The notes under the pieces: model-generated
Databases searched by the model: none
Told to the model about the DNA's origin: nothing
Seen by the model: only the letters and a program-made list of their open reading frames with translations
DNA from: Thermostichus vulcanus str. 'Rupite'
GTDB taxonomy: Bacteria; Cyanobacteriota; Cyanobacteriia; Thermostichales; Thermostichaceae
Length of the DNA stretch: 64,000 nt
Direction: 5' to 3'
NCBI RefSeq assembly: GCF_022848905.1
Contig: NZ_JAFIRA010000016.1
Location: 1-64,000, forward strand
Shown here: piece by piece, positions 1 to 64,000 of the stretch
Layout: each line of letters opens with the position of its first letter
How positions within the stretch are numbered: position 1 is the first letter of the stretch
Made by a program: the position numbers and the translations under genes

Positions 1-895
1 CCAAGGTCAGGTTCTGAGTGTACTGGGCCAAGGCCAGCGGCAAGGACATCACCGAGTAGGCGAAGATGATCGGCATCACGCCCCCTTGATTCAGGCGCAA
101 GGGCAGGTAGCTTTTCTGCTCCCGGAATAGCTTGTTGCCCACTTGACGTTTGGCGTAGACAATCGGGATCTTGCGGCTCCCCTCCTGCACAAACACGATG
201 CCGACAATCGTGGCTAAAAATATAGCCGTCAGCAGAAGAATCCCCCCAATACTACTGCTATCAGCACGGGCCAAACTAATGGTTTGCCCTAGGGCACGGG
301 GCAAACTGGCGACAATGTTCACAAAAATCAACAGGGAAGGGCCACTCCCTACCCCTCGTTCCGTAATCAGCTCCCCCAGCCACATCACAAACATGGATCC
401 CGCGGCCAAGGCCAAGGTGGTGGAGGCCATAAAGGCCAACTCGTTGGTGGTACTGGCAAACTCGCGTACCCAGAAGGAAATACCAATGCCCTGGATGATG
501 GCCCATGCCAAAGTGACATAGCGGGTGTACTGAGAAATTTGTCGCCGCCCCTGCTCCCCTTCATTTTTCTGCAGATTCTCCAAAGCCGGAATGGCTGATG
601 TGAGCAACTGCATGATGATCGAGGCGTTGATGAAGGGCAGGATCCCTAGGGCAAAGATCCCCAGGGCAGAAATCCCCCCGCCTGAGAACACGTCCAACAG
701 CCCGAATACAGGGCTATTGGCAGCTTCTGCTGCAAATCGGGCTCGGTCAATGCCGGGGATCGGGATATAAATACCGAGCCGTACCAGCAATAACAAACCC
801 AGTGTCAGAAATAGACGACCGCGCAGCCCCGCTGCTTGAGCCATCTGCATAAACGTCTCTTGAGCAGAGGGAGTAGAACCTCGTGTGTCAACCAT
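1..895 (-). CDS. secY: SecY preprotein translocase subunit, C-terminus beyond window
   Basis: This is the central channel subunit of the Sec translocon, which moves proteins across or into the plasma and thylakoid membranes. The start is the ATG at 895. About 298 codons are visible and the gene runs off the left edge. Reading from the start, the segment IPIPGID precedes the plug region, followed by several long hydrophobic helices, the GEQGRRQISQYTRY loop and the cytoplasmic ERGVGSGPSLLIF motif, all typical of SecY. It is the last gene seen of the ribosomal operon and follows rplO after a gap of 116 bases. That position matches the spc operon of most bacteria. The reading frame is clean. Confidence 0.96.
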   Translation of the reverse strand, partial: MVDTRGSTPSAQETFMQMAQAAGLRGRLFLTLGLLLLVRLGIYIPIPGIDRARFAAEAANSPVFGLLDVFSGGGISALGIFALGILPFINASIIMQLLTSAIPALENLQKNEGEQGRRQISQYTRYVTLAWAIIQGIGISFWVREFASTTNELAFMASTTLALAAGSMFVMWLGELITERGVGSGPSLLIFVNIVASLPRALGQTISLARADSSSIGGILLLTAIFLATIVGIVFVQEGSRKIPIVYAKRQVGNKLFREQKSYLPLRLNQGGVMPIIFAYSVMSLPLALAQYTQNLTL

Positions 896-1011
896 GGGAA
901 GGAAAACCTCGCGGGAGCGAAAAAGGCAAGCTGGTGAGCTATTTACCACTCTACGCCTAGGGTAGGGCAGTCGGCAAAAACCAGCCGTTTCGGATAGAGA
1001 TCATTTAGAGA

Positions 1012-1467
1012 TCATCGGGCATTGAGAATCTGCACCTGACCTCCCGCTGCCTCGATCTTGGCTTGAGCAGAAGGGGTAATGGCTGCGGCACTCACCGTCA
1101 GAGGAACGTTCACCTCTCCGTGTCCAAGGATTTTCAAGGGGCCATCGTTGGTGGTGACGATCCCCAGCTCCATCAAGCTTTCTAGGCTGACCTGTGTACC
1201 GGAGGGCAGCTCTGACAGAGAGCGCAGATTGATTAGGGTATAAACTGGGCGCCGCGTGTAGCAGGGAAAATGCTTCAGCTTGGGAACGCGGCGATAGAGG
1301 GGGGTTTGGCCTCCTTCAAAACCGGGCCGAGTACTACCCCCTTTACGGGCCTTTTGTCCACGCATGCCTTTGCCACAGGAGGCTCCCTGCCCTGCAGCGA
1401 TGCCACGACCCAGTCGCCGCCGCCGTCGAGTGGATCCCGCTTGGGGTCGAATGTCTTCCAGTCGCAT
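1012..1467 (-). CDS. rplO: 50S ribosomal protein L15
   Basis: L15 binds 23S rRNA late in large-subunit assembly. The N-terminus ([20 protein letters not shown], then the Gly/Arg-rich [19 protein letters not shown]) is the classical rRNA-binding extension, and the C-terminal half carries the conserved GxxxIxG fold. Two in-frame ATGs lie six bases apart, at 1473 and 1467. The second gives the usual MRLEDL-type start and is preferred. The length of about 151 aa is normal. It lies between rpsE and secY as in other spc operons. Confidence 0.95.
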
Positions 1468-1504
1468 GGTCACCTCTGCTTCACGGATTCACGTTGTTTG
1501 ATCT

Positions 1505-2041
1505 TCATTTGCTAAACAGACGACGCACATCGATGTCTCGATCTTGAGCCACCTGTTCAAAAGTTCGCATCCGTCGCAAGGCATCGACGGTGGCACGGGC
1601 ATTGTTGAGGGGATTACTGGATCCCAGTTGCTTGGCCAAGCTATTCCGTACACCCGCTAGCTCGAGAACGGTTCGTACCGCCCCCCCTGCAATCACCCCA
1701 GTACCGGGGGCAGCCGGCATCACCAGTACTGCCGCACCGCCCCCGGCCCCGCGCATGGGATGCGGGACAGACAGGCCGTTGGTGAGGGGCACATCGATTA
1801 AGTGTTTCTTGCCATCCACAACCCCTTTGCGCACAGCCCCGATCACATCATTGGCTTTGCCCACGCCAACGCCCACCTGACCGCGCTCGTTGCCGACCAC
1901 CACTACAGCCCGGAAGCTCAGCTTTTTACCGCCTTTGACCACTTTGGTGACCCGGCGGATCTGGATAACCCGCTCTTGCCACTCGCTGGGTTGCTCTTCG
2001 CGATTTTTCTTGTTTCTACGACGCTCTCTCTGCTCAGCCAT
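1505..2041 (-). CDS. rpsE: 30S ribosomal protein S5
   Basis: S5 is a small-subunit protein of the decoding and translocation region. The double-stranded RNA-binding-like S5 domain begins with [20 protein letters not shown] and the second domain carries [12 protein letters not shown], both hallmarks. The basic N-terminal extension ([15 protein letters not shown]) is common in cyanobacteria. At 178 aa the length is normal. A spacer of 110 bases separates it from the upstream rplR, longer than most gaps in this operon. Confidence 0.96.
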
Positions 2042-2151
2042 GTGCGATTATCCTCAGTGACACTTGGGATCCCTTGGGAATGTTTGCAACCTGTACCCTA
2101 CTTCTGTAAACAGGATCCGAATTCCTCCGATCCCGCTTGCCGAAGCTGCCT

Positions 2152-2520
2152 TTAGAACTGCAACCCTGCCTCTCGGGCAGCTTCGGCCAAGGCGCGAATC
2201 CGCCCATGATAAAGCTTGCCCCCCCGGTCAAAGACCACTTGGGAGATGCCCACCTGTAAGGCCCGTTCGGCCACAGAGCGCCCAATCAGGGTAGCCGCCT
2301 CTTGTGTGGCAGTCCCGATTTCCCTTAACTCCTCTCGTAGCTCGGTGTCGAGGGTGGAGGCGGAGGCCAAGGTATGTTGAGCTACATCGTCAATCACCTG
2401 GGCGTAGATATGCTGATGGGAACGAAACACAGCCAAGCGGGGCCGCTCGGGGGTACCAAAGACTTTGCGGCGAATGCGCCGATGGCGGTGTTGGGTGGTG
2501 GTCTTGCGGTTGGTTTTCAT
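2152..2520 (-). CDS. rplR: 50S ribosomal protein L18
   Basis: L18 binds 5S rRNA and anchors it to the large subunit. Diagnostic segments are the basic N-terminus [33 protein letters not shown] in the middle and the C-terminal [20 protein letters not shown]. Length is 122 aa. Only two bases separate its start from the rplF stop codon, so translation is probably coupled. Confidence 0.96.
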
Positions 2521-2522
2521 GG

Positions 2523-3068
2523 TTATTTCTTCGCTTTCCCAGATTTACCTGCCTTGCGGCGAACTTGCTCCCCTTGATAGCGGATCCCTTTGCCCTTGTA
2601 GGGTTCGGGTGGGCGGATAGCCCGAATGCGTGCAGCGGTATTGCCCACCAGCTCTTTATCAATGCCCGAAACCACAATCGTGGTGTTGTTTTCAACAGCC
2701 ATTTGGATCCCTGGGGGAAACGGGATCTCCACCGGGTTGCTGTAGCCAACATTCAAAATCAACTTGTTGCCCTGAATGGAAGCCCGGTAGCCCACACCCA
2801 CCAGTTCCAGCTTGCGCTCAAACCCTTTGGATACCCCGTCTACCATATTGGCAACCAAAGTGCGGCAGAGGCCATGCAGTTGGCGGGCCGGACGAGACTC
2901 GTTTACCCGGCTAACGGTGAGCATCTGTGCCGCCTGATCCACCGAAATCAGGGGGGGCAAGCTGCGGGAGAGTTGTCCTTTCGGGCCCTTCACCGAGATC
3001 TGCCGACCTTCGATTTGGATCTCAACCTTGGCAGGAAGGGCTATGGGACGTCTACCGATACGGGACAT
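2523..3068 (-). CDS. rplF: 50S ribosomal protein L6
   Basis: L6 sits near the factor-binding site of the large subunit. The chosen start at 3068 gives [12 protein letters not shown], the canonical L6 N-terminus, and has an AGGAG ribosome-binding sequence just upstream. A longer reading frame to 3098 adds ten residues of no family resemblance. The second L6 repeat ends with the signature [15 protein letters not shown] and a basic tail. Length is 181 aa. Confidence 0.96.
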
Positions 3069-3103
3069 GGGAATACTCCTGACAAGACAATGACTCAAAT
3101 GAC

Positions 3104-3508
3104 TTAATACACAAAGCAGAGCACTTCACCGCCAATGCCGTTCTTACGGGCTTCTCGGTCGGTCATGATACCGCTGGAGGTGGAAATAATGGCAATGCCA
3201 ATGCCTCCCAACACGCGAGGCAGGTCTTTGTGGTTGCGATACACCCGCAGTCCCGGTCGGCTCACCCGCTTCAGGCCATTGATGATCGGTTTACGACCTT
3301 TGCCCTTGTACTTCAAGCGCAACACCAGCTGAGCCTGGATCCCTTCCCCCTCTTCCTTCCATTCGCTCACAAAGCCCTCCTCATGCAGGACGCGAGCGAT
3401 GTTGCGAGTCATACGAGTTGCAGGGATCGCCACCGACTCGTGCCGAGCCATTGTGGCGTTGCGAATGCGGGTGAGCATATCGGCGATCGTGTCGTTGGTG
3501 TGGGCCAT
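3104..3508 (-). CDS. rpsH: 30S ribosomal protein S8
   Basis: S8 binds the central domain of 16S rRNA. The start at 3508 gives [20 protein letters not shown], matching the family. The open frame continues upstream to 3568 but that extension is not S8-like. The C-terminal signature [20 protein letters not shown] is intact and the length (134 aa) is standard. It lies between rplE and rplF. There is no rpsN (S14) between rplE and rpsH, in agreement with the usual cyanobacterial arrangement. Confidence 0.96.
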
Positions 3509-3573
3509 GGGTGGGTCGGTGCTCCTCGGGAGATCGGTCAATATAAGACGGGCGTGAACAGTTAACAATGATG

Positions 3574-4116
3574 CTAGGAGGTAAAGGGCATGCCAAATTC
3601 TTTGAGCAGGGCGCGACCTTCCTCATCGGTTTTGGCGGTGGTCACAATTGAAATATCCATACCCCGCAGCTGGTCAACAGAGTCGTAGCTGATCTCAGGG
3701 AAAATCAGCTGCTCTCGAATGCCCAGGGTGTAGTTGCCCCGTCCATCAAACGCTTTGGGGCTGACGCCCCGAAAATCCCGGATACGGGGTAGAGCAACAT
3801 TGATCAAACGGTCGAGAAAAGCATACATGCGCTCCCGCCGTAGGGTTACCATCAACCCCACCGGCATACCCTTGCGAATCTTGAAGCTGGCAATCGCTTT
3901 CTTAGCACGGGTGATCACTGGCCGTTGACCCGTGATGGCACTGATCTCCGCGATTGAGGATTCCAGGGCTTTGGCGTTCTGGGAGGCATCGCCCAACCCC
4001 CGGTTAATCACAATTTTCTCAAGACGGGGTACTTGGTGGATGTTGGTGTAGCCCAGATCCTTCTGCAACTTGGGGAGGATAACTTTGGTGTAGTGGGTTT
4101 GAAGACGTTGGGGCAT
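3574..4116 (-). CDS. rplE: 50S ribosomal protein L5
   Basis: L5 contacts 5S rRNA and the P-site tRNA. Recognisable segments are the N-terminal [37 protein letters not shown] in the middle, and the C-terminal [20 protein letters not shown]. At 180 aa the length is normal. The gene follows rplX after 61 bases and precedes rpsH by 65 bases in the same operon. Confidence 0.96.
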
Positions 4117-4177
4117 CGGGGTTTCTCCTTACGGCTCTGGGCTGGGTCAGAGCCAAACCTTTTGGAAGAGAAGCGGG

Positions 4178-4576
4178 TTAATCGAGGATTTCACCCGTTT
4201 TCTTGAGCACACGGACTTTGCGGCCATCGGCAGTGATTTGATAGCCAATGCGACTGGCTACTTCCTGTTTTTTGGAATAAGCCATCACCTTACAAACGGG
4301 AATGGGGGCTTCTTTGGTTTCAATCGTGCCGCTTTCCCCTTCCCGTTGGGGTTTGCGGTGGTAGGTGACGATATTCACACCTTCCACCAAAACCATATTG
4401 CGCTCGGGGAAGGCACGCAGCACTTCGCCAATTTTGCCTTTGTCATCTCCGGAGATTACCTGAACAGTATCTCCCTGCTTAATGCGCATCTTGTATCGCA
4501 GCCCATTGCGGTGCTTGCGAATACCAGGGCGTTCGGTCAATCGGCGAATTTGGCTGGGTTTCAGGGGACGAGCCAT
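4178..4576 (-). CDS. rplX: 50S ribosomal protein L24
   Basis: L24 initiates large-subunit assembly. The KOW motif is clear ([20 protein letters not shown]), followed by [18 protein letters not shown]. The open frame starts with about 29 basic residues before an internal ATG at 4489 that would give the usual KMRIKQGD start. The upstream ATG at 4576 overlaps the rplN stop codon (TAATG), which supports translational coupling and the longer 132-aa product. The N-terminal extension therefore seems real but is not proven. Confidence 0.93.
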
Positions 4577-4944
4577 TACAGTACCTCCGGCGCTAGCGAG
4601 ATGATCTTGGTGAAGTTTTTCTCGCGTAGTTCACGGGCCACAGGACCAAAGACCCGTGTACCACGCGGGTTACCTTCGTTGTTGATGATCACAGCAGCAT
4701 TGTCATCGAATCGAATGCTCATACCATCGGGACGACGTACAGTATCCACGGTACGAATGACAACGGCTTTGACAACATCGGATTTTTTAACGGGCATATT
4801 GGGCAGGGCATCTTTGACGACCCCGATGATCACATCCCCTAAGCTGGCATAGCGGCGACCACTACTGCCCAAGACTCGGATGCACATCATTTTGCGCGCC
4901 CCAGTGTTATCAGCCACCGTCAACATGGTTTGCTGCTGAATCAT
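4576..4944 (-). CDS. rplN: 50S ribosomal protein L14
   Basis: L14 forms part of an intersubunit bridge. The start at 4944 gives [20 protein letters not shown], the invariant L14 beginning. A longer frame to 4983 is not L14-like. The ATG overlaps the rpsQ stop in an ATGA arrangement, and the stop overlaps the rplX start, so three genes are tightly coupled. Length of 122 aa is exactly typical, and the motif [19 protein letters not shown] is present. Confidence 0.97.
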
Positions 4945-5192
4945 AGTTTCTTCACCTCCCGTAGGATTTCGGCCACTTGCCAACGCTTGGTGCGGCTGAG
5001 GGGACGAGTTTCAGTAATCCGCACCAAATCTCCCTCTTGACAGCGCTCTTCCTCGTCGTGAGCCTTGAAGTGCTTGGTTTTAACGACGATTTTTCCGTAC
5101 TTGCTGTGGGCAACTCGGTTTTCAACCGCTACGACCACTGTTTTTTGCATCTTGTTGCTGACAACAATGCCAACCTTTTCCCGAACAGCCAT
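4941..5192 (-). CDS. rpsQ: 30S ribosomal protein S17
   Basis: S17 is an OB-fold primary 16S rRNA binder. The sequence shows [26 protein letters not shown]-like acidic turn and the C-terminal [18 protein letters not shown], all characteristic. At 83 aa it is of normal length. It overlaps rpmC upstream (TAATG) and rplN downstream (ATGA), showing compact coupled translation. Confidence 0.96.
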
Positions 5193-5413
5193 TATTCCTT
5201 CTCCTTAGGACGTTCGCCCCGCTTGCGTTCCCCTTCCACAGTTAACAACTGGGCTAGCTTGTGTTTGCGCAGCCGAATCAGGTGAGGTTGATTCAATTGC
5301 CGTGTGGCTTGCTGCAGACGCAGTTCAAACAACTCTTTTTTGACCGCATAGATCTCGTTGCTTAGCTCCTCATCGGATAGAGCGCGGGCATCAGCAATTT
5401 TTGGCATTGGCAT
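5192..5413 (-). CDS. rpmC: 50S ribosomal protein L29
   Basis: L29 lies near the exit tunnel and helps form the docking site for trigger factor and SRP. It is a short helical protein (73 aa) with the family pattern [14 protein letters not shown] followed by the basic second helix [13 protein letters not shown]. The C-terminal tail [13 protein letters not shown] is highly charged. It begins three bases after the rplP stop and overlaps rpsQ. Confidence 0.94.
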
Positions 5414-5416
5414 GGC

Positions 5417-5890
5417 TTACTCTCCTTGGACGCTGGTAGCGAGTTCTACGGCCCCACGCTTGGCCGACTCTTCTTCCACAAAGTCTGCCTTAGTAACAAA
5501 TTTGACTTTGATAGGCAGCTTTTGGGCAGCAAGGCGCATCGCTTCTCGAGCAATGGGCTCGGCGACACCTCCCATTTCAAAGAGGATCCGACCGGGCTTG
5601 ACTACGCAAACCCAAAATTCGGGGTTACCCTTCCCGGATCCCATCCGAGTTTCAGCTGCACGCTGGGTAACAGGCTTATCCGGGAAGATACGAATCCAGA
5701 TTTGCCCCCCCCGGCGAACATAACGGGTCATGGCACGGCGGCTGGCCTCGATTTGCCGAGCGGTGATCCACGCCGGCTCGGTGGCTACCAAGGCGTATTC
5801 CCCGAAGTTGATGCGATTGCCTCGGGTGGCTTTGCCTTTCATGCGCCCGCGCTGTTGCTTGCGGTATTTGGTACGTTTGGGGCTTAACAT
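5417..5890 (-). CDS. rplP: 50S ribosomal protein L16
   Basis: L16 helps organise the A-site region of the peptidyl transferase centre. The family start [19 protein letters not shown] is intact, as are [17 protein letters not shown] and [19 protein letters not shown]. The C-terminus is extended by about fifteen residues after the usual end ([19 protein letters not shown]), giving 157 aa against roughly 140 in many cyanobacteria. Confidence 0.96.
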
Positions 5891-5934
5891 GGCCGTTCCT
5901 CAACTGTGAACCGATAGGGATCCCTGACAAACCC

Positions 5935-6681
5935 TCAAGCATCTGCTGCCGAGCGATCTTCGAATGTGGGTCGCCGCCGTTGTTGCCGACGTTTGGGCTG
6001 TTGTAGCGGGGCCTTTTGTTCAGGACGCTCCTGTCCAGGGAGAACCTCTCCTTTGAAGACCCAAACCTTGACCCCGATGATGCCAAAGGTGGTACGGGCA
6101 ACGTGCTCGGCGTAGTCGATATCCGCCCGCAGAGTATGCAGAGGGATCCGTCCTTCCCGAGTCCATTCGCTGCGAGCAATTTCTGCCCCATTCAATCGAC
6201 CGGCAATTTGGATTTTGATCCCTTGTACACCTGCCCGCTGCGCCCGCTGAATCACCTGACGCACAATGCGACGAAAGGCGATCCGCCGCTCCAACTGCTG
6301 GGCGATGTTTTCTGCTAGCAAGGCTGCTTCTGCATCGGCACGGGTCACCTCCACCACATTGATGCGAATCGCTCGCTCGGTGCCACCCTGGAGGCCGAGT
6401 TCCTTTTGCAAACCCTGACGCAAGGCGTCTAATCCAGATCCACCTCGACCAACGACCACCCCAGGCCGGGAGGCACGGACTTCCAAGTCAATTTGATCGG
6501 CTTTGCGCTCAATTTGGATATCCGCCAAGCCAGCACTGCTCAGTTGTTTACTCAAGTAGGTACGAATGTGCTCGTCCTCTTGCAACAAGGCCGGATAGCG
6601 AGCTGGATCGGCAAACCAGCGGCTGCGATGTTCTTTAATCACGCCGAGGCGGAAACCGTTGGGGTGGATCTTTTGTCCCAT
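5935..6681 (-). CDS. rpsC: 30S ribosomal protein S3
   Basis: S3 lines the mRNA entry tunnel and has helicase activity in the ribosome. It begins [20 protein letters not shown], contains the KH domain ([20 protein letters not shown]) and the C-terminal domain [17 protein letters not shown]. The last 35 residues form a very basic Arg/Gln tail ([14 protein letters not shown]) ending in an acidic tip. Length of 248 aa is typical for cyanobacteria. Confidence 0.97.
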
Positions 6682-6732
6682 GGTGGTGTTGTTTGAAAGG
6701 TCAAGGGCTAGGAATCAATGCGGAATAGAAAA

Positions 6733-7104
6733 TTAGGAGGCTGTTGCTGCTTCGGTTTCCATGGGCCGGACAGCAATGGTGATGTGACAGGTACGCTTGC
6801 GAATTTGGTAGGCCCGACCCTGGGCACGGGGCCGGAATCGTTTCAGCACTGGCCCCTGATCGGCGTAGGCTTGACTCACCACCAAGTCGCGGGGATCCAG
6901 TCCGTTGTTGTGTTCTGCATTGGCCACTGCTGAGCGCAGCACCTTGCGGATGGGTTCACAGGCGGCATAGGGCATAAACTCCAACAGGATCAGGGCATCG
7001 GCATAGGTGCGCCCACGGATTTGATCCAGCACCCGACGCACCTTGAAAGGCGACATACGGATGTAGCGAGCTACTGCTTTGATGTCAGATGAAGAATCAG
7101 CCAT
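6733..7104 (-). CDS. rplV: 50S ribosomal protein L22
   Basis: L22 contributes the beta-hairpin that narrows the peptide exit tunnel. The family core is clear: [20 protein letters not shown] at the start and [20 protein letters not shown] in the hairpin. Length is 123 aa. It precedes rpsC by 51 bases and follows rpsS by 46 bases. Confidence 0.96.
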
Positions 7105-7150
7105 GATGCTCTCCTGTTGGGATCACTCTCCGATAGACTGCCCGCCTACT

Positions 7151-7432
7151 TCAGCGGCGAGACGCTTTTTTATCGCTACCCGCATGACCGCGGAAGGTAC
7201 GAGTCGGGACAAACTCCCCCAGCTTGTGGCCAACCATCTGATCGGTGATGAAGAGGGGCACATGCTGCTTGCCGTTGTGAACGGCGATGGTGTGACCGAT
7301 CATCACAGGCAGGATGGTGCTGGCCCGCGACCAGGTTTTTAGCATTTGCTTCTCATTGCGCTCATTCATCCGCTCCACTTTGAGAAGTAGTTTGGCATCG
7401 ACAAAAGGGCCTTTTTTTAGTGAACGTCCCAT
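7151..7432 (-). CDS. rpsS: 30S ribosomal protein S19
   Basis: S19 is a head protein of the small subunit. The ATG at 7432 gives [16 protein letters not shown], the invariant S19 N-terminus. The open frame reaches 7468 but those residues are not part of the family. Other marks are [20 protein letters not shown] and the C-terminal [19 protein letters not shown]. Length is 93 aa, as expected. Confidence 0.97.
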
Positions 7433-7492
7433 GAGAACCTCGACAGTCTGGCAAGCGAAAAAGATCAAACTGATAAGTAGGCAGATAGGCTG

Positions 7493-8377
7493 CTATTGAG
7501 CTGCCCGTCCACCTTTGTTGCGACGGCCTCCGCGACGACGCCCCCGCACCACCAATTTGTTGCTGGCTTTGTTGCGTTTGCGCGTCTTGTATCCCAAGGT
7601 GGGTTTACCCCAAGGGGTAACAGGGCCACTGCGCCCAATCGGAGCCCGCCCTTCCCCGCCTCCATGGGGGTGATCCACGGGGTTCATCACTGACCCCCGC
7701 ACTTTCGGGCGACGACCCAACCAGCGGCTGCGACCGGCTTTACCTAGGCTGAGGTTGCTGTGGTCAACGTTGCCCACTTGCCCGATGGTGGCGTAGCACT
7801 CAGCCCGAATCATGCGTACCTCGCCGGAGGGCAGCTTGAGGGAGACATACTTACCCTCTTTGGCCACCACCTGAGCCCCAGCCCCGGCAGCCCGGACAAT
7901 CTGTCCGCCACGACCGGGATACAGCTCAACATTGTGTACCACGGTTCCCAACGGGATCCGCTCCAGAGGCATGGCATTGCCAATCTCAAAAGGAGCCTCA
8001 GGCCCAGCCACGATGGTGGAGCCGACCTCTAAATATCGAGGAGCCAGAATGTAGCGTTTTTCCCCATCTTCGTACTGCACCAAGGAAATGCGGGCGTTGC
8101 GGTTGGGATCGTACTCAACAGTTTTCACCAGCGCAGGGATCCCGCGCTTATCGCGACGAAAATCAATCACACGGTACAGCCGTTTGTGGCCGCCGCCCCG
8201 CCGCCGACTGGTGATGACACCCCGGTTGTTGCGTCCCTTTTTGCGATGGATAAATTGCAGCAGCGACTTTTCCGGTCGGTGGCGCTTACCGTTCTCGTCC
8301 CGAGACAGCTCCTCAAAACTGGAAACTGTCATTTGACGGGTGCTGGGGGTATAAGGTCGGAAGGTACGAATGCCCAT
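7493..8377 (-). CDS. rplB: 50S ribosomal protein L2
   Basis: L2 is essential for subunit association and peptidyl transfer. The start [20 protein letters not shown] and the C-terminal signature [19 protein letters not shown] are unmistakable. The tail is unusually basic ([19 protein letters not shown]), making 294 aa, slightly longer than the usual 275-287. Confidence 0.97.
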
Positions 8378-8432
8378 GGTTGCAGCGGTGGTGGAGGACT
8401 TAGTGCACTTAGCTCAAGCAGGAAAGGATTGC

Positions 8433-8732
8433 TTAGGTGTCGGGGAAGAGGGTGATGGAATCTCCCTCGGCCAAAGTGACCACAGCCCGCTTAGGACGGG
8501 TGCGATAGCCGACGAAACGACCGACTCGCCGTTGCTTACGGGCCGGTTTTAAAGTGTTCACCGAAGTCACTCGTACCCCAAACATCTCTTCAACAGCTGC
8601 TCGGATCAAAGGCTTAGTGGCAGTGGGCATGACTTCAAAGGTGTACTTGCGCTGTTCCATCAGCACCGTTGCTTTTTCGGTGATGATCGGGCGCAACAGG
8701 ACATCCGCCAGGATCCGCTTACTCTCGGTCAT
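8433..8732 (-). CDS. rplW: 50S ribosomal protein L23
   Basis: L23 sits at the tunnel exit and is the docking point for trigger factor. The sequence shows [20 protein letters not shown] and the C-terminal signature [17 protein letters not shown]. Length is 99 aa. Its first bases overlap the end of rplD by 14 bases, so its translation is probably coupled to that of L4. Confidence 0.96.
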
Positions 8733-9525
8733 CGCTTTGCTCCTCCACTTCCGCTTCTACTGCCTCTACGACCTCTCCCGCTTCTACTGTTTCTGTATCT
8801 ACTTCTGTATCTACAGCCTCTGTAGCAACAGCTTGGGCTGACTCGACCGCTACGGGAGTGGAGGGGGAATCTACAACTCCAGATGCAGTAGATTCGGATC
8901 CCCAACGGGCCTTGAATTGTTCCAAAGCAGAGGTGGTGATCAGTACCCAATCCACGTTGAGCAGATCAAACACATTGATTTGATCCAGACCAACCAACTT
9001 GACTCGAGCAATGTTGCGAACGGCCCGTTCTAGAGTTTCCGTGCGCTCTGGCACGATTAACAAAGCCGATTGATCTTCCATTACCCCCCACCGCAGCAGG
9101 GCTTTAGCCACCTCGCGGGTTTTGGGCGGATCCAGCTGGGCCAGGAAATCCTGCACCACAATCAGATCCTCCACCCGGCTTTGCAAAGCGGTACGCAGAG
9201 CCAGTTGCCGCTCTTTGCGGTTCATGGCCAGGTTGTACTCCCGCTTGCGAGGGCCGAAAATAACACCCCCCTTCCGCCATAGAGGGGAGCGAATCGAACC
9301 GGCACGTGCCCGCCCTGTCCCTTTTTGCTTCCAAGGTTTGCGCCCGCCACCCCGCACCTCAGCACGGGTTTTGGTGTGGGCATTGCCCTGGCGAGCATTG
9401 GTCATCTGCCGACGCACCGCCAAGTGGAGAATATGGGCAGCCGTTTCGGGACGAGCCACTTTCAGGCTCAGTTCCGCACTACCCACCGTCTCCCCTTGCC
9501 AATCTTTAACCACACAACTTGCCAT
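8719..9525 (-). CDS. rplD: 50S ribosomal protein L4 with acidic C-terminal tail
   Basis: L4 extends a loop into the exit tunnel. The conserved core ends near residue 210 ([19 protein letters not shown]), preceded by the tunnel loop with [20 protein letters not shown]. After the core comes a tail of about 55 residues that is rich in Glu, Val and Ala (for example [21 protein letters not shown] minus its ends). Part of the tail is coded by a perfect in-frame 12-bp duplication. The total of 268 aa exceeds the usual 200-215. The tail overlaps the rplW start. Confidence 0.95.
8791..8814. repeat. 12-bp tandem duplication inside rplD tail
   Basis: The 12-mer TTCTGTATCTAC occurs twice head to tail. 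Being a multiple of three it preserves the frame and duplicates four residues (the VDTE unit) of the L4 tail. It is the coding, frame-neutral counterpart of the frame-breaking duplications elsewhere in the window. Confidence 0.9.
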
Positions 9526-9583
9526 TGTTCCCTCGTCTTTGCAGATGCTTAGCGGCTTCGGTCTCTACAGGGATCCCTTCCCC

Positions 9584-10225
9584 CTAGCGCTTGTTCCCCA
9601 CTTGCTTGGCGGGGGTAATTTCCAACAGTCCACCCTCAACACCGGGCACGCAGCCTTTGATCAAGAGCAGATCCCGCTCCACATCCACTTGCACCAACTG
9701 CAACTTACGGGTCGTAACCCGAGTGGCTCCCAGCCGTCCTGCCATCCGCAACCCTGGAAACACACGACCGGGGGTCGTGCCGGCACCGATGGAACCCGGT
9801 TCACGATGGTTTTTGGAACCATGAGACATCGGGCCACGACCGAAGTGGTGACGCTTTTGGTTACCCGCAAAGCCTCGCCCAATGGAGGTGCCCGCCACAT
9901 CCAGCAACTGTCCGGGGGTGAACATCTCTACCGTCAGGGACTGACCCAGCTGGTAACGCTCTGGCTGCTCAACGCGAAACTCGCGCAAATGGCGCAGCAT
10001 CTGAGACACACCTGCTTTGTTGAGGTGACCCCGCTGCGGTTGGGTGAGGTGTTTCTCGGCAGTAGGCAAGTAGCCGACCTGCAGAGCGTTATAGCCATCA
10101 GTGGCTTGGGTTTTGATTTGCGTGACGGTACAAGGCCCTGCCTGCACCACCGTGACAGGAATGGCCAAACCCTCTGGAGAGAAGATCTGGGTCATGCCAA
10201 CTTTTCTTCCAAGGATGCCAAGCAC
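9584..10225 (-). CDS. rplC: 50S ribosomal protein L3 (GTG start)
   Basis: L3 is an assembly initiator close to the peptidyl transferase centre. The likely start is the GTG at 10225, giving [15 protein letters not shown], which matches the family beginning, with GGGAGG eight bases upstream (10234-10239). A longer frame to 10267 reads through the ribosome-binding site and adds unrelated residues. The family signature [20 protein letters not shown] is present. Length is 213 aa. This is the first gene of the ribosomal operon here, with no rpsJ in front, as often in cyanobacteria. Confidence 0.95.
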
Positions 10226-10568
10226 CACAAGAGCCTCCCATCGAGCCAACAGACTCGCCTTGATCAACTTGCATTTGGCTCAACGAGCCGGAGTTGGGTA
10301 GAGATACGCGCAGCAGCACCATCGGGTTGAAACCAACGCTGCTGAGAAGCTTCAAGGTGAGGGAATCACACTGGATCCCTAGAGAAAACAAAAGAGCACA
10401 ACTGCTGCTGAGCTTCTTGCTTCAACTACCCCTGAGTTACACGCCAAACTGCTCTCTCAGACTGCTCGGACTTGCCTGCTAAAGAAGGCAGTATCCGGGA
10501 TAGCAGTACCCTACAGGTTGCCGGAGATCTTCGCCGCAATGGGCAGATTCAATTGGCAACAGTAGTAC

Positions 10569-10598
10569 ATCATAGTGAAGTGAAGACCCCTTTGTCCA
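10569..10598 (-). promoter_or_regulatory. Candidate sigma-70 promoter of the rplC operon
   Basis: On the minus strand TGGACA (10598-10593) and TATGAT (10574-10569) are separated by 18 bases. Transcription from here would give a leader of roughly 340 bases before rplC. The spacer between 10226 and 10642 has no other gene. The call rests on consensus match only. Confidence 0.45.
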
Positions 10599-10642
10599 GA
10601 TCTTGACGCAACAAATCTGCTCCTGTTGGGAGGACAGTATCG

Positions 10643-12715
10643 ATGATGATAGCTCCAGCCCAGGTAGAACCATACCCTGAGGGGAAATCCTCTCGGTTTC
10701 AGAGTGTGATTGGATGGGCAGGCAGTGGCTTGACTCAGGCGTGCATCCAACGCTACTCGAATTTGCTGAAAACGGGAGCCGATTCAGGGCGGATTTTGTT
10801 TTTGGTGCGTAGCCAACGACAAGCGCGTGAGATTTTAGAACGTCTGCAACGGGAAAATAACTGCTTAGTGGGGCCGTGGCGGGTGGAGACTTTTTTGCAG
10901 CGGGTGGGACGTTCTTTGGCAGACCACTGGCCGCAGGTGCGAGCCGGGATCCCGCAGTTACCGGCCAGGTTTGAGCCGGTGCCTTTGGCCAAGGACTTGA
11001 CCCAGTTTCTTTGTGCGCGGGTGTGTACCCTTTGCCCTCGCCATGGAGAAGCTTTTGCCAATATCGGCCTGAAGGAGTTTCAGGTTTGGGACCAAATCAG
11101 CAGTGCGGCCTATATTGCTGGGGCCTCTGGCTTGCCTGCCGAAGCGGTGGGATCCCGTTTGGCACAAGCTTGGCCAGAAGATGCCAGTGCCCCAGGTCGG
11201 GCAGAGGCTTTACAGGCCATGAGTTGTTGTGTGGGACGGTTGTGGGCGGCAGCTCTTGAGCTGGGATCCCTGGACTTTGGCTTGCAAATTCGTCTATTTC
11301 AGGAACATATTCTACCTCTGGCGGACTTTTGGGCGGAGTGGGATCACTTGATCGTGGATCAAGCGGAGGACAGTTGTGCTGTGGCCTTGGAATTTTATCG
11401 ACAGGGCCAATCTCATCTGCAAAGCCAATGGTTTAGCTACACGATTGGGGGTGGAGCCTCTTTCACGGGAGTCCCGGAAGGGGTGGCCCGTTTTTTAATG
11501 GAACAGACTCAATTCCAGCTTCTTGAGAATAGCCATCGAGCCTCAAAGGGGATGATTCGGCTAGGGTTAAAAATCGCGCAGGTGCTGGATCCGCAGTTTT
11601 CTCATCCTCTGTCAACACCAGACCCTCATTGTGTTAGCGGGACGGATTCTTCCGAGTTGCCTTCCCTCCAGGTTTTGGAAGGAGAAACCCAGTTTGCGGC
11701 GGTGGAGGTGATGGTGGCCCAGATCAAAAACCTGCTGGCGGCTGGTGTTCAGCCCTCTCGCATTGCCATTCTTTTACCCCGTATGGATGCGGGGGTTAGC
11801 CTCCGTCTCCAGGAACAGTTGCCTGAGGCATGGCCGATTGCTCCGTTTCCGGCCTTGATTCGCTACCCTCTGGTGCGGGCAGTGTTGACGGTGGCGGAAT
11901 TGGCCCATCCAGAGTGGGGTACTTTTCCCACTCTGCCAGAATGGCGGCTGATGCTAGGGCTGGTGCTGGGGCTGGATCCGATACGGGCGGCTTTGTTGGC
12001 CGAAGATACATTAGATCCGGTTGGACGTTCTTTACGCCCAAAAACGGCGATACGGCAACCGGAGCGGGTCGGGTTTGCCAACTTAGAGCGCTACCAAAAG
12101 CTATTCACTTGGTTGCAAGGGTATCGATCGTGCTCCGCAAGGGCCGGAGGGCCATCCGGATCCCCGCTGGCTCACTTCTTCCAACGGCTTTTTGCGGATC
12201 ATCTGGCCAATGGAGTCACTTCGCCACAGGAACAGGAATTGCTGCAACTGTTGATCGAGGCGGCCCAACGGTTTCGGCAAGCCTTTCCCACTGAGACGGA
12301 TCCCTCTTTTTTGGCCATGATCCGTTCGGGGCAAACCCCCAGTAGCAGTCGCTATGAGCCTAACTATTCCCAACATTTGGTTGTGGCTACACCTGTAGCT
12401 TATATCAATCGGGGGTTAGAGGCCGATTATCAATTTTGGTTTGATATCACCAATCCCAGTTGGTCCCGCTCTCTCTGGCACACCCTCTACAATGACCGGG
12501 TGCTCACCCCAGATTGGGACGGGGGGGTTTTTGATCCGGTTCAGGATTTACAAGCTCGGCAACAAGTTCTAGCCCGTACTTTACTCAATCTCTGTTGTCG
12601 GAATCGTCACGGCTTATGGCTGGTACGCTCGACCTTTAATTATCGGGGTGAGGAGAATACCGGTATTTTAGATCATCTAATTTTGAAAGGATTTCGGGCG
12701 ATGGCACCTATTTGA
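10643..12715 (+). CDS. UvrD/Rep-like superfamily I helicase homologue with degenerate ATPase motifs
   Basis: The 690-aa protein has the layout of UvrD/PcrA-type helicases but altered catalytic motifs. Residues 24-32 read GWAGSGLTQ, the place of the Walker A GxAGSGKTT, with the essential Lys replaced by Leu. Residues 234-243 read DHLIVDQAED, where active helicases have a DExQD box, so the catalytic Glu is displaced. A motif IV-like segment follows (LLENSHRASKGM), then a second-domain segment PSRIAILLPRMDAG and a C-terminal segment RGLEADYQFWFDI like the UvrD motif V region. The protein may bind DNA or a partner without ATP hydrolysis. It starts after a good GGGAGGA site and is divergent from the ribosomal operon. 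I know no characterised homologue. Confidence 0.7.
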   Translation: MMIAPAQVEPYPEGKSSRFQSVIGWAGSGLTQACIQRYSNLLKTGADSGRILFLVRSQRQAREILERLQRENNCLVGPWRVETFLQRVGRSLADHWPQVRAGIPQLPARFEPVPLAKDLTQFLCARVCTLCPRHGEAFANIGLKEFQVWDQISSAAYIAGASGLPAEAVGSRLAQAWPEDASAPGRAEALQAMSCCVGRLWAAALELGSLDFGLQIRLFQEHILPLADFWAEWDHLIVDQAEDSCAVALEFYRQGQSHLQSQWFSYTIGGGASFTGVPEGVARFLMEQTQFQLLENSHRASKGMIRLGLKIAQVLDPQFSHPLSTPDPHCVSGTDSSELPSLQVLEGETQFAAVEVMVAQIKNLLAAGVQPSRIAILLPRMDAGVSLRLQEQLPEAWPIAPFPALIRYPLVRAVLTVAELAHPEWGTFPTLPEWRLMLGLVLGLDPIRAALLAEDTLDPVGRSLRPKTAIRQPERVGFANLERYQKLFTWLQGYRSCSARAGGPSGSPLAHFFQRLFADHLANGVTSPQEQELLQLLIEAAQRFRQAFPTETDPSFLAMIRSGQTPSSSRYEPNYSQHLVVATPVAYINRGLEADYQFWFDITNPSWSRSLWHTLYNDRVLTPDWDGGVFDPVQDLQARQQVLARTLLNLCCRNRHGLWLVRSTFNYRGEENTGILDHLILKGFRAMAPI

Positions 12716-12729
12716 ATAATGACAGCCAG

Positions 12730-12990
12730 CTAACCAGAGAATGGGATCCCTGTAGACTGAGTTTGAGGAGGCATATAGGGCAACTCACAAGTAGGCGGAT
12801 CCAGGGTTGAGATATCGGCCTTATCCCTTGTCCAGTAGGTCGGGCAGTCGGGAGGACTGGGAAGTGGAGCCGGAGAAGGTGTTGGGGTAGGTCTGGGGGT
12901 GGGTTGTTGCTCCAGTTGGCGGATCAGGTTCTCAAGATAGGCAAGAAACGTCACCTTCGTGTAGCCAGAACTAGGATCCAGAACAATCAC
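12730..12990 (-). CDS. Hypothetical proline-rich short protein
   Basis: An 86-codon frame with a GTG start encodes a short N-terminal helix (FLAYLENLIRQLEQQ) followed by a Pro/Thr/Ser-rich linker (TPRPTPTPSPAPLPSPP) and a C-terminal part with two Cys. It resembles no family I recognise. It could be a fragment of a longer protein whose N-terminus was lost, because the sequence upstream is closed by a stop and then meets the IS4 element at about 13.1 kb. Reality of the gene is uncertain. Confidence 0.3.
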   Translation of the reverse strand: MIVLDPSSGYTKVTFLAYLENLIRQLEQQPTPRPTPTPSPAPLPSPPDCPTYWTRDKADISTLDPPTCELPYMPPQTQSTGIPFSG

Positions 12991-13185
12991 TCCCTAATTG
13001 ATGGCCTAGATGAGCGTTCTCGGGACAGAGGGCAACCGCAAACAGGCATTGAACACCCGACGTGGATCTGCCGTTAAAAGGCTCAGGAAGGATATCTTCC
13101 TCCACAAGTGTTGCACGATAGCTTAAAGGGAAAAAGGAAAGGGCCAGATATGATAATCTAGGCCCCACAAACAAAATATTTAGCA

Positions 13186-14187
13186 ATGACTAGCTTAAGC
13201 TCTTTTCCGAGGATTGTCAAACCTCTACTGGCTAGCCTCCCTAGCCACGACTATCCGGTGATGAACACCCAATTGTTCGTCAAGATCTGGCTGACCTATA
13301 TTTTCGATAAATCAGTCACAAGCCTGAGAGACCTATTCTTCCAACTTAACCACAGCGGTGTGAAAGGTAGTTTATCTTCATTCTCTAGAGCGTGTTCAAG
13401 CCGGGGATTACAGTCTATCAATCGCTTATTTGTGGAATTGCTCCATCAAGTTCGTCATCGATCCAGCCGAAAAGATGTGATTATCTGCCCCTTTGACTCA
13501 ACAATAATTGGATTAACGAGTAAGCTCTTTTGGGCGGAGCACTATCATCAGGTCAAGCTGTTAACTTCATTAAATCAAGAGACACGAGCACCTAGCGAGT
13601 TGTTAATCCATTTTGGAGAGAGACATGACGCATATTTTGGGGAGTTAGTCTTAGGAATGATGAGAATGGCTTAGCAGTAGGGGATAGAGGGTTTGCGAGC
13701 AAAGAATTATTCAAGCAGTTTATCGACAGTGAAAATTTATTTCTAGTTCGCATCAATAGCCACTGGACTATCCATAATGATAGTTAATGATAGTTGCATT
13801 GATGTGGATGGGAAGAAGGTGAGGGTGGTTAGTTTTTGTGACCTAGAAAAGCGGACAGAGTATCGTTTAGCCACGAATGTGCCCCAAGAAGTGATGGGAG
13901 ATGAAGAGATTATTGAAGCGTACAGACAGCGATGGGGAATAGAGCTGCTATGGAAGTTTCTCAAGAGCCATCTAAAACTTGAGCGACTTGCGACAAAGAG
14001 TGTGAATGGAGTAACGATTCAAATATACATGGTGTTGATAGAGTATCTAATCTTATTGATGATAGAAATTCCGAAAGTGTATGGACAGAAATTACTAGAC
14101 AAGTTGAGATACATTCAACTGATTATCTATCAAGAAGGCAGTTTTGTGGCTTGGATAACCCGCATAGCTGGAGACCCTAAAATGTAA
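13186..14187 (+). pseudogene. IS4-family transposase, broken by two frameshifts
   Basis: Three consecutive frames together make one IS4 transposase. The first (to about 13660) carries the first catalytic Asp (CPFDSTIIG). The second (about 13662-13785) carries GLAVGDRGFASKELF with the second Asp. The third (to 14187) carries the Y-R-E-K signature YRQRWGIELLWKFLK. The first shift lies near 13655-13665. The second is caused by a perfect 10-bp tandem duplication at 13776-13795, and removing one copy restores WTIHNDSCIDVDGKK across the junction. The gene cannot make an active enzyme. Confidence 0.85.
13776..13795. repeat. 10-bp tandem duplication causing a frameshift
   Basis: AATGATAGTT is present twice in tandem inside the IS4 transposase reading frame. 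Removal of one copy rejoins the two flanking transposase frames exactly, so the duplication is the inactivating event or one of two. Confidence 0.9.
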
Positions 14188-14303
14188 AGTATTGTGTCTG
14201 AATGCAACACTTATGGGTAAGAAGAGATTGCCCATTTATCTGTGCGGCATCGTTCGCGAAGCGTCTTTGCAGGAGAAACCGCTTGCTTGGCGCTCCTATC
14301 CCT

Positions 14304-14325
14304 CCGCATCCACAAGGGGATGCGG
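14304..14325 (+). promoter_or_regulatory. Hairpin in the 5' leader of the methyltransferase gene
   Basis: CCGCATCC and GGATGCGG form an 8-bp perfect stem with a six-base loop, ending about five bases before the GGAGG ribosome-binding site of the gene at 14341. It could influence translation or be a remnant of a mobile element. Function is inferred only from position. Confidence 0.35.
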
Positions 14326-14340
14326 TTTCCCGGAGGTCAC

Positions 14341-15003
14341 ATGAATATCTATCGTCGGGTGATCTTCCCGCGGCTGTTGGATCTATCCCTCTCTGGAGAA
14401 ATCGTGGGATGCTATCGGCGGGAGCTTCTGGCCAATGTGCAGGGGGCTGTTCTGGAGATTGGGTTTGGTACCGGTCTTAACTTGCCCCACTATCCGCAGC
14501 ACGTCGAAAACATTACTGCGCTCGATCCTAACCCCGGTATGGGATCCCTGGCTCGTCGGCGCATCGCTTGTGCTTCTATTGCGGTCGATTGGCAGGAGGG
14601 GGATGCACAAGAATTGCCTTTCCCAAATCAAAGCTTTGACAGTGTTGTCAGCACCTGGACGCTGTGTAGCATTCCGGATTTGGCCAGGGCTTTGCAGGAA
14701 ATTCAGCGGGTGTTGCGAGGAGGGGGCAAACTGTTTTTTCTCGAACACGGCCTCAGTGAGGATCCCGAGGTTCAGAGATGGCAAAATCGCCTGAATCCCA
14801 TCCAGAAGGTGATCGCAGATGGCTGTAACCTGAATCGGGATATGGCCCAATTGATCCGTGAGGCAGGGTTCCAGTTTGAGGAACTGGAGCGATTTTATAT
14901 GCCCAATGAGCCTAAGTTTATTGGCTACATCTATCGAGGCATCGCGATTCCTGCTCCCGCGAGGAAACCAGAGCTTAAGGAGGAAGCTGACAAACCGAGG
15001 TAG
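14341..15003 (+). CDS. Class I SAM-dependent methyltransferase (UbiE/METTL7-like)
   Basis: The start at 14341 follows a GGAGG site and gives MNIYRRVIFPRLLDL. The open frame reaches further upstream but those residues are not family-like. SAM-binding motif I is VLEIGFGTGLNLPHYP, motif II the acidic ALDPNPGM, and the post-motif is LPFPNQSFDSVVSTWTLCSI. Membrane-anchor-like aromatic residues near the N-terminus and the order of motifs resemble small METTL7-like or phosphatidylethanolamine-type methyltransferases. The substrate is not predictable. Length is 220 aa. The IS4 element ends 124 bases upstream and may have changed its promoter. Confidence 0.8.
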   Translation: MNIYRRVIFPRLLDLSLSGEIVGCYRRELLANVQGAVLEIGFGTGLNLPHYPQHVENITALDPNPGMGSLARRRIACASIAVDWQEGDAQELPFPNQSFDSVVSTWTLCSIPDLARALQEIQRVLRGGGKLFFLEHGLSEDPEVQRWQNRLNPIQKVIADGCNLNRDMAQLIREAGFQFEELERFYMPNEPKFIGYIYRGIAIPAPARKPELKEEADKPR

Positions 15004-15096
15004 AGGCAAGTGCCAGAACTCATCCACTCAAGAGGGGAGTGTCAAGCATTGCTGACGAATCCTCGGGTAAAGCTTGTCCCATGATTTTGTGAGCAC

Positions 15097-15654
15097 TCAC
15101 TCTTTAGAGGCTTTAGAAGGGCGCTCCAGCCGGGTTTGATGAGGATCGGAAATCTCTGCCTTGACACTGCGAAAATCCACCCGTTCGGTGTAGCGGGCAA
15201 ATTCTTCATCCGTCAAATTGGCACTGGCATAGTAGCCTGCTGTTACATCGCTGCTGAAGATGATGATGTCCCCGTGAACCAAATCGTGGCTCTGGCATCG
15301 GTGGCCGTTGACGGTGATGCCGTTGGTGCTGGGCTTGCCCTCCAGGTTGCCGTCGATAATGCGAAACCGGTAGCCCTTGCCCTGTGGCCCTGGCATACGC
15401 AGCAAAATGGCATGTTGGCGGGAGGCAAAGTTGGAATTGAGCAGGATGGCACTGGCGGGATCCCGTCCGATGGAATAAGTAGCGGCCTCTAAAGAGATGG
15501 TGCGCCGTCCCTTGGTATCTTCCACAACCAAGACATGGCGAACCTGTCGGCGTTGGCCCTGTGTATCGCTATCTTTGTCGAGCGGCACCACTATCACTCC
15601 TGGCAAAAGAATCGGATCCCACGCGGGTCGGGAATGTCTTGTTTGTATCATCAT
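15097..15654 (-). CDS. FHA domain protein
   Basis: This is a phosphothreonine-binding signalling adaptor. The forkhead-associated domain occupies residues about 40-140, with the core motifs YSIGRDPASAILL, SNFASRQHAILL and STNGITVNGHRC, containing the invariant Gly-Arg, Ser, His and Asn-Gly. The C-terminal 45 residues (NLTDEEFARYTERVDFRSV) are polar and helical. In cyanobacteria such proteins are often partners of Ser/Thr kinases, but none is encoded nearby. Length is 185 aa. It is divergent from the protease gene at 15823. Confidence 0.85.
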   Translation of the reverse strand: MMIQTRHSRPAWDPILLPGVIVVPLDKDSDTQGQRRQVRHVLVVEDTKGRRTISLEAATYSIGRDPASAILLNSNFASRQHAILLRMPGPQGKGYRFRIIDGNLEGKPSTNGITVNGHRCQSHDLVHGDIIIFSSDVTAGYYASANLTDEEFARYTERVDFRSVKAEISDPHQTRLERPSKASKE

Positions 15655-15822
15655 CGACGTTTGCCCCCCAAGCCATTAGCTTGATAGTGGCAGGCTCACA
15701 GGTGTCCAAGCGGTGATCCAGATCGCTTGGCCCGTCAGGTTTTGGCCAGATCTACCCAAGTTTGCCTTGACAAAGCAATACCTCTGAACATGTATTGAAT
15801 TCTACGCCCTCCTCACAATCTC

Positions 15823-16599
15823 ATGTCTCCTTTTCAGCGACGCACCGTACGGCTTTCGGTCATCGGCTGGGCCATGGCCCTGATTCTGATTGTGGCCGGT
15901 TGGGGATCCCTGCATCCTTGGGTTCCCCACCTGTTTGGGGTAGAAGCGCTCCAGGCACAAGCCCAAACTCAGGCCCTGCCAGAACCGGTTCGCCTGCAGT
16001 TGCCCCCCGGATTGGCGCGCTATACCTATGATCGCTCTGCTGGAGATTATCTGGAGGAGATTGACCTGCGCTTGCCGGGTGGGGCTTATGTGCAGTGGGC
16101 GATCTACCCGATTCCGGTTTACATCCAAGCGGATCACCCCCAGTGGAAAACCTTTGTCGAGCAGGCAGTGAAGGAATGGTCGGCTTATATCCCGATGAAG
16201 GTGGTGGCCAAGGAAGAAGATGCTTTTTACGGGCTGAGCATTTACCGTGTCCCTCCAATTGGGGGTGGGGTGGCGGGGGCGGCCCGTCCGGAGTTTTTCT
16301 TTGCTTCGGATGGCTCTTTGCAGCAGCGAGTACACATCATCATTGGGGAAGGACAGGGGTTGGCGGAAGTGACAGCGGTAGCCCGGCATGAAATTGGGCA
16401 CGGCTTGGGGTTGTGGGGACATAGCCCGAATGTGCGGGATTTAATGTATGGCGGTCACCATGCGGCGGCCACAGGCAATCGACGGGTTTTACGGGTACCT
16501 AACATCACCAACCGCGACTTGAATACTCTGAAACGGGTTTATGAACAACCGACGTTGATTGGGCAAGTGTTTCCAGAAGCCTATCGCCGCTTGTTTTGA
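15823..16599 (+). CDS. Matrixin-like zinc metalloprotease (metzincin)
   Basis: A secreted or membrane-anchored protease. Residues about 10-28 form one hydrophobic segment (signal peptide or anchor), followed by a Gln/Ala-rich cleavage-like region. The zinc site is HEIGHGLGLWGHS, the extended HExxHxxGxxH motif of metzincins, with a possible Met-turn DLMYGG about ten residues later. The upstream domain (IPVYIQADHPQWKTFVEQAV) resembles the N-terminal part of the cyanobacterial M10-type peptidases. Length is 258 aa. Its end overlaps the convergent AGE gene by 19 bases. Confidence 0.85.
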   Translation: MSPFQRRTVRLSVIGWAMALILIVAGWGSLHPWVPHLFGVEALQAQAQTQALPEPVRLQLPPGLARYTYDRSAGDYLEEIDLRLPGGAYVQWAIYPIPVYIQADHPQWKTFVEQAVKEWSAYIPMKVVAKEEDAFYGLSIYRVPPIGGGVAGAARPEFFFASDGSLQQRVHIIIGEGQGLAEVTAVARHEIGHGLGLWGHSPNVRDLMYGGHHAAATGNRRVLRVPNITNRDLNTLKRVYEQPTLIGQVFPEAYRRLF

Positions 16600-17858
16600 G
16601 GGTTCACTCCCTGTACCTGCAGATCTAGGGCACGACCAAGCCATTGATCCGCCCACATCAAGGCACGCGGAACATGGAAGCACCCTTTGTAGGGGCCACC
16701 CTTGAACCGTTGGGACACCTGCCCTTGTCGATCCAAATAGCCAAACCACTCTCCATACTCGGGATCCGGAAAATGGGCAAAAGTATAGTTTGCTACTTGC
16801 TCAAAACGCTGCCACCACTCTAGGGATCCCGTTATCCCATAGGCTGCCAGGGTTGCCACCATCGCCTCACAATGGGGCCACCACAGCTTCAGACTCCATT
16901 CCAGCTGCACCGGAGAATAGCCCTGCCGATCCAGAAAATAAAATAGTCCCCCATATTCTGCATCCCAACCGACAGCCAACGACCCAGCAATCATTTCCAG
17001 GGCCATCGTTTGCAGGGATCCCTCGGGATCCCCTGTCCGCTCCCCGTACTCCAGCAAAAACCAGCCCGCTTCAATGGCATGACCTGGATTCAGTAGCCGC
17101 CCTTCCGGGGTATTCAACAGAGTTCCATCCGCAGCCACCGTTTCCAAAACCAGGTTCAGCTCCGGGCGATGGTGCAGTCGGATGCGGGCCAAACACCACT
17201 GTTCCTGCTCTGGGTAGGATCCCGCCAATTCCCCGATCACATTCAGCAGGATCATCGGCACTGCCAACTCGCTTACCTCGGGGGATCCCGGCCAACGGGG
17301 ACGGCCAGGCGGGATTGAATCCTGCGCCCAGTCGGTCTGACTCTGGCTCACCCAACTCCAGATGGCGGCAAACACCTGTTCCGCTTCCTGCATCAGGGTG
17401 GGATCCGCGAACAGACGAGCGCACTCCGCCAACGCCATCACATAAAAGCACTCGGAGAAAATCTTGCGCTGTAGATAAACCGGCTGTCCCTCCCGGCTCA
17501 GGCAAAAATACACCCGCTGATCCTGAGGACGATAGGCAAACCGACGCAAAAAATGCAGACCCAACGGAACGGCTTCCAGCCATCGCTGCCGCTCAGGGTG
17601 CTCGGGGTACATTCGGCAAAGGCGAGCCAACATCCACACCTGCCGCCCCTGTAGCCAGACGTATTTTTTGTCGTCATAGCGTTGGCCATTGCGATCCAGG
17701 CAATTGAAGTAGCCGCCCCACTGCCAGTCGAGGGAGTGATTGAGCCAAAAGGGGATGACCTGTTGCCAGAGTTCCTGTCGGATGCGCTGCTGCCAGGTTT
17801 TGAGCGAGGTGGACAAGTCTGTGGGCATCAGGGGGCTTGCTTCTGTAAACTCCATCAT
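16581..17858 (-). CDS. N-acylglucosamine 2-epimerase (AGE/RnBP) family protein
   Basis: The family interconverts N-acetylglucosamine and N-acetylmannosamine or epimerises other sugars in the cytoplasm. Family marks are YVWLQGRQVWMLARL, the ECFYVMALAE helix, GHAIEAGWFLLEYG and LKLWWPHCEAMVATL, which carry the (alpha/alpha)6-barrel active-site His and Glu residues. At 425 aa the length is full. The start is the double ATG at 17858/17855. Its GGGAGGA ribosome-binding-like sequence lies within the end of the TnpB element beginning at 17863, so the transposon may supply part of the leader. The exact substrate is unknown. Confidence 0.87.
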   Translation of the reverse strand: MMEFTEASPLMPTDLSTSLKTWQQRIRQELWQQVIPFWLNHSLDWQWGGYFNCLDRNGQRYDDKKYVWLQGRQVWMLARLCRMYPEHPERQRWLEAVPLGLHFLRRFAYRPQDQRVYFCLSREGQPVYLQRKIFSECFYVMALAECARLFADPTLMQEAEQVFAAIWSWVSQSQTDWAQDSIPPGRPRWPGSPEVSELAVPMILLNVIGELAGSYPEQEQWCLARIRLHHRPELNLVLETVAADGTLLNTPEGRLLNPGHAIEAGWFLLEYGERTGDPEGSLQTMALEMIAGSLAVGWDAEYGGLFYFLDRQGYSPVQLEWSLKLWWPHCEAMVATLAAYGITGSLEWWQRFEQVANYTFAHFPDPEYGEWFGYLDRQGQVSQRFKGGPYKGCFHVPRALMWADQWLGRALDLQVQGVNPQNKRR

Positions 17859-17862
17859 TTTC

Positions 17863-17935
17863 GTGACATCCTCCCGACGCTGACTCTACGTTCGCGCTAG
17901 CGGCGCGGAGCGCTAGTACAGCGCGGGCTTCCCAA
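17863..17935 (-). repeat. Right end of TnpB element 1
   Basis: GTGACATCCTCCCGAC (17863-17878), a GC-rich inverted sequence around CGCTAGCGGCGCGGAGCGCTAG and then CAGCGCGGGCTTCCC are shared in the same order with a solo copy at 21675-21755. They flank the 3' end of the tnpB pseudogene, where IS200/IS605-type elements carry their right-end hairpin and the guide RNA scaffold. Confidence 0.6.
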
Positions 17936-19185
17936 CCTCGCGGTTGGGCATTCCTGCCCCACGCCACTTGTCTAGGTCATAGACCCCCGACAGACCGACT
18001 TGGCAGGCGGTTTCCCTTCCCCAGAGTCCCTGGGCTACTACGTTCTCTAGTCCACGATGCAACACCATCTCGGCGGCGGCATGATCCCGATGGGTGCGAT
18101 ACCCACACTCAGGACAATAGTGCTCCCTGACTTCCAAGCCTTTACGCACAGTGGCAAAGCAGGATGGGCAGGTTTGACTGGTGCCGTTGGGGTTGACTTT
18201 AGCAAAGAACACTCCCCGTTTCCAGCACACCCATTCCAGCAAAGCGAGAAACTGCCCATGGGCAGCATCAACACAATCTTTCCGCAATATCCCCCGCACC
18301 AACCCTTTGGCGTTGAGGTCTTCGGCGAAAATGGTCTGCGCTTGGTCACACAGCTTATGAGCCGTCTTCAGATGAAAATCTTTGCGACGGTTGGCAATCC
18401 GATGGTGCATCCTAGCCACTTTCGTTTGCGCTTTCTCCCAGTTTTGCGACCCCTTCTGTTTCCGTACCGCTCTGCGTTGCAGCAATTTCAGCTTGCGGTG
18501 CATCGACCTGAAAAACTTGGGGCGCTCCTGGAAGCTGCCATCCGAAACCGTCAAGAATCGCTCCAATCCGAGGTCAATGCCGATGGCACGACCATGAATT
18601 GGAATGTATTGTAACCACCACGTACCACTGTGTACCCCGCACCCTAGACACCACTCGCACCTGCTTCACCTTGAACCCGTCAGGGATAGGGCGATGCAGG
18701 CAAATCGGCACTTCCCCAATCTTGGGCAGCTTGATCGTGCTCCGCACGGCGCGGAGCGCCATCATGTTGCCTTGAATAGGGTTTTGCTTGAACTGCGGGA
18801 ACACAAAGGACTTGAATTGCCCCCACTTTTTGAATCGTGGGAACCCATACCCCCGCTTCTGAAACGCTTCCCAGGTATCGTGCAGTCTACGAATCGTAGT
18901 TTGCAAAACCTGAGAATGCACCTTACCCAAATGCGGGAATTGCTTCTTAGCTTGGGGCAGGTTGTTTTGCTGACGGTGGTAAGACGGGAATGGCTCGTCA
19001 GCGGGAATGATGTACTCCTTCTCCAACGAGCATCGGTCTAGCGGACACTTACGCGAAGCAATCCAGTCTTTGAGTTCGCGCAAAGCGTAGTTATACACGC
19101 CTCTGCATATCTCAAGCCACTCCAGCAACTGAGCTTGCTGCGTGGCAGATGGATAGATTCGGTAGGTGTAGTTCAGGGTCAGCAT
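17913..19185 (-). pseudogene. tnpB: TnpB (IS200/IS605 OrfB) nuclease, frameshifted
   Basis: TnpB is an RNA-guided nuclease carried by IS200/IS605-type elements. Two frames make up one protein. The first (19185 to 18574) covers the N-terminal wedge/REC part starting MLTLNYTYRIYPSATQQAQ. The second (from about 18600 to 17913) holds RuvC-I GIDLGLERFLTVSDG, RuvC-II FAEDLNAKG, the zinc ribbon TCPSC and YCPECGY, and RuvC-III HRDHAAAEMV. The shift lies near 18590-18605, where WYVVVTI passes to IPIHGRAIGID in another frame. The catalytic residues themselves survive. No TnpA is adjacent. Confidence 0.85.
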
Positions 19186-19445
19186 AGCTACAGTTTACCA
19201 CAACTAGAGCGCGGTGGTAAATGCTTGCTTCGGGGGTATCGTTGGCTCAGCCTGCGCGAAGCGCATACCCCACTGCTACAGCAAGCGGCGAGACTCCGTC
19301 TTGCTACGCACGGCCCGTAGGGCTTTGTATCCCGACGCTATGCCTACGGCACGCTAGGCGAAGACCTTTCAGGTACAGCGCGGGACTTATGTTCTCGCGC
19401 TCTTAGGAGTTAAAACCAAAAGGGAAGTGCTGACGTAATCAACTA
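19186..19445. repeat. Left flank of TnpB element 1 with palindromic modules
   Basis: This stretch has no gene. It holds several short GC-rich inverted modules, such as GCGCGAAGCGC, GCTACGCACGGCCCGTAGGGC minus its last bases, and CCTACGGCACGCTAGGC, then CAGCGCGGGACTT, which resembles the module at the right end. Similar palindromic modules recur near other mobile remnants at 14255, 51215 and 55200. From about 19446 to 19705 I see nothing but the upstream region of the next gene. Confidence 0.45.
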
Positions 19446-19705
19446 GGATGCAGGATTTTAGATGCTTTCAAGGACTGAGGCAGAACAATGCAGGCTAGGA
19501 ATTTTGAGCTTCCAATCGCCTCATTGCATGAGTTTTGTCTCAGGGAGATTTAGTCCCAATCTAAGAAAGGCCTCATCCTCAGTTCAGACAGCATTGGTTT
19601 GATCAGAATATCAGGTTCACAGTTAAGCAAATCCAGGAAAGCCTTCCTAAGATTTTGAATTTCTTAAGGACTTGGTGCCATTCACTCACCCTCAAGGAGA
19701 TTACC

Positions 19706-19867
19706 ATGACCGCATTGTTTTTGGGCAATACCTACCCCTACACTCAGTCCAGCAACCGCTGCTCAACTTATAAAGGACAATTTCGTGGCATTGCGTTTGA
19801 AGTCAAGTCTGCTTCTGCTCAGCTCACTTCCAGTACTCCGGTTGTCTATCGAGGTGTGGCTCACTAA
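19706..19867 (+). CDS. DUF4278 domain small protein
   Basis: The 53-aa product ends with SSTPVVYRGVAH, the YRG-containing motif of DUF4278 proteins, small cyanobacterial proteins of unknown function. The start at 19706 follows an AAGGAG site five bases upstream. The open frame continues to 19655 but without a ribosome-binding site. It has its own strong terminator at 19886-19938, so it is expressed as a single-gene unit. Confidence 0.75.
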   Translation: MTALFLGNTYPYTQSSNRCSTYKGQFRGIAFEVKSASAQLTSSTPVVYRGVAH

Positions 19868-19885
19868 ACCCTAAAGGTCTTATCA

Positions 19886-19938
19886 GGATTGGATCCCGAA
19901 TGGTTTCACCCTCAGTTCGGGATCCCAATCCAATTTTT
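19886..19938 (+). terminator. Intrinsic terminator after the DUF4278 gene
   Basis: GGATTGGATCCCGAA (19886-19900) pairs with TTCGGGATCCCAATCC (19916-19931), with one mismatch or bulge, and is followed by AATTTTT. The stem contains the frequent GGGATCCC octamer, so the repeated palindrome has become part of a terminator. Confidence 0.8.
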
Positions 19939-20004
19939 CAGATTGCAAAGTAGTTCCATTGGTTTAAATAAATCTCTGTAAACTAACCTATCTAGGATTA
20001 AGTC

Positions 20005-20528
20005 ATGAGTAACCATGAGCTTCTCTCTTGGAGTGGATCCCTTTTGGGTGTGGGTTTGCTCTCCAGTTGGGGGCTGCTGCGGCTGTGGTATTTTTCCCGC
20101 ATTCGCCGCCTACAGACGCAGGTGCAACATTCCAATGGCCAGCCAATGGCCAGCCATTACCCGGACGGGATCCCCGCTTTTTGGTGGGCAATCTAACAGA
20201 GGTTTATGGTTCAGCCAATCGGCTATCGGGTTATCTCAGTTTTCACGAGAATTTCGGCAAGATCGTACAAATTTTTTGGTTGTGGAAGCAGCAGATCTCG
20301 GTCGCTAGCTATGCCATGGCCCATCATATCTTGCAAGCTCGGGCGAGCCATTATCAAAAATATCACCCCAATGCCCTAACCTTTTTTACCGATGGTGGCC
20401 ATTTTACCTTTGATGTCTTTTTTTTGGATGTGGTTATATTGGCGTTATCGAGATTGACTCAGCATTATTGCCATGCACATTGTGATCGACTGGATCACGG
20501 TTGGTCATTTGTATTTTCCCTGGTTTGA
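20005..20528 (+). pseudogene. Cytochrome P450-like N-terminal pseudogene
   Basis: The first frame (20005-20196) codes a membrane anchor (LLGVGLLSSWGLLRLWYF) and basic linker. An 11-bp tandem duplication (20133-20154) then breaks the frame. Removing one copy gives NGQPLPGRDPRFLVGNLTEV and FGKIVQIFWLWKQQISVAS, which match the Pro-rich hinge (LPGP..P.lGNl) and the first beta-sheet region of P450 enzymes. After about residue 120 the similarity fades and no heme-binding Cys motif follows, so the rest of the gene is gone. P450 assignment is by pattern only. The 3' boundary is uncertain. Confidence 0.5.
20133..20154. repeat. 11-bp tandem duplication causing a frameshift
   Basis: CAATGGCCAGC occurs twice in tandem. 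Collapse to one copy joins the two open frames of the P450-like pseudogene and creates its LPG hinge motif. Confidence 0.9.
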
Positions 20529-20562
20529 ACCTTTTCAGCTTGCCTAGAAGTTCTGAGGGATC

Positions 20563-21480
20563 CTATTCATGGGTCACGGTCGAACGAGTGAGATAGGGAA
20601 CTCTGCCTGTCGGTACAAATTGGGCGGCATGATCACAATGAACCGTCTGATCATCAAAATAGATATGTGGGCGAAAGGCTTTCAGCACCTCTCCTTTCGG
20701 CATTCCCCCTAAGAAAAAGGTTTCATCCAGGCGGACACCCCATTCCCGTAGGGTACGGATCACCCGTTCATGGGCAGGACTGCTGCGGGCGGTCACCAGA
20801 GCTGTGCGAATCGGGGATCCCTGACTGCAACCTTGGTTTTGTAGGCTGGAAATAGCTCGCAGTAACTTGGCAAACGGCCCTTCCGGCAACGGTTGACGCG
20901 CATTCTCTTTTTCGTGGGCGACGAAGGCTTCTAAGCCCTGTTCTTGGTAAATGCGCTCCGACTCATCCGAAAACAACACCGCATCTCCATCAAAAGCAAT
21001 ACGAATTTGTTGGATCTCAGTTTCGATCGGATCGGTTGGCTTCTCGTACACCAGCGCACTGGCTACCCCAGCATCAATGGCCGCCTGTACATCATCTTCG
21101 TAAAGGGATAGGAACAAATCCACACGAAATGCCTGCAAATAGGGGGCCAAAGCAGCTCCTCCAGTCAAAGCGGCACGGGTAATATCCAGCCCATAATAAT
21201 CGATAGAATTGAAAATACGCAGACTGGTTTCAGCCGCATTACGGGACATGATTACCACTTCCGTTTGACGGGATCCTGGAGAGAGAGCATTGAGGCTCAG
21301 CAAGGCTTTAACTAAAGGAAAAGCGGCCCCAGGTTTGAGGATATACTGTTCGTTTTCCAGTTGGTGATCTGCGTAAGCGGCTAGCCCTTGAGTGCGGAAG
21401 ATCTCATCTTCGTAGGAAAGATCAAAAAGAGCGCGGGAGGAGATCCCGACCACTAGATATTGACTGAGATCAACAGGCAT
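20563..21480 (-). CDS. Cytosolic 5'-nucleotidase (NT5C1-type)
   Basis: The family dephosphorylates nucleoside monophosphates such as AMP. The first catalytic segment is unusual for HAD enzymes (LVVGISSRALFDLS, the family equivalent of the DxD loop). A second acidic segment is RIAFDGDAVLFSDESERIY, followed by TALVTARSSPAHERVIRTL and the ending HIYFDDQTVHC, all typical of the 5'-nucleotidase 1 group found in many bacteria. The preferred start at 21480 gives MPVDLSQYLVVG. The frame itself reaches 21498. Length is 305 aa. It stands alone on the minus strand. Confidence 0.88.
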   Translation of the reverse strand: MPVDLSQYLVVGISSRALFDLSYEDEIFRTQGLAAYADHQLENEQYILKPGAAFPLVKALLSLNALSPGSRQTEVVIMSRNAAETSLRIFNSIDYYGLDITRAALTGGAALAPYLQAFRVDLFLSLYEDDVQAAIDAGVASALVYEKPTDPIETEIQQIRIAFDGDAVLFSDESERIYQEQGLEAFVAHEKENARQPLPEGPFAKLLRAISSLQNQGCSQGSPIRTALVTARSSPAHERVIRTLREWGVRLDETFFLGGMPKGEVLKAFRPHIYFDDQTVHCDHAAQFVPTGRVPYLTRSTVTHE

Positions 21481-21674
21481 TCTTATGAAACGGATCACAA
21501 AGAAACTGAGTTCTTTTTCATGGTACCCTGCACGAGGTCGCCTGACACATTCCGTTTTCCGTTCGCTCGGTTAGAATCATGAAGGATGAGTGAGGATTCC
21601 TATATCTTCTTGTATCCCTTGTATCTGGAGTAGAAGCGGCTCCTGCATGCAGCTTTTTTATTTTCTTTTCTATA

Positions 21675-21755
21675 GTGACATTCTCCCGACCTGACCCTAA
21701 GGGTTGTTGCTCCGCAACCCTATGTAAGCAGCGCGGGTTTCCCGTCACGCCAACC
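21675..21755. repeat. Solo TnpB-element end
   Basis: GTGACATTCTCCCGAC, then CTGACCC, a hairpin GGGTTG...CAACCC (21701-21720) and AGCGCGGGTTTCCC reproduce the right end of the TnpB element at 17863-17935, with no transposase gene beside it. It is either a scar of a deleted element or a small non-autonomous copy. The rest of the 21481-21825 spacer shows no gene. Confidence 0.6.
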
Positions 21756-21825
21756 GCACGATCCGAATCCCTCAAAAGTTAACCTCCTGCCGTGAATTGG
21801 ATCCTATGGGATCCCTGAGTGGCCC

Positions 21826-23682
21826 ATGTCAGAGTCTCGCTTGCGCACTCGCTATCAACCTTCCCCCAATTGGCGGGATATGCGTTCGTTTCAATCTCCT
21901 GTGTCACTACTGGGTTACGGTTGGCGAGCGGTCGGGTTGGTGTGGAGAACCCACCGTTGGCTGACCTTGATCCTGGCAGTGTTGACGGTGATCTCAGGTT
22001 TATTACCAGCGGCCATCGCCTATACCGGCAAGCTGATCGTGGATGGAGTGGTATTGGCAGCTCAGACCGGGGAGGCGGTGGATCGACACTGGGCCCTGCG
22101 CTACGTGGCCCTGGAAGCTGGGATCCTGGTGGTACAATCGGCTACTCAGCAGGGGATGCAAACCTGTCAGTCCTTGCTGCGGGTGTTACTGGGCCAACAA
22201 GTGAATGTGCTGATTTTGGAGAAGGCCCTGACACTGGAGCTGGCCCAATTCGAGGATTCAGAAATTTATGACCAGATGACCCGCGCCCGCCAAGAGGCTT
22301 CTAGCCGACCGATCAGCTTGGTGACCGGTAGCTTTGCTTTGGCGAAGCATCTGCTCGCGTTGCTGACCTTGGGAGGATTGTTGCTCGCCTTTTCTCCCTG
22401 GGCGGTGGGGATCCTGTTTTTAGCCGCTTTGCCCAGTTTTATTGCTGAGACTCGTTTTGCCGGGGAAGCCTTTCGCATTTTTCGTCGACGCGCCCCAGAA
22501 ACCCGACAGCAGGTGTACCTCGAAACCCTGATTGCCCGTGAGGATTTTGCTCGTGAGGTGAAGCTTTATCAGCTGGGGCCGCTATTTCTGGATCGTTATC
22601 GAGAGATCTTTCAGCGGCTGTACCAAGAGGGGCGGGATCTCACGTTGCGGCGGGGTTCCTGGAACTTTGGTCTGGGGGCACTGGGTACGCTCACCTTCTA
22701 CGGGGCCTATGCCTGGATTGTTTTGGAAACGGTGGCCGGCAGGATCACACTGGGGGATATGACCCTTTATTTGACGGTTTTTCGCCAGGGCCAGACCACC
22801 CTTTCGACTCTGCTGGGATCCCTGGGGGGTTTGTATGAAGATGCCCTGTATCTCTCCAATTTGTATGAGTTTTTGGAGTTGCGGATCCCACCCTGCCTAG
22901 GGGGCGCCGATCATGGCCCGATTCCGGGAGATGGCATTCGCTTTGAGGGGGTGAGCTTTCGGTATCCTGGTAGCTCTAAACCGGCGCTGCAAAACATTAC
23001 GTTGCACATTCGCCCTGGGGAAAAGTTGGCTTTAGTCGGCAAAAATGGCTCCGGAAAAACCACGTTAATCAATCTTTTGGTGCGGATGTACCCACCGGAT
23101 TCCGGACGCATCACATTGGATGGCCTGGATTTGCAAAAGTGGGATCTGGAGGTACTTCATCGCCGCATTGGGGTGATTTTTCAAAACTTTGTCCGCTACC
23201 AGTTTACTGCTGGAGAAAACATTGGCTTGGGGGATGTCCAGCATTTACAGGAGCGCCCCCGCTGGTTTTTGGCTGCCGAAAAAGGAATGGCACGACCTTT
23301 TATTGAAGAACTGCCGCAGGGGTTCGATGCCCAGTTGGGCAAGTGGTTTCGGGATGGGGAGGAACTCTCGGGGGGGCAGTGGCAGAAGATTGCTTTGTCC
23401 AGAGCTTTTATGCGTTCTCAGGCGGATATTTTGGTGTTGGATGAACCCACTGCTGCTATGGATGCCGAAGCAGAATATGAAATTTTTGAGCGCCTGCATG
23501 CCCTCACCCAAGACCAAATTGCCATCTTGATCTCCCATCGGTTTTCCACCGTGCGCATGGCGGATCAGATCGCGGTGATGGAGGAGGGGCGCATCGTTGA
23601 GCAGGGATCCCATGCCGAGCTGTTGGCCTTGGGAGGACGCTATGCCCATTTGTTTTCCCTACAGGCGGCAGGGTATCAATAG
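21826..23682 (+). CDS. ABC transporter, fused permease and ATPase (exporter type)
   Basis: The N-terminal part (residues about 25-330) has six hydrophobic segments of the type I exporter fold. The C-terminal nucleotide-binding domain has Walker A ALVGKNGSGKTTLINLLVRM, a Q-loop (VIFQNFVRYQF), the signature LSGGQWQKIALSRAF, Walker B ILVLDEPTAAMD and the switch His in ISHRFSTVRMAD. It would function as a homodimer in the plasma membrane. There is no C39 peptidase domain, so it is not a dedicated peptide-processing exporter. The substrate is unknown. Length is 618 aa. Confidence 0.9.
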   Translation: MSESRLRTRYQPSPNWRDMRSFQSPVSLLGYGWRAVGLVWRTHRWLTLILAVLTVISGLLPAAIAYTGKLIVDGVVLAAQTGEAVDRHWALRYVALEAGILVVQSATQQGMQTCQSLLRVLLGQQVNVLILEKALTLELAQFEDSEIYDQMTRARQEASSRPISLVTGSFALAKHLLALLTLGGLLLAFSPWAVGILFLAALPSFIAETRFAGEAFRIFRRRAPETRQQVYLETLIAREDFAREVKLYQLGPLFLDRYREIFQRLYQEGRDLTLRRGSWNFGLGALGTLTFYGAYAWIVLETVAGRITLGDMTLYLTVFRQGQTTLSTLLGSLGGLYEDALYLSNLYEFLELRIPPCLGGADHGPIPGDGIRFEGVSFRYPGSSKPALQNITLHIRPGEKLALVGKNGSGKTTLINLLVRMYPPDSGRITLDGLDLQKWDLEVLHRRIGVIFQNFVRYQFTAGENIGLGDVQHLQERPRWFLAAEKGMARPFIEELPQGFDAQLGKWFRDGEELSGGQWQKIALSRAFMRSQADILVLDEPTAAMDAEAEYEIFERLHALTQDQIAILISHRFSTVRMADQIAVMEEGRIVEQGSHAELLALGGRYAHLFSLQAAGYQ

Positions 23683-23697
23683 CCTCCCCAGCAACCG

Positions 23698-23719
23698 AGC
23701 TCAATACCAGCTCAATACC
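23698..23719. repeat. 11-bp tandem duplication across a stop codon
   Basis: AGCTCAATACC is duplicated in tandem at the 3' end of the DUF3352 gene, covering its stop codon at 23712-23714. Both copies are identical. Confidence 0.9.
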
Positions 23720-25511
23720 ACTGCCAAAACAGTTTGCCCACTTGCGTGATCCAACCGCCTTGGTCAGGATAGGGAGCGGCAGCCGCGGTGAGGGCAGTCG
23801 TGGTGAAAACCACCCGTGTGGAAGTCAGTCGAGCTCCTTTGAACTCCTTCAAAAAGGGCAACTCTGCAAAACCCAACAGGGATCCCAGAGAGGTGTAACC
23901 ATAGCCAAGATTGCGGTGCGGCAAAGGAGACACCAGCTTGCGCCAGCTCCGCTCAGCACTGAGGGGGGGATCCTGCAAGGCCGCTTCCAAAACCGCCAGA
24001 GAAGAAGCCAGATAGCAGTACCCATTCCGGTCAACGTGATAGACCTGGGCCAGCAACGGGGGCGGTTCCGGGATCCCTTCCAGGTTGTCGGGGATAGCCT
24101 CTGCCAAAGGGGACTGACCGGCAGAAAAAGCACTCACTTCCGGTTCTGAGATTGCCAGGATCGGAGCCTCGGAGCGATAGGTCGATTGGGTGGACTGGGA
24201 TGCTGCAGGGGAATCGGGTTCAGCCCCCTCCTGCTTCACCGGTTTGGCCCAAGCTGTTGCTGTACCTTGGGCCATGGGAATGGAAACCACCTGCCAGCCT
24301 TGGGCTTGCACGGCCTCTTCTAAAGTAGTGCTCGATTCTGCTGGGATTTCGCTCACCAACAACCAGGAGGGATCCGCTTCTTCGGTTGGGGATCCCAGGC
24401 GGGCTAGGGCAAATTCTCCCCTTTTCGGCAACAGGGGCTGCCACTCCAGATCCACCTGGGTGGCCAGCGTGCTCAGCCACTGACCGGGATCCACCTGTAA
24501 CCCCAGCGAGCCGATAGAAAGGGGTTGAATCTGACCCAAGCTGCTCCACACCTGCGCCAAGTTTTGCCCGGAAATCAAGGCCGAGGTTTCATCCGGCAAG
24601 TGTTTGAGAATCTGCGGGCGAAAGGCTTCCGTGCTCGGTAATGAGAACCCTGGCCGGGCATGCCAAAGGGCCGCGCTTTGGGCCACTAGGCCCTGAAAAT
24701 TCAGCCCCAGAGCCAAGCCGACCGCCTCTAACCTGAGCGCCTGGTCCTCTCCGTCCGGCAGAGCAGGATTGACAGCAGGGGAGCCGCCGTTTCGCCAAAA
24801 GGCCCAACCCACATGCGCCTCCTGCAACGGCTCGATCACCTGTTGAAACTGTGGCTGAGTCACCAAAGACAGCTGCGGCAGCTGCCAGGCATCGATCGCC
24901 TGCCGGATGGCGGCGGCTTGCTCCGCCAGCAACACATACCGTTCGCCAAACATCGCTGCGGAAAATCCATCCAACCGCGGCAACGGGCTAGATACCACCT
25001 GAATGCCTTTGTAGGTTTGGACCTGCACCGGGATCCCGGCCAAGCTCTGCCGTTCCCACAACAGATTCAGCTCAAATTGTGCGGCTGCTGGATTACGGGT
25101 TTCTAAAGCAACCAAGGTGCCCAACTGGGGCAACTGGGCTAGGAGCGTGCTCTGCCCCAGCCAGGGACGAACTTCCCGCTCAAAATCAAGGGATCCCCCG
25201 GCCAGGATGGATCCCAGCCAAGCGGGGCCTTGGGGTGAGAAAAACTCCCGCCAGCGCTGACGAGTGGCCCGTCGTTTTGCAGGGGGGGTAGCGGCTTGCA
25301 AAAAGGCTTGCAGATCCTCGAGGGGGGTAGCCAGCACCAGCATCGCCTCCGTAGAACGGGGGGCTAAACCCACAATCGGCGGCAAATCGGGGTGAGCCAG
25401 CAGCAAAGCCACTGGACTTTGGGTCAGCAGCCACGTCACAACCCATACGGTCATGGCCACCAAAAGCCCCAGCCCAATCAGGATCCCGCGTAAGAGTCGC
25501 CGTTGCCCCAT
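23712..25511 (-). CDS. DUF3352 domain protein, membrane-anchored
   Basis: The 599-aa protein starts at the ATG at 25511 (MGQRRLLRGILIGLGLL). An earlier ATG at 25532 is possible. It has one N-terminal transmembrane segment and a large extracytoplasmic part typical of the cyanobacterial DUF3352 family, with repeated segments such as PRSTEAMLVLATPLEDLQAF and PRLDGFSAAMFGERYVLLAE. The family has no known function and often occurs in more than one copy. A second member is encoded at 30038-31672. The middle contains a Ser/Thr/Glu-rich linker. Confidence 0.8.
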   Translation of the reverse strand: MGQRRLLRGILIGLGLLVAMTVWVVTWLLTQSPVALLLAHPDLPPIVGLAPRSTEAMLVLATPLEDLQAFLQAATPPAKRRATRQRWREFFSPQGPAWLGSILAGGSLDFEREVRPWLGQSTLLAQLPQLGTLVALETRNPAAAQFELNLLWERQSLAGIPVQVQTYKGIQVVSSPLPRLDGFSAAMFGERYVLLAEQAAAIRQAIDAWQLPQLSLVTQPQFQQVIEPLQEAHVGWAFWRNGGSPAVNPALPDGEDQALRLEAVGLALGLNFQGLVAQSAALWHARPGFSLPSTEAFRPQILKHLPDETSALISGQNLAQVWSSLGQIQPLSIGSLGLQVDPGQWLSTLATQVDLEWQPLLPKRGEFALARLGSPTEEADPSWLLVSEIPAESSTTLEEAVQAQGWQVVSIPMAQGTATAWAKPVKQEGAEPDSPAASQSTQSTYRSEAPILAISEPEVSAFSAGQSPLAEAIPDNLEGIPEPPPLLAQVYHVDRNGYCYLASSLAVLEAALQDPPLSAERSWRKLVSPLPHRNLGYGYTSLGSLLGFAELPFLKEFKGARLTSTRVVFTTTALTAAAAPYPDQGGWITQVGKLFWQWY

Positions 25512-25639
25512 AGCCCTATTCCCCAGACACAAGCCTGTGCCGTCCTGCCCTTAGCAAGCCAATGCCAACAGGTGAGCGGTGCGTAACCATCTTACCTGTG
25601 AGGGGGACTGTGCTTATGCCCAACCTTCCTCCCCCTGGC

Positions 25640-26257
25640 CTAGGTGCCAGGTGTGGGTGCTGGCGGATCGGCTTCCTCTGACGCATTCTGCAACATCCAG
25701 GCCAAATTATTGCCCGTCACTGCCCCATTCAAAACGCCCCGCACCAACAACAAGGCCACCACAGCCCAAACGTTTTCCGGCAAGTTCCCTAGAATCTGCT
25801 CAGCCAACTGACCTAGCCCAAAGGCTGTTACCCAAGTGGCCATCCATAACCACACCGTTACCCGCGAGGCAAACTGACGCAACACCAACCACTGCGCCAA
25901 ACCGAGAATGGCTCCGGCCACCCCGACTCCCAACCAAGCATTTCCCGTTTGTTGCACCAACCACAGGCTGGCGCCAGCCGCGGCTGCCCAACCCAAAGAT
26001 GTAGCCCCAACCCAAGCCACAGCTCGCTCTGTTGTCGCCAAAATTTGGGATCCCAAGGCCACCCCTTGGCCGATTCCCACCCCCAAACCGCGGGAGAAGC
26101 CCAGCAGCAACCCCAATACCCAAAGTGGGGGACGAAAAAACTGTGTCAACAGCAACACCATCAGGCCGAAAAGGACTAAGCCAGCCCCCTGCCCCAGTAG
26201 CGTGGCCAAAGTCCATTCCAGCCAAAATCTCTGCCAACGGGATCGCAGTACAGTCAT
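25640..26257 (-). CDS. Polytopic membrane protein of unknown function
   Basis: A 205-aa protein with five or six hydrophobic segments rich in Gly, Ala and Leu (for example LLGQGAGLVLFGLMVLLL and LWVLGLLLGFSRGLGVGIG). The N-terminus is short and basic, and the C-terminus ends in a polar tail (ASEEADPPAPTPGT). I do not recognise the family. Alternating Gly spacing suggests close helix packing. It lies between the DUF3352 gene and argB, on the opposite strand to argB. Confidence 0.7.
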   Translation of the reverse strand: MTVLRSRWQRFWLEWTLATLLGQGAGLVLFGLMVLLLTQFFRPPLWVLGLLLGFSRGLGVGIGQGVALGSQILATTERAVAWVGATSLGWAAAAGASLWLVQQTGNAWLGVGVAGAILGLAQWLVLRQFASRVTVWLWMATWVTAFGLGQLAEQILGNLPENVWAVVALLLVRGVLNGAVTGNNLAWMLQNASEEADPPAPTPGT

Positions 26258-26532
26258 GGGAGCTTTCCTCCGAATCAGATGGCCAAGATGTTCCCATCAA
26301 GATGCCCCTATGATAAGCGGCGGATTTTGCCGATCGGTTCGAGCTAGGGATCCGTCGTGGAGCCGGACATTGAGTCTCAGGGCTTACCGATCTGGGCCAT
26401 GGCTGGGACAACCCAGCAGGTTGAGTCCGAAACCTGCAGAATGCGATAGTCTAGGTCAAGTTTTCTTACTTATTGGGACTGACGGCAGTGCTGACCAACT
26501 CTTCCCTTTCCGATCCAGCCGGATCGCAGGTC

Positions 26533-27435
26533 ATGCAATGTGATCCTCTGACGCGGGCTCAAATCCTCAGCGAAGCGCTGCCCTACATCCAGCAATATCA
26601 AGGTCGAGTCGTGGTGATCAAATATGGCGGTGCCGCCATGGTGCATCAAGAGCGACGAGCTGAGGTGCTACGGGATATTGTCTTTCTCTCCTGTGTTGGT
26701 ATTCGTCCGGTGTTGGTGCATGGAGGGGGGCCGGAGATCAACAGTTGGCTGCAAAAGCTGGATATTCCCTTCAAGTTTGTGGATGGCCTACGGGTGACGG
26801 ATGGCGCCACCATGGAAGTGGTGGAAATGGTGTTGGTGGGTAAAGTCAACAAGCAAATTGTGCAGTTGATCAGCTTGGCGGGCGGATCTGCAGTGGGGTT
26901 GTGTGGACGGGATGGCAACTTGATCAAAGCACGCTCCCAGGGTCGGGCGGAAATCGGCTTTGTGGGGGAGGTGAGCAGCATTAACCCCAATTTGATTCAA
27001 ACCCTGTTGGAGGGCGGACAAATTCCGGTGATCTCCAGTGTGGCTGCGGATGAAACGGGCCAAGCCTACAACATCAATGCCGATACAGTGGCCGGGGAAC
27101 TGGCGGCTTCTCTGGGAGCAGAAAAGCTGATTTTACTCACCGATACCCCTGGCATTCTTAGAGATCCACAGGATCGCAGCTCTTTGGTTACCTTGGTGGA
27201 TATCGAAACTGCCCGCCGACTGATCCAAACGGGTGTCGTCAAGGGAGGCATGATTCCCAAGGTACAGTGTTGTATCCGGGCTTTGGCCCAAGGGGTACGG
27301 GCTGCCCACATTCTGGATGGGGGATCCCCGCATTCCCTGTTGCTGGAGATTTTGACCGATGCTGGGGTGGGTACTAAGTTGGTTCCCTCCCAGTATTCCG
27401 CCCAGGTGGGGGAAGCAGGTAACGGATCCCGGTGA
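26533..27435 (+). CDS. argB: Acetylglutamate kinase
   Basis: ArgB phosphorylates N-acetylglutamate, the controlled step of arginine synthesis, and in cyanobacteria is activated by PII. The motifs are [11 protein letters not shown] (nucleotide site), [29 protein letters not shown] and [13 protein letters not shown]. The C-terminal [14 protein letters not shown] and [16 protein letters not shown] are standard. The start at 26533 gives about 300 aa, the normal length. A TTG at 26473 would extend it by 20 residues. It is monocistronic here, convergent with the next gene. Confidence 0.95.
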
Positions 27436-27441
27436 GTCTGT

Positions 27442-28227
27442 TCAAGCCTCCTTCACAAAGCGCAAGATCTCCCGCACATGGCTGAGAAATTGGCTGTCAA
27501 TGCTCAGCTGAGCCACCGCTTGTTGGGCCTCTCGCCGCAGTTGCTCATGGTCTAGGTCGTTGCTGGCTCGCAATTGCTCCACTTGCGCTTGGGTTGTGGC
27601 CAGTTCCTGTCGCAGGTAGCGCCGGGTTTCTTCTTCCCGTTGGGCCCAAGAATTGGGATAATGGGGATCCAACTGGTTTTGCATGACCTCCACTTGGCGC
27701 TTCAGATTCTTCACCTGAAAAGCCAGCTCAATCGCATCTTCTCGGGGCACCAAAATTTGTCGTTGCAATTGCGTCAAACGATCCGCCAGATATTCATATC
27801 CCCGCAAGGCAGGACGTAACGCCGTGAGCAACAATGCTGCCACAGAACTGACATAACCAATTGGGGTAATTTGCCAAAAGGCCAACCCGTAAAAAACCAT
27901 TGCCGAAACCAAATGCAGAGCAATGGCGATCCGCAGGGACCAGTAGGTGAGCTTACGAATGTAAGTGAATGCCTCTGCTTCAACCGGGATCCCTCGCTGC
28001 TGAGAAACCTGCGCCTCCCGATGGACAGCCTTGGCCTGAAAGTAGATAGTCCAGGGAATCGTAATGATTACCACCAACCACCAAAAGCTCGCAATGCCGA
28101 TTGCCCAATCCGCCAATTCCCCAATTTGTAAATTCAAGGCTCGAAAGATCCCAAAGAGGATCCCTCCGAAAACCACCAAAAATAGCCCTGCGCCCCCAAC
28201 GGGATAAAACATCCTGTAGTAGTCCAT
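27442..28227 (-). CDS. Membrane protein with C-terminal coiled coil
   Basis: Residues 10-130 contain four hydrophobic helices (GAGLFLVVFGGILFGIF; WWLVVIITIPWTIYF; two more). The last 120 residues form a coiled coil (FQVKNLKRQVEVMQNQLD; RRYLRQELATTQAQVEQL). The protein is anchored in a membrane with a long cytoplasmic helical arm. It looks like a conserved cyanobacterial protein without an assigned role. It ends seven bases from the argB stop on the opposite strand. Length is 261 aa. Confidence 0.7.
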   Translation of the reverse strand: MDYYRMFYPVGGAGLFLVVFGGILFGIFRALNLQIGELADWAIGIASFWWLVVIITIPWTIYFQAKAVHREAQVSQQRGIPVEAEAFTYIRKLTYWSLRIAIALHLVSAMVFYGLAFWQITPIGYVSSVAALLLTALRPALRGYEYLADRLTQLQRQILVPREDAIELAFQVKNLKRQVEVMQNQLDPHYPNSWAQREEETRRYLRQELATTQAQVEQLRASNDLDHEQLRREAQQAVAQLSIDSQFLSHVREILRFVKEA

Positions 28228-28285
28228 CGCCGCAACCTCCTCAATTCAGATGTGTTCAGCCTGGCTGGATTTGGCTTAATGGGGC

Positions 28286-28918
28286 GTGAGAAGGGGTCAG
28301 TTTTCCATCTGTCCCGGAGTTTCCAACGTACTAGGGATCCGCTCAGGAATTCAGGGCCTGGAGTATTCAGAGGAGCAGGCCAACTTGGCTGCTTACACCT
28401 ATCTACTGGGTGGGTGGATAAGGTATCGAGAACGAGACCAGCAAGAGAGAATCAAATACTACAGGGTCTTGCGAGAGCTCATACAGAAATATGGCAGTGA
28501 TAGCTTAGTTTATATTGACGAGACGAGTTTTGATGAGATATGTACATGTGTTTATGCTTGGGCAAAGAGAGGGAAGAGAGAGAGCCTAGTGGCAGGTAGG
28601 AGGAAAAAGAAGAAGGACTTGATAGCACCTATGCTTTTTCAAGGCAGCTTAAATGCAGAAGGATTTGAAGGGAGGCTGGAGCGATACTTAATACCGAGCT
28701 TAGAGAGGCCATCTGTTTTAATTATCGTAAGGGTAGGATAAAGGAGTTGGTGGAAGCTGGGGGACATGAAGTAGTCTTTCTGCCCAGGTACTCCCCAGAC
28801 CTAAATGACATAGAGCATGATGTTAGTGCTCTCAAGAGGGCAAGGATGCATGACCAAGGATGCATGCCGACATTGGAACTTCTATTGATGAAGTGATCCG
28901 GAACTACTGTGCTTGCTA
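28286..28918 (+). pseudogene. IS630-family transposase remnant
   Basis: The N-terminal helix-turn-helix domain is absent. From about 28420 the sequence is IS630-like: YRERDQQERIKYYRVLRELI, then VYIDETSF with the first catalytic residue, then AWAKRGKR. Near 28725 roughly 20 or more bases are missing, deleting the segment with the second catalytic Asp (LIID.. to RKGRIKEL). The third region YSPDLNDIEHD follows, then a 14-bp tandem duplication at 28841-28868. Collapsing it restores MHADIGTSIDEVIRNYCAC and the stop at 28918. The gene is dead by at least three events. Confidence 0.8.
28841..28868. repeat. 14-bp tandem duplication causing a frameshift
   Basis: CAAGGATGCATGAC is followed directly by CAAGGATGCATGCC (13 of 14 identical). 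Removing one unit restores the normal IS630 C-terminus ending in IRNYCAC. Confidence 0.9.
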
Positions 28919-29022
28919 ATGTCTCATTCTTATTTTTCTTATTTGAATTGACTGTGGTTCCAGTCAACATATCCCGTCAAGGTGCTGTAGGCATATCCGA
29001 AGGGATCCCCTGCCATAGGATG

Positions 29023-29042
29023 GGCTCTAGATGGCTCTAGAT
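29023..29042. repeat. 10-bp tandem duplication (intergenic)
   Basis: GGCTCTAGAT occurs twice in tandem between the IS630 remnant and the YqiJ-like gene. Confidence 0.9.
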
Positions 29043-29124
29043 CTTTCTCCAAGCTGATACGGTAGAGGTAAGAGATAAGCGGGGCGAGTGGCGCAGATGT
29101 TTGAGTGTCGTATTGAGGCCCGTT

Positions 29125-29784
29125 ATGCTCTTTAGCTTGCTGAATTTGCCCTATTGGATCCTGTTGGGAGTTGGGGTCGGCCTGTTTCTATTGGTGATCC
29201 TGGCGGGTGGGGGAGATGAAGATCTGGAAGTGGAGTCTAACTTGGATCCAGAGCTAGATGCGGATAACGGATCCCTATTGGGGTGGTTGGGGGTGGGGGA
29301 GGCACCGTTGGTTTTGCTGCTAGCCTTGGATTTTTCCCTCTGGGGGTTACTGGGCTGGGGGCTTCAGGTGGCGTTGCTGGGTTGGTTGGGATCCCTCGGT
29401 AGTATGGGGCAGTTTGGGATTTTGATGGGATCCCTAGTGGTTTCTATCGGCTTGGGGCGTTGGATTGCCCGTCCGATAGGTTTGGCATTCGCCGGGTTTG
29501 GGGAAGATACCAGCGAGGAACGGTTGATTGGGCGGGTGGGCACAGTTAGCTCACAGGAAATCCCCCTGGGAGGGCGCATCGGCCAGGTGGATGTCTTGGA
29601 TGCCCACCGCAATCGGGTTACCGTCAGCGCCCGACTGCCTGAATGGGCCACCACCGCACCGAAAAGAGGCCAAGAAGTCATCTTGATTGAGCACGGATCC
29701 CAGGGATATGTGGTGATCTTAAAAGATGGGCCCGATGAGGCCCGCTGGCTACAATCTGGCTCTTCTCCCGTTTTGCCGAAGTAG
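29125..29784 (+). CDS. YqiJ-like (NfeD-related) OB-fold membrane protein
   Basis: The start at 29125 gives MLFSLLNLPYWILLGVGVGL. Three or four hydrophobic segments precede a soluble C-terminal beta domain (ERLIGRVGTVSSQEIPLGGR; NRVTVSARLPEWA; RGQEVILIEHGSQGYVVIL), the OB-like fold of the YqiJ/DUF1449 family. In other bacteria these proteins pair with flotillin-like YqiK and affect membrane organisation. No flotillin gene lies beside this one. Length is 219 aa. Confidence 0.75.
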   Translation: MLFSLLNLPYWILLGVGVGLFLLVILAGGGDEDLEVESNLDPELDADNGSLLGWLGVGEAPLVLLLALDFSLWGLLGWGLQVALLGWLGSLGSMGQFGILMGSLVVSIGLGRWIARPIGLAFAGFGEDTSEERLIGRVGTVSSQEIPLGGRIGQVDVLDAHRNRVTVSARLPEWATTAPKRGQEVILIEHGSQGYVVILKDGPDEARWLQSGSSPVLPK

Positions 29785-29796
29785 ACTCTGTCTTAA

Positions 29797-29814
29797 TTCA
29801 CATATTTCACATAT
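29797..29814. repeat. 9-bp tandem duplication (intergenic)
   Basis: TTCACATAT occurs twice in tandem just after the YqiJ-like gene. Confidence 0.85.
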
Positions 29815-29839
29815 TCAGGTAGAGCGTCCCTAATCATAT

Positions 29840-29869
29840 GAATCCACATGAATTGAATCCACATGAATT
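29840..29869. repeat. 15-bp tandem duplication (intergenic)
   Basis: GAATCCACATGAATT is perfectly duplicated in tandem. The surrounding spacer (29785-30037) holds no gene that I can support. Confidence 0.9.
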
Positions 29870-30037
29870 GGATGACTGGTTAAGCATTGGCATGATAGGC
29901 AGGGATCCGACTGGGTTGGATGACCCTTCGAGATCTGCTTGACCCTGACATTGTGTGAGGCTTTTGACTTCAAGTCGCCAATGGAGCCGACATGATGCCT
30001 AAATGCCTTGCAGCAGCAGGGGAGTGAGGGGATCCGG

Positions 30038-31672
30038 CTAGGGCTTCGCTGGCACCGTCACCAGGAATTCCAGACCCAACCCATGCCCCCCAACGGGATA
30101 ACTGGTCACCCCTAGCCCGTCAATGCGAGTCAACAAATCCTGTGCTTCTGGATCCAGTGTGGCCAACCCACCCGGCAAGGCTGCTTCCAAAAGGGTACGG
30201 ATCCCTTGCCAGTTGAGCAAAAAGTAGCCGTAGTTGGGCTTGTGCAGTTGATCGTAGAGGGTTTTTAGGGGTTCGGTTTGGGGCAGAAGGTTGCCCTGCC
30301 GTTGGGCAATGGTTTGTAAGGCGCCAGTGCTGCTGGTGATGATTAAGTAATTGCCTTCCCAAGCCCGAATCAGCAGCGGCTGGTTAAACAGCGAATCCGC
30401 CCAAATCACTTGGCCATTGGCTTCTGTCACCCTTGCCCCCGATTCCTGGGCCAGTTGATCCAACTGAGCTAAGGCGGTGTTGGCCTTGTCTTTTTGGCTG
30501 CTCTCGATCACCAAAGCTGCCCCCATACCCTGTAAGAGCGGATGGGCCTGAGCATCTGGCGCCACCAACAGAGCCAGTTCCCCATCCATCCAGGCGAGCA
30601 CATCTTGTTCCAAATCCAGTTGGGTACTGGCGCGAAACTCAGCCCGCAGCTCCTCCAGCGACTCTTTCACCAGCGGATCTTCCTCTAGCTTAGGCAACAG
30701 GGCTTGCCAACGTTGGGCAATCTGTTGGGTGCTGATCACGGTCAGAGCGTTACCTGGCAGGCGTTGGATCAGCTCCCCACGGGCAGGTTGCAATCCAGCT
30801 TGTAAATTGGCCTCCGGATCGGTTTGGGTGAGCATCCGGACTCGTAAGCCCTGCTCCTGCCAGTGGGCAGCCATGGCCAAGGAGCGAATCGGCTTCAGAG
30901 ACTTCAGTGCCGCTGGATCGACTTCCTCCATCCAGCCCCCCCATTCGGGGTTGTCCTGTAAAGTCTCAAAGTTAAGGTAGGCAAAGGCCAGGGCTCCATC
31001 GGTATACAGCTCGGCAGCGGCAGAGCGGAAGCGTTCAGAACGGCTGATGGATTCTGCTTCACCACGATAAACAGCCACCGCCTGCTGCATCACGCTTGGA
31101 TCGTTGGCCACAGCCACAAAACGGTTGCCAAATTCTGCGGTCACCCACTGTTCGCCGGGATCCCCGTTGGTTTGGACGTGGAGGGTCACCCCTTGCTCTT
31201 GGCGACGTTCGAAGTTAGCCCCTTCTGCTTCCGCTTGTTGCCGCACCTGGGCCAAAAATTGCCCAGACAAATCGGTGTTGCGGGTACTGGCCCCGAACAG
31301 GATCCCAGGGATAGGCTCAGAGGCAGTCGGCACCAGATTGGGCACCACCACCGCCATCGTAAACTGCTCCCCAGCCCAGTTTTGGATGTCCTCTCTGGGA
31401 AACTCGCTGCCGGTTTCTGCCAAGGCTTCTGAGGTCCAGGTTTCCCATTGTGCCAACAGATCAGGATGGGTGCTGAACGCTGCTTCTGGGTTGGTGGCAA
31501 AGGCCAACACCATCGGTACAGATTGGGGAACCAACACCGTCTCCGGCAGAATATCCCCTGGCAGTTGGGCTTCTGGAGCTTTTCGCTGACAGGCCCCGAC
31601 CAGCCAAGCCCCTCCCAAAGCCAGCAGGGTCAGGGAGAGAGGGCGAAAACCACGATGAAGTTGGGCCTGCAT
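30038..31672 (-). CDS. DUF3352 domain lipoprotein
   Basis: The start at 31672 gives MQAQLHRGFRPLSLTLLALG. The frame itself reaches 31762, but this ATG begins a proper signal peptide. A lipobox LVGAC follows, so Cys is expected to be lipidated and the protein exported. The body resembles the DUF3352 family, with PESVPMVLAFATNPEAAF-like, GALAFAYLNFETLQ and GGHGLGLEFLVTVP segments. It shares the family with the protein encoded at 23712-25511 but has a lipid anchor in place of a transmembrane helix. Function unknown. Length is 544 aa. It follows rnhA by 86 bases on the same strand. Confidence 0.8.
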   Translation of the reverse strand: MQAQLHRGFRPLSLTLLALGGAWLVGACQRKAPEAQLPGDILPETVLVPQSVPMVLAFATNPEAAFSTHPDLLAQWETWTSEALAETGSEFPREDIQNWAGEQFTMAVVVPNLVPTASEPIPGILFGASTRNTDLSGQFLAQVRQQAEAEGANFERRQEQGVTLHVQTNGDPGEQWVTAEFGNRFVAVANDPSVMQQAVAVYRGEAESISRSERFRSAAAELYTDGALAFAYLNFETLQDNPEWGGWMEEVDPAALKSLKPIRSLAMAAHWQEQGLRVRMLTQTDPEANLQAGLQPARGELIQRLPGNALTVISTQQIAQRWQALLPKLEEDPLVKESLEELRAEFRASTQLDLEQDVLAWMDGELALLVAPDAQAHPLLQGMGAALVIESSQKDKANTALAQLDQLAQESGARVTEANGQVIWADSLFNQPLLIRAWEGNYLIITSSTGALQTIAQRQGNLLPQTEPLKTLYDQLHKPNYGYFLLNWQGIRTLLEAALPGGLATLDPEAQDLLTRIDGLGVTSYPVGGHGLGLEFLVTVPAKP

Positions 31673-31758
31673 GGAAACACCTGCAACGAGCCATCTCTCT
31701 GAGCATAGGCGATGGGCTGGAACCTTGTCTGCTACTATCGGCTTAGATGTGATCTGAA

Positions 31759-32253
31759 TCACTTCGCCTGCAGCCGACCGCGGGCCACCAACTCATCTGC
31801 ATATTCGTTCCAACGCATCCCTTTGTGGGCCTGAATCCAGCTCACCTGGATGTGGGGGCACTGCTGTTGTAATTGATGCAGCTGTTGCACCAAATCCAAG
31901 TTCTCCACGGGGCCAGTGCGTCGCCGCCATCCCTGCGCAGCCCATTGGGACATCCAACTGTTGTAGGTTTGTACGCACAGGTTGGAATCGCTGTAGATGG
32001 TGTGAATGGTGTTGTTTTCAGTGTCGCGGCAATACCGCAATGCCTGAATTAAGCCGGTTAACTCCATACGGTTGTTGGTGCTAGCGGGATCCCCACCGTA
32101 CCACTCCTCCACAATTTGATCCTCCTGAACCACCACAACAGCCCATCCCCCTGGCCCCGGATTGGGAGAACATCCTCCGTCGGTGAAAATGCCAGTGCGA
32201 GGACAAGTCACCAATCGAGTCGGTCGTGCCGCTTTGCGAGAAACTGTGGCCAT
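31759..32253 (-). CDS. rnhA: Ribonuclease HI
   Basis: RNase HI cleaves RNA in RNA-DNA hybrids. The catalytic acids are seen in FTDGGCSPNPGPGGWA (Asp), NNRMELTGLI (Glu), TIYSDSNLCV (Asp) and RWNEYADELVARG (Asp). The conserved His loop is WIQAHKGM. The start at 32253 (MATVSRKAARP) is preferred over the ATG six bases earlier. The N-terminus has a 20-residue basic extension. Length is 164 aa. Confidence 0.93.
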   Translation of the reverse strand: MATVSRKAARPTRLVTCPRTGIFTDGGCSPNPGPGGWAVVVVQEDQIVEEWYGGDPASTNNRMELTGLIQALRYCRDTENNTIHTIYSDSNLCVQTYNSWMSQWAAQGWRRRTGPVENLDLVQQLHQLQQQCPHIQVSWIQAHKGMRWNEYADELVARGRLQAK

Positions 32254-32443
32254 GCTCAAGGGATCCCTTCAAACCTTGCAAGGACAGAACCTGCATCCTA
32301 TCGCCTTGCGGTGTGCCGTCGCTACTGCCCTAGGATAGTGTTAATAGCCGCAAGAATGAAGGCTGTCACACTATCGGTAGTAGAAACCTAAGCATTCTGT
32401 TGTCAATCCAGCAAAACTCTATTCAAAATCGTCCAAACAAAAA

Positions 32444-32462
32444 CCCCCAGATAATCTGGGGG
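32444..32462 (-). terminator. Intrinsic terminator, minus strand
   Basis: CCCCCAGAT-A-ATCTGGGGG is a perfect 9-bp stem and, read on the minus strand, is followed by TTTTTGTTTG. It ends transcripts coming from the gene at 32704-33810 or from an RNA starting in the spacer. Confidence 0.85.
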
Positions 32463-32640
32463 AGGAGTGGTGTGTTGAGGTGATGAATACGTGCATGATA
32501 TCCCTCGAATCCAGTGAGTAGGCTAGGCTGGTGAGAGATTCCTGCGTTTTTTTGCAGAAATGATTGCAGGCGTTGGAAAGTTTCCAACACTAGAAATAGA
32601 TCAACAAGAAATGAGCTCTTTCTCGCTGTCTCAGGTATAG
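32463..32640 (-). ncRNA. Possible small RNA upstream of the terminator
   Basis: About 240 bases without a gene separate the stop of the upstream gene from the terminator. This stretch has a TATACC box near 32625-32640 on the minus strand, the perfect palindrome GTTGGAAAGTTTCCAAC (around 32573-32589) and ACTCCTC just before the terminator. It may be a small RNA or only a long 3' untranslated region. I could not match it to 6S RNA or another known class. Confidence 0.25.
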
Positions 32641-32703
32641 TGCTTAGATTGATATTTTTTCTTTACTAACACTAAATGCAGACAGGTTGACACTGTAGCC
32701 TTT

Positions 32704-33810
32704 TTACGTCCGCGCCGCCGACACTAGGGATTGTGTCAGGCCAAGGTGGGCATAAAGACGGGAAAAGTCAAAATTTGATGACATTAGCTCCTGGATGCAG
32801 CGCACCTTAACCTCTTCGTGGAGGCGGATTTGTCCGAAGACCCGTTCGATACGATTGATGGTGGTGAAGGTATCCAGATCGACTGAGAGGATCGGTACCT
32901 CCAACTCTTCCGCCCGCGACTGAATGCGGGGATCCAAGGGCAACTTGCCGGTCAGGATCAGACAAAGCGTCGAGGTTTCCAGGGCGGCCAATTGGATATC
33001 GGTGCGATCTCCACCCGTGATCACCGCTTTGTGTTCCGATTTACGGAAATATTTCAGAGCCGAGTTGACGTTCATTGCCCCCACCGCAATATCCTCCACC
33101 ATCAGATCCAGCCGATCCGAGCAACAGAGCACCTCCGCTTCCAGTTGTCGAGCCAGTTCTCCGACACTGATGCTGCGTAAAATGCGGTGGGAGGGCAGTA
33201 CACCCAACACCGGGATCCCGCGGCCCTCCAGGAAAGGCTGGATCACGGTTTTCACCTGTTGCAGTTGGTTTTGCGGTACATCGTTCAGTAAGACCCCCGC
33301 CAAATGGGATCCCAGTTGGGTATGGGCAGCAAGGATAGAATCGACCGCCAATGGCGAGTGGTAGCGGCTGATCAACAGGACAGGGGCTTGCAAAGCTTGG
33401 GCCATTTTAGCCAGTGACAAACCAAACAGCTCCCCTTCGTAGAGATCGGCAGGGCCTTCCAGCAACACCAAATCCGCAGGGGATCCCTGCACAAATTCCA
33501 ACAGAGGCGCAATCGGATGGTCTGGGGCAGACTCCCCAGGATTTTGCTTCATTTGCGCCAGCAGAGCATCTCCGTTCAGTTGTAGAAGCATCGGCGGCAT
33601 TTGGGCAATGGTGAGCCGTAGAGACTCCGCCACAAAACGCATGTCCGGATCGCCCCCTTCAATGGAGCAATCTTCCGTCATGCAAGAGCCAATCGGCTTG
33701 CCGTAGGTTATCTTCATCCCTTGCTGCTGCAAATGCTTAGCCAAACCCAGAATGGCAGCAGACTTACCACTGAAAGGCTCGGTAGAACCGATAAGGAGGA
33801 ACTTGGACAC
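32704..33810 (-). CDS. BioD-like AAA_26 / DRTGG domain protein
   Basis: The N-terminal domain is a dethiobiotin-synthetase-like P-loop fold (STEPFSGKSAAILGLAKHLQ; LVLLEGPADLYEGELFGLSL). The C-terminal domain (from about residue 215) is a DRTGG domain, with ALKYFRKSEHKAVITGGDRT as its signature. The same pair of domains forms the N-terminal half of long phosphotransacetylases, and stand-alone versions are widespread in cyanobacteria, probably as ligand-sensing regulators. No phosphotransacetylase catalytic part is present. The full 368 aa are intact. The TnpB element begins 167 bases upstream. Confidence 0.85.
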   Translation of the reverse strand: MSKFLLIGSTEPFSGKSAAILGLAKHLQQQGMKITYGKPIGSCMTEDCSIEGGDPDMRFVAESLRLTIAQMPPMLLQLNGDALLAQMKQNPGESAPDHPIAPLLEFVQGSPADLVLLEGPADLYEGELFGLSLAKMAQALQAPVLLISRYHSPLAVDSILAAHTQLGSHLAGVLLNDVPQNQLQQVKTVIQPFLEGRGIPVLGVLPSHRILRSISVGELARQLEAEVLCCSDRLDLMVEDIAVGAMNVNSALKYFRKSEHKAVITGGDRTDIQLAALETSTLCLILTGKLPLDPRIQSRAEELEVPILSVDLDTFTTINRIERVFGQIRLHEEVKVRCIQELMSSNFDFSRLYAHLGLTQSLVSAART

Positions 33811-33976
33811 AGATAAAGGGCTCCCAATTGGATAAGGGACGAAGAAATGAGGGGCTTGCAGGAGAGGATGACTCGTTACTCAGTCTAACGGAGGCTGCTC
33901 AGGGGTAAGCTGGATTCTGAACTGGGGAGAGTTGGGCATCTCTTTCTGAACTTTGCTCCCAGAACGCCGATGGAGT

Positions 33977-34005
33977 TTGACACTCCCCCGTTTATAAAAC
34001 GGGGG
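33977..34005. repeat. Right end hairpin of TnpB element 2
   Basis: TTGACACTCCCCC (33977-33989) leads into the stem CCCCCGTTT-ATA-AAACGGGGG (33985-34005), directly after the tnpB stop. The TTGACACTCCCC start recurs at 50642 and 55170, marking a family of related ends. Confidence 0.65.
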
Positions 34006-34015
34006 ATTCTCCCTT

Positions 34016-35188
34016 CTAGCTCCCCACAGCTTGAAGCTGTGGAGGATTCATGGAGTTCAGGGGATTGCCAAATACCCCATCCCCTGAGCCGACCCTGCCT
34101 ATTACGGGCAGGGCTTCTTTTAGACTCAAGGGACACGAAAATCCGTCCCACCGAGCAATGTTTATTGCGGCATTCCAGTCCGCGTCACAGCAATACCCGT
34201 CCTGCCCGGTGAACAGATACCCACTCCTTTTCCCAATCAATCCTGTCCTGTGGTCGGTTTTGGATGTGTAGGCAGCAGGACGTTTATGCAGCGTCCTGCC
34301 CGCCATTTCCAGCTTGTAGGCAACCTTCCACTCCAGGTCGTAGTACGACCAGGTATGGCGCGATTTCCCGGCATCCGAACGCGCCTTCTGGCTCTGTCTG
34401 GATTGGCGGATACCTGAGAGGTCTTCCATCCACACATCTGCATTTACCGCCTTGGCAAACCGCACAATGCGACGGCTAACGGTGTGGTTGACCGCCCTCA
34501 TCCAACGGGCTTCTTTGCGCTCCAGTCGCTTGAGTGCTCGGTATTTACCCGCCTGTTGCAACTGGGCACGACGCTTCTGGAAACGACGACGACGATAGGC
34601 TACCTCTCCACCCCCAAAAAACACCGCCCGACCCCAACGGGTGGCCGCCACTGCCAAACGGTTCTGCCCCCGGTCAACACCTAGTCGCTCCGTACTCTTC
34701 ACTTCGGGAACTTCCCAAGTGATAGACAGAACAGCATACCAAACCCCACGTATTTGCATCAGTTTCAAGGTTCCCCGTTCACAATCCTGCTCAGCCAGGA
34801 TGCGCTCAAGACGCTCGGCATAGTAGGAACTGCCAACCTCAAGGGGAACCCGCTTGTCACCCTGAATTGTGGGAAAACTCACCGAGTAGGTGCTACCTAC
34901 TTTGTGCAGCTTCCAGTTTTGGTTGTTGACCTCTGGCCAGAACACTTTGAAGTGTTTGACCCGCTGGCCGGCTTTCCCCTTCAGGACACGAATCACCTGG
35001 TTGGAGAGGGCCGACTTGAGTGGGGTTACCACTTTGGCGGTTGTCAATGCTTTTCGTTCCTTTGGACTGATGCGGAGCAGTTCGTTTGCCAGCTCGGTTG
35101 TCGCACAAACCGTCTGGTTAAACATCTCTGCTTTGACCACATTGAGGTCAAGAAACTTGAGCTTGAGTGTGGTGGTGACCCGTTTCAT
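34016..35188 (-). CDS. tnpB: TnpB-like RNA-guided nuclease without zinc-ribbon cysteines
   Basis: TnpB-family protein of an IS200/IS605-type element, 390 aa and unbroken. RuvC-I is RLGVDRGQNRLAVAA (Asp near 172), RuvC-II is DVWMEDLSGIR (Glu near 255) and RuvC-III is CCDADWNAAINIA (Asp near 335-337). The bridge region is the basic YRRRRFQKRRAQLQQAG. Where most TnpB proteins have CxxC...CxxC before RuvC-III, this one reads YTSKTDHRTGLIGKRSGYLF and TGQDGY, with the four cysteines replaced and only the CC pair left. It lacks an adjacent TnpA. Ends at 33977 and 35247-35290 frame the element. It may be active despite the missing zinc ribbon, but this is inference. Confidence 0.85.
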   Translation of the reverse strand: MKRVTTTLKLKFLDLNVVKAEMFNQTVCATTELANELLRISPKERKALTTAKVVTPLKSALSNQVIRVLKGKAGQRVKHFKVFWPEVNNQNWKLHKVGSTYSVSFPTIQGDKRVPLEVGSSYYAERLERILAEQDCERGTLKLMQIRGVWYAVLSITWEVPEVKSTERLGVDRGQNRLAVAATRWGRAVFFGGGEVAYRRRRFQKRRAQLQQAGKYRALKRLERKEARWMRAVNHTVSRRIVRFAKAVNADVWMEDLSGIRQSRQSQKARSDAGKSRHTWSYYDLEWKVAYKLEMAGRTLHKRPAAYTSKTDHRTGLIGKRSGYLFTGQDGYCCDADWNAAINIARWDGFSCPLSLKEALPVIGRVGSGDGVFGNPLNSMNPPQLQAVGS

Positions 35189-35246
35189 GGGGACTATTGT
35201 ATGTACTATTTCTGTTGCTGAATAAATTCAGCCTGTGCGCTTATAT

Positions 35247-35295
35247 CCCCCGGTTGGAAACCGGGGGCTTTACGCTGTTTTTCGTAAGCTCCGAC
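35247..35295. repeat. Left end of TnpB element 2
   Basis: A 9-bp stem CCCCCGGTT-GGA-AACCGGGGG (35247-35267) is followed by CTTTACGCTGTTTTTCGTAAG. A near copy of the same tail (TTTTACGCCGCTTTTCGATAAG minus one base) follows the hairpin at 55180-55240. Confidence 0.55.
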
Positions 35296-35369
35296 GCAGA
35301 ATCTTGCCCCTCAAGTTCCCCAAATCCAGAAGGCGAAGGCTCTACCCTTCTGGTTTCCGGTTGGCAGGA

Positions 35370-36794
35370 TTAACCGATTAAAATCGGCTCCTCAGGATAA
35401 ATCACCAACTGTCGCGGTTGTTGTTGGGCCAAGGCCAAAACAATCGTCAGCGCCCCCAACCGTCCCCAGAACATCACCAGAGCGATGATCAGCTGGCCAA
35501 ACAGATTCAGGTCTGTGGTAAACCCGGTCGAGAGACCGCAGGTGGCAAAGGCGGAGATGACTTCAAACAGCACCGGATCCAGACGACTCTCCCCATGGCT
35601 CATCAAAATCAACCATGCCGCCAACAGCACCACAAACAGTGAAACCGTCAACACTGCCGCTGCTTTACGCACCATGGAAGGATCCAAACTGCGCCCGGCA
35701 ATCTGGGCACTGGGTAAGCCGCGGGCATAGCCCCACAAAGCCAGCACCAACACCGCAAAGGTGCCTGTGGTAATCCCACCTCCCATCGAGGCCGGAGCGG
35801 CTCCGATGAACATGAGCGCCATCAAGAGCAACTGGCTCGGTGGGGACAAATCCTGAATCGGGATCCCGGCAAACCCGGCTGTCCGGGCCGAAACCGACTG
35901 GAAAAACGTCAGGCCCAGGCGTCGGGGCCAGCTCACCTCCAGCAGGGATCCCCCTGGCAAACTTTCTCCCAAGAACAGGCCAATACCGCCCGCGCAAAGC
36001 AGCACCACCACCACCCCAAGCGTGATGCGCGTGTGCAAAGAAGGGCGATGCCCCCGCGGCCAAGTGAGCAAATCTGACAAGACAGGAATGCCCAGTCCGC
36101 CAATAAAAATCAAGGCGGCCAAAATTGTCAAAGAAAGATTATCCGTAGGGATCCCGGCTGTCCCAAACAGATCAAACCCGGCATTGCAAAAGGCGGAAAC
36201 CGCGTGAAAAACCGCCAGAAAAATGGCCTGCTTCGGTCCATACAAGTCCCGCCAATGCAACCACAACAGCAATGCCCCTCCCAACTCGATCAAGGTAACT
36301 GAGAGCAAAACTTTACGGGTCAAGGCCAAGATCGCCCCCGGATCGATCAGCCCCAAAGAATTGCAAAGGGCCAGGCGATTCAACAGAGAAATGCGCCGCC
36401 CCATCAGCTGAAACACCACCACCGCCAGCACCATGAAGCCCACCCCGCCAATCTGGATCAAGATCAGCAGCATGATTTGGCCAAACAAGGTGAGATCATC
36501 CGCCACTTGGATAATCGATAGCCCCGTCACACTCAGGGCTGACATTGCCGTAAACAGGGCCTCATTCCAGCTCAAGGGATCCCCGCGCCCAATCCCTGGC
36601 AACATCAAAATGAGGGTACCCACCACCGCCAACAACCCCAACCCCGTCACCAGGCGCAACGGCGGTGGCAACCGGCGACGCTTGTCTCCCAAAAAGAACC
36701 GATTAAAACGTTCCTTAAAGACATTGGAGGGTTGAGCCGCTCCCGAGTCGGTTCGTGTCAGCGGGACGAAGTCCTTAGTCACCTCCGATTCCAT
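35370..36794 (-). CDS. ktrB: KtrB potassium uptake channel subunit
   Basis: KtrB is the membrane subunit of the Na+-dependent K+ uptake system, used in osmotic adaptation. Four pore repeats are seen: MSALSVTGLSI, AVSAFCNAGFDLF, SVSARTAGFAGI and ISAFATCGLSTGF, each with the selectivity Gly. About ten hydrophobic segments fit the TrkH/KtrB fold. The N-terminal 45 residues are cytoplasmic and polar. It follows ktrA after nine bases. Length is 474 aa. Confidence 0.93.
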   Translation of the reverse strand: MESEVTKDFVPLTRTDSGAAQPSNVFKERFNRFFLGDKRRRLPPPLRLVTGLGLLAVVGTLILMLPGIGRGDPLSWNEALFTAMSALSVTGLSIIQVADDLTLFGQIMLLILIQIGGVGFMVLAVVVFQLMGRRISLLNRLALCNSLGLIDPGAILALTRKVLLSVTLIELGGALLLWLHWRDLYGPKQAIFLAVFHAVSAFCNAGFDLFGTAGIPTDNLSLTILAALIFIGGLGIPVLSDLLTWPRGHRPSLHTRITLGVVVVLLCAGGIGLFLGESLPGGSLLEVSWPRRLGLTFFQSVSARTAGFAGIPIQDLSPPSQLLLMALMFIGAAPASMGGGITTGTFAVLVLALWGYARGLPSAQIAGRSLDPSMVRKAAAVLTVSLFVVLLAAWLILMSHGESRLDPVLFEVISAFATCGLSTGFTTDLNLFGQLIIALVMFWGRLGALTIVLALAQQQPRQLVIYPEEPILIG

Positions 36795-36803
36795 CGGGAT
36801 CCC

Positions 36804-37469
36804 TCACAGCTCATTGAGCCGACTGATGTTTGTGTTGGCACCCAGCACCACCAAAAGATCCCCTTCCTCCAACACATAATCCGCCGGTGGCGAGACGATC
36901 AAAGATTGCTTGCGTTTCACGACCAATACCGTAATGCCAAAGCGACGCCGCAAATCCGACTCCGAGAGGGTATGCCCCATCAGTGACTGCGGCACTCGCA
37001 GCTCCGTAATACTGTAGCCTGGCTCCAGCTCCAGTTGATCCAAAACGCCTGGAGCCGTCAAGACCTGGGCCAAGCGCCGCCCTGCCTCCTGCTCCGGCAG
37101 TACCACCCGATCCGCCCCTACCCGCAGCAAAATCGAGCGCTGACGCTCCGTTGAAGCCTTACAGACCACATTGCGAACCCCCAAACTTTTCAGAGCTACC
37201 GTCGTCAGCAGATTGCTCTCAAAGTCGCTCCCAATCGCCACCACCACGGTGTCGAAGGAGAGAATATCCACCGCCCGCAGCGCATCTTCATCACTGGAGT
37301 CGAGAGCCACCACCTGGGTGAGCTGATCCGCTAACCGCTGTACAATCTCTCGACTGCGATCAATTCCGAGAACATTATGCCCCCGCTCCACCAGCGTTAG
37401 GGCCAAGCTAGAGCCAAAGCGTCCCAGTCCGATCACCGCATACTCGTGATCCACCCGCTGCCGAGCCAT
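36804..37469 (-). CDS. ktrA: KtrA regulatory subunit (RCK domain)
   Basis: KtrA forms the cytoplasmic gating ring on KtrB and binds ATP/ADP or NAD. The Rossmann domain begins YAVIGLGRFGSSLALTLVER, with the adenine-binding Asp in VLGIDRS. The C-terminal RCK_C domain runs from about residue 140 (YSITELRVPQSLMGHTL; LEEGDLLVVLGANTNISRL). Length is 221 aa. It is the first gene of the ktrAB operon. No ktrE-like gene is adjacent. Confidence 0.93.
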   Translation of the reverse strand: MARQRVDHEYAVIGLGRFGSSLALTLVERGHNVLGIDRSREIVQRLADQLTQVVALDSSDEDALRAVDILSFDTVVVAIGSDFESNLLTTVALKSLGVRNVVCKASTERQRSILLRVGADRVVLPEQEAGRRLAQVLTAPGVLDQLELEPGYSITELRVPQSLMGHTLSESDLRRRFGITVLVVKRKQSLIVSPPADYVLEEGDLLVVLGANTNISRLNEL

Positions 37470-37507
37470 TCGCCTTCTCGCCCCTTACCTCGAACGAACG
37501 GATCATA

Positions 37508-37523
37508 CATCTAGGCATCTAGG
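37508..37523. repeat. 8-bp tandem duplication (intergenic)
   Basis: CATCTAGG occurs twice in tandem between ktrA and clpX. Confidence 0.75.
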
Positions 37524-37545
37524 CAGACTGAAATCTAACTTATAT

Positions 37546-38895
37546 CTAAGCAGACTCCGGTTTGGGCAAAGTGGAAGGGTGGGGAATCAGCTCGCGGGTG
37601 GAACGGCGCTCCACCATCTCAGCAGTGATACGAATGTGCTTGACGTCGCGGCGAGAGGGAACCTCATACATCACATCCAACATCAGCTCTTCGACAATAG
37701 CCCGCAGGGCCCGTGCTCCGGTCTTGCGGCGGTAGGCTTCCTTGGCAATGGCGGAAATGGCAGCGGGTTCGAATTCCAGCTCCACTCCATCCATGCGCAG
37801 CAGCTTTTGCGATTGCTTGAGAATGGCATTTTTGGGCTGGGTCAGGATGGCCTCCAAGGCTTTCTCATCCAGTGGCTCCAGCGTGGCCACCACTGGGATC
37901 CGCCCCGTGAACTCGGGGATCATGCCGTACTTGACCAAATCATCCGGCTCCAAGGCTTTGAGGGCATCTGCCATGCGCTGATCGCGGGTGACCGACAACT
38001 GTTCCCCTTGTTTGATAAAGCCCATCGATTTTTTGCCGATGCGCTGTTCGATCACCTTCTCCAAACCGACAAAAGCCCCTCCACAAATGAAGAGGATGTT
38101 GGAGGTATCAATTTGAATGCAGTCTTGGTAGGGGTGCTTGCGGCCTCCCTGGGGCGGCACGTTGGCGATGGTCCCTTCCAGCATTTTCAGCAGAGCCTGC
38201 TGTACTCCCTCGCCGGAGACATCGCGGGTAATGGAGGGGTTCTCACTCTTGCGGGCAATTTTGTCAATTTCATCGATGTAGATAATGCCGCGCTGCGCTT
38301 CTTCCACATCCAAATCCGCCACCTGCAACAGGCGCAGGAGAATGTTTTCCACATCCTCGCCCACATACCCCGCTTCCGTGAGGGTGGTGGCATCCGCTAC
38401 CGCAAAGGGTACGTCTAACATGCGAGCTAAGGTTTCCGCCAGCAGGGTTTTGCCGGAACCGGTGGGGCCGATGATCAAGATGTTGGACTTTTGCAGCTCC
38501 ACATCGTCCAGGTCAGAACCTGCTGCACCGTTGCTCGGGGTGGCTTTGGAAGAAAGCCGCTTGTAGTGGTTATACACTGCCACTGACAGGATCTTTTTGG
38601 CATTTTCTTGCCCGATTACATATTGGTCGAGATAGCGCATGATCTCGCGGGGCTTGGGCAGTTGTGCCAGAGAGGGCAGGCTACGGGAGGATTTTTTCGG
38701 GGCTTCCCGGCGGCTGGCAGCAGGAGTGGCGGCGGGGGGGGTGTTGCCGTCGTAGAGTTCTTCATCCAAAATTTCGTTGCAGAGGTCAACACATTCGTCA
38801 CAGATGTAGACCCCCGGCCCGGCAATCAACTTACGAACTTGATCCTGGGACTTATTGCAAAAAGAGCATTTCAAGTGGGAGTCGTATTTGGCCAT
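37546..38895 (-). CDS. clpX: ClpX, ATP-dependent unfoldase of the Clp protease
   Basis: ClpX unfolds tagged substrates and feeds them to ClpP. The zinc-binding domain shows [18 protein letters not shown] and [10 protein letters not shown] Pro/Ala linker follows, then the AAA+ domain with Walker [21 protein letters not shown], Walker [12 protein letters not shown] and sensor regions. The loop [10 protein letters not shown] and the ending [19 protein letters not shown] are typical. Length is 449 aa. Unlike many bacteria, no clpP or tig lies upstream; the next gene is divergent. Confidence 0.97.
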
Positions 38896-39123
38896 GGAAT
38901 CCTCGGTGCTGCTCGCTCTCGGCTATCCTACTCGGCAAAAGCCAGAAGAAGGCTGGACTTCAGACAATGTGCAGCAAATCGGCGGCGGTAAAAGGGCAAG
39001 GATGCCGGAATTTGTGCAAATCTCACTGACTTCCTAGTCTAGCATTTCTAGTAGGTTTGTTGCGTTTGCTTGTCCTGGGCGCGAGATTGCCAGCGTGTCC
39101 CGAACCCATGCCAGGGGGATTTT

Positions 39124-40126
39124 ATGCAGGATGTGCGTCGTTGTGGGGTGAATCTGGATTACTGGTGGCCGGTTGCCCATGAGCGCAGTTTTCCGGCGAG
39201 GGGGCTATTGGGGGTGCGGATTGGGGCATTGGAGCTGCTGGTGTTTCGCTCACCCACAGGTCATTACAGCGTGTTTGAGGATGCTTGCCCCCACAAGCGG
39301 GTGCGGCTGAGCCGGTTTGGCGAGGTGGTGGGATCCGAGCTGATGTGCGGTTATCACGGCTGGCGCTTTACGGCGCAAGGGAAATGCAGCCTCACCCCCG
39401 GATTCAACGGACTCGCAGCCAAGTTTTGCCTGAAAAGCTACCCGGTGCGGCAATATGGCGGCTGGATTTGGGCTTTTCCTGGGGATCCCGCTCGGACTGA
39501 GGAGCGTGCCTTGCCGGTGATTCCCCCTGCCACGGATCCCCGCTATCACCCAATTCCGATGGAGGGGCCTGTCCATTGCCACTTCAGCTACATGACTGAA
39601 AATGCCACCGATCTATTCCATGCCCAGTTGCACAGGAGCCAACAACCCTGGGTCAATCCGGTTTTGTTGCACCTAGAGAGCGACGAACGCACGGTTCGGG
39701 CCTTGTACGAAGTAGAAGCGCCACGATTGTTGGCGGCTTTAATCGGGCAGCGGGGCAAAAATCGGATCCAGGTCACCTATGAGTATCCCTATTTCCATTT
39801 GGCTTCAGAAGACGGGGCTTTTTATCTGTTCGTGGTGTATGTGCCCACCAGTTCTACGAGCATTTGGGTGCATTCCACGTTTTATTTTCGGCATGTGTTC
39901 GGGATCCCATGGATCTTAGCGATTGCTGCATCCGGTGTTGGATCAGGGCACCTTCCGTCAGGTGTTTGGGCAGGATCGCCGCGCTGTGGAGGAGGAACAA
40001 AGAGCCTATGATTTGCATCAACAAGACCTGAGCCGCGAAACCAACCCGGTCTCTCACGCGGTTCGGCAGGTGATTCGCAAACAAACCTTGACCTGTCTAC
40101 CGTTGCCGGAGCGGATCCCAGGATGA
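39124..40126 (+). pseudogene. Rieske non-heme iron oxygenase (PaO-like), single frameshift near 39925
   Basis: The family oxidises chlorophyll catabolites, cholines or aromatics with electrons from a Rieske cluster. The Rieske site is CPHKRVRLSRF and CGYHGWRF, and the mononuclear iron ligands fit the ATDLFHAQLH segment. The start at 39124 gives MQDVRRCGVNLDYWWPV. Near 39920-39930 the frame shifts by one. The frame starting at 39923 continues the protein (LHPVLDQGTFRQVFGQD through DLHQQDLSRETNPVSHAVRQ) to a stop at 40126. This part has the family QQD C-terminal pattern, so the ancestral protein was about 333 aa. Either a recent pseudogene or a sequencing error. Confidence 0.75.
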
Positions 40127-40161
40127 AGCCTCGGGGAGTCCGTTCATAGGTTTAGTTCATA

Positions 40162-40231
40162 AGAAAACCGCCCGACTTTACGCCGAGCGGAAGATGGTGT
40201 GAGGAGTGAACGGAAACATGCGTCTCCGCTA
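40162..40231 (-). ncRNA. yfr1: Yfr1 small regulatory RNA
   Basis: On the minus strand the ultraconserved single-stranded core ACTCCTCACAC (40207-40197) lies between two stem-loops. The 5' stem is CGGAGACGCATGTTTCCG and the 3' stem-loop is CCGCTCGGC-GTAAA-GTCGGGCGG, followed by TTTTCTT. This is the Yfr1 layout known from nearly all cyanobacteria, where the core pairs with target mRNAs for porin and transporter genes. Expected length is about 69 bases. A promoter lies immediately upstream. Confidence 0.9.
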
Positions 40232-40236
40232 ACCCC

Positions 40237-40266
40237 ATCATAGTGGAATTCGATTGGCCCTGGCAA
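40237..40266 (-). promoter_or_regulatory. Promoter of yfr1
   Basis: TTGCCA (40266-40261) and TATGAT (40242-40237) with an 18-base spacer on the minus strand place the transcription start near 40230, at the base of the first Yfr1 hairpin. Confidence 0.65.
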
Positions 40267-40337
40267 AGACAGGGGAAAGAGACTGTCGCGCTTTTCAGCT
40301 AAATTGGATACTTTTTGAGAAGGGATTCTTGCACCTT

Positions 40338-40355
40338 TTCATACCATTCATACCA
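40338..40355. repeat. 9-bp tandem duplication (intergenic)
   Basis: TTCATACCA occurs twice in tandem in the spacer between yfr1 and ligA. Nothing else is seen in the remainder of that spacer (40270-40489). Confidence 0.85.
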
Positions 40356-40489
40356 AAAGAGGGAAGGGACTGTCCGTGTTTCGTCCGCTTCCCCCTATTG
40401 GCGTCCACTCCTCACCTGAGCCGTATCATAGAACATCCTTGCGGGTGGAACAACCACCTTACCCTAGGTTTTTCTAGACTCTACCCTTG

Positions 40490-44006
<3,517 letters not shown>

Positions 44007-44153
44007 AGTTGCGGATCCTTTCGGGAGAGCGGCAAATCACCAATGACTCACCCAATCTAAAGGCCGATCCGGCTGCAACCCTTAAGGGATCCTGTTTTCT
44101 TCACCTTTGGCATCGCCGGTTGGATCTCATGAAACGCTCAGTTGGCAGCTGTT

Positions 44154-44663
44154 TCAGGGGCAGCCCAAACTCTCGCGGGTCTCCACTCCGGTAACCGGAT
44201 GGGATCCCCTGGCCCGTTCACAGAGCTGCCGCTGCGCCGCCCGATCCACATAGGCTTCACTAAAATCTGCCCCCGTGATATCCGCCCCCTGCCAGACAGC
44301 ACGAGCGGTAATGGCACCGGTGAGGTTGGCTCCCTGCAGATTGGCCCCTGTCAAGTTGGCCAAATCCAGTAAGCTATGGCTCAAATCCACTCCGGCAAGA
44401 TTGGCCTCCGACAGATCGGCTTTGGTCAAGGCCGCCCCCGCCAGATTGGCGCCGTGCAGATCCACCCCGTGTAGATTGGCACTAACAAAACTACTGCCCC
44501 GCAAATCCTGGCCAGAAAAATCCTGCCCTTGCAAATCGGCATTGCTGAGGTTGCGATGGGTTTGACTCCAAGTCGGGGATCCCCCTAGATAGAGCAATAG
44601 CAGCGCCAGCAGCCCTACCCATAGCCCTCTCATTAAAGGAGTCGGTCTTGCGGTGAGGTTCAT
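44154..44663 (-). CDS. Exported pentapeptide-repeat protein
   Basis: The start at 44663 gives a short N-region and hydrophobic signal (GLWVGLLALLLLYLGG), then about twenty A(D/N)Lxx pentapeptides (for example ANLHGVDLHGANLAGAALTK). These fold as a right-handed beta-helix. A short C-terminal helix with two cysteines follows (QLCERARGSHP). Cyanobacteria have many such proteins, some located in the thylakoid lumen. The precise role is unknown. An earlier ATG at 44690 is possible. Length is 169 aa. Confidence 0.85.
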   Translation of the reverse strand: MNLTARPTPLMRGLWVGLLALLLLYLGGSPTWSQTHRNLSNADLQGQDFSGQDLRGSSFVSANLHGVDLHGANLAGAALTKADLSEANLAGVDLSHSLLDLANLTGANLQGANLTGAITARAVWQGADITGADFSEAYVDRAAQRQLCERARGSHPVTGVETRESLGCP

Positions 44664-44717
44664 GCGGGATCCCGGAGTGGCATCTCCCATTCTAAATTGG
44701 GTCGCTTTGTTGAGGAT

Positions 44718-45920
44718 TCATCCACCATAGGTAACATTGCGCTCTGTGGTGCGGAATTGAATCAGGGTGAGACCGACCACCATCAAAAACAGCACAATCG
44801 ATTGGGCCGCCGCTTTGCCCAAGTTACCTGAAGAGACCCCGATCTTGTAAATCTCATAGATCAACACTGACGTGGATCCAGAAGGGCCACCGGCAGTGAG
44901 CAGATCAATGGTGCCGAAAATATCAAAAAATGCGTAGGTCATATTGGTAATTACCAAGAAGAAGGTAATTGGGGATAACAAGGGAACTGTAATTGACAGA
45001 AAGCGGCGAAAGGCTCCTGCTCCATCAATGGCAGCCGCCTCCTGCAAGTCATTGGGCAAGTTTTGTAATCCAGCAATATAAAACAAAATGTTGTAGCCCA
45101 TCTGCTTCCAAACACTGGCAAAAATCACCACCCAGGGGGCCAAGTTGGGATCACCTAACCAGTTCAAACGAGGGATCCCGACCAAACTCAATACATAGTT
45201 AGCCACTCCCCCCAAGGGGTTAAACATAATGAAAAAGATGATCCCAGCCACCGCTGGAGAAATAGCATAGGGCCAGATCAACAGAATGCGGTAAATCGTG
45301 GCTCCTCGAATCGGCTGATAGGCTAGCGTGGCAATCAAAAGGGATCCGGTTAAACCAAAGACAATAATGGCGGCGGAAATCGCGAAGGTGATGCCGATAC
45401 TGCGCAGATAGGTGGAATCCGTTAAAAGACTGGTGAAGTTATCCACACAGACAAAGCGGCTACGCGGGGCGCCGACAAAGGTGAGAAGAGTGGAAAGGCG
45501 GAAGGTATCCAGCCCCGGATAGTACAGAAACAGCACCAAAATCGTTAGGGTGGGCAAAAGGAACAGCCAGGCCAGCCACCACTGCTTAAAAATGCCCTTG
45601 TGTTGAGGGGGTGTGGGTCTTATTCCCAGGTGGCGGTGATACTCCTGTTGGGTCCACGCCAGCAGCGGCCCAAGCGGGATGGCCATCCCCACCAGCACCA
45701 ACCCCACCCCAAATACCGCATCGATCCAGTTGCGCTCCGGCTCAAAAGTACAAAAATCCAGTGGAGCCATAAAAATCAGGGATCCCAAGCCCCCTGCCAG
45801 ACCTCCACAGGCTGCCCCCACTAGCCCGGAACGTTTCATGCGCCGAAAACGGGATCCCACCCAAACGGCCCCAATCAACCCCGCTAACAGTGGCACCAGT
45901 ATTTGGATAAGCCCGAACAT
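44718..45920 (-). CDS. Sugar ABC transporter permease (UgpA/MalF-type)
   Basis: One inner-membrane subunit of a carbohydrate or glycerol-phosphate importer. An unusual N-terminal domain of about 95 residues with three hydrophobic helices precedes the standard six-helix permease. The EAA loop (EAAAIDGAGAFRRFLSITVP) is the ATPase contact. It follows the binding-protein gene after 165 bases on the same strand. The partner permease (MalG/UgpE type) and the ATPase are not in the window on either side. Length is 400 aa. Confidence 0.88.
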   Translation of the reverse strand: MFGLIQILVPLLAGLIGAVWVGSRFRRMKRSGLVGAACGGLAGGLGSLIFMAPLDFCTFEPERNWIDAVFGVGLVLVGMAIPLGPLLAWTQQEYHRHLGIRPTPPQHKGIFKQWWLAWLFLLPTLTILVLFLYYPGLDTFRLSTLLTFVGAPRSRFVCVDNFTSLLTDSTYLRSIGITFAISAAIIVFGLTGSLLIATLAYQPIRGATIYRILLIWPYAISPAVAGIIFFIMFNPLGGVANYVLSLVGIPRLNWLGDPNLAPWVVIFASVWKQMGYNILFYIAGLQNLPNDLQEAAAIDGAGAFRRFLSITVPLLSPITFFLVITNMTYAFFDIFGTIDLLTAGGPSGSTSVLIYEIYKIGVSSGNLGKAAAQSIVLFLMVVGLTLIQFRTTERNVTYGG

Positions 45921-45973
45921 GGCTTTCTACCTCAGTCCCTCTCTGACGTTGCCTACAGCCAAGATCACAATTA

Positions 45974-45989
45974 TCAGAAACTCAGAAAC
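45974..45989. repeat. 8-bp tandem duplication (intergenic)
   Basis: TCAGAAAC occurs twice in tandem between the binding-protein and permease genes. Confidence 0.75.
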
Positions 45990-46085
45990 AAAAAAGTATC
46001 AGAACCAAGAAAGGGGTAGGCTGTCACCCACCCCTATCCCTGGATTCAGTACCCCCAAAACATCACCATCAGGATTGTTTCAGAG

Positions 46086-47438
46086 CTAGTTGTAGAGAGA
46101 GTTGTACTCCGCCAACAGTTGATTGGCCTGCTGGTTGGCCTGAGCCATGGCTTGGGCTGGATCCCCGCCCTTCAGCATGAGATCCTCCATGGTTTGGGTG
46201 ATCACATCGCGGATTTGTGGAAAAGGCCCTAGGAGAGCGCCGCGAGTGGCCGTGGTCACGGTGGAGTTGTTGATTTGATCGCTAGCCGTGTAAAAGTTGG
46301 GGTTTTCTTCAAACCAGCCTTGAGACTCCAGCAATTTCACAGAGCTTTCCCGAATCGGCAAATACCCAGTCACCTGGTGCCATTCCGCCGCATTTTCGGT
46401 GTTGTTCAGCCACAGCATGAATGACAGCGCCCCCTCTTCCACCTCTTTGGGCAGATCCTTGACCAGCCAGAGGCTCGCTCCCCCAATCAGGTTGCCTGTC
46501 CAGCCGGTTTCGGCATTGTAGGGCATACGGGTGGTGACGATGTCAATGTTGTTTTCTTTGGCAGCGTTGGTGATGTTAGCGGCATCGGCACTGCTGGTGA
46601 TGGCCATAGCAACGGTGCCAGTTTGAATCGCTTGCTCTGTCGCGGCCCAATCCCGTTGCCGACCGCTGTAGACGTAGTAGCCTTGATCTTCCATGCTCTG
46701 CCACCAAGAGGCAATGGCAATTGAAGGCTCAGAATCCAGGAAAAGCTCAGTGGCTCGGCCTTCTCGTCCATTTCCATTGTTGGCTAGGACAGCATCTTGT
46801 TGGGCCATCCACTGCTCGTAGAACCAACCATGGTTGGGCCATGTAATGCAACCTTGCGGAGCATCGGGAAGAGCCATGATTTTTTCACAGGCAGCTTCCA
46901 CTTCTTGCCAGGTAGCAGGTGGCGTATCGATGCCAGCTTTTTCCAGAATGGCAGTGTTGGAGTAGAGAATGGGGCTGGAGCTGTTCCAAGGCATGGAGGT
47001 GAACTTTCCATCTAGGGTGTAGTAGCTCACCACGGGCTCAATGAAGTCATCGAAATCTACTGGGATCCCGTTCACTTCCGTGCGGTCGCCCAAAGCATCG
47101 GCAATAGACTTGAAATAACCAAAATCCCGCGCCCGTTGGGTGCCCACTTCAAACCACTGCACCACAGCGGGAGCGGCATTCTGCTGAATGGCTAGGTCGG
47201 TAGCCTGCTGAATTTCTTCGTAGTTCCCGTACCCTTCAACGGTGACATTGTATTGGGGAAATTGTTCGTTGAATTCAGCCGCTTTTTCGCGGGCCCAATC
47301 GAGACGGTTATCCGTGAAGGCAATCCAAACTTTGACATCGGTAGGAGATTGAGCAAAGCTGTCGGCAGCCAAGAAAGCAGCACCAGAGGCAGCCACCAAG
47401 CCAGCCACAACAGCCAAGAAGGTACGACGGGTATTCAT
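46086..47438 (-). CDS. ABC-type sugar-binding protein (UgpB-like)
   Basis: A periplasmic solute-binding protein of the family 1 type. The signal peptide begins MNTRRTFLAVVAGLVAASGA, whose twin Arg could be read by Tat or Sec. The mature part shows VKVWIAFTDNRLDWAREKAA, SMPWNSSSPILYSNTAIL and GYLPIRESSVKLLESQGWF, similar to UgpB and other glycerol-3-phosphate or maltose-type binders. The exact ligand is unclear. Length is 450 aa. It precedes the permease at 44718-45920. Confidence 0.88.
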   Translation of the reverse strand: MNTRRTFLAVVAGLVAASGAAFLAADSFAQSPTDVKVWIAFTDNRLDWAREKAAEFNEQFPQYNVTVEGYGNYEEIQQATDLAIQQNAAPAVVQWFEVGTQRARDFGYFKSIADALGDRTEVNGIPVDFDDFIEPVVSYYTLDGKFTSMPWNSSSPILYSNTAILEKAGIDTPPATWQEVEAACEKIMALPDAPQGCITWPNHGWFYEQWMAQQDAVLANNGNGREGRATELFLDSEPSIAIASWWQSMEDQGYYVYSGRQRDWAATEQAIQTGTVAMAITSSADAANITNAAKENNIDIVTTRMPYNAETGWTGNLIGGASLWLVKDLPKEVEEGALSFMLWLNNTENAAEWHQVTGYLPIRESSVKLLESQGWFEENPNFYTASDQINNSTVTTATRGALLGPFPQIRDVITQTMEDLMLKGGDPAQAMAQANQQANQLLAEYNSLYN

Positions 47439-47649
47439 AGAAAAAGGCAGTCGGGTGAATTAAAGCCAGCTCTGAGACTACAGCAGCAACATTAAGAGTA
47501 GGTTATAGCTCTGCCGTCAGCCCAGGGATCCCGTACCGGTGTTCACGTACCGATTGAACCTTCTAGGTGGAGTCAGAGTCTGATGGGGTGAAGGCTGCAG
47601 TTGAGTTGTTGGTTCACGGTTGGGTCACTTTACATAAGGAGTTCTTGGT

Positions 47650-48351
47650 ATGCGTTTTCGTCTGTCACTCATCCCCCTACTCCTGTTGGCTTTTGGGCTT
47701 TCCCCCACGGCTCAGGCCCAAACCCGTCAGCACACCCGCATTACCACCCCCCCCTCCGGTGGATCCCTGAATACCAGCGGTGAACGCACCTCCACAGGCC
47801 CCGGCACCTTTACCCATTCCGGCAGCTACACCCGCACCGGGCCAAATGGGGGATCCGGCAGTGGTACCTATTCCGGGCAGGGATCCCGGCGATTCATTCC
47901 GGGTCAAGGGATGGAAGGAGAATATTCCGGCCAAGTCACCAGCGAGCGCGGTCAGACCTGGCAGCTGAACCATCAGCACACCACCACCCGCACCGATGAG
48001 GGTTGGCAACGGCAGGGCAATACCACGGTGGAAAATGCTGCGGGGGAAACGGTAGGCAGTAGCTCGGCCATTATCAAAGGTCAGCCGGGAGAAGGTTGGC
48101 AACGGACTGGTCAATTCAGTAACGCCCGTGGACAGAGCGTGACCACGGAGTCTAGCGGCACACCGACTGGGCCAGGGCCAGGGCAGCGTAAAACTCGTAT
48201 TTTCAATGACGAGGGGGAACTGCTCGGTGGCTCTGATACGGATGTGCAATATCAATGGGTGCCAGGGCAAGGCTGGGTGAGAACGGTAGAAGGCAACACT
48301 CTGAACGGGCAACCGATCCGCCGCACTACGACAGTCAGTCCCAATCCATAA
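47650..48351 (+). CDS. Secreted Gly/Thr/Ser-rich protein
   Basis: A 233-aa protein with a clear signal peptide (MRFRLSLIPLLLLAFGLSPT, cleavage after AQA) and a body rich in Gly, Thr, Ser and Gln. Short beta-like repeats recur, for example GPGTFTHSGSYTRTGPNGG and GEGWQRTGQFSNARGQSVTT. No known domain is apparent. It could be a cell-surface or extracellular-matrix protein. It starts nine bases after an AAGGAG site and stands alone. Confidence 0.7.
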   Translation: MRFRLSLIPLLLLAFGLSPTAQAQTRQHTRITTPPSGGSLNTSGERTSTGPGTFTHSGSYTRTGPNGGSGSGTYSGQGSRRFIPGQGMEGEYSGQVTSERGQTWQLNHQHTTTRTDEGWQRQGNTTVENAAGETVGSSSAIIKGQPGEGWQRTGQFSNARGQSVTTESSGTPTGPGPGQRKTRIFNDEGELLGGSDTDVQYQWVPGQGWVRTVEGNTLNGQPIRRTTTVSPNP

Positions 48352-48642
48352 AGGATCCCCCTGCGGATGGCAGAGATGCGCTTGCTGGTGTGGCAATTCG
48401 ACTTTTTTGGATTTTCCTGAAGCCTGTGTCCTTGCCTGAGCCCTCTCACGCTGGAGGGCAATGAGAGTGATCTGGAAGACTGGAAATGGGCTAGTGAGAC
48501 AGCAGGGTCTTAGTGAATGTGCAGTTGAACGCTGATGCTCTGTCAATATTGTGAAATAAGGCAAGGGAAGCTTTAATTAGCTGTAAATCTAGTAAAAATT
48601 CTATTTGGTAGACTGAAAGTATTGATTAGGTAAAGTTGACCT

Positions 48643-49293
48643 ATGGCTCTTGTAATTCCCTCTGGGACGGCACAGCCGAACGACCAGCTAACACAGCAAA
48701 AGCTGCTCACCTTGGATGAATTCCTTGCCCAGTATCGTGTTGATAACCGCTATGAACTGATTGATGGAGAGGTGTTCGACTTGGAACCAACAGGTCAACA
48801 TGAAGAAGTGGCCGCCTTCATAACTGCAAAAATCTGCGCCCAGATCGAGGGGATAGGTTTACCTTGGCTTGTTCTTCAACGAGCACTGTTGCGCCCTTCT
48901 AATGTTGGGATGACAGCGTTTCGACCTGATGTTTTGGTTGTCAATCGGAATGAATTGATCAAAGAACCATTTTGGTCTGAGCAATCAATTCTAACTCTAG
49001 GCAGTTCAATTCAATTTGTGGCGGAAGTTGTGAGTAGTAACTGGCAAAATGATTATGCTCGCAAGGTCGAAGATTATGCAGATTTAGGTATTCCAGAATA
49101 TTGGATTGCTGACTACGCAGGGTTAGGGGGCACTCTGTATATAGGTAAGCCCAAACAGCCGACCCTTTCCATCTGTACGCTAGTGGATGGAGAGTATGAA
49201 ATCCAGCAATTTCGAGACAGTGAGATGGTCGTCTCTCCCACTTTCCCAGGTTTGAAACTAACGGCTGAACAAGTTTTGAGGGCAAATATGTAA
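48643..49293 (+). CDS. Uma2 family (DUF820) putative endonuclease
   Basis: Uma2 proteins have a PD-(D/E)XK nuclease fold and are greatly expanded in cyanobacteria; most have no known target. Marks are LTLDEFLAQYRVDNRYELID, GMTAFRPDVLVV (Asp), FVAEVVSSNWQNDYARKVED (Glu and Lys) and YADLGIPEYWIADY. Length is 216 aa. It precedes the ADP-ribosylglycohydrolase by 31 bases on the same strand, so the two may be cotranscribed. Confidence 0.88.
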   Translation: MALVIPSGTAQPNDQLTQQKLLTLDEFLAQYRVDNRYELIDGEVFDLEPTGQHEEVAAFITAKICAQIEGIGLPWLVLQRALLRPSNVGMTAFRPDVLVVNRNELIKEPFWSEQSILTLGSSIQFVAEVVSSNWQNDYARKVEDYADLGIPEYWIADYAGLGGTLYIGKPKQPTLSICTLVDGEYEIQQFRDSEMVVSPTFPGLKLTAEQVLRANM

Positions 49294-49324
49294 TGATGTA
49301 CTCACTTGATCCTTAAGCCAATCG

Positions 49325-50260
49325 ATGGTGACCACGCAAGAACGATATCAGGGATCCCTGCTGGGTCTGGCGGTGGGGGATGCCCTCGGAACCACTCTGG
49401 AGTTCAAAGCTCCCGGATCCTTCACACCGCTGACCGAGATGAAGGGGGGCGGCCCGTTTAACTTACCCCCCGGTTACTGGACAGACGACACCTCGATGGC
49501 CCTTTGTCTGGCGGAAAGCCTGCTCATTTGCGAGGGGTTTGACCCTGCCGACCAAATGAACCGCTACGTGGACTGGTGGCAAAACGGTCATCTCAGCTCC
49601 ACCGGCGAGTGCTTCGATATTGGCAACACCGTCCGCAGTTCCCTGGCTCGTTACCTGAACGACGGGGATCCCTATAGCGGCTCTAGCTCCCCTAGATCTG
49701 CCGGTAATGGATCCTTGATGCGCTTGGCCCCGATTCCATTATTTTTTCTAGGGGATCCCCACCTCGCTTTGCAGCGGGCTGCCGACAGTTCCCGCACCAC
49801 CCATGCCGCCCCCACCTGTCTGGATGCCTGTCGCTACTATGCCGGGTTGATCATCGGGGCTCTGCAAGGGATCCCGAAGTCTGACCTACTGACCCCTTAC
49901 TTCTCTCCAATTGCTGATGATTGGGCCGCTCGACCCCTAACCGATGAGATTGCCGAAATTGCCGCCGGATCCTTTCGACAGCGCCAACCCCCGGAAATTC
50001 AGGGATCCGGCTATGTGGTTAAGTCGCTGGAGGCGGCTCTCTGGGCCTTTTATCACAGTGAGAGCTTTGCTGAAGGGGCGCTGCTGGCGGTGAATTTGGG
50101 GGATGATGCCGACACCACCGGGGCCATTTACGGACAACTGGCCGGAGCCTACTACGGGAAGCAGGAGATCCCGGAGTCCTGGCTGGAGACCCTCGCCATG
50201 CGCGAGACTATCGAAGACTACGCCACTCAGCTCCACAAGGCTGCACGGAACCAGCTTTGA
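49325..50260 (+). CDS. ADP-ribosylglycohydrolase (DraG-like)
   Basis: The family removes ADP-ribose from proteins or small molecules using two metal ions. The metal sites are in YWTDDTSMALCLAESLL and LGDDADTTGAIYGQLAGA, and the start GLAVGDALGTTLEFK is characteristic. All key Asp residues are present. Length is 311 aa. No ADP-ribosyltransferase or nitrogenase gene is nearby, so it probably reverses another modification. Confidence 0.9.
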   Translation: MVTTQERYQGSLLGLAVGDALGTTLEFKAPGSFTPLTEMKGGGPFNLPPGYWTDDTSMALCLAESLLICEGFDPADQMNRYVDWWQNGHLSSTGECFDIGNTVRSSLARYLNDGDPYSGSSSPRSAGNGSLMRLAPIPLFFLGDPHLALQRAADSSRTTHAAPTCLDACRYYAGLIIGALQGIPKSDLLTPYFSPIADDWAARPLTDEIAEIAAGSFRQRQPPEIQGSGYVVKSLEAALWAFYHSESFAEGALLAVNLGDDADTTGAIYGQLAGAYYGKQEIPESWLETLAMRETIEDYATQLHKAARNQL

Positions 50261-50279
50261 ACGCTAAACCCCTTCCTCG

Positions 50280-50665
50280 CTTTCCTGGCAGCAGTTCTCC
50301 ATCATATTATTCGAGAGACCCATTTCAAATCCCTCAAAAATCCCCTGATTGAGGAACTTAGACGACAGGGATGTCCAGTGCAAGTGGTAAACCAATACGA
50401 TACTGCCCTTGACTGCCTTTATCCCAGAGAGAGCCCCGTTATGGCCTATGGGAGCAGTAAATTTATTCGCCAAATCCAACAGATCTATCATTCTGAAGCC
50501 ATTGCTACTTTCGAGAACTTCAAGACTGAGAGCTACTATCCTCACTTTCGGCCCTACCTGCTCAACAAAGATGCCGAGGTGATGCAGATTCAATCCTTGC
50601 TGACCCAAAAGGATCGATTTCGAGATCAGTATGGTGAAGATTTGACACTCCCCACACTAAAGTGA
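50280..50665 (+). pseudogene. Fragment of an unrecognised gene, ended by a transposon end
   Basis: An open frame without a proper start runs from about 50280 (LAAVLHHIIRETHFKSLKNP) through PVMAYGSSKFIRQIQQIYHS and FENFKTESYYPHFRPYLLN to a stop at 50665. The last codons are inside the TTGACACTCCCC transposon end at 50642. The internal part looks like a real protein, perhaps the N-terminal half of an ATP-grasp-like protein, but I am not sure. An alternative start is the GTG at 50378. It is probably a truncated gene. Confidence 0.4.
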
Positions 50666-50675
50666 CGGGGATTCT
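50642..50675. repeat. Right end of TnpB element 3
   Basis: TTGACACTCCCC followed by CACACTAAAGTG and ACGGGGATTCT reproduces the end of element 2 at 33977 (TTGACACTCCCCC ... CGGGGGATTCT). It stands 51 bases from the 3' end of a tnpB fragment in the same orientation. Confidence 0.6.
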
Positions 50676-50725
50676 TGAATAGCCCAGAATCGGACTTGCA
50701 ACGGCGTTGTCAATGACCCTCCGGG

Positions 50726-51185
50726 TCATGCGGAGCACGATGCGCCTCTACTGACTCCACTGAGGTCAAGCCCCAATGTTGCCGCTACTTTCCGGAGTAT
50801 ATTGGCAGCTCCATTGCCATCCGCATTCAGATACCCATTTCCTGCGGTTCGATAGAGTCCTCGTTTGACACGCCGTCCTGACGCTTTCCAGCCTTCGGGT
50901 TTTTCACCGTATTGGGGAAGAGCGTCCTTGTCCAGAAAACTTGCTGCTGAAGTATTCGCTTCCTCTGTTTCAACAAATCGGATGCCATACGGCTGGCAAA
51001 GCTGAGATGCTCTCTGCTTCAACCGGGCGGTGGGAATTTGGACAAACTGCTGATTCATTTTTCGCCCCATGTTGGCTGGGTCTTTTTGCCTTGGGTTCCA
51101 GTCAAAGACAACCGTTCCGGCCCTCCCGGACTTATGGTGATCAAGGATTACTAAGGCCAGAAAGCTGCCAATAATCTGGCTCTGA
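50726..51185 (-). pseudogene. TnpB C-terminal remnant (element 3)
   Basis: Only the C-terminal third survives. The frame runs from about 51185 through TVVFDWNPRQKDPANMGRKM, FVQIPTARLKQRASQLCQ and FVETEEANTSAASFL to YLNADGNGAANILRKVAATL. This matches the cyanobacterial TnpB-like subgroup with a QIPTARL and VETEEA signature. The N-terminal two thirds, including RuvC-I, are absent. The RuvC-III Asp (NADGNGAAN) is preserved, and the usual zinc-ribbon cysteines are missing here too. Confidence 0.75.
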
Positions 51186-51287
51186 AGTTAGTACAGCCCT
51201 TTGCGCCAAGGGCACGCTAGCGCGACCGTTAGTCACCTAGCACGGGGGAATCCCCTTCGCGACAGCGGTGCGGAGCACTCTAGCGCT

Positions 51288-51309
51288 TTCAAAATAGGTT
51301 CAAAATAGG
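51288..51309. repeat. 11-bp tandem duplication (intergenic)
   Basis: TTCAAAATAGG occurs twice in tandem between the TnpB and ISL3 remnants. Confidence 0.9.
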
Positions 51310-51365
51310 GTAAGGACACAACTGTTGTTGTAGCAAACCCACGTTCACTTTAGGCATGCGGAGCA

Positions 51366-51950
51366 TTAAAGGGCTGTAATGTTGGTAAACCCATACCCTT
51401 GTCGCTTGATTACCTTGATCCGGTTGTTGATTCCCTCCATGATGCCACTGGTCACACGATTGGCAAAATACTGACAGATTCCCTGAAGATGATTCTGGAT
51501 TGTTTTCACCACATCGGTGTAGATTCTTCGAACATCTTTCAGCCATGCGACTATTTGAACCTCTCCTTCTTTTACGGTGATCCTGCTCTCGAAAATGCTT
51601 CGTAGTCTTTCTTTCAGTGTATAGGCTTGCCTCAGTTGTTGACTTTGTCTTAAATAGATTGCTAGTTTTGCTTTTTCTTCCGCAGTTAAGTCTTCATTAT
51701 TCTTAAGTATGATTCTTCTTGAGCCTTTTTCTGTGAGTCGAGACTGTCGTCTAAGTCTGTCTAATTCTTTGGCAGCTTTCTGCATCACATGAAATCTGTC
51801 ATAGACAATATGTGCTTTGGGAAATACCGGCTTGACTAGCCTGGCAAATCCAGCCCACATATCGATGCCAACCTCTTCGATATTCAGCCTCTCTTCCTCT
51901 GTCCATAGGCTTTCTAAGAATTGATTGAAATCTGAGGTGATAGGGGGCCT
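51366..51950 (-). pseudogene. ISL3-family transposase remnant
   Basis: The frame carries the catalytic region of an ISL3 DDE transposase: EEVGIDMWAGFARLV (Asp), AHIVYDRFHVMQKAAKEL (Asp), and near the end FANRVTSGIMEGINNRIK (Glu), followed by KRQGYGFTN. The N-terminal zinc-finger part and the C-terminal tip are missing. The left part of the frame (from about 51950) lacks a start codon. It is a dead fragment beside TnpB element 3. Confidence 0.8.
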
Positions 51951-52071
51951 ACCCTCAGCTCAGTCGAGGTGGGTCGTAGACCACGATTGGAAAAGATCAG
52001 AAACAACTTCTACTCAACCTCGACAAACTCATCCAACAGAGAGCAAGGTTAGGGACTGAGAACAAACATCT

Positions 52072-52097
52072 GCTGCATATCTCAGCTGCATATCTCA
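52072..52097. repeat. 13-bp tandem duplication (intergenic)
   Basis: GCTGCATATCTCA occurs twice in tandem between the ISL3 remnant and the first nif11 gene. The spacer 51951-52170 shows no supportable gene. Confidence 0.9.
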
Positions 52098-52172
52098 AAA
52101 GAGGCAAAGGCACGAGACAAAAGCAGACTAGATTTGCTCTAGCCTGCTTCATACATCCATAGGAGTCTACAT

Positions 52173-52205
52173 CCACAGGATACAGATCTGCTCTGTATCC
52201 TGTGG
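52173..52205 (-). promoter_or_regulatory. 14-bp perfect hairpin after the first nif11 gene
   Basis: CCACAGGATACAGA pairs perfectly with TCTGTATCCTGTGG around a five-base loop. It begins ten bases after the stop codon of the precursor gene. There is no T-run, so it is more likely an mRNA-stabilising 3' structure or a processing site than a standard terminator. Confidence 0.5.
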
Positions 52206-52214
52206 AGAAAGAGA

Positions 52215-52565
52215 CTACCACTTCGGCTTGGGGATTTTGATTTGAGGGGTCAGAGGAATCGCTGCTGAGGCAATGGTACTAATGGCACTGATAATAGCTG
52301 TGGCAACCACAGCCTCACCACCGGCAACCGCTTCCAACTCTTCATCAGAGAGTTCACCAGCATCTTGACGCTCGCCAAATTCCGCTTGGCGTTTCTGCAC
52401 TTCTTCCCAAAGCTCGTCGGGAGTGACGTCATAGCCTTTGCTAACAGCAAGCTGGGCGGCAGCACCCCGATCATCCTCAGCTTCCAGAGCTTTCGCCAAC
52501 TCTTCTAGCAAAGAGGCATCTTCTCCCACCTTATCCAAAAACTCAGCAGCAGCTTGAGTGCTCAT
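52215..52565 (-). CDS. Nif11-type RiPP precursor peptide 1
   Basis: The 116-aa product has a Nif11 leader (MSTQAAAEFLDKVGEDASLL) with the conserved YDVTPDELW segment, ending at the double-glycine site ELEAVAGG (residues 82-83). The predicted core of 33 residues is hydrophobic (EAVVATAIISAISTIASAA, then IPLTPQI) and ends KIPKPKW. It has Ser and Thr but no Cys. The start at 52565 is chosen because it gives the family N-terminus; the frame reaches 52595. The leader is close to that of precursor 2 while the core is unrelated except for the last seven residues. An enzyme modifying or cleaving it may be the MBL protein at 53704. Confidence 0.85.
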   Translation of the reverse strand: MSTQAAAEFLDKVGEDASLLEELAKALEAEDDRGAAAQLAVSKGYDVTPDELWEEVQKRQAEFGERQDAGELSDEELEAVAGGEAVVATAIISAISTIASAAIPLTPQIKIPKPKW

Positions 52566-52714
52566 ATTGAAGACCCAATAAACGAACAAGAACAATTTAC
52601 CATCAAACAGTCGCAGTCAATTATTAAGAATTACTAAGGCTTCTTCCCTAGGGATCCCAATAAGCTATCCCCTCAACGCAATTTCAACTGCTGCCGAGGT
52701 GCGCTAATCAAGAC

Positions 52715-52777
52715 TTACCACTTGGGTCTTGGCAAGGAGGATTATTCGAGAAATGCGTTAACAGCCTCTATGCTCAT
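52715..52777 (-). pseudogene. Third Nif11 precursor, internally deleted remnant
   Basis: On the minus strand a 21-codon unit reads MSIEAVNAFLE, stop, SSLPRPKW, stop, in a single frame. The first part is the N-terminus of a Nif11 leader and the last part is the PKW tail of a core peptide, while the middle (about 90 residues) is gone. A GAGG-like ribosome-binding sequence precedes the ATG. It is therefore the scar of a third precursor gene located between the two intact ones. Confidence 0.65.
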
Positions 52778-52814
52778 GATCCTCACTTCAGGGTTGAAAT
52801 GAGATGGTATAGCC

Positions 52815-52857
52815 AAAAAAGAGCGGCTTGGACAATGGATATCACTAGGCCGCTCCA
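52815..52857 (-). terminator. Intrinsic terminator of precursor 2
   Basis: GAGCGGC (52821-52827) pairs with GCCGCTC (52849-52855) around a long loop. On the minus strand the structure is followed by TTTTTTGG. It ends transcripts from the nif11 gene at 52904-53245, so precursors 1 and 2 are separate units. Confidence 0.6.
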
Positions 52858-52903
52858 AAAGATATCTGCTAGTTCACACGCTACATATTTAGGCAGAAAA
52901 TAT

Positions 52904-53245
52904 TCACCACTTGGGCTTAGGAATCTTGGGCAAGGGGAAGGGCAGACCACCCCCTGGGCCCCCAGGAAAGCCAGGGATTGTGACAGGGACTGTGAGCGTT
53001 GGCCCTAAGAAGCCCCCTGCAACAGATTCAAGTTCTTCATCACTCAATTCAGTACCCGCTTCTGCCTGACGCTTTTGGACTTCTGCCCATAGTTCGTCGG
53101 GAGTAACGTCATAGCCTTTGCTAATGGCTAGCTGAGCTACAGCGGCTCGATCATCCTCAGCTTCCATAGCTTGCGCCAATTCGTTCATCAAAGCTTCATC
53201 CTCTGCGACTTTTTTGAGAAAGTCGCTGACAGCTTCTGCACTCAT
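52904..53245 (-). CDS. Nif11-type RiPP precursor peptide 2
   Basis: The 113-aa product starts MSAEAVSDFLKKVAEDEALM, carries the same ISKGYDVTPDELWAEVQKRQ leader segment as precursor 1, and ends its leader with ELESVAGG (77-78). The 35-residue core is proline- and glycine-rich (LTVPVTIPGFPGGPGGG, then LPFPLP) and ends KIPKPKW like precursor 1. There is no Cys, and the only hydroxyl residues are three Thr. The start at 53245 follows the family pattern; an ATG nine bases upstream also exists. An intrinsic terminator lies downstream. Confidence 0.85.
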   Translation of the reverse strand: MSAEAVSDFLKKVAEDEALMNELAQAMEAEDDRAAVAQLAISKGYDVTPDELWAEVQKRQAEAGTELSDEELESVAGGFLGPTLTVPVTIPGFPGGPGGGLPFPLPKIPKPKW

Positions 53246-53540
53246 ACTAAACACCTCGGGCTGGCCTACGAGTGAACTATAACACTAGCCACCCAAATTT
53301 CAGTCAAAGGAAAGGTTAAGAAACTTTCGTATTATGGGCCTCAATACATATCCGATAAAATTTGCCTGCGGAATCTACAACTCTGCAGTATTGTGACTGG
53401 TTCGTTTGGTTCAGAAGCTTGCCTTAAATGAAATATTCAAGAAGAGATGGTTTCTGTCTGTCACAGCTTCATTAAGGCTTTATCTAGCTAGATGTTCCCT
53501 TTGGAATTGACATGTTAGTATCAAGCAGCACTGCATCAAA

Positions 53541-53579
53541 TGCTCATAAGTTGTGCTCATAAGTTGTGCTCATAAGTTG
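53541..53579. repeat. Three perfect copies of a 13-bp unit
   Basis: TGCTCATAAGTTG is repeated three times in tandem in the divergent spacer (53246-53703) between precursor 2 and the MBL-fold gene. It could be a protein-binding array or simply a product of the micro-duplication process. Nothing else is seen in this spacer apart from possible promoters. Confidence 0.9.
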
Positions 53580-53703
53580 ATTGAGGGGTTGCTTGCGCCT
53601 CTATACTCTTTCGAGCATTGACTGAGATTGTGAACTTCCTAATCCTTTTTTTAGGGCTGTATTGAATTTATCGTTCTAGTAGAACAGGAAAGATTTGTTG
53701 AAG

Positions 53704-55173
53704 ATGCATGATATTCTAACTTTTGCTCGCGGATCCCAGTTCTTGGCCGTAAATGGCAACGACCAGATTTGCTATGCCGTGCAGCCATTGATACAGGCAC
53801 TGTTGCAGGATTTTGTAGATACCCATGACCTAGGGCTTTCCATACAGCGGGGACTGCAGGTGCAACCGGAGGTGGCCGAGGCTTTATTCGACATTGACCT
53901 GGACTCGCCAGAGCCCTTTTCCCTCAAGCCGCAGTTCCTATTCCCGGAAACGAACCCCCTGCTGGGTCTTTTCTTTAGCAATACCCGGATCCCGTCTTTT
54001 TTGCGTAGAGAGGGGCGAGAGGCTATTCAAGATGAGGCCATCTTGCCGGCGATTCATCAGTTGCTGGCACAGTGTGGTCGCGGCACCCAAACCCGTCAAC
54101 AGATTCTGGAGCAGCTGCCAGAAGAGGTTCATCCCCTGTTGGAAAAGTTAATCGCCTCTCAGGTCTTGGTGGAGCAACCCTATACTCCTGTTGCAGCTCC
54201 TTTGGGATCGAGTGGGGTTTATCGCCTACAACATGCCGCACTCCTTTACCGCTCGGGCACCACAGGTATTTTGGTGGATCCGCAGTTTCACTCCAACTAC
54301 GGGCGGGAAGGACTCAAAGCCGATATCACCCGCGCCATGGTGGAAGGTCAAGTGGATGCCATACTCATTTCCCACAGCCATTATGACCACTGGCATTATC
54401 CCACCCTGATGATGTTTCCTGCGGATATCCCGGTGATTGTGCCCAAAGTGCCTCGGCCCAGCTTGATGTGCGAAGACATGGAAGGACGCTTGCGCAGCCT
54501 GGGGTTTGAGCAGGTCATCGCGGTAGATTGGTATGCCGACCCGATTCGGATTGGGGATATTGATGTGCGTGTGCTGCCCTTCTACGGGGAGCAACCCTTG
54601 GTGCCCCGATTTGACAGCCCACAGCATCCCGACCTGCGCAACTGGGGCAACACTTACCTACTGCAATGCGAAGAATTCACTTCATGGTTCTTGATCGATG
54701 CGGGGTTTGAGCCGGCGGCTTCGATGGTGGAGGTAGCCGAATATGTGCGGGATCGCTTTGCACCTTTGGATCATTTGATCAGCAATTTTCAAGCCCTCTC
54801 CTACAATTCCATTGGTACCGACCTCTCCAGCTGGGGGGTTGATATTGTTGCCAACCTACTCAGCAACCCGCGTATTTTTTCGGTCACTAATGAACAGGAG
54901 GGCGGCTACATCGCCACTTTAGGACCCGCAGGCGTCGCCGAACTCAGCAGCATTACTCAAGCCAAAGCCTGCTTACCCTATGCCGATAGCTGGTCAGACT
55001 TGGGAACCCCTGGGATCCATGATCGAGAACTGATTGAGGCTACCCTCGTGGAACTTCAAAAACGGGGTGCGGCAACGGCAGTGATCCCTTGGCACATTGG
55101 GGATGGCTATGTCTACTCCAAAACGGGATCCCCTCATCAACTGCTTCGGAATGCCATTCGTTCAGGGCGTTGA
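53704..55173 (+). CDS. MBL-fold metallohydrolase with N-terminal PqqD/RRE-like segment
   Basis: The C-terminal part (about 175-485) is a metallo-beta-lactamase fold. HSHYDHWH (residues 227-234) is the HxHxDH metal motif, LIDAGFEP provides a further metal Asp, and PWHIGDGYVY a late His. Residues about 110-162 (AILPAIHQLLAQCGRGTQTR, then QILEQLPEEV) resemble the winged-helix PqqD/RRE domain, which binds RiPP leaders. The divergent neighbour genes encode Nif11 precursors. Together this suggests a maturation hydrolase, by loose analogy with PqqB. Starts at TTG 53695 or 53698 are possible; residue numbers are counted from 53695. The stop codon lies in a transposon end (55170), so the C-terminus may be truncated. 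Confidence 0.75.
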   Translation: MHDILTFARGSQFLAVNGNDQICYAVQPLIQALLQDFVDTHDLGLSIQRGLQVQPEVAEALFDIDLDSPEPFSLKPQFLFPETNPLLGLFFSNTRIPSFLRREGREAIQDEAILPAIHQLLAQCGRGTQTRQQILEQLPEEVHPLLEKLIASQVLVEQPYTPVAAPLGSSGVYRLQHAALLYRSGTTGILVDPQFHSNYGREGLKADITRAMVEGQVDAILISHSHYDHWHYPTLMMFPADIPVIVPKVPRPSLMCEDMEGRLRSLGFEQVIAVDWYADPIRIGDIDVRVLPFYGEQPLVPRFDSPQHPDLRNWGNTYLLQCEEFTSWFLIDAGFEPAASMVEVAEYVRDRFAPLDHLISNFQALSYNSIGTDLSSWGVDIVANLLSNPRIFSVTNEQEGGYIATLGPAGVAELSSITQAKACLPYADSWSDLGTPGIHDRELIEATLVELQKRGAATAVIPWHIGDGYVYSKTGSPHQLLRNAIRSGR

Positions 55174-55250
55174 CACTCCCCCGGCTATTAGCTTGCTTCC
55201 GCGAAGCGGTAGAGCCGGGGTTTTACGCCGCTTTTCGATAAGATTTCTGT
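55170..55250. repeat. Solo TnpB-type transposon end at the MBL gene stop
   Basis: TTGACACTCCCCCGG (55170-55184) is identical to the ends at 33977 and 50642 in its first 12 bases. A hairpin with the module TTCCGCGAAGCGG follows, then CCGGGGTTTTACGCCGCTTTT, which resembles the left end of element 2 at 35259. No transposase is present. The TGA stop of the MBL gene is part of the sequence. Confidence 0.6.
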
Positions 55251-55321
55251 GGAGTCGGGTTTGGCGAGCTAGACACGGCGGTAAGACTTAGCAAGTCCAG
55301 CGCACAGGAGGGATCCCAGCA

Positions 55322-55570
55322 ATGAGTGAGCCAACATTGAGGGATGTGCTGGCGGAGGTGAAAGCTACCCGTCAGGACATCCAGGCGTTAGAGGCACGTT
55401 TAGAGAGTGAAGTTAAGCGTTGGGACGAACGGTTCTTTCAGTCTTCCAGAGATACCTTGAACTTCACCCGGAACGTAGTGGTTATTGCAGCAGTAACGGC
55501 TGTGCTGATCCCCCTGTTGCGGGATGTGACTCCCCTGATCATCGACATCATGAAAGAAACGAGCAGGTAA
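55322..55570 (+). CDS. Small coiled-coil membrane protein
   Basis: An 82-aa protein with an N-terminal amphipathic coil (LAEVKATRQDIQALEARLES) and one C-terminal hydrophobic helix (VVVIAAVTAVLIPLL). An AGGAGG site lies ten bases upstream of the ATG. No recognised domain. The orientation is consistent with a tail-type anchor of a cytoplasmic coiled coil. It may be unrelated to the RiPP locus. Confidence 0.6.
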   Translation: MSEPTLRDVLAEVKATRQDIQALEARLESEVKRWDERFFQSSRDTLNFTRNVVVIAAVTAVLIPLLRDVTPLIIDIMKETSR

Positions 55571-55583
55571 GGGCTTTAGGGAA

Positions 55584-55655
55584 TGGGCTGTGCTGGAATT
55601 GAACCAGCGACTCCCACCGTGTCAAGGTGGTACTCTACCTCTGAGTTAACAGCCC
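55584..55655 (-). tRNA. tRNA-Val(GAC)
   Basis: The cloverleaf is complete on the minus strand: acceptor stem GGGCTGT/ACAGCCC, anticodon stem CCACC/GGTGG with loop TTGACAC (anticodon GAC) and T-arm GCTGGTTCAATTCCAGC. The discriminator is A. No CCA is encoded. Length is 72 bases. Confidence 0.93.
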
Positions 55656-55763
55656 CCTTCAGGGATCCGACTGAGCTTAAATCACAAAGCCGGAAGTCGA
55701 TGATATCACATCTGTTCGCGACTGAGTTTGGGTGTCAAGAAGACCCGATGGCGGTGGGCTGAC

Positions 55764-56075
55764 TCAGGGGGATCCCGTCAGCAACTGGTAATGCAACACC
55801 TGCGGGGGCTGAGCAAAATAGGGGCCAATCAAAGCACGCCACCGGACAAAGTTTTCCGACTGGCGGAAGTTCACCAAATGGGCATTCAGGGATCCCCACT
55901 GAATCAACAGCAGGTATTGCTGAGGGTGTTCTAAACAACGTTGCAGTTGGTGCTGTCGGTAGCCCTCGGTTTGCTGCAAAAAGACAAACGCTTGGGCAAT
56001 CGCCGCTTCAAAAGCAGCCTCAGAGCCAGGGAGCACCTCTAGCTGCGCCACCTCAAGAACAGGAGAATCACTCAT
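55764..56075 (-). CDS. Antibiotic biosynthesis monooxygenase-like (ABM) protein
   Basis: A 103-aa dimeric alpha-beta barrel protein: LEVAQLEVLPGSEAAFEAAI, the central YRQHQLQRCLEHPQQYLLLI and IQWGSLNAHLVNFRQSENFV. ABM domains oxidise small aromatic compounds or serve as stress proteins; heme-degrading relatives exist. No catalytic Asn/Trp pair is certain. It starts seven bases after the cysH stop and is surely cotranscribed with it. Confidence 0.75.
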   Translation of the reverse strand: MSDSPVLEVAQLEVLPGSEAAFEAAIAQAFVFLQQTEGYRQHQLQRCLEHPQQYLLLIQWGSLNAHLVNFRQSENFVRWRALIGPYFAQPPQVLHYQLLTGSP

Positions 56076-56082
56076 CGCTGGG

Positions 56083-56829
56083 TTAGGTATGCAAGCCACA
56101 CTCAGTTTTGGCCTTGCCCTGCCAGCGGCCCGAACGGGGATCCGCACCCGGAGCGACAGGAGCGGTGCAGTGGATACAACCAATGCTGGGATAGTTGCGA
56201 TCGTGGAGGGGGTTGTAGGGGATCCCGTGGGTGCGGATGTAATCCCATACTTGGGTTTCCGTCCAGTCGGCAAGGGGATTGAGCTTGAGACGGTTCCGTT
56301 TGCCATCCCATTGCACTTTGCCAATATCGGCGCGGGTGGGGGATTGTTCCCGACGCATACCCGTGATCCAGGTGGTGCAACTGACCAAAGCGCGATTCAA
56401 GGGTTCCACCTTGCGAATGCTGCAGCAGAGATCGGGGTTAGCGCGATACAGTTCCGGTCCATATTGAGCCGCTTGTTCTTCGGGAGTGAGCAGGGGTTTC
56501 AGGCTCTCCAGTTGCAGTTGCGGGTAGCGAGCTAGAATCTGCTCCCGCAGTTCCAGCGTTTCCGGGAAATGAAAATCGGTATCCAGGAAAAAGGCGCGGG
56601 CATGGGGGCGAATGGAAGTGAGCAGGTCGATCAACACCACATCTTCCGGGCCAAAGCTACAGGCCAGCAACAACCCATCCCCAAACTCCCGATCCGCCCA
56701 GCTCAGTAAGGCTATTGGATCCAGAGGCTCGAACTGTTCGCTTAAAGACACAACTTGGGGTTGATACTGTTCTTGCAGCGCTTGGACTGCCAATTCCCAG
56801 CGGCTTGAGGAAGAAAGGGTTGCTGTCAT
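56083..56829 (-). CDS. cysH: Phosphoadenylyl/adenylyl-sulfate reductase
   Basis: CysH reduces activated sulfate to sulfite with thioredoxin or glutathione. The P-loop-like site is LLACSFGPEDVVLIDLL. The CC pair (NPDLCCSIRKVEPL) and the CIHC pair are the iron-sulfur cluster ligands of the APS-reductase type. The catalytic Cys is in the C-terminal ECGLHT. The start at 56829 (MTATLSSSS) is preferred over 56838. Length is 248 aa. Presence of all four Cys points to APS as substrate, though cyanobacterial enzymes vary. Confidence 0.92.
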   Translation of the reverse strand: MTATLSSSSRWELAVQALQEQYQPQVVSLSEQFEPLDPIALLSWADREFGDGLLLACSFGPEDVVLIDLLTSIRPHARAFFLDTDFHFPETLELREQILARYPQLQLESLKPLLTPEEQAAQYGPELYRANPDLCCSIRKVEPLNRALVSCTTWITGMRREQSPTRADIGKVQWDGKRNRLKLNPLADWTETQVWDYIRTHGIPYNPLHDRNYPSIGCIHCTAPVAPGADPRSGRWQGKAKTECGLHT

Positions 56830-56900
56830 AGGGTGCAAACACGAGGTTACTGATATTTTTTAATCTACATTAATTCGGTCAGATTTTGGGAGTTTTTAGG

Positions 56901-57830
56901 TTATCGGATGGCAGCAGGCAGGGGTAGTGATTGGGATCCCTTAACTCGGAGGGGAATTTCTCCCCAGCGATCCCGACGAGTACCCATCACCAAGCCATGC
57001 CAAAGGGGGCTGGGATCCAGCTCCAGCAGGTTGACCCAGTGGTAACGGAGGATCCCGCGCCGCGGATTCACGTCCAACTCAAACACCCGCAACGCCGAGA
57101 TAGGCCCGACCAATGGGGGGGCAGTCAGGTAAGGGATCCCGTCCCGGACATACATCTTCGGCACATGTAGATGCCCACTCAAAACCGCCACCACACGCCC
57201 ATGACTGGCTAGGATATCGTGCAGGGCTAGGGCTTGCTCGGTTAAGACTCGATACTTGCGGAATAAAACCGAGTCCATCTGCCTCGCAGAGGTAAAGGGG
57301 GGCTGATGAATGAGCAGGATCAGCCATTCCTCCGGTACGGATTGCAAATGTTCGGATAACCAGTGCAGTTGGGCTGGTCGCAACACCCCCTGAGGCAAGG
57401 GGAAGCGCCCTAAGCTGGCATCGAGAGCAATCAACCGGATCCCAGGCAGTGGAGCGAGGCTGTAATCCACGTAGCCAGTCGGAGCTAGTTGCAGCGGGAA
57501 TTGGTCTTGGCACCAACGGACGAACTGATCTCGGTTGAAACGCCCCTTGCGCCCGAGCGTGTCGATATCGTGGTTGCCGAGACTGAGGTAGTAGGGCACC
57601 CGCAGTTGGGAGAGGATCTCTTGAAAGCACTGAAAACTAGGGGGATCCGCTTGATCCACCAAATCCCCGGTAAAAACCACAAAGCGCAGATCGGGCACTT
57701 GATTAAGATGGGCGATGGCTGCTTCCAACTGGCGGCGGGGGGATTCGGACATCCACCAACAGCGGCACCCTGTCTCCGGCATCAGATGAATATCCGAGAC
57801 TTGTGCAAAGCGAATCCGTTCGGTTGCCAT
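56901..57830 (-). CDS. Calcineurin-like metallophosphoesterase (CpdA-type)
   Basis: Five phosphoesterase motifs are seen in order: FAQVSDIHLMPETG (DxH), FVVFTGDLVDQ (GD), YLSLGNHDIDTLG (GNHD), LILLIHQPPF (H) and AVLSGHLHVPK (GHxH). The order and spacing resemble CpdA-type class III cyclic nucleotide phosphodiesterases, so cAMP degradation is one possibility. A short Cys-rich element CRCWWM follows the first motif. Length is 309 aa. Confidence 0.87.
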   Translation of the reverse strand: MATERIRFAQVSDIHLMPETGCRCWWMSESPRRQLEAAIAHLNQVPDLRFVVFTGDLVDQADPPSFQCFQEILSQLRVPYYLSLGNHDIDTLGRKGRFNRDQFVRWCQDQFPLQLAPTGYVDYSLAPLPGIRLIALDASLGRFPLPQGVLRPAQLHWLSEHLQSVPEEWLILLIHQPPFTSARQMDSVLFRKYRVLTEQALALHDILASHGRVVAVLSGHLHVPKMYVRDGIPYLTAPPLVGPISALRVFELDVNPRRGILRYHWVNLLELDPSPLWHGLVMGTRRDRWGEIPLRVKGSQSLPLPAAIR

Positions 57831-58077
57831 CGGCTTTGTACTTATTCACACCTCACGCCCGGATCATAATCAATAACGGCCCTGAGGGCTATGGGCTTCT
57901 CTTAACCTTGACCGGACTCTATCCCTTGAGAACCCTTGAGCCTAGGGAGGGCTGAAAGTGAGTCTGATTCTTGTTTCAGCAGGGCTGGGGAGAAACCGTT
58001 AGGGTGTGGAGAAGCGGATTTCCATTGGTAAGGGATCCGGTCTCACTTTCATTTTGAGCATTTTAAGGAGAACCATC

Positions 58078-58245
58078 ATGTCCACCAGTACCCTTGTCCG
58101 TTGTGCCTGTGAACATTGCAACTGTAGTTTTGACAGTAGCCAAGGCTTTACCTACGAAGGGAACCTCTATTGCAGCGAAGCCTGTGCCACCCACAACCAT
58201 GAGCACCCCTCCGATTGCTGTGTTAGCGCCCATTGCTGCCAGTGA
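58078..58245 (+). CDS. smtA: SmtA-type metallothionein
   Basis: A 55-aa zinc/cadmium-binding protein. The cysteine pattern CACEHCNCSFD, LYCSEACATH and CCVSAHCC with histidines (HNHEHP) fits the cyanobacterial BmtA/SmtA family, which has a treble-clef fold holding four zinc ions. The start at 58078 follows AAGGAG. The frame reaches 58006 but has no resemblance there. No smtB repressor gene lies in divergent orientation, unlike the classic locus. Confidence 0.93.
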   Translation: MSTSTLVRCACEHCNCSFDSSQGFTYEGNLYCSEACATHNHEHPSDCCVSAHCCQ

Positions 58246-58271
58246 GAGGCTAACGGGTGAGAGGCTAGCGG
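58242..58271. repeat. 15-bp imperfect tandem duplication
   Basis: GTGAGAGGCTAACGG is followed directly by GTGAGAGGCTAGCGG (14 of 15 identical). It begins over the smtA stop codon and continues into the end of the acetyltransferase remnant. Confidence 0.85.
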
Positions 58272-58505
58272 CCAGACTGGGACGGTTCAAGTGATTTGAT
58301 CACTTGGCAGGGGTTGCCTACTGCTATTACATTGGCTGGAATCTGCCGAGTCACCACGCTACCCGCCCCGATCACCGTGTTATTGCCGATTCGGATCCCT
58401 GGACAGAGGATCGCCCCACCCCCGATCCAAACGTTGTTGCCAATGTGAATCGGGGCAGCCAGTTCTTGTCCGGTCAAGCGGAGAGTGGGATCAGTAGGAT
58501 CATGC
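58265..58505 (-). pseudogene. Sugar O-acetyltransferase C-terminal remnant
   Basis: The left-handed beta-helix C-terminus of a Maa/NodL-type acetyltransferase: [50 protein letters not shown] and [10 protein letters not shown]. The N-terminal half is missing. Family-like sequence stops near 58505, next to the start codon of the gene on the other strand (58502). A deletion or rearrangement therefore removed the 5' part. Confidence 0.75.
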
Positions 58506-59467
58506 TTACCCTGGAGGCTGTTCGTTTGGCCCAGAGCCAGATTGGTCCGCGAGTCCACCGTACCCCCGTTCACACCAGCGGCTACCTAGATCGGCGGACG
58601 GGTGCTCAGGTATTCTGCAAAGCGGAGTCCTTTCAGCGGGGGGGATCCTTCAAGGTGCGCGGAGCGATGAATGTTCTCTCCAGTTTGGATCTGGGATCCC
58701 GTCAGCAGGGGGTGGTGGCGTTTTCTTCTGGAAACCACGCGCAGGGGGTAGCAATTGCGGCGGCGGAATTCGGGATCCCGGCCACTATTGTGATGCCGGA
58801 GGATGCCCCATGCGCCAAGATACGAGCCACCCAAAGCTATGGAGCGCAAATCCGCTTCTACAACCGACAAACGGAAGACCGAGAGGCTCTAGCCCAGCAA
58901 ATCGCAGCGAGACAGGGATCGCTGCTCATTCCCCCCTATGATGATCCACGCATTATGGTCGGGCAGGGGACTTGTGCGCTGGAGTTTCTGGAGCAGGTGC
59001 CGGAGCTGGATGCGTTGGTAGTGCCCCTCGGTGGCGGTGGGTTGCTCAGTGGCTGCGCCTTGGTGGCCAAGGCCCTGAACCCGACGATGCGCCTCTATGG
59101 GGTAGAACCGGAGACCGGCAATGATTATTTTCTGTCTCTGCAAAAAGGGGAACGGGTGTGGATCCCACTGCCCAATACCCTTGCGGATGGGATCCGTACC
59201 ACCTGCCCAGGGCAACACACCTTTCCCGTCATTCAGCGCTATGTGGATGAGGTGGTGCTGGTGAGCGATGCCGACATTCTCAGGGCAATGCAGCTGTTGC
59301 TGACGCGCATGAAGCTGGTGATTGAACCGACGGGCGCAGTTGGAATTGCGGCTCTCTTGGCCCAAAAAATCGTTTTGCCCAGGCAACGGATTGGGGTGAT
59401 TCTCTCCGGAGGCAATGTGGATGCTGAGATCCTGACTCTGGCCCTCAACGCGCCTAACGAAAACTAA
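58502..59467 (+). CDS. Threonine/serine dehydratase-type PLP enzyme
   Basis: A fold-type II PLP enzyme. The PLP lysine is in [13 protein letters not shown], the phosphate-binding glycine loop is [15 protein letters not shown], and [19 protein letters not shown] is typical. The C-terminal [10 protein letters not shown] is also conserved. There is no ACT-like regulatory domain, so it is the catabolic or racemase-related type (threonine dehydratase or serine racemase group), not the regulated biosynthetic IlvA. The start at 58502 gives the usual [14 protein letters not shown]. Length is 321 aa. Confidence 0.88.
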
Positions 59468-59473
59468 CTCCTA

Positions 59474-59554
59474 TGCGGACGAAGGGACTTGAACCCTTAC
59501 GCCTTGCGGCACTAGATCCTAAGTCTAGCGCGTCTGCCATTCCGCCACGTCCGC
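59474..59554 (-). tRNA. tRNA-Leu(TAG)
   Basis: Class II tRNA on the minus strand with acceptor GCGGACG/CGTCCGC, anticodon stem CTAGA/TCTAG with loop CTTAGGA (anticodon TAG), a short variable arm (TGCCGCAAGGCG) and T-arm GGGTTCAAGTCCC. The discriminator is A. Length is 81 bases. Confidence 0.93.
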
Positions 59555-59608
59555 AAAACCAAATCCAACCGGGAGGGATCCCGCTCAATGATACTAACTT
59601 AAGCGCGG

Positions 59609-60559
59609 CTAACCCGGTAACTGAGCAACGGCAATCTTCAGGTCATCCGTTGCATCCAGAACCACCCAGTCCTGCCCGCTAGCCCGTTTCCACAGCTCAA
59701 AATGCAAATGGGGCCCCGTGACTTCCCCAGATGCACCCACATAGCCAATCACGGATCCCTGTTGCACCTGTTCCCCAGCAGCCACCGCCACCTCAGACAT
59801 GTGGCCATAGCGAGTGCGTTGGTTGCCTGCGTGTTCCAACACCACGGCAATGCCAAGGCCACCCAGGGATCCCGCATTGACCACCCTACCGCTGAAGGAA
59901 GCCAAAATCGGCGTCCCCATGCTGGCCCCCAAATCCACACCGGCATGGAACTCAGGCTGACCGCGAATCGGGTGCATCCGCATGCCAAACCCAGAAGTAA
60001 TGGGCACGGGGCGAGGTAAGGGGTACAACAGGCGCTCATCCCCTGCCGCCACCTGCGGCTGGCTCGCAGGTTCCGGGTCTGCTTCTTGGCTGGGATCCTC
60101 AATGCGAATTTCTTGGCCAGGCGAGATGATGATGCGGCGACCCGAGGTTCGTTCCATCAGCACAATCGGCACCACAATCGGGTTGCCGGAATCCGGGGGA
60201 GCCGCCAAGTTACGGGTTTCCTCCGGTTCGAGGATAATTTCCCGTCCCACCACTGTGTCGGTGCGGGTTTCGGCTTCCAGAGTCAGAGGTTCATCGGCTG
60301 CCACAGGGGATGCTGCGGCCTCCAGAGAAGTCTCTGACATCGGGATAGCCCCATCCAGGAGCAGGGCTGCCCCTCCCGGAGTATCCAAAGCCGGTTCTAC
60401 CACAGGCGGTGGGGGTAGGCTCTGCGGCTGAGTTTGCGCCAAAAGGGTACTGGGATAAAACCCAAGCAGACAGAGCCCTAACCCCAGCCAAAATCGCAGC
60501 CGTCGCCATTGCCGAGCCCACCTGAAAGGGAACCGCACTGCCGCTATGAAGGGATCCAT
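59609..60559 (-). CDS. M23 family metallopeptidase (LytM domain)
   Basis: An envelope peptidoglycan hydrolase or its inactive regulator. The start at 60559 gives a basic N-region then one hydrophobic segment (FWLGLGLCLLGFYPSTLLA). A Pro/Glu-rich linker of about 140 residues follows, with a short segment IIISPGQEIRI that may be a LysM-like remnant. The LytM domain has the metal ligands in EFHAGVDLGASMGTPI (H and D) and VTGPHLHFELW (HxH), so it looks active. Length is 316 aa. The frame reaches 60760 and there overlaps birA, which is why the later start is chosen. Confidence 0.88.
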   Translation of the reverse strand: MDPFIAAVRFPFRWARQWRRLRFWLGLGLCLLGFYPSTLLAQTQPQSLPPPPVVEPALDTPGGAALLLDGAIPMSETSLEAAASPVAADEPLTLEAETRTDTVVGREIILEPEETRNLAAPPDSGNPIVVPIVLMERTSGRRIIISPGQEIRIEDPSQEADPEPASQPQVAAGDERLLYPLPRPVPITSGFGMRMHPIRGQPEFHAGVDLGASMGTPILASFSGRVVNAGSLGGLGIAVVLEHAGNQRTRYGHMSEVAVAAGEQVQQGSVIGYVGASGEVTGPHLHFELWKRASGQDWVVLDATDDLKIAVAQLPG

Positions 60560-60591
60560 CACCAGTTTCAACACAGGCCACACAAGAAAAA

Positions 60592-61419
60592 CTACAGGCT
60601 GCCGCGAACGGCAAGGCGATAGCTCAAGCGAACTTGGTCGGGCGTAAGCGTCAGAATAGACTGCCGCTGTTGGGAATGTCGCTCCCCTTGTGTTTGTACC
60701 CGGATCCTCCCATCCTCGGCAAGGCCCAAAACCGTGGCGACAGCCTCTACTTCTGGCCAATCCACTTGCGCGGGGATCATCCAGCTCTCATATTCTCGGC
60801 GAACCGGTTGGAACCCTGACTGCCGCCAGATGCAGAACCCCCGCTCCATTCCCTGTAATACCAAGGCTCCAATCCTTGTGCGATCCTGTCGGGATCCCAA
60901 CAGTTGTGACAATGCGATCGCCCCCTGTGGCACCCCATTGTTTAGGTTTAGTCCGCAGCCAGCCACCAAGCCCAACAGTTGTCCGGCCCCGCCAAAGCGG
61001 CTTTGCAGCAGGATCCCCCCCAGCTTCAGCAAACAGCCCGGACGCTTCTCATCCTCCACAACCAAATCGTTCGGCCATTTCAACCCCAGCGGGATCCCGA
61101 GGGTTTGCCGCAAGGCTCCCACGATGCCCCAGCCCAGTGTTAGGGTCAACTCCAGCAACGAGTGATCCAAGGGTGGGGATCCCAGCCACACCGATAGGTA
61201 CAACCCCCCCGGCGGCGACTGCCATACCCGCCCATGTTGTCCCTGCCCAGCCCGTTGACGGGTGCTAACCAAAACCGTGCCCAGTGGGAGCGGCTGGGGA
61301 AAGTGGCGGCCCCAATCCAAGAGCAAGCGGTTGGTGGAATCGGTCACCGCCACCTGCAGCAGATGTTGACCCCAAGCCTTTGAACCCACCAGGGATGCCA
61401 GCCGTGATGGCGATAACAT
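60592..61419 (-). CDS. birA: Biotin-[acetyl-CoA-carboxylase] ligase
   Basis: BirA activates biotin with ATP and attaches it to the carboxylase carrier protein. The catalytic motif QRAGQGQHGRVWQSPPGG is a variant of GRGRRGR, with Gln in place of two Arg, as in other cyanobacteria. KWPNDLVVEDEKRPGCLLK carries the conserved Lys. The N-terminus lacks the DNA-binding domain of the regulatory BirA of E. coli. Length is 275 aa. It lies upstream of the M23 gene on the same strand. Confidence 0.88.
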   Translation of the reverse strand: MLSPSRLASLVGSKAWGQHLLQVAVTDSTNRLLLDWGRHFPQPLPLGTVLVSTRQRAGQGQHGRVWQSPPGGLYLSVWLGSPPLDHSLLELTLTLGWGIVGALRQTLGIPLGLKWPNDLVVEDEKRPGCLLKLGGILLQSRFGGAGQLLGLVAGCGLNLNNGVPQGAIALSQLLGSRQDRTRIGALVLQGMERGFCIWRQSGFQPVRREYESWMIPAQVDWPEVEAVATVLGLAEDGRIRVQTQGERHSQQRQSILTLTPDQVRLSYRLAVRGSL

Positions 61420-61429
61420 CTGCCCCCAA

Positions 61430-62062
61430 TCAGCTCAACACGATGTCTTCTGCCGGACGTTGGGCCAACCGCTTCAGATTTTGGTAGCGCAACATATCCA
61501 ACAGCTCATTGCCTGAGCGCCCCTCCAATCGCGCCTCAACATGCAGCGCCTGCCCCAAAGCTTCTACCGCCTGTAAGCGTGGGATCCCGCGTAGCACCAT
61601 GCGATCAACCGCATAGGCATCAGCAGCCAATAAGCGTCGGTCATTGGTTTGATCGCGGCGTAACTGCCAGAGGGCCAAGCCACTCAACCCCCCCGAAACC
61701 GTCGCCCCCACCGGATCTTGTTGGACGGCCTCAAAGATCAGGCTTAACCCTCCCAAAGCCGCCAAAGCCAGGTAAAAGTCAATCTGCCGCGAGACCGCTC
61801 GGCTGTAGTAGCCCACCTTGTGCAAAAATAGCCCCGCCCGTTGCACTGGCGTAAACTGTCGCCATTCATAGGGTTTGATAAATAAGTGCATCTGCCGCTC
61901 CCAGGGCATTTGTCGACGGCCTTTAATCACGGAGGTTTGCCGCTCTGAGGCAGGCAAGATTTTCACGCTCTCCCGCATACCGGCAGGGAGCAAATCCAAG
62001 AGGCGCTCGATCTCCGCCTGCTCAAGAATGTGGTTCTCGTAGCCGTAGTAATCCGAGTTCAT
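61430..62062 (-). CDS. DUF3318 domain protein
   Basis: A 210-aa cyanobacterial protein of unknown function. The soluble N-terminal part has [19 protein letters not shown], then basic residues and two weakly hydrophobic segments ([17 protein letters not shown]), followed by a helical C-terminal part ([20 protein letters not shown]). The start overlaps the pdxJ stop as ATGA. birA follows ten bases downstream, so the three may be an operon. Confidence 0.8.
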
Positions 62063-62796
62063 GTCGGGCCTACCCCCAAGCTTAATCCCATCGCCTGACG
62101 CATCTCTCGCACCGCCCGATCCAACCCCACCAGTACCGCCCGACTGACAATGCTATGGCCAATATTCAACTCCTCCATCCCTGGGATCCGCGCCACAGGG
62201 CCCACATTCCAGTAGGTGAGCCCATGCCCCGCATTCACCCGCAAGCCCAAGTCGATAGCCTGGTTACAGGCATCTTCCAGGTGGCTGAGTTCCACCTCCC
62301 GCTCCGTTTCTGAGGAGGCTTCAGCATAACGCCCCGTATGCAGTTCGATCCACTGGGAGCCCACTTGAGCGGCAGCAGCAATTTGGGTCGCATCCGGATC
62401 AATAAATAGGCTAACCGGAATGCCGGATCCCTGGAGTTGGCCCACGACATCACTGAGGCGAGACACCTGTCCAGCCACATTCAGACCCCCTTCCGTGGTC
62501 ACCTCTTCCCGCCGCTCCGGTACCAACGTGACATAGTCGGGTTTGATCTCGAGCGCGATGGCCACCATTTCATCGGTGGCCGCCATTTCCAGATTAAGGT
62601 GGGTACGCACCGTCTGCCGCAGCAGGCGTACATCTCGCTCTTGAATGTGACGGCGATCTTCGCGCAAATGCACCGTGATGCCATCGGCGCCTGCTAGTTC
62701 TGCAATCACCGCTGCTGCCACCGGATCGGGCTCAACGGTGCGGCGCGCCTGTCGAACAGTGGCGATGTGGTCGATGTTGACTCCAAGACTTAACAA
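62059..62796 (-). CDS. pdxJ: Pyridoxine 5'-phosphate synthase
   Basis: PdxJ condenses 1-deoxyxylulose 5-phosphate with 3-amino-2-oxopropyl phosphate in vitamin B6 synthesis. The N-terminus [19 protein letters not shown], the [14 protein letters not shown] segment, [18 protein letters not shown] and the glycine-rich ending [12 protein letters not shown] are diagnostic. No ATG is available; TTG at 62796 gives the correct family start. Length is 245 aa. Confidence 0.95.
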
Positions 62797-62962
62797 GGCT
62801 TTCGCTTCTTTTGTTGAGAGAGGGTTAAGAATCGTCTTAATATTACACTTTAGTCAATTTGAGCCGGTCGGACGAGTCTTGAGGGGGATGGAGATCACAC
62901 ACCGCTCCATAGACTACAGTGATTAGGAACAATGTCTCGCCTACGCGGGATCCGGGCTTGCC

Positions 62963-64000
62963 ATGACTGATCCAGATGTCTCTCTGGCGGTAGGACGACA
63001 CACCAAAATTGACCGGACGCGGGTGCCGGCCCTGATTGCTCAGTACCTGCCAGTTGAGATCTGCATCTACTATCAGGTGGTGCCGGTTGCCCTGGATACC
63101 GACAGCTTAATTTTGGGCATGGTGGATCCTCAAGATTTGGCGGCGCTGGACTACGTGGGCAAAATGCTGGCCTATTCGCAAATTTCTGTCGAGCCAATCC
63201 CGCTGACCTTTGAGGAGCAACAGGATCTGATCGCCTACTACTTTAGCCATCCCCCCGATCCGACAGAGGTGGCTCGGCTGCGGTCCCAAGCCCAAGCCAA
63301 CCGGGTGACCCGAGAGGTGCCCGCCCCCAAAGCTGGGCCAGAAACCCAAATGGCCCCGGCCCCCAATCTTCCTCCTCCAGCCAAACAAACGGCTCCCCCT
63401 GCGCCGCCAACTGAATCGGAAGAAACGGTTCAACAGTTGCTCAACTCGATGTTGCGGCGAGCTTTGGATGAACGGGCCGATCAAATTTTTGTGGAGCCTC
63501 AGGAGGGGGTGTTGTGTCGGGTGCGCTACCGCCAGCAGGGTATTTTACGGGATCTGTTCAAGGAACTGTCTGAATCAGTGCGGGCCAAGTTGCTGGCCAG
63601 TATGAAGCGGATGATGATGTTGGATCCGGCGTTGATCGGAGAAGCTCAGCAGGCGGAAGTGGAGCGGGTGTATAAAGGCGAACCGCTGGTGTTGCAGTTG
63701 CGAGTTATCCCGCAGCGCTCCAAAGAAGGGGCAATTCTGAATATCCTACGAGGCGAAGCCCTCCAGAAATATCAGCAGAACCAGAACAACATCCGCGTCA
63801 CCGAAGCTCTGGCCCTCGCTCAACAAACCCACCAAATGATGCAACAACTGCAAATGACCCTGAGCAGCACGGTTGATAAGCTCAAGCAGTATCCCAGTCC
63901 CCCCAATAGCGACTGGCCCCTGATGACGGAAACTCTGGCGGCGATTCAAGCCCAAGCCCAAATGATTGCCGCCTATCAACAGGATTGGGAAAAACTCAAT
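62963..64000 (+). CDS. PilB/GspE-like N-terminal domain protein, runs off the window
   Basis: 346 codons are visible and no stop is reached. Residues about 1-90 form a GspE/MshE N-terminal domain (TRVPALIAQYLPVEICIYYQ; SLILGMVDPQDLAALDYVGK), followed by a Pro/Ala linker. A second region (ETVQQLLNSMLRRALDERAD, then IFVEPQEGVLCRVRYRQQGI) matches the start of the PilB/GspE core domain. No Walker A appears before the window ends, and the part after residue 275 becomes Gln-rich and helical (LALAQQTHQMMQQLQMTL). It may be a cyanobacterial pilus-associated protein without ATPase activity. Confidence 0.75.
   Translation, partial: MTDPDVSLAVGRHTKIDRTRVPALIAQYLPVEICIYYQVVPVALDTDSLILGMVDPQDLAALDYVGKMLAYSQISVEPIPLTFEEQQDLIAYYFSHPPDPTEVARLRSQAQANRVTREVPAPKAGPETQMAPAPNLPPPAKQTAPPAPPTESEETVQQLLNSMLRRALDERADQIFVEPQEGVLCRVRYRQQGILRDLFKELSESVRAKLLASMKRMMMLDPALIGEAQQAEVERVYKGEPLVLQLRVIPQRSKEGAILNILRGEALQKYQQNQNNIRVTEALALAQQTHQMMQQLQMTLSSTVDKLKQYPSPPNSDWPLMTETLAAIQAQAQMIAAYQQDWEKLN

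Follow-up and report, generated by a model that had tools for sequence, protein, structure and literature searches.

What does an MBL-fold enzyme do when its gene lies opposite a pair of Nif11 precursor genes? The question arises in a stretch of 64,000 nucleotides (positions 1 to 64,000 of contig NZ_JAFIRA010000016.1; hereafter the window) from Thermostichus vulcanus str. 'Rupite'. An initial annotation, made from the sequence alone, proposed that this stretch contains a RiPP locus with two Nif11 precursors and, across a divergent spacer, an MBL-fold hydrolase with a leader-binding domain. We call the MBL-fold protein MBL-a.

Precursor A (116 aa; 52215..52565, minus strand, 52218-52565 without the stop codon) and precursor B (113 aa; 52904..53245, minus strand, 52907-53245 without the stop codon) are intact. 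Both exceeded the curated cut-offs of PF07862 (E = 1.5e-9 for A and 1.9e-11 for B) and TIGR03798 (E = 4.1e-10 and 1.6e-11, respectively), which bears out their description as Nif11 precursors with leaders that end in Gly-Gly. The leaders both end ELSDEELE[A/S]VAGG (ELSDEELEAVAGG in A, ELSDEELESVAGG in B), and neither the core of A (EAVVATAIISAISTIASAAIPLTPQIKIPKPKW) nor that of B (FLGPTLTVPVTIPGFPGGPGGGLPFPLPKIPKPKW) contains Cys. A sister species, genome G389, has an approximately 95% identical copy of precursor A, together with an orthologue of precursor B whose core lacks Ser, Thr, and Cys. The two window cores had been described as very different. They do differ in composition, but their translations finish in an identical hexapeptide, IPKPKW (52218..52235 in A and 52907..52924 in B, both minus strand), and its terminal Lys-Trp (KW) is family-wide.

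Other features were noted around the precursors and their relatives. Gly-Gly is missing from the product of a third Nif11 gene in the window genome (L053:9600-9929; G000:C27); its last residues, QKIPKPEES, look like a decayed version of IPKPKW. An ISL3-type transposase fragment (51366-51860, minus strand; PF01610, E = 1e-45) and an ORF that resembles the end of an OrfB-type transposase (50726-51070, minus strand; no Pfam match) adjoin the precursors, which suggests past mobility. The divergent spacer contains a short tandem repeat at 53540-53580, with approximately three copies of gctcataagttgt.

Nif11 genes are common in cyanobacteria, where they were present in 41 of 146 genomes, and the locus might simply combine such abundant genes with an unrelated MBL gene. 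Close homologues of MBL-a (53-59% identity) were found in four further genomes among 386 of the phylum and in eight named cyanobacterial loci from a search of 84,980 species genomes, and the sister species G389 encodes a 93% identical orthologue. Counting L039 and the G030 locus once, since their contigs have equal lengths (77,909 bases), there were 13 loci in total, including the window. Nif11 genes lay within 10 kb of MBL-a in all 13 of these loci, which are not fully independent since two genera contribute two each, and in at least seven a precursor lay within 0.5 kb of the MBL-a gene. The linkage of an MBL-fold enzyme to Nif11 partners, as initially proposed, is thus clearly upheld among close homologues.

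The loci also share a feature of their peptides. KW-ending peptides were found at 12 of the 13 loci, the exception being L038, a 5.3-kb contig with a single Nif11 peptide that ends GGW. Among distinct Nif11-type peptides, 31 of 36 in MBL-a loci end in KW, whereas none of 62 sampled from genomes that lack MBL-a does so (Fisher p = 1e-20); the controls in this comparison are listed matches of the family search, mostly high-scoring, and some of the loci come from the same genus. Two further KW peptides were recovered from G119 and G109 (L128 and L162), and both genomes carry MBL-a. Because every locus with a close MBL-a homologue has Nif11 genes nearby, and with a C-terminal motif that the controls lack, the probability that the pairing is a chance neighborhood is negligible.

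The KW tail also occurs behind a different leader. An NHLP-leader precursor inside the MBL-a locus L035 ends DPKDKW, and the tail may therefore belong to the pathway rather than to the leader. This precursor is one of two with NHLP leaders that lie beside a radical SAM/SPASM protein (L035:1170-3507). A KW-ending ORF in L046 was considered as a second precursor type and dropped, as its counterpart in L047 ends LPNR. The distant MBL-a relatives (35%) of L046 and L047 have as neighbors another MBL protein, a protein with a lantibiotic-dehydratase N-domain, tryptophan halogenases, and an ABC transporter of the NHLM type. These loci represent a different RiPP-like cluster that is possibly unstudied.

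MBL-a (489 aa; 53704..55173, plus strand, divergent from the precursors) matched PF00753, PF12706, and PF13483, each over cut-off. When the single sequence was compared with the PDB, its best relatives were CmlA (E = 2.3e-11) and 8a90, which is FrsH (E = 1.6e-6); with a profile of 14 relatives, these values were 2.5e-17 and 3.4e-16. The sequence similarity between MBL-a and CmlA is limited to approximately residues 167-336. We also built an AlphaFold model of MBL-a from the alignment of 14 relatives (pLDDT 81, pTM 0.86). The top five Foldseek matches of this model were all CmlA or FrsH chains (E = 1e-16 to 3e-15; TM 0.53-0.56 on the query), and NAPE-PLD and other hydrolases ranked behind them, with E values of 2.5e-11 and weaker.

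The metal site points in the same direction. The motif H224-x-H226-x-D228-H229 (54373..54390, plus strand), within HSHYDHWH, aligns with the HNHQDH motif of CmlA, and its four metal-site residues are invariant in 14 of 14 aligned relatives. In CmlA, Glu377 replaces one metal-binding histidine, and Ala482 stands in for the last His of the compared enzyme (PMC7846560). Both departures are found in MBL-a. Glu296 (LPFYGE; 54589..54591, plus strand) occupies the position of Glu377 in the alignment to CmlA, where the column is fixed by the E377D variant 5kil, and is likewise invariant in all 14 relatives; no His column beyond residue 231 is conserved in the family. Since CmlA and FrsH are the closest relatives by both sequence and fold, and since the metal residues are of the CmlA type, we infer from homology that MBL-a is a CmlA-type di-iron oxygenase. 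On the strength of the same relatives and residues, we rejected a plain MBL hydrolase; the MBL fold and HSHYDHWH motif of the initial annotation were confirmed, but its hydrolase label was not. Between the window and sister-species orthologues, dN was 0.039 and dS 0.679. A ratio this low (dN/dS 0.057) places MBL-a under strong purifying selection across the species pair, with the proviso that a pairwise value gives neither the timing of the constraint nor its persistence past the loss of other pathway genes.

A more specific version of the hydrolase assignment holds that an MBL-fold hydrolase or protease is guided to its substrates by a PqqD/RRE-like leader-binding domain, which had been placed at residues 110-162. 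The N-terminal domain of MBL-a (aa 1-165; 53704..54198, plus strand) is mixed alpha/beta in an AlphaFold model with a pLDDT of 80. Within residues 1-176, the model contains strands at 88-93 and 103-107, helices at 111-126, 131-137, and 140-151, and a strand at 155-159. Residues 111-159 are thus modeled as helix-helix-helix-strand after two strands, resembling the order in an RRE. When the segment was aligned by hhalign with a PqqD profile made from 21 sequences of the cyanobacterial phylum, the alignment was in register with PqqD helices 2-3 and scored 18.4, compared to at most 12.6 in 20 column shuffles. However, the hhalign probabilities were 3.5% and 7.3%, which do not support homology, and Pfam PqqD matched neither MBL-a nor any of 12 family members. 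With the N-terminal model, Foldseek returned no significant match and no RRE among its matches; the highest query TM-score among these non-significant matches (0.31) was that of CmlA. An RRE/PqqD identity of the segment, although conceivable, is unsupported by Pfam, Foldseek, and hhalign. Of the two outcomes that the initial annotation named as refuting its proposal, a lack of RRE match was observed, and a lack of linkage to Nif11 genes clearly was not. As the metal site is also CmlA-like and unlike that of typical hydrolases, we regard a hydrolase guided by such a domain as very unlikely. One genuine PqqD-family gene is present elsewhere in the window genome (L096; G000:C1:34629-34826). PqqB is an MBL-fold enzyme in a RiPP pathway, and to that extent it is the distant precedent that had been suggested for MBL-a; it was recovered by none of our searches, and CmlA is clearly closer.

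At other loci, MBL-a is part of a larger gene set. It is followed by genes for two 2OG-Fe(II) proteins (c5 and c2), the c3 protein, a protein resembling alcohol dehydrogenases, another MBL protein (MBL-b), and a JmjC protein; the c2, c3, 2OG-Fe(II), JmjC, and MBL-b genes are present in most MBL-a loci with enough flanking sequence. The best PDB relative of MBL-b is also CmlA (E = 4e-6), and by extrapolation its Glu120 is at the corresponding place. The first ~390 residues of c2 have no relatives in the PDB. The c3 protein (~600 aa; for example, L074:6811-8673 and L040:9147-10928) is 49-53% identical among nine clusters and matched nothing in Pfam, NCBIfam, or the PDB.

LanM is encoded near MBL-a in many clusters. 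Our search found it in G119, G109, and G030, whereas G251 and the window genome gave no LanM match. Since two MBL-a genomes yielded no LanM and most cores lack Cys, we rejected LanM as the enzyme that the loci share. Just five of the 31 KW cores contain Cys, and one is devoid of Ser and Thr as well as Cys, which excludes LanM as a modifier of all these peptides; the scarcity of Cys also means that most products are not lanthipeptides. In the full clusters, the peptides are probably also substrates of the further oxygenases (2OG-Fe(II), JmjC, and the second CmlA-like protein), of the dehydrogenase, and, in some cases, of LanM.

Because MBL-b, 2OG-Fe(II), and JmjC proteins share many clusters with MBL-a, KW could be the site or recognition tag of another enzyme. 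On this account, the tail would serve c2, c3, a 2OG-Fe(II) protein, the JmjC protein, or MBL-b, and MBL-a would act elsewhere on the core. The frequency with which these genes accompany MBL-a fits this account, as does their persistence in G389 (L074). However, both window precursors keep KW even though c3 and LanM were not found and c2-JmjC is a scar, and among the modifying enzymes only MBL-a is encoded at every locus examined. We therefore consider it unlikely that the tail belongs to one of the other enzymes.

The window genome has the most reduced gene set. Family and protein searches found no LanM (in a search with positive controls), no Peptidase_C39, and no c3 in this draft assembly, from which a replicon may be missing. 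At G000:C7 (L069:8779-10468), a fragment of c2 is fused to a fragment of the JmjC gene. Comparison with G389, whose operon is intact (L074), shows that 6.08 kb has been deleted at this scar and that the two sides of the joint overlap by 7 bases. In the sister species, a different contig still carries LanM together with an NHLM-type exporter. With the other cluster enzymes either not found or deleted, the window genome yielded a single modifying enzyme, MBL-a, which together with the two precursors seems to be what is left of a larger set.

Since neither LanM nor a C39 exporter was found, the pathway may be decaying in this genome, and the locus could be a non-functional relict of the larger pathway. 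The deletion scar, the decayed tail of the third Nif11 gene, and the transposase fragment that adjoins the locus all speak for a relict. Against this, both precursors and MBL-a are intact, and the low dN/dS indicates constraint. MBL-a departs from conserved columns at two positions in the window copy versus one in the sister, so such departures are about as rare in both, and the failure to find LanM extends to G251, another genome with MBL-a. Given this evidence, a non-functional relict seems somewhat unlikely.

We consider it probable that the locus is a stripped-down cyanobacterial RiPP system in which KW-ending Nif11-leader precursors are acted on by MBL-a, a CmlA-like MBL-fold di-iron oxygenase. 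Judging from sequence and linkage, oxygenase activity on the linked precursors is the most likely function of MBL-a. In the mechanism we propose, the leader would recruit MBL-a, and its di-iron center (H224, H226, D228, H229, E296, and D332) would activate O2 using electrons from a donor. MBL-a would then hydroxylate the core. The invariant Lys-Trp at the C terminus is the most likely site, which we assign with moderate confidence; the leader would be cut after Gly-Gly afterwards. CmlA hydroxylates an aromatic amino acid at C-beta, and by analogy the C-beta of Trp is a candidate position, although this is speculative. More tentatively, and with slightly less than even confidence, we propose a RiPP pathway with a single modifying enzyme, in which a CmlA-type oxygenase oxidizes the C-terminal Lys-Trp of Nif11-leader peptides, defining a group that depends on neither Cys nor LanM.

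CmlA (Streptomyces venezuelae, chloramphenicol; PDB 4jo0) resembles MBL-a in combining an MBL fold with an N-terminal domain and in having an HxHxDH plus Glu site and no final His. The two proteins are ~15% identical in the structural alignment, and the N-terminal domain alone gives no significant match. The substrate of CmlA is an NRPS-tethered amino acid, whereas MBL-a is linked to ribosomal precursors; the annotated neighbors of MBL-a include no NRPS and have Nif11 precursors instead. FrsH (FR900359; PDB 8a90), a leucine beta-hydroxylase (PMC7794379), belongs to the same di-iron family as CmlA and matches the MBL-a fold with an E value of 1e-15. Unlike MBL-a, it has an NRPS-bound substrate and no RiPP context.

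Among ribosomal systems, the Nif11-type class II lanthipeptides (prochlorosins and their relatives) share with these loci a Nif11 leader with Gly-Gly, multiple precursors, and variable cores. MBL-a clusters differ from them in that 26 of 31 cores lack Cys, several oxygenases are encoded, and the KW terminus is near-invariant; at the window, in addition, LanM was not found in the assembly and the cores have no Cys. To our knowledge, the MNIO/DUF692 and alphaKG-HExxH enzymes have folds unrelated to that of MBL-a, and none is CmlA-like. Both groups use iron and beta-hydroxylate residues in ribosomal precursors (PMC13060819). In the open-access literature, which our search covered incompletely, we found no paper that joins CmlA with Nif11 and none that describes this pairing, which is not proof of novelty.

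Since the window genome carries the smallest version of the system, two precursors and one enzyme, the assignment can be tested there directly. If it is correct, CmlA-type chemistry, so far found on amino acids held by NRPS carriers (CmlA and FrsH), would extend to ribosomal peptides, and these peptides would form a RiPP group recognizable by a two-residue C-terminal signature.

Follow-up and report, generated by a model that had tools for sequence, protein, structure and literature searches.

Why should two precursor peptides with otherwise unrelated cores end in the same seven residues? This question is raised by a locus in the 64,000-nucleotide stretch of Thermostichus vulcanus str. 'Rupite' that we analysed (contig NZ_JAFIRA010000016.1, positions 1 to 64,000; here called the window). 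The first-pass annotation had suggested that the conserved tail is either a follower-type recognition site or something that the product itself needs, such as a modified Trp.

Two Nif11-type precursors share a C-terminal tail

Both precursor genes are encoded on the minus strand. Precursor A (52215 to 52565; 116 aa from ATG) has an Ala/Ile-rich core, and precursor B (52904 to 53245; 113 aa from ATG) has a Pro/Gly-rich one. They pass the curated cut-offs of both Nif11 profiles, TIGR03798 (cut-off 32.3 bits) and PF07862, with 36.3 and 32.9 bits for precursor A and 44.3 and 44.5 bits for precursor B. In the two translations, a VAGG double-glycine site is followed by cores of 33 and 35 residues, EAVVATAIISAISTIASAAIPLTPQIKIPKPKW and FLGPTLTVPVTIPGFPGGPGGGLPFPLPKIPKPKW, which are unrelated to each other apart from the identical last seven residues, KIPKPKW. 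A common tail on otherwise unrelated cores had been reported from the first reading of the DNA and proved to be true. When the two cores were shuffled 200,000 times, a common C-terminal run of four residues arose once and a run of five never. Moreover, the tail and stop are encoded as AAA ATC CCC AAG CCG AAG TGG TAG in precursor A (52215 to 52238, minus strand) and as AAG ATT CCT AAG CCC AAG TGG TGA in precursor B (52904 to 52927, minus strand). These differences at synonymous sites indicate that the identity does not stem from recent copying and that the peptide is under selection, and they rule out a recent duplication as the source of the tail. A third copy with an internal deletion (52715 to 52777, minus strand) reads MSIEAVNAFLE*SSLPRPKW*; its LPRPKW end, noted earlier as well, is real, matches the tail pattern and has a counterpart in a congener (L024), where a degraded copy occupies the corresponding place in the array.

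This congener (G006) carries a homologous array of three intact precursors ending in KIPKPKW and a broken copy ending in LPRPK*. The neighbouring CmlA-like gene, described below, is 93% identical between the two genomes, and neither this gene nor the tail pattern was found in the other four congeners searched. Compared with the congener copies, dN/dS is 0.04 to 0.06 for precursor A, 0.03 for precursor B and 0.057 for the CmlA-like gene. A functionless tail, inherited by common descent or spread among the precursor copies by gene conversion, would fit the tandem arrangement of the copies and the presence on contig C19 of 77 bp that are 98.7% identical to the end of precursor A. Nevertheless, we regard this as very improbable, given the synonymous differences within the tail, precursor dN/dS values of 0.03 to 0.06 and the presence of a Lys-Trp end in distant genera with different cores. 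On contig C2 of the congener (L025, 5140 to 10569), two more Nif11 ORFs have the tails APKVKW and PPKPKW and are followed by OTCase-like, transporter-like, 215-aa and ATP-grasp (DdlA-like) genes, possibly another tailoring set.

The neighbouring gene resembles CmlA and FrsH

The neighbour of the precursors, initially labelled MBL, lies at 53704 to 55173 on the plus strand and encodes a metallo-beta-lactamase-fold protein of 489 aa from ATG, a putative non-heme diiron oxygenase. A profile built from 16 homologues gave as its best sequence matches CmlA (E=2.6e-14) and 8a90, which is FrsH, a non-heme diiron monooxygenase (E=4.6e-11); the aligned segment begins where the MBL domain starts, includes HxHxDH and extends as far as the Glu after 'LPF.G'. 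FrsH (8a90) and CmlA were also the top Foldseek matches of the AlphaFold2 model (pLDDT 79, pTM 0.85). With VIA-align, the matches to FrsH (Z 24.5) and CmlA (Z 22.1) cover almost the full model, beginning at residue 1-3 and ending at 471, whereas other rows reached comparable Z but matched mainly the MBL domain. An ordinary hydrolase or peptidase was rejected as the leading view on this basis, as CmlA and 8a90 are the best sequence matches and only CmlA and FrsH fit over nearly the whole length.

The HSHYDH motif (residues 224-229; 54373 to 54390, plus strand) contributes H224, H226, D228 and H229, which are invariant in the 16 homologues, as are E296 and D332, the latter a candidate for the Asp ligand. 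Glu296 (54589 to 54591, plus strand) aligns with the Glu after 'LPF.G' of CmlA and FrsH, and from this alignment we infer that it would act as a metal ligand in place of the third-motif His. Position 428, the candidate C-terminal His ligand, is Asp in 8 homologues and His in the other 8, and confidence in the model is low around the metal site, where loops such as residues 295-302 have pLDDT <50. An RRE-like docking domain was suspected at the N-terminus, with no family match to back it.

CmlA, of the chloramphenicol pathway, and FrsH, of the FR900359 pathway, beta-hydroxylate amino acids on carriers (PMC7794379, PMC7785958). The protein encoded here is like them in its whole-length two-domain fold, the HxHxDH motif and the Glu after 'LPF.G', although overall identity is 14-19%. 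A further difference is that the substrates of CmlA and FrsH are amino acids bound to NRPS carrier domains (PMC7794379), whereas the partners here are RiPP precursors; no NRPS gene was found among the loci read. Taken as modelled, the protein is a putative CmlA/FrsH-type diiron beta-hydroxylase. Distant CmlA-like relatives (31%) are also present at L160 (9612-11132) and L161 (9185-10774); transporter genes and another MBL-fold gene lie with them, and no Nif11 precursor was found in these two neighbourhoods.

The Lys-Trp end tracks with the CmlA-like gene across cyanobacteria

The distribution of the tail was evaluated in a phylum scan of 386 cyanobacterial genomes and in a further scan of named genomes, which gave 11 more loci. 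Among the 386 genomes, the CmlA-like gene is present at full length in the window's genome (G000), G037, G116, G126 and G257. Nif11 ORFs with a P[KR]PKW end were read in G000, G037, G116 and G126 (phylum scan; two secondary matches left out), and all four have the full-length CmlA-like gene. The other matches to the PKPKW DNA pattern that were read, those in G006 excepted, are short or non-Nif11 frames and were discarded.

As the first-pass annotation had anticipated, the tail co-occurs with the MBL gene. A terminal Lys-Trp was found in 36 of the 43 GG-type precursors on loci with the CmlA-like gene (14/15 genomes) and in none of the 24 unlinked precursors (0/5 genomes), in a tally whose entries are not independent, whose linked set includes some NHLP-type precursors and whose small control is dominated by two genomes and has one doubtful entry. 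Conservation is confined to the final W (-1) and the K before it (-2); a further K occupies -4 in 25/36, and -3 is P, I or A. The idea that the tail is common among relatives needs narrowing: a terminal KW, usually K-x-K-W, extends beyond this locus, and KIPKPKW itself is local to the genus. Linked precursors without the tail, named at the outset as what would count against the association, do exist as a minority. They end in W alone (GGW, SW), have neither K nor W, or are decayed copies, such as those without the Trp codon that end in LPKAK* (L067, 2044-2301) and LPRPK* (L024, ~6418-6805, in the congener). In G026 (contig C17; L209, 9679-11299), four Nif11 precursors have the ends RGW, RQW or SGW and so lack the Lys at -2; the same contig encodes a weak CmlA-profile protein (13091-14527), and the genome has a U570-family prenyltransferase (see below).

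Overall, these results indicate that selection maintains the tail and that its link is to the CmlA-like pathway and not to LanM alone. They also bear on a role of the tail in the activity of the mature peptide, e.g., as a cationic-aromatic membrane anchor of a hydrophobic peptide, without being an enzyme substrate. Most KW-ending cores are hydrophobic and 31/36 are Cys-free, which makes it plausible that the product is linear and membrane-active, with K-x-K-W at its end. This role leaves unexplained why the tail tracks with the CmlA-like cluster and why Pro/Gly-rich cores have the same tail, and other Nif11 products do without it; we therefore hold it to be improbable.

Relatives encode a fuller cluster with a predicted prenyltransferase

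The relatives have further genes after or around the CmlA-like one, encoding a 2OG-Fe(II) oxygenase, two proteins that we call U570 and U602, and a zinc-type alcohol dehydrogenase homologue. The cluster further holds a second CmlA-like MBL, a JmjC protein, a LanM, encoded in most relatives, and a C39 exporter set. U602 (~600 aa; L064, 3219-5024, and relatives) is found with the CmlA-like gene at most of the relatives' loci that lie on a sufficiently long contig; it has no sequence match in Pfam, NCBIfam or PDB and is perhaps, by its sequence, an alpha-toroid.

In the model of U570, the N-terminal ~390 residues form five alpha-alpha-beta-beta repeats. The best 50 VIA-align matches of this domain are all ABBA aromatic/amino-acid prenyltransferases, of which the Trp/indole enzymes CymD (Z 16.7) and MpnD (16.4) rank first, ahead of DMATS1 (16.1), and the best Foldseek matches are PriB and DMATS1, with E of about 5e-5. 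U570 is therefore predicted to be an ABBA-fold indole/Trp prenyltransferase, a call that comes from a model of pLDDT 78.5 at 7-12% sequence identity. CymD and the other ABBA-fold indole/Trp prenyltransferases have the fold predicted for the N-terminal domain of U570; they differ in acting mostly on free Trp or small indoles, besides the 7-12% identity. The family was found in 15/386 genomes, including every genome with a full-length CmlA-like gene (truncated in G000), and is sometimes fused to a 2OG-Fe(II) domain.

Homologues of U570 without a CmlA-like gene adjoin precursors whose cores end in Trp, end in Tyr (G373) or are Trp-free (G174). In G365, the adjoining Nif11 precursor has the core ACWRWSG, which is also the core in the mpp cluster described for Moorena producens, a cluster whose annotation includes a prenyltransferase (PMC11791876). 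The mpp cluster is like the present one in its Nif11 precursor, LanM, predicted prenyltransferase and Trp-bearing core (PMC11791876), and differs in its short lanthionine core, its brominase and arginases, and the absence of a KW tail. At L198, no full CmlA-like partner was found. The Nif11 precursors beside the U570-family prenyltransferase of G373 (L202, 10821-11496) end in AYCY and DDDFY, and this might be a Tyr-accepting variant.

The locus in the window's genome is incomplete

Of this cluster, only the CmlA-like gene and the precursors are intact in the window's genome. U602, the dehydrogenase and the second CmlA-like gene have been lost in a clean deletion of ~6.1 kb, which starts after the first ~180 residues of U570 and ends midway through JmjC. 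As a result, the prenyltransferase of this genome is truncated to about 180 aa; in relatives, an ABBA-fold protein is encoded next to the precursors. LanM and the C39 exporter were not found in the genome, a 120-contig draft, and the genes between which they lie in the congener are here without them. A lanthipeptide was rejected as the product of this strain, with no LanM found in the genome and no Cys in either core.

The array has also been rearranged. A TnpB C-terminal remnant (50726 to 51070, minus strand; weak partial match to NF040570) and an ISL3-family transposase remnant (51366 to 51860, minus strand; partial ORF, PF01610 156.9 bits) lie beside it, and the copy of the precursor A end on contig C19 (L027, 5249-5325) adjoins a glycosyltransferase gene, the one found at the edge of the congener's array. 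An ADP-ribosyl-glycohydrolase-like gene (Tri1/DraG family, under the curated cut-offs) was observed at 49325-50260, upstream of the transposase remnants.

The remnants joined by the deletion still have low dN/dS, and the loss therefore looks recent. At most the CmlA-like step could remain in this strain, and the pathway may be decaying. We give an even chance to the explanation that the locus is a remnant of a dead or dying pathway with an inherited tail, which is compatible with Trp tailoring in the relatives. The clean cut through the prenyltransferase-to-JmjC operon, the missing LanM and C39-type exporter, the deletion in the third precursor and the nearby transposase remnants all argue for it. 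Conversely, neither the CmlA-like gene nor the two precursors are damaged, and their dN/dS is low, although this average mostly predates a recent loss, and the draft state of the assembly tempers the missing genes.

Discussion

The two possibilities proposed for the tail in the first-pass annotation no longer stand level. Because the clusters encode a CmlA/FrsH-like diiron hydroxylase and an ABBA-fold prenyltransferase, a modified Trp now leads, and a follower site is the weaker of the two. We consider it somewhat probable that the common tail marks one RiPP family in which tailoring takes place mainly on the C-terminal Trp, recognised in the context of the Lys residues. The invariant terminal Trp, the Trp-type prenyltransferase fold and the CmlA-like oxygenase together make this the best explanation.

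In the complete pathway of the relatives, the ABBA-fold enzyme would most likely prenylate the indole of the terminal Trp. The CmlA/FrsH-like diiron protein would most likely act as the beta-hydroxylase of an amino acid, plausibly this Trp again. The Lys at -2, and usually at -4, would provide local recognition for the terminal Trp, which would keep the tail fixed while the remaining core diverges, and the exporter would cut the leader at the Gly-Gly site. We infer both the chemistry and the role of Trp as the substrate of either enzyme. By analogy with FrsH, which acts on leucine, the CmlA-like enzyme could instead act on core Ile, Val, Leu or Pro. Other observations also weigh against Trp tailoring. 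The window's genome keeps the tail and its Trp despite the cut prenyltransferase, though the deletion may be recent. In addition, a few linked precursors lack KW, and the cores beside some U570 homologues end in Tyr or are Trp-free. The most specific version, in which a CmlA-type diiron beta-hydroxylase and an ABBA indole prenyltransferase act on a ribosomal peptide to give a prenylated and/or beta-hydroxylated, cyclomarin-like C-terminal Trp, is put forward as a tentative possibility.

A K-x-K-W tail might alternatively be a follower-type recognition or processing signal, bound by enzymes that modify other residues and possibly removed later; the targets would be Ser/Thr for LanM, Pro for the 2OG oxygenases and aliphatic residues for the CmlA-like enzyme. 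A tail fixed on both Ala/Ile-rich and Pro/Gly-rich cores suits such a signal, a Trp with two basic residues is a plausible docking motif, and the cluster encodes several enzymes whose likely targets differ. Set against this, the tail is not tied to LanM, since LanM clusters outside the CmlA-like set have tail-less Nif11 precursors; no C-terminal cleavage enzyme was found; and Trp is the substrate to be expected where a cluster protein has the fold of a Trp prenyltransferase. We judge such a signal unlikely.

For the modification of a terminal Trp there is a precedent, as PalQ prenylates the conserved C-terminal Trp of an NHLP precursor (PMC10853753). The PalX/PalQ pair of Paenibacillus alvei resembles the system described here in its leader-type RiPP precursor, conserved C-terminal Trp and dedicated prenylating enzyme (PMC10853753); it differs in its NHLP leader and in that PalQ belongs to the isoprene synthase superfamily and does not have the ABBA fold. 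The Nif11-type precursors, including prochlorosins (TIGR03798), have the same Nif11 leader, Gly-Gly site and paralogous arrays, together with the LanM of the relatives. However, typical Nif11 cores are hypervariable to the end, whereas the KW-tailed cores are mostly Cys-free with a fixed K-W end. In the literature searched on CmlA with RiPPs or lanthipeptides and on Nif11 with metallo-beta-lactamases, we found no description of a system pairing a CmlA-like enzyme with Nif11 precursors. KW-tailed precursors are easily overlooked, since most of their cores are Cys-free and one large lanthipeptide survey dropped candidate ORFs with a Cys-free core (PMC7268733).

The rule that emerges is that the core diverges and the terminal Lys-Trp stays, next to a gene that resembles a diiron oxygenase and not a hydrolase. 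If Trp tailoring is true, ribosomal peptides would join the substrates of CmlA-type chemistry, and a C-terminal Trp tailoring system would be added to those known.
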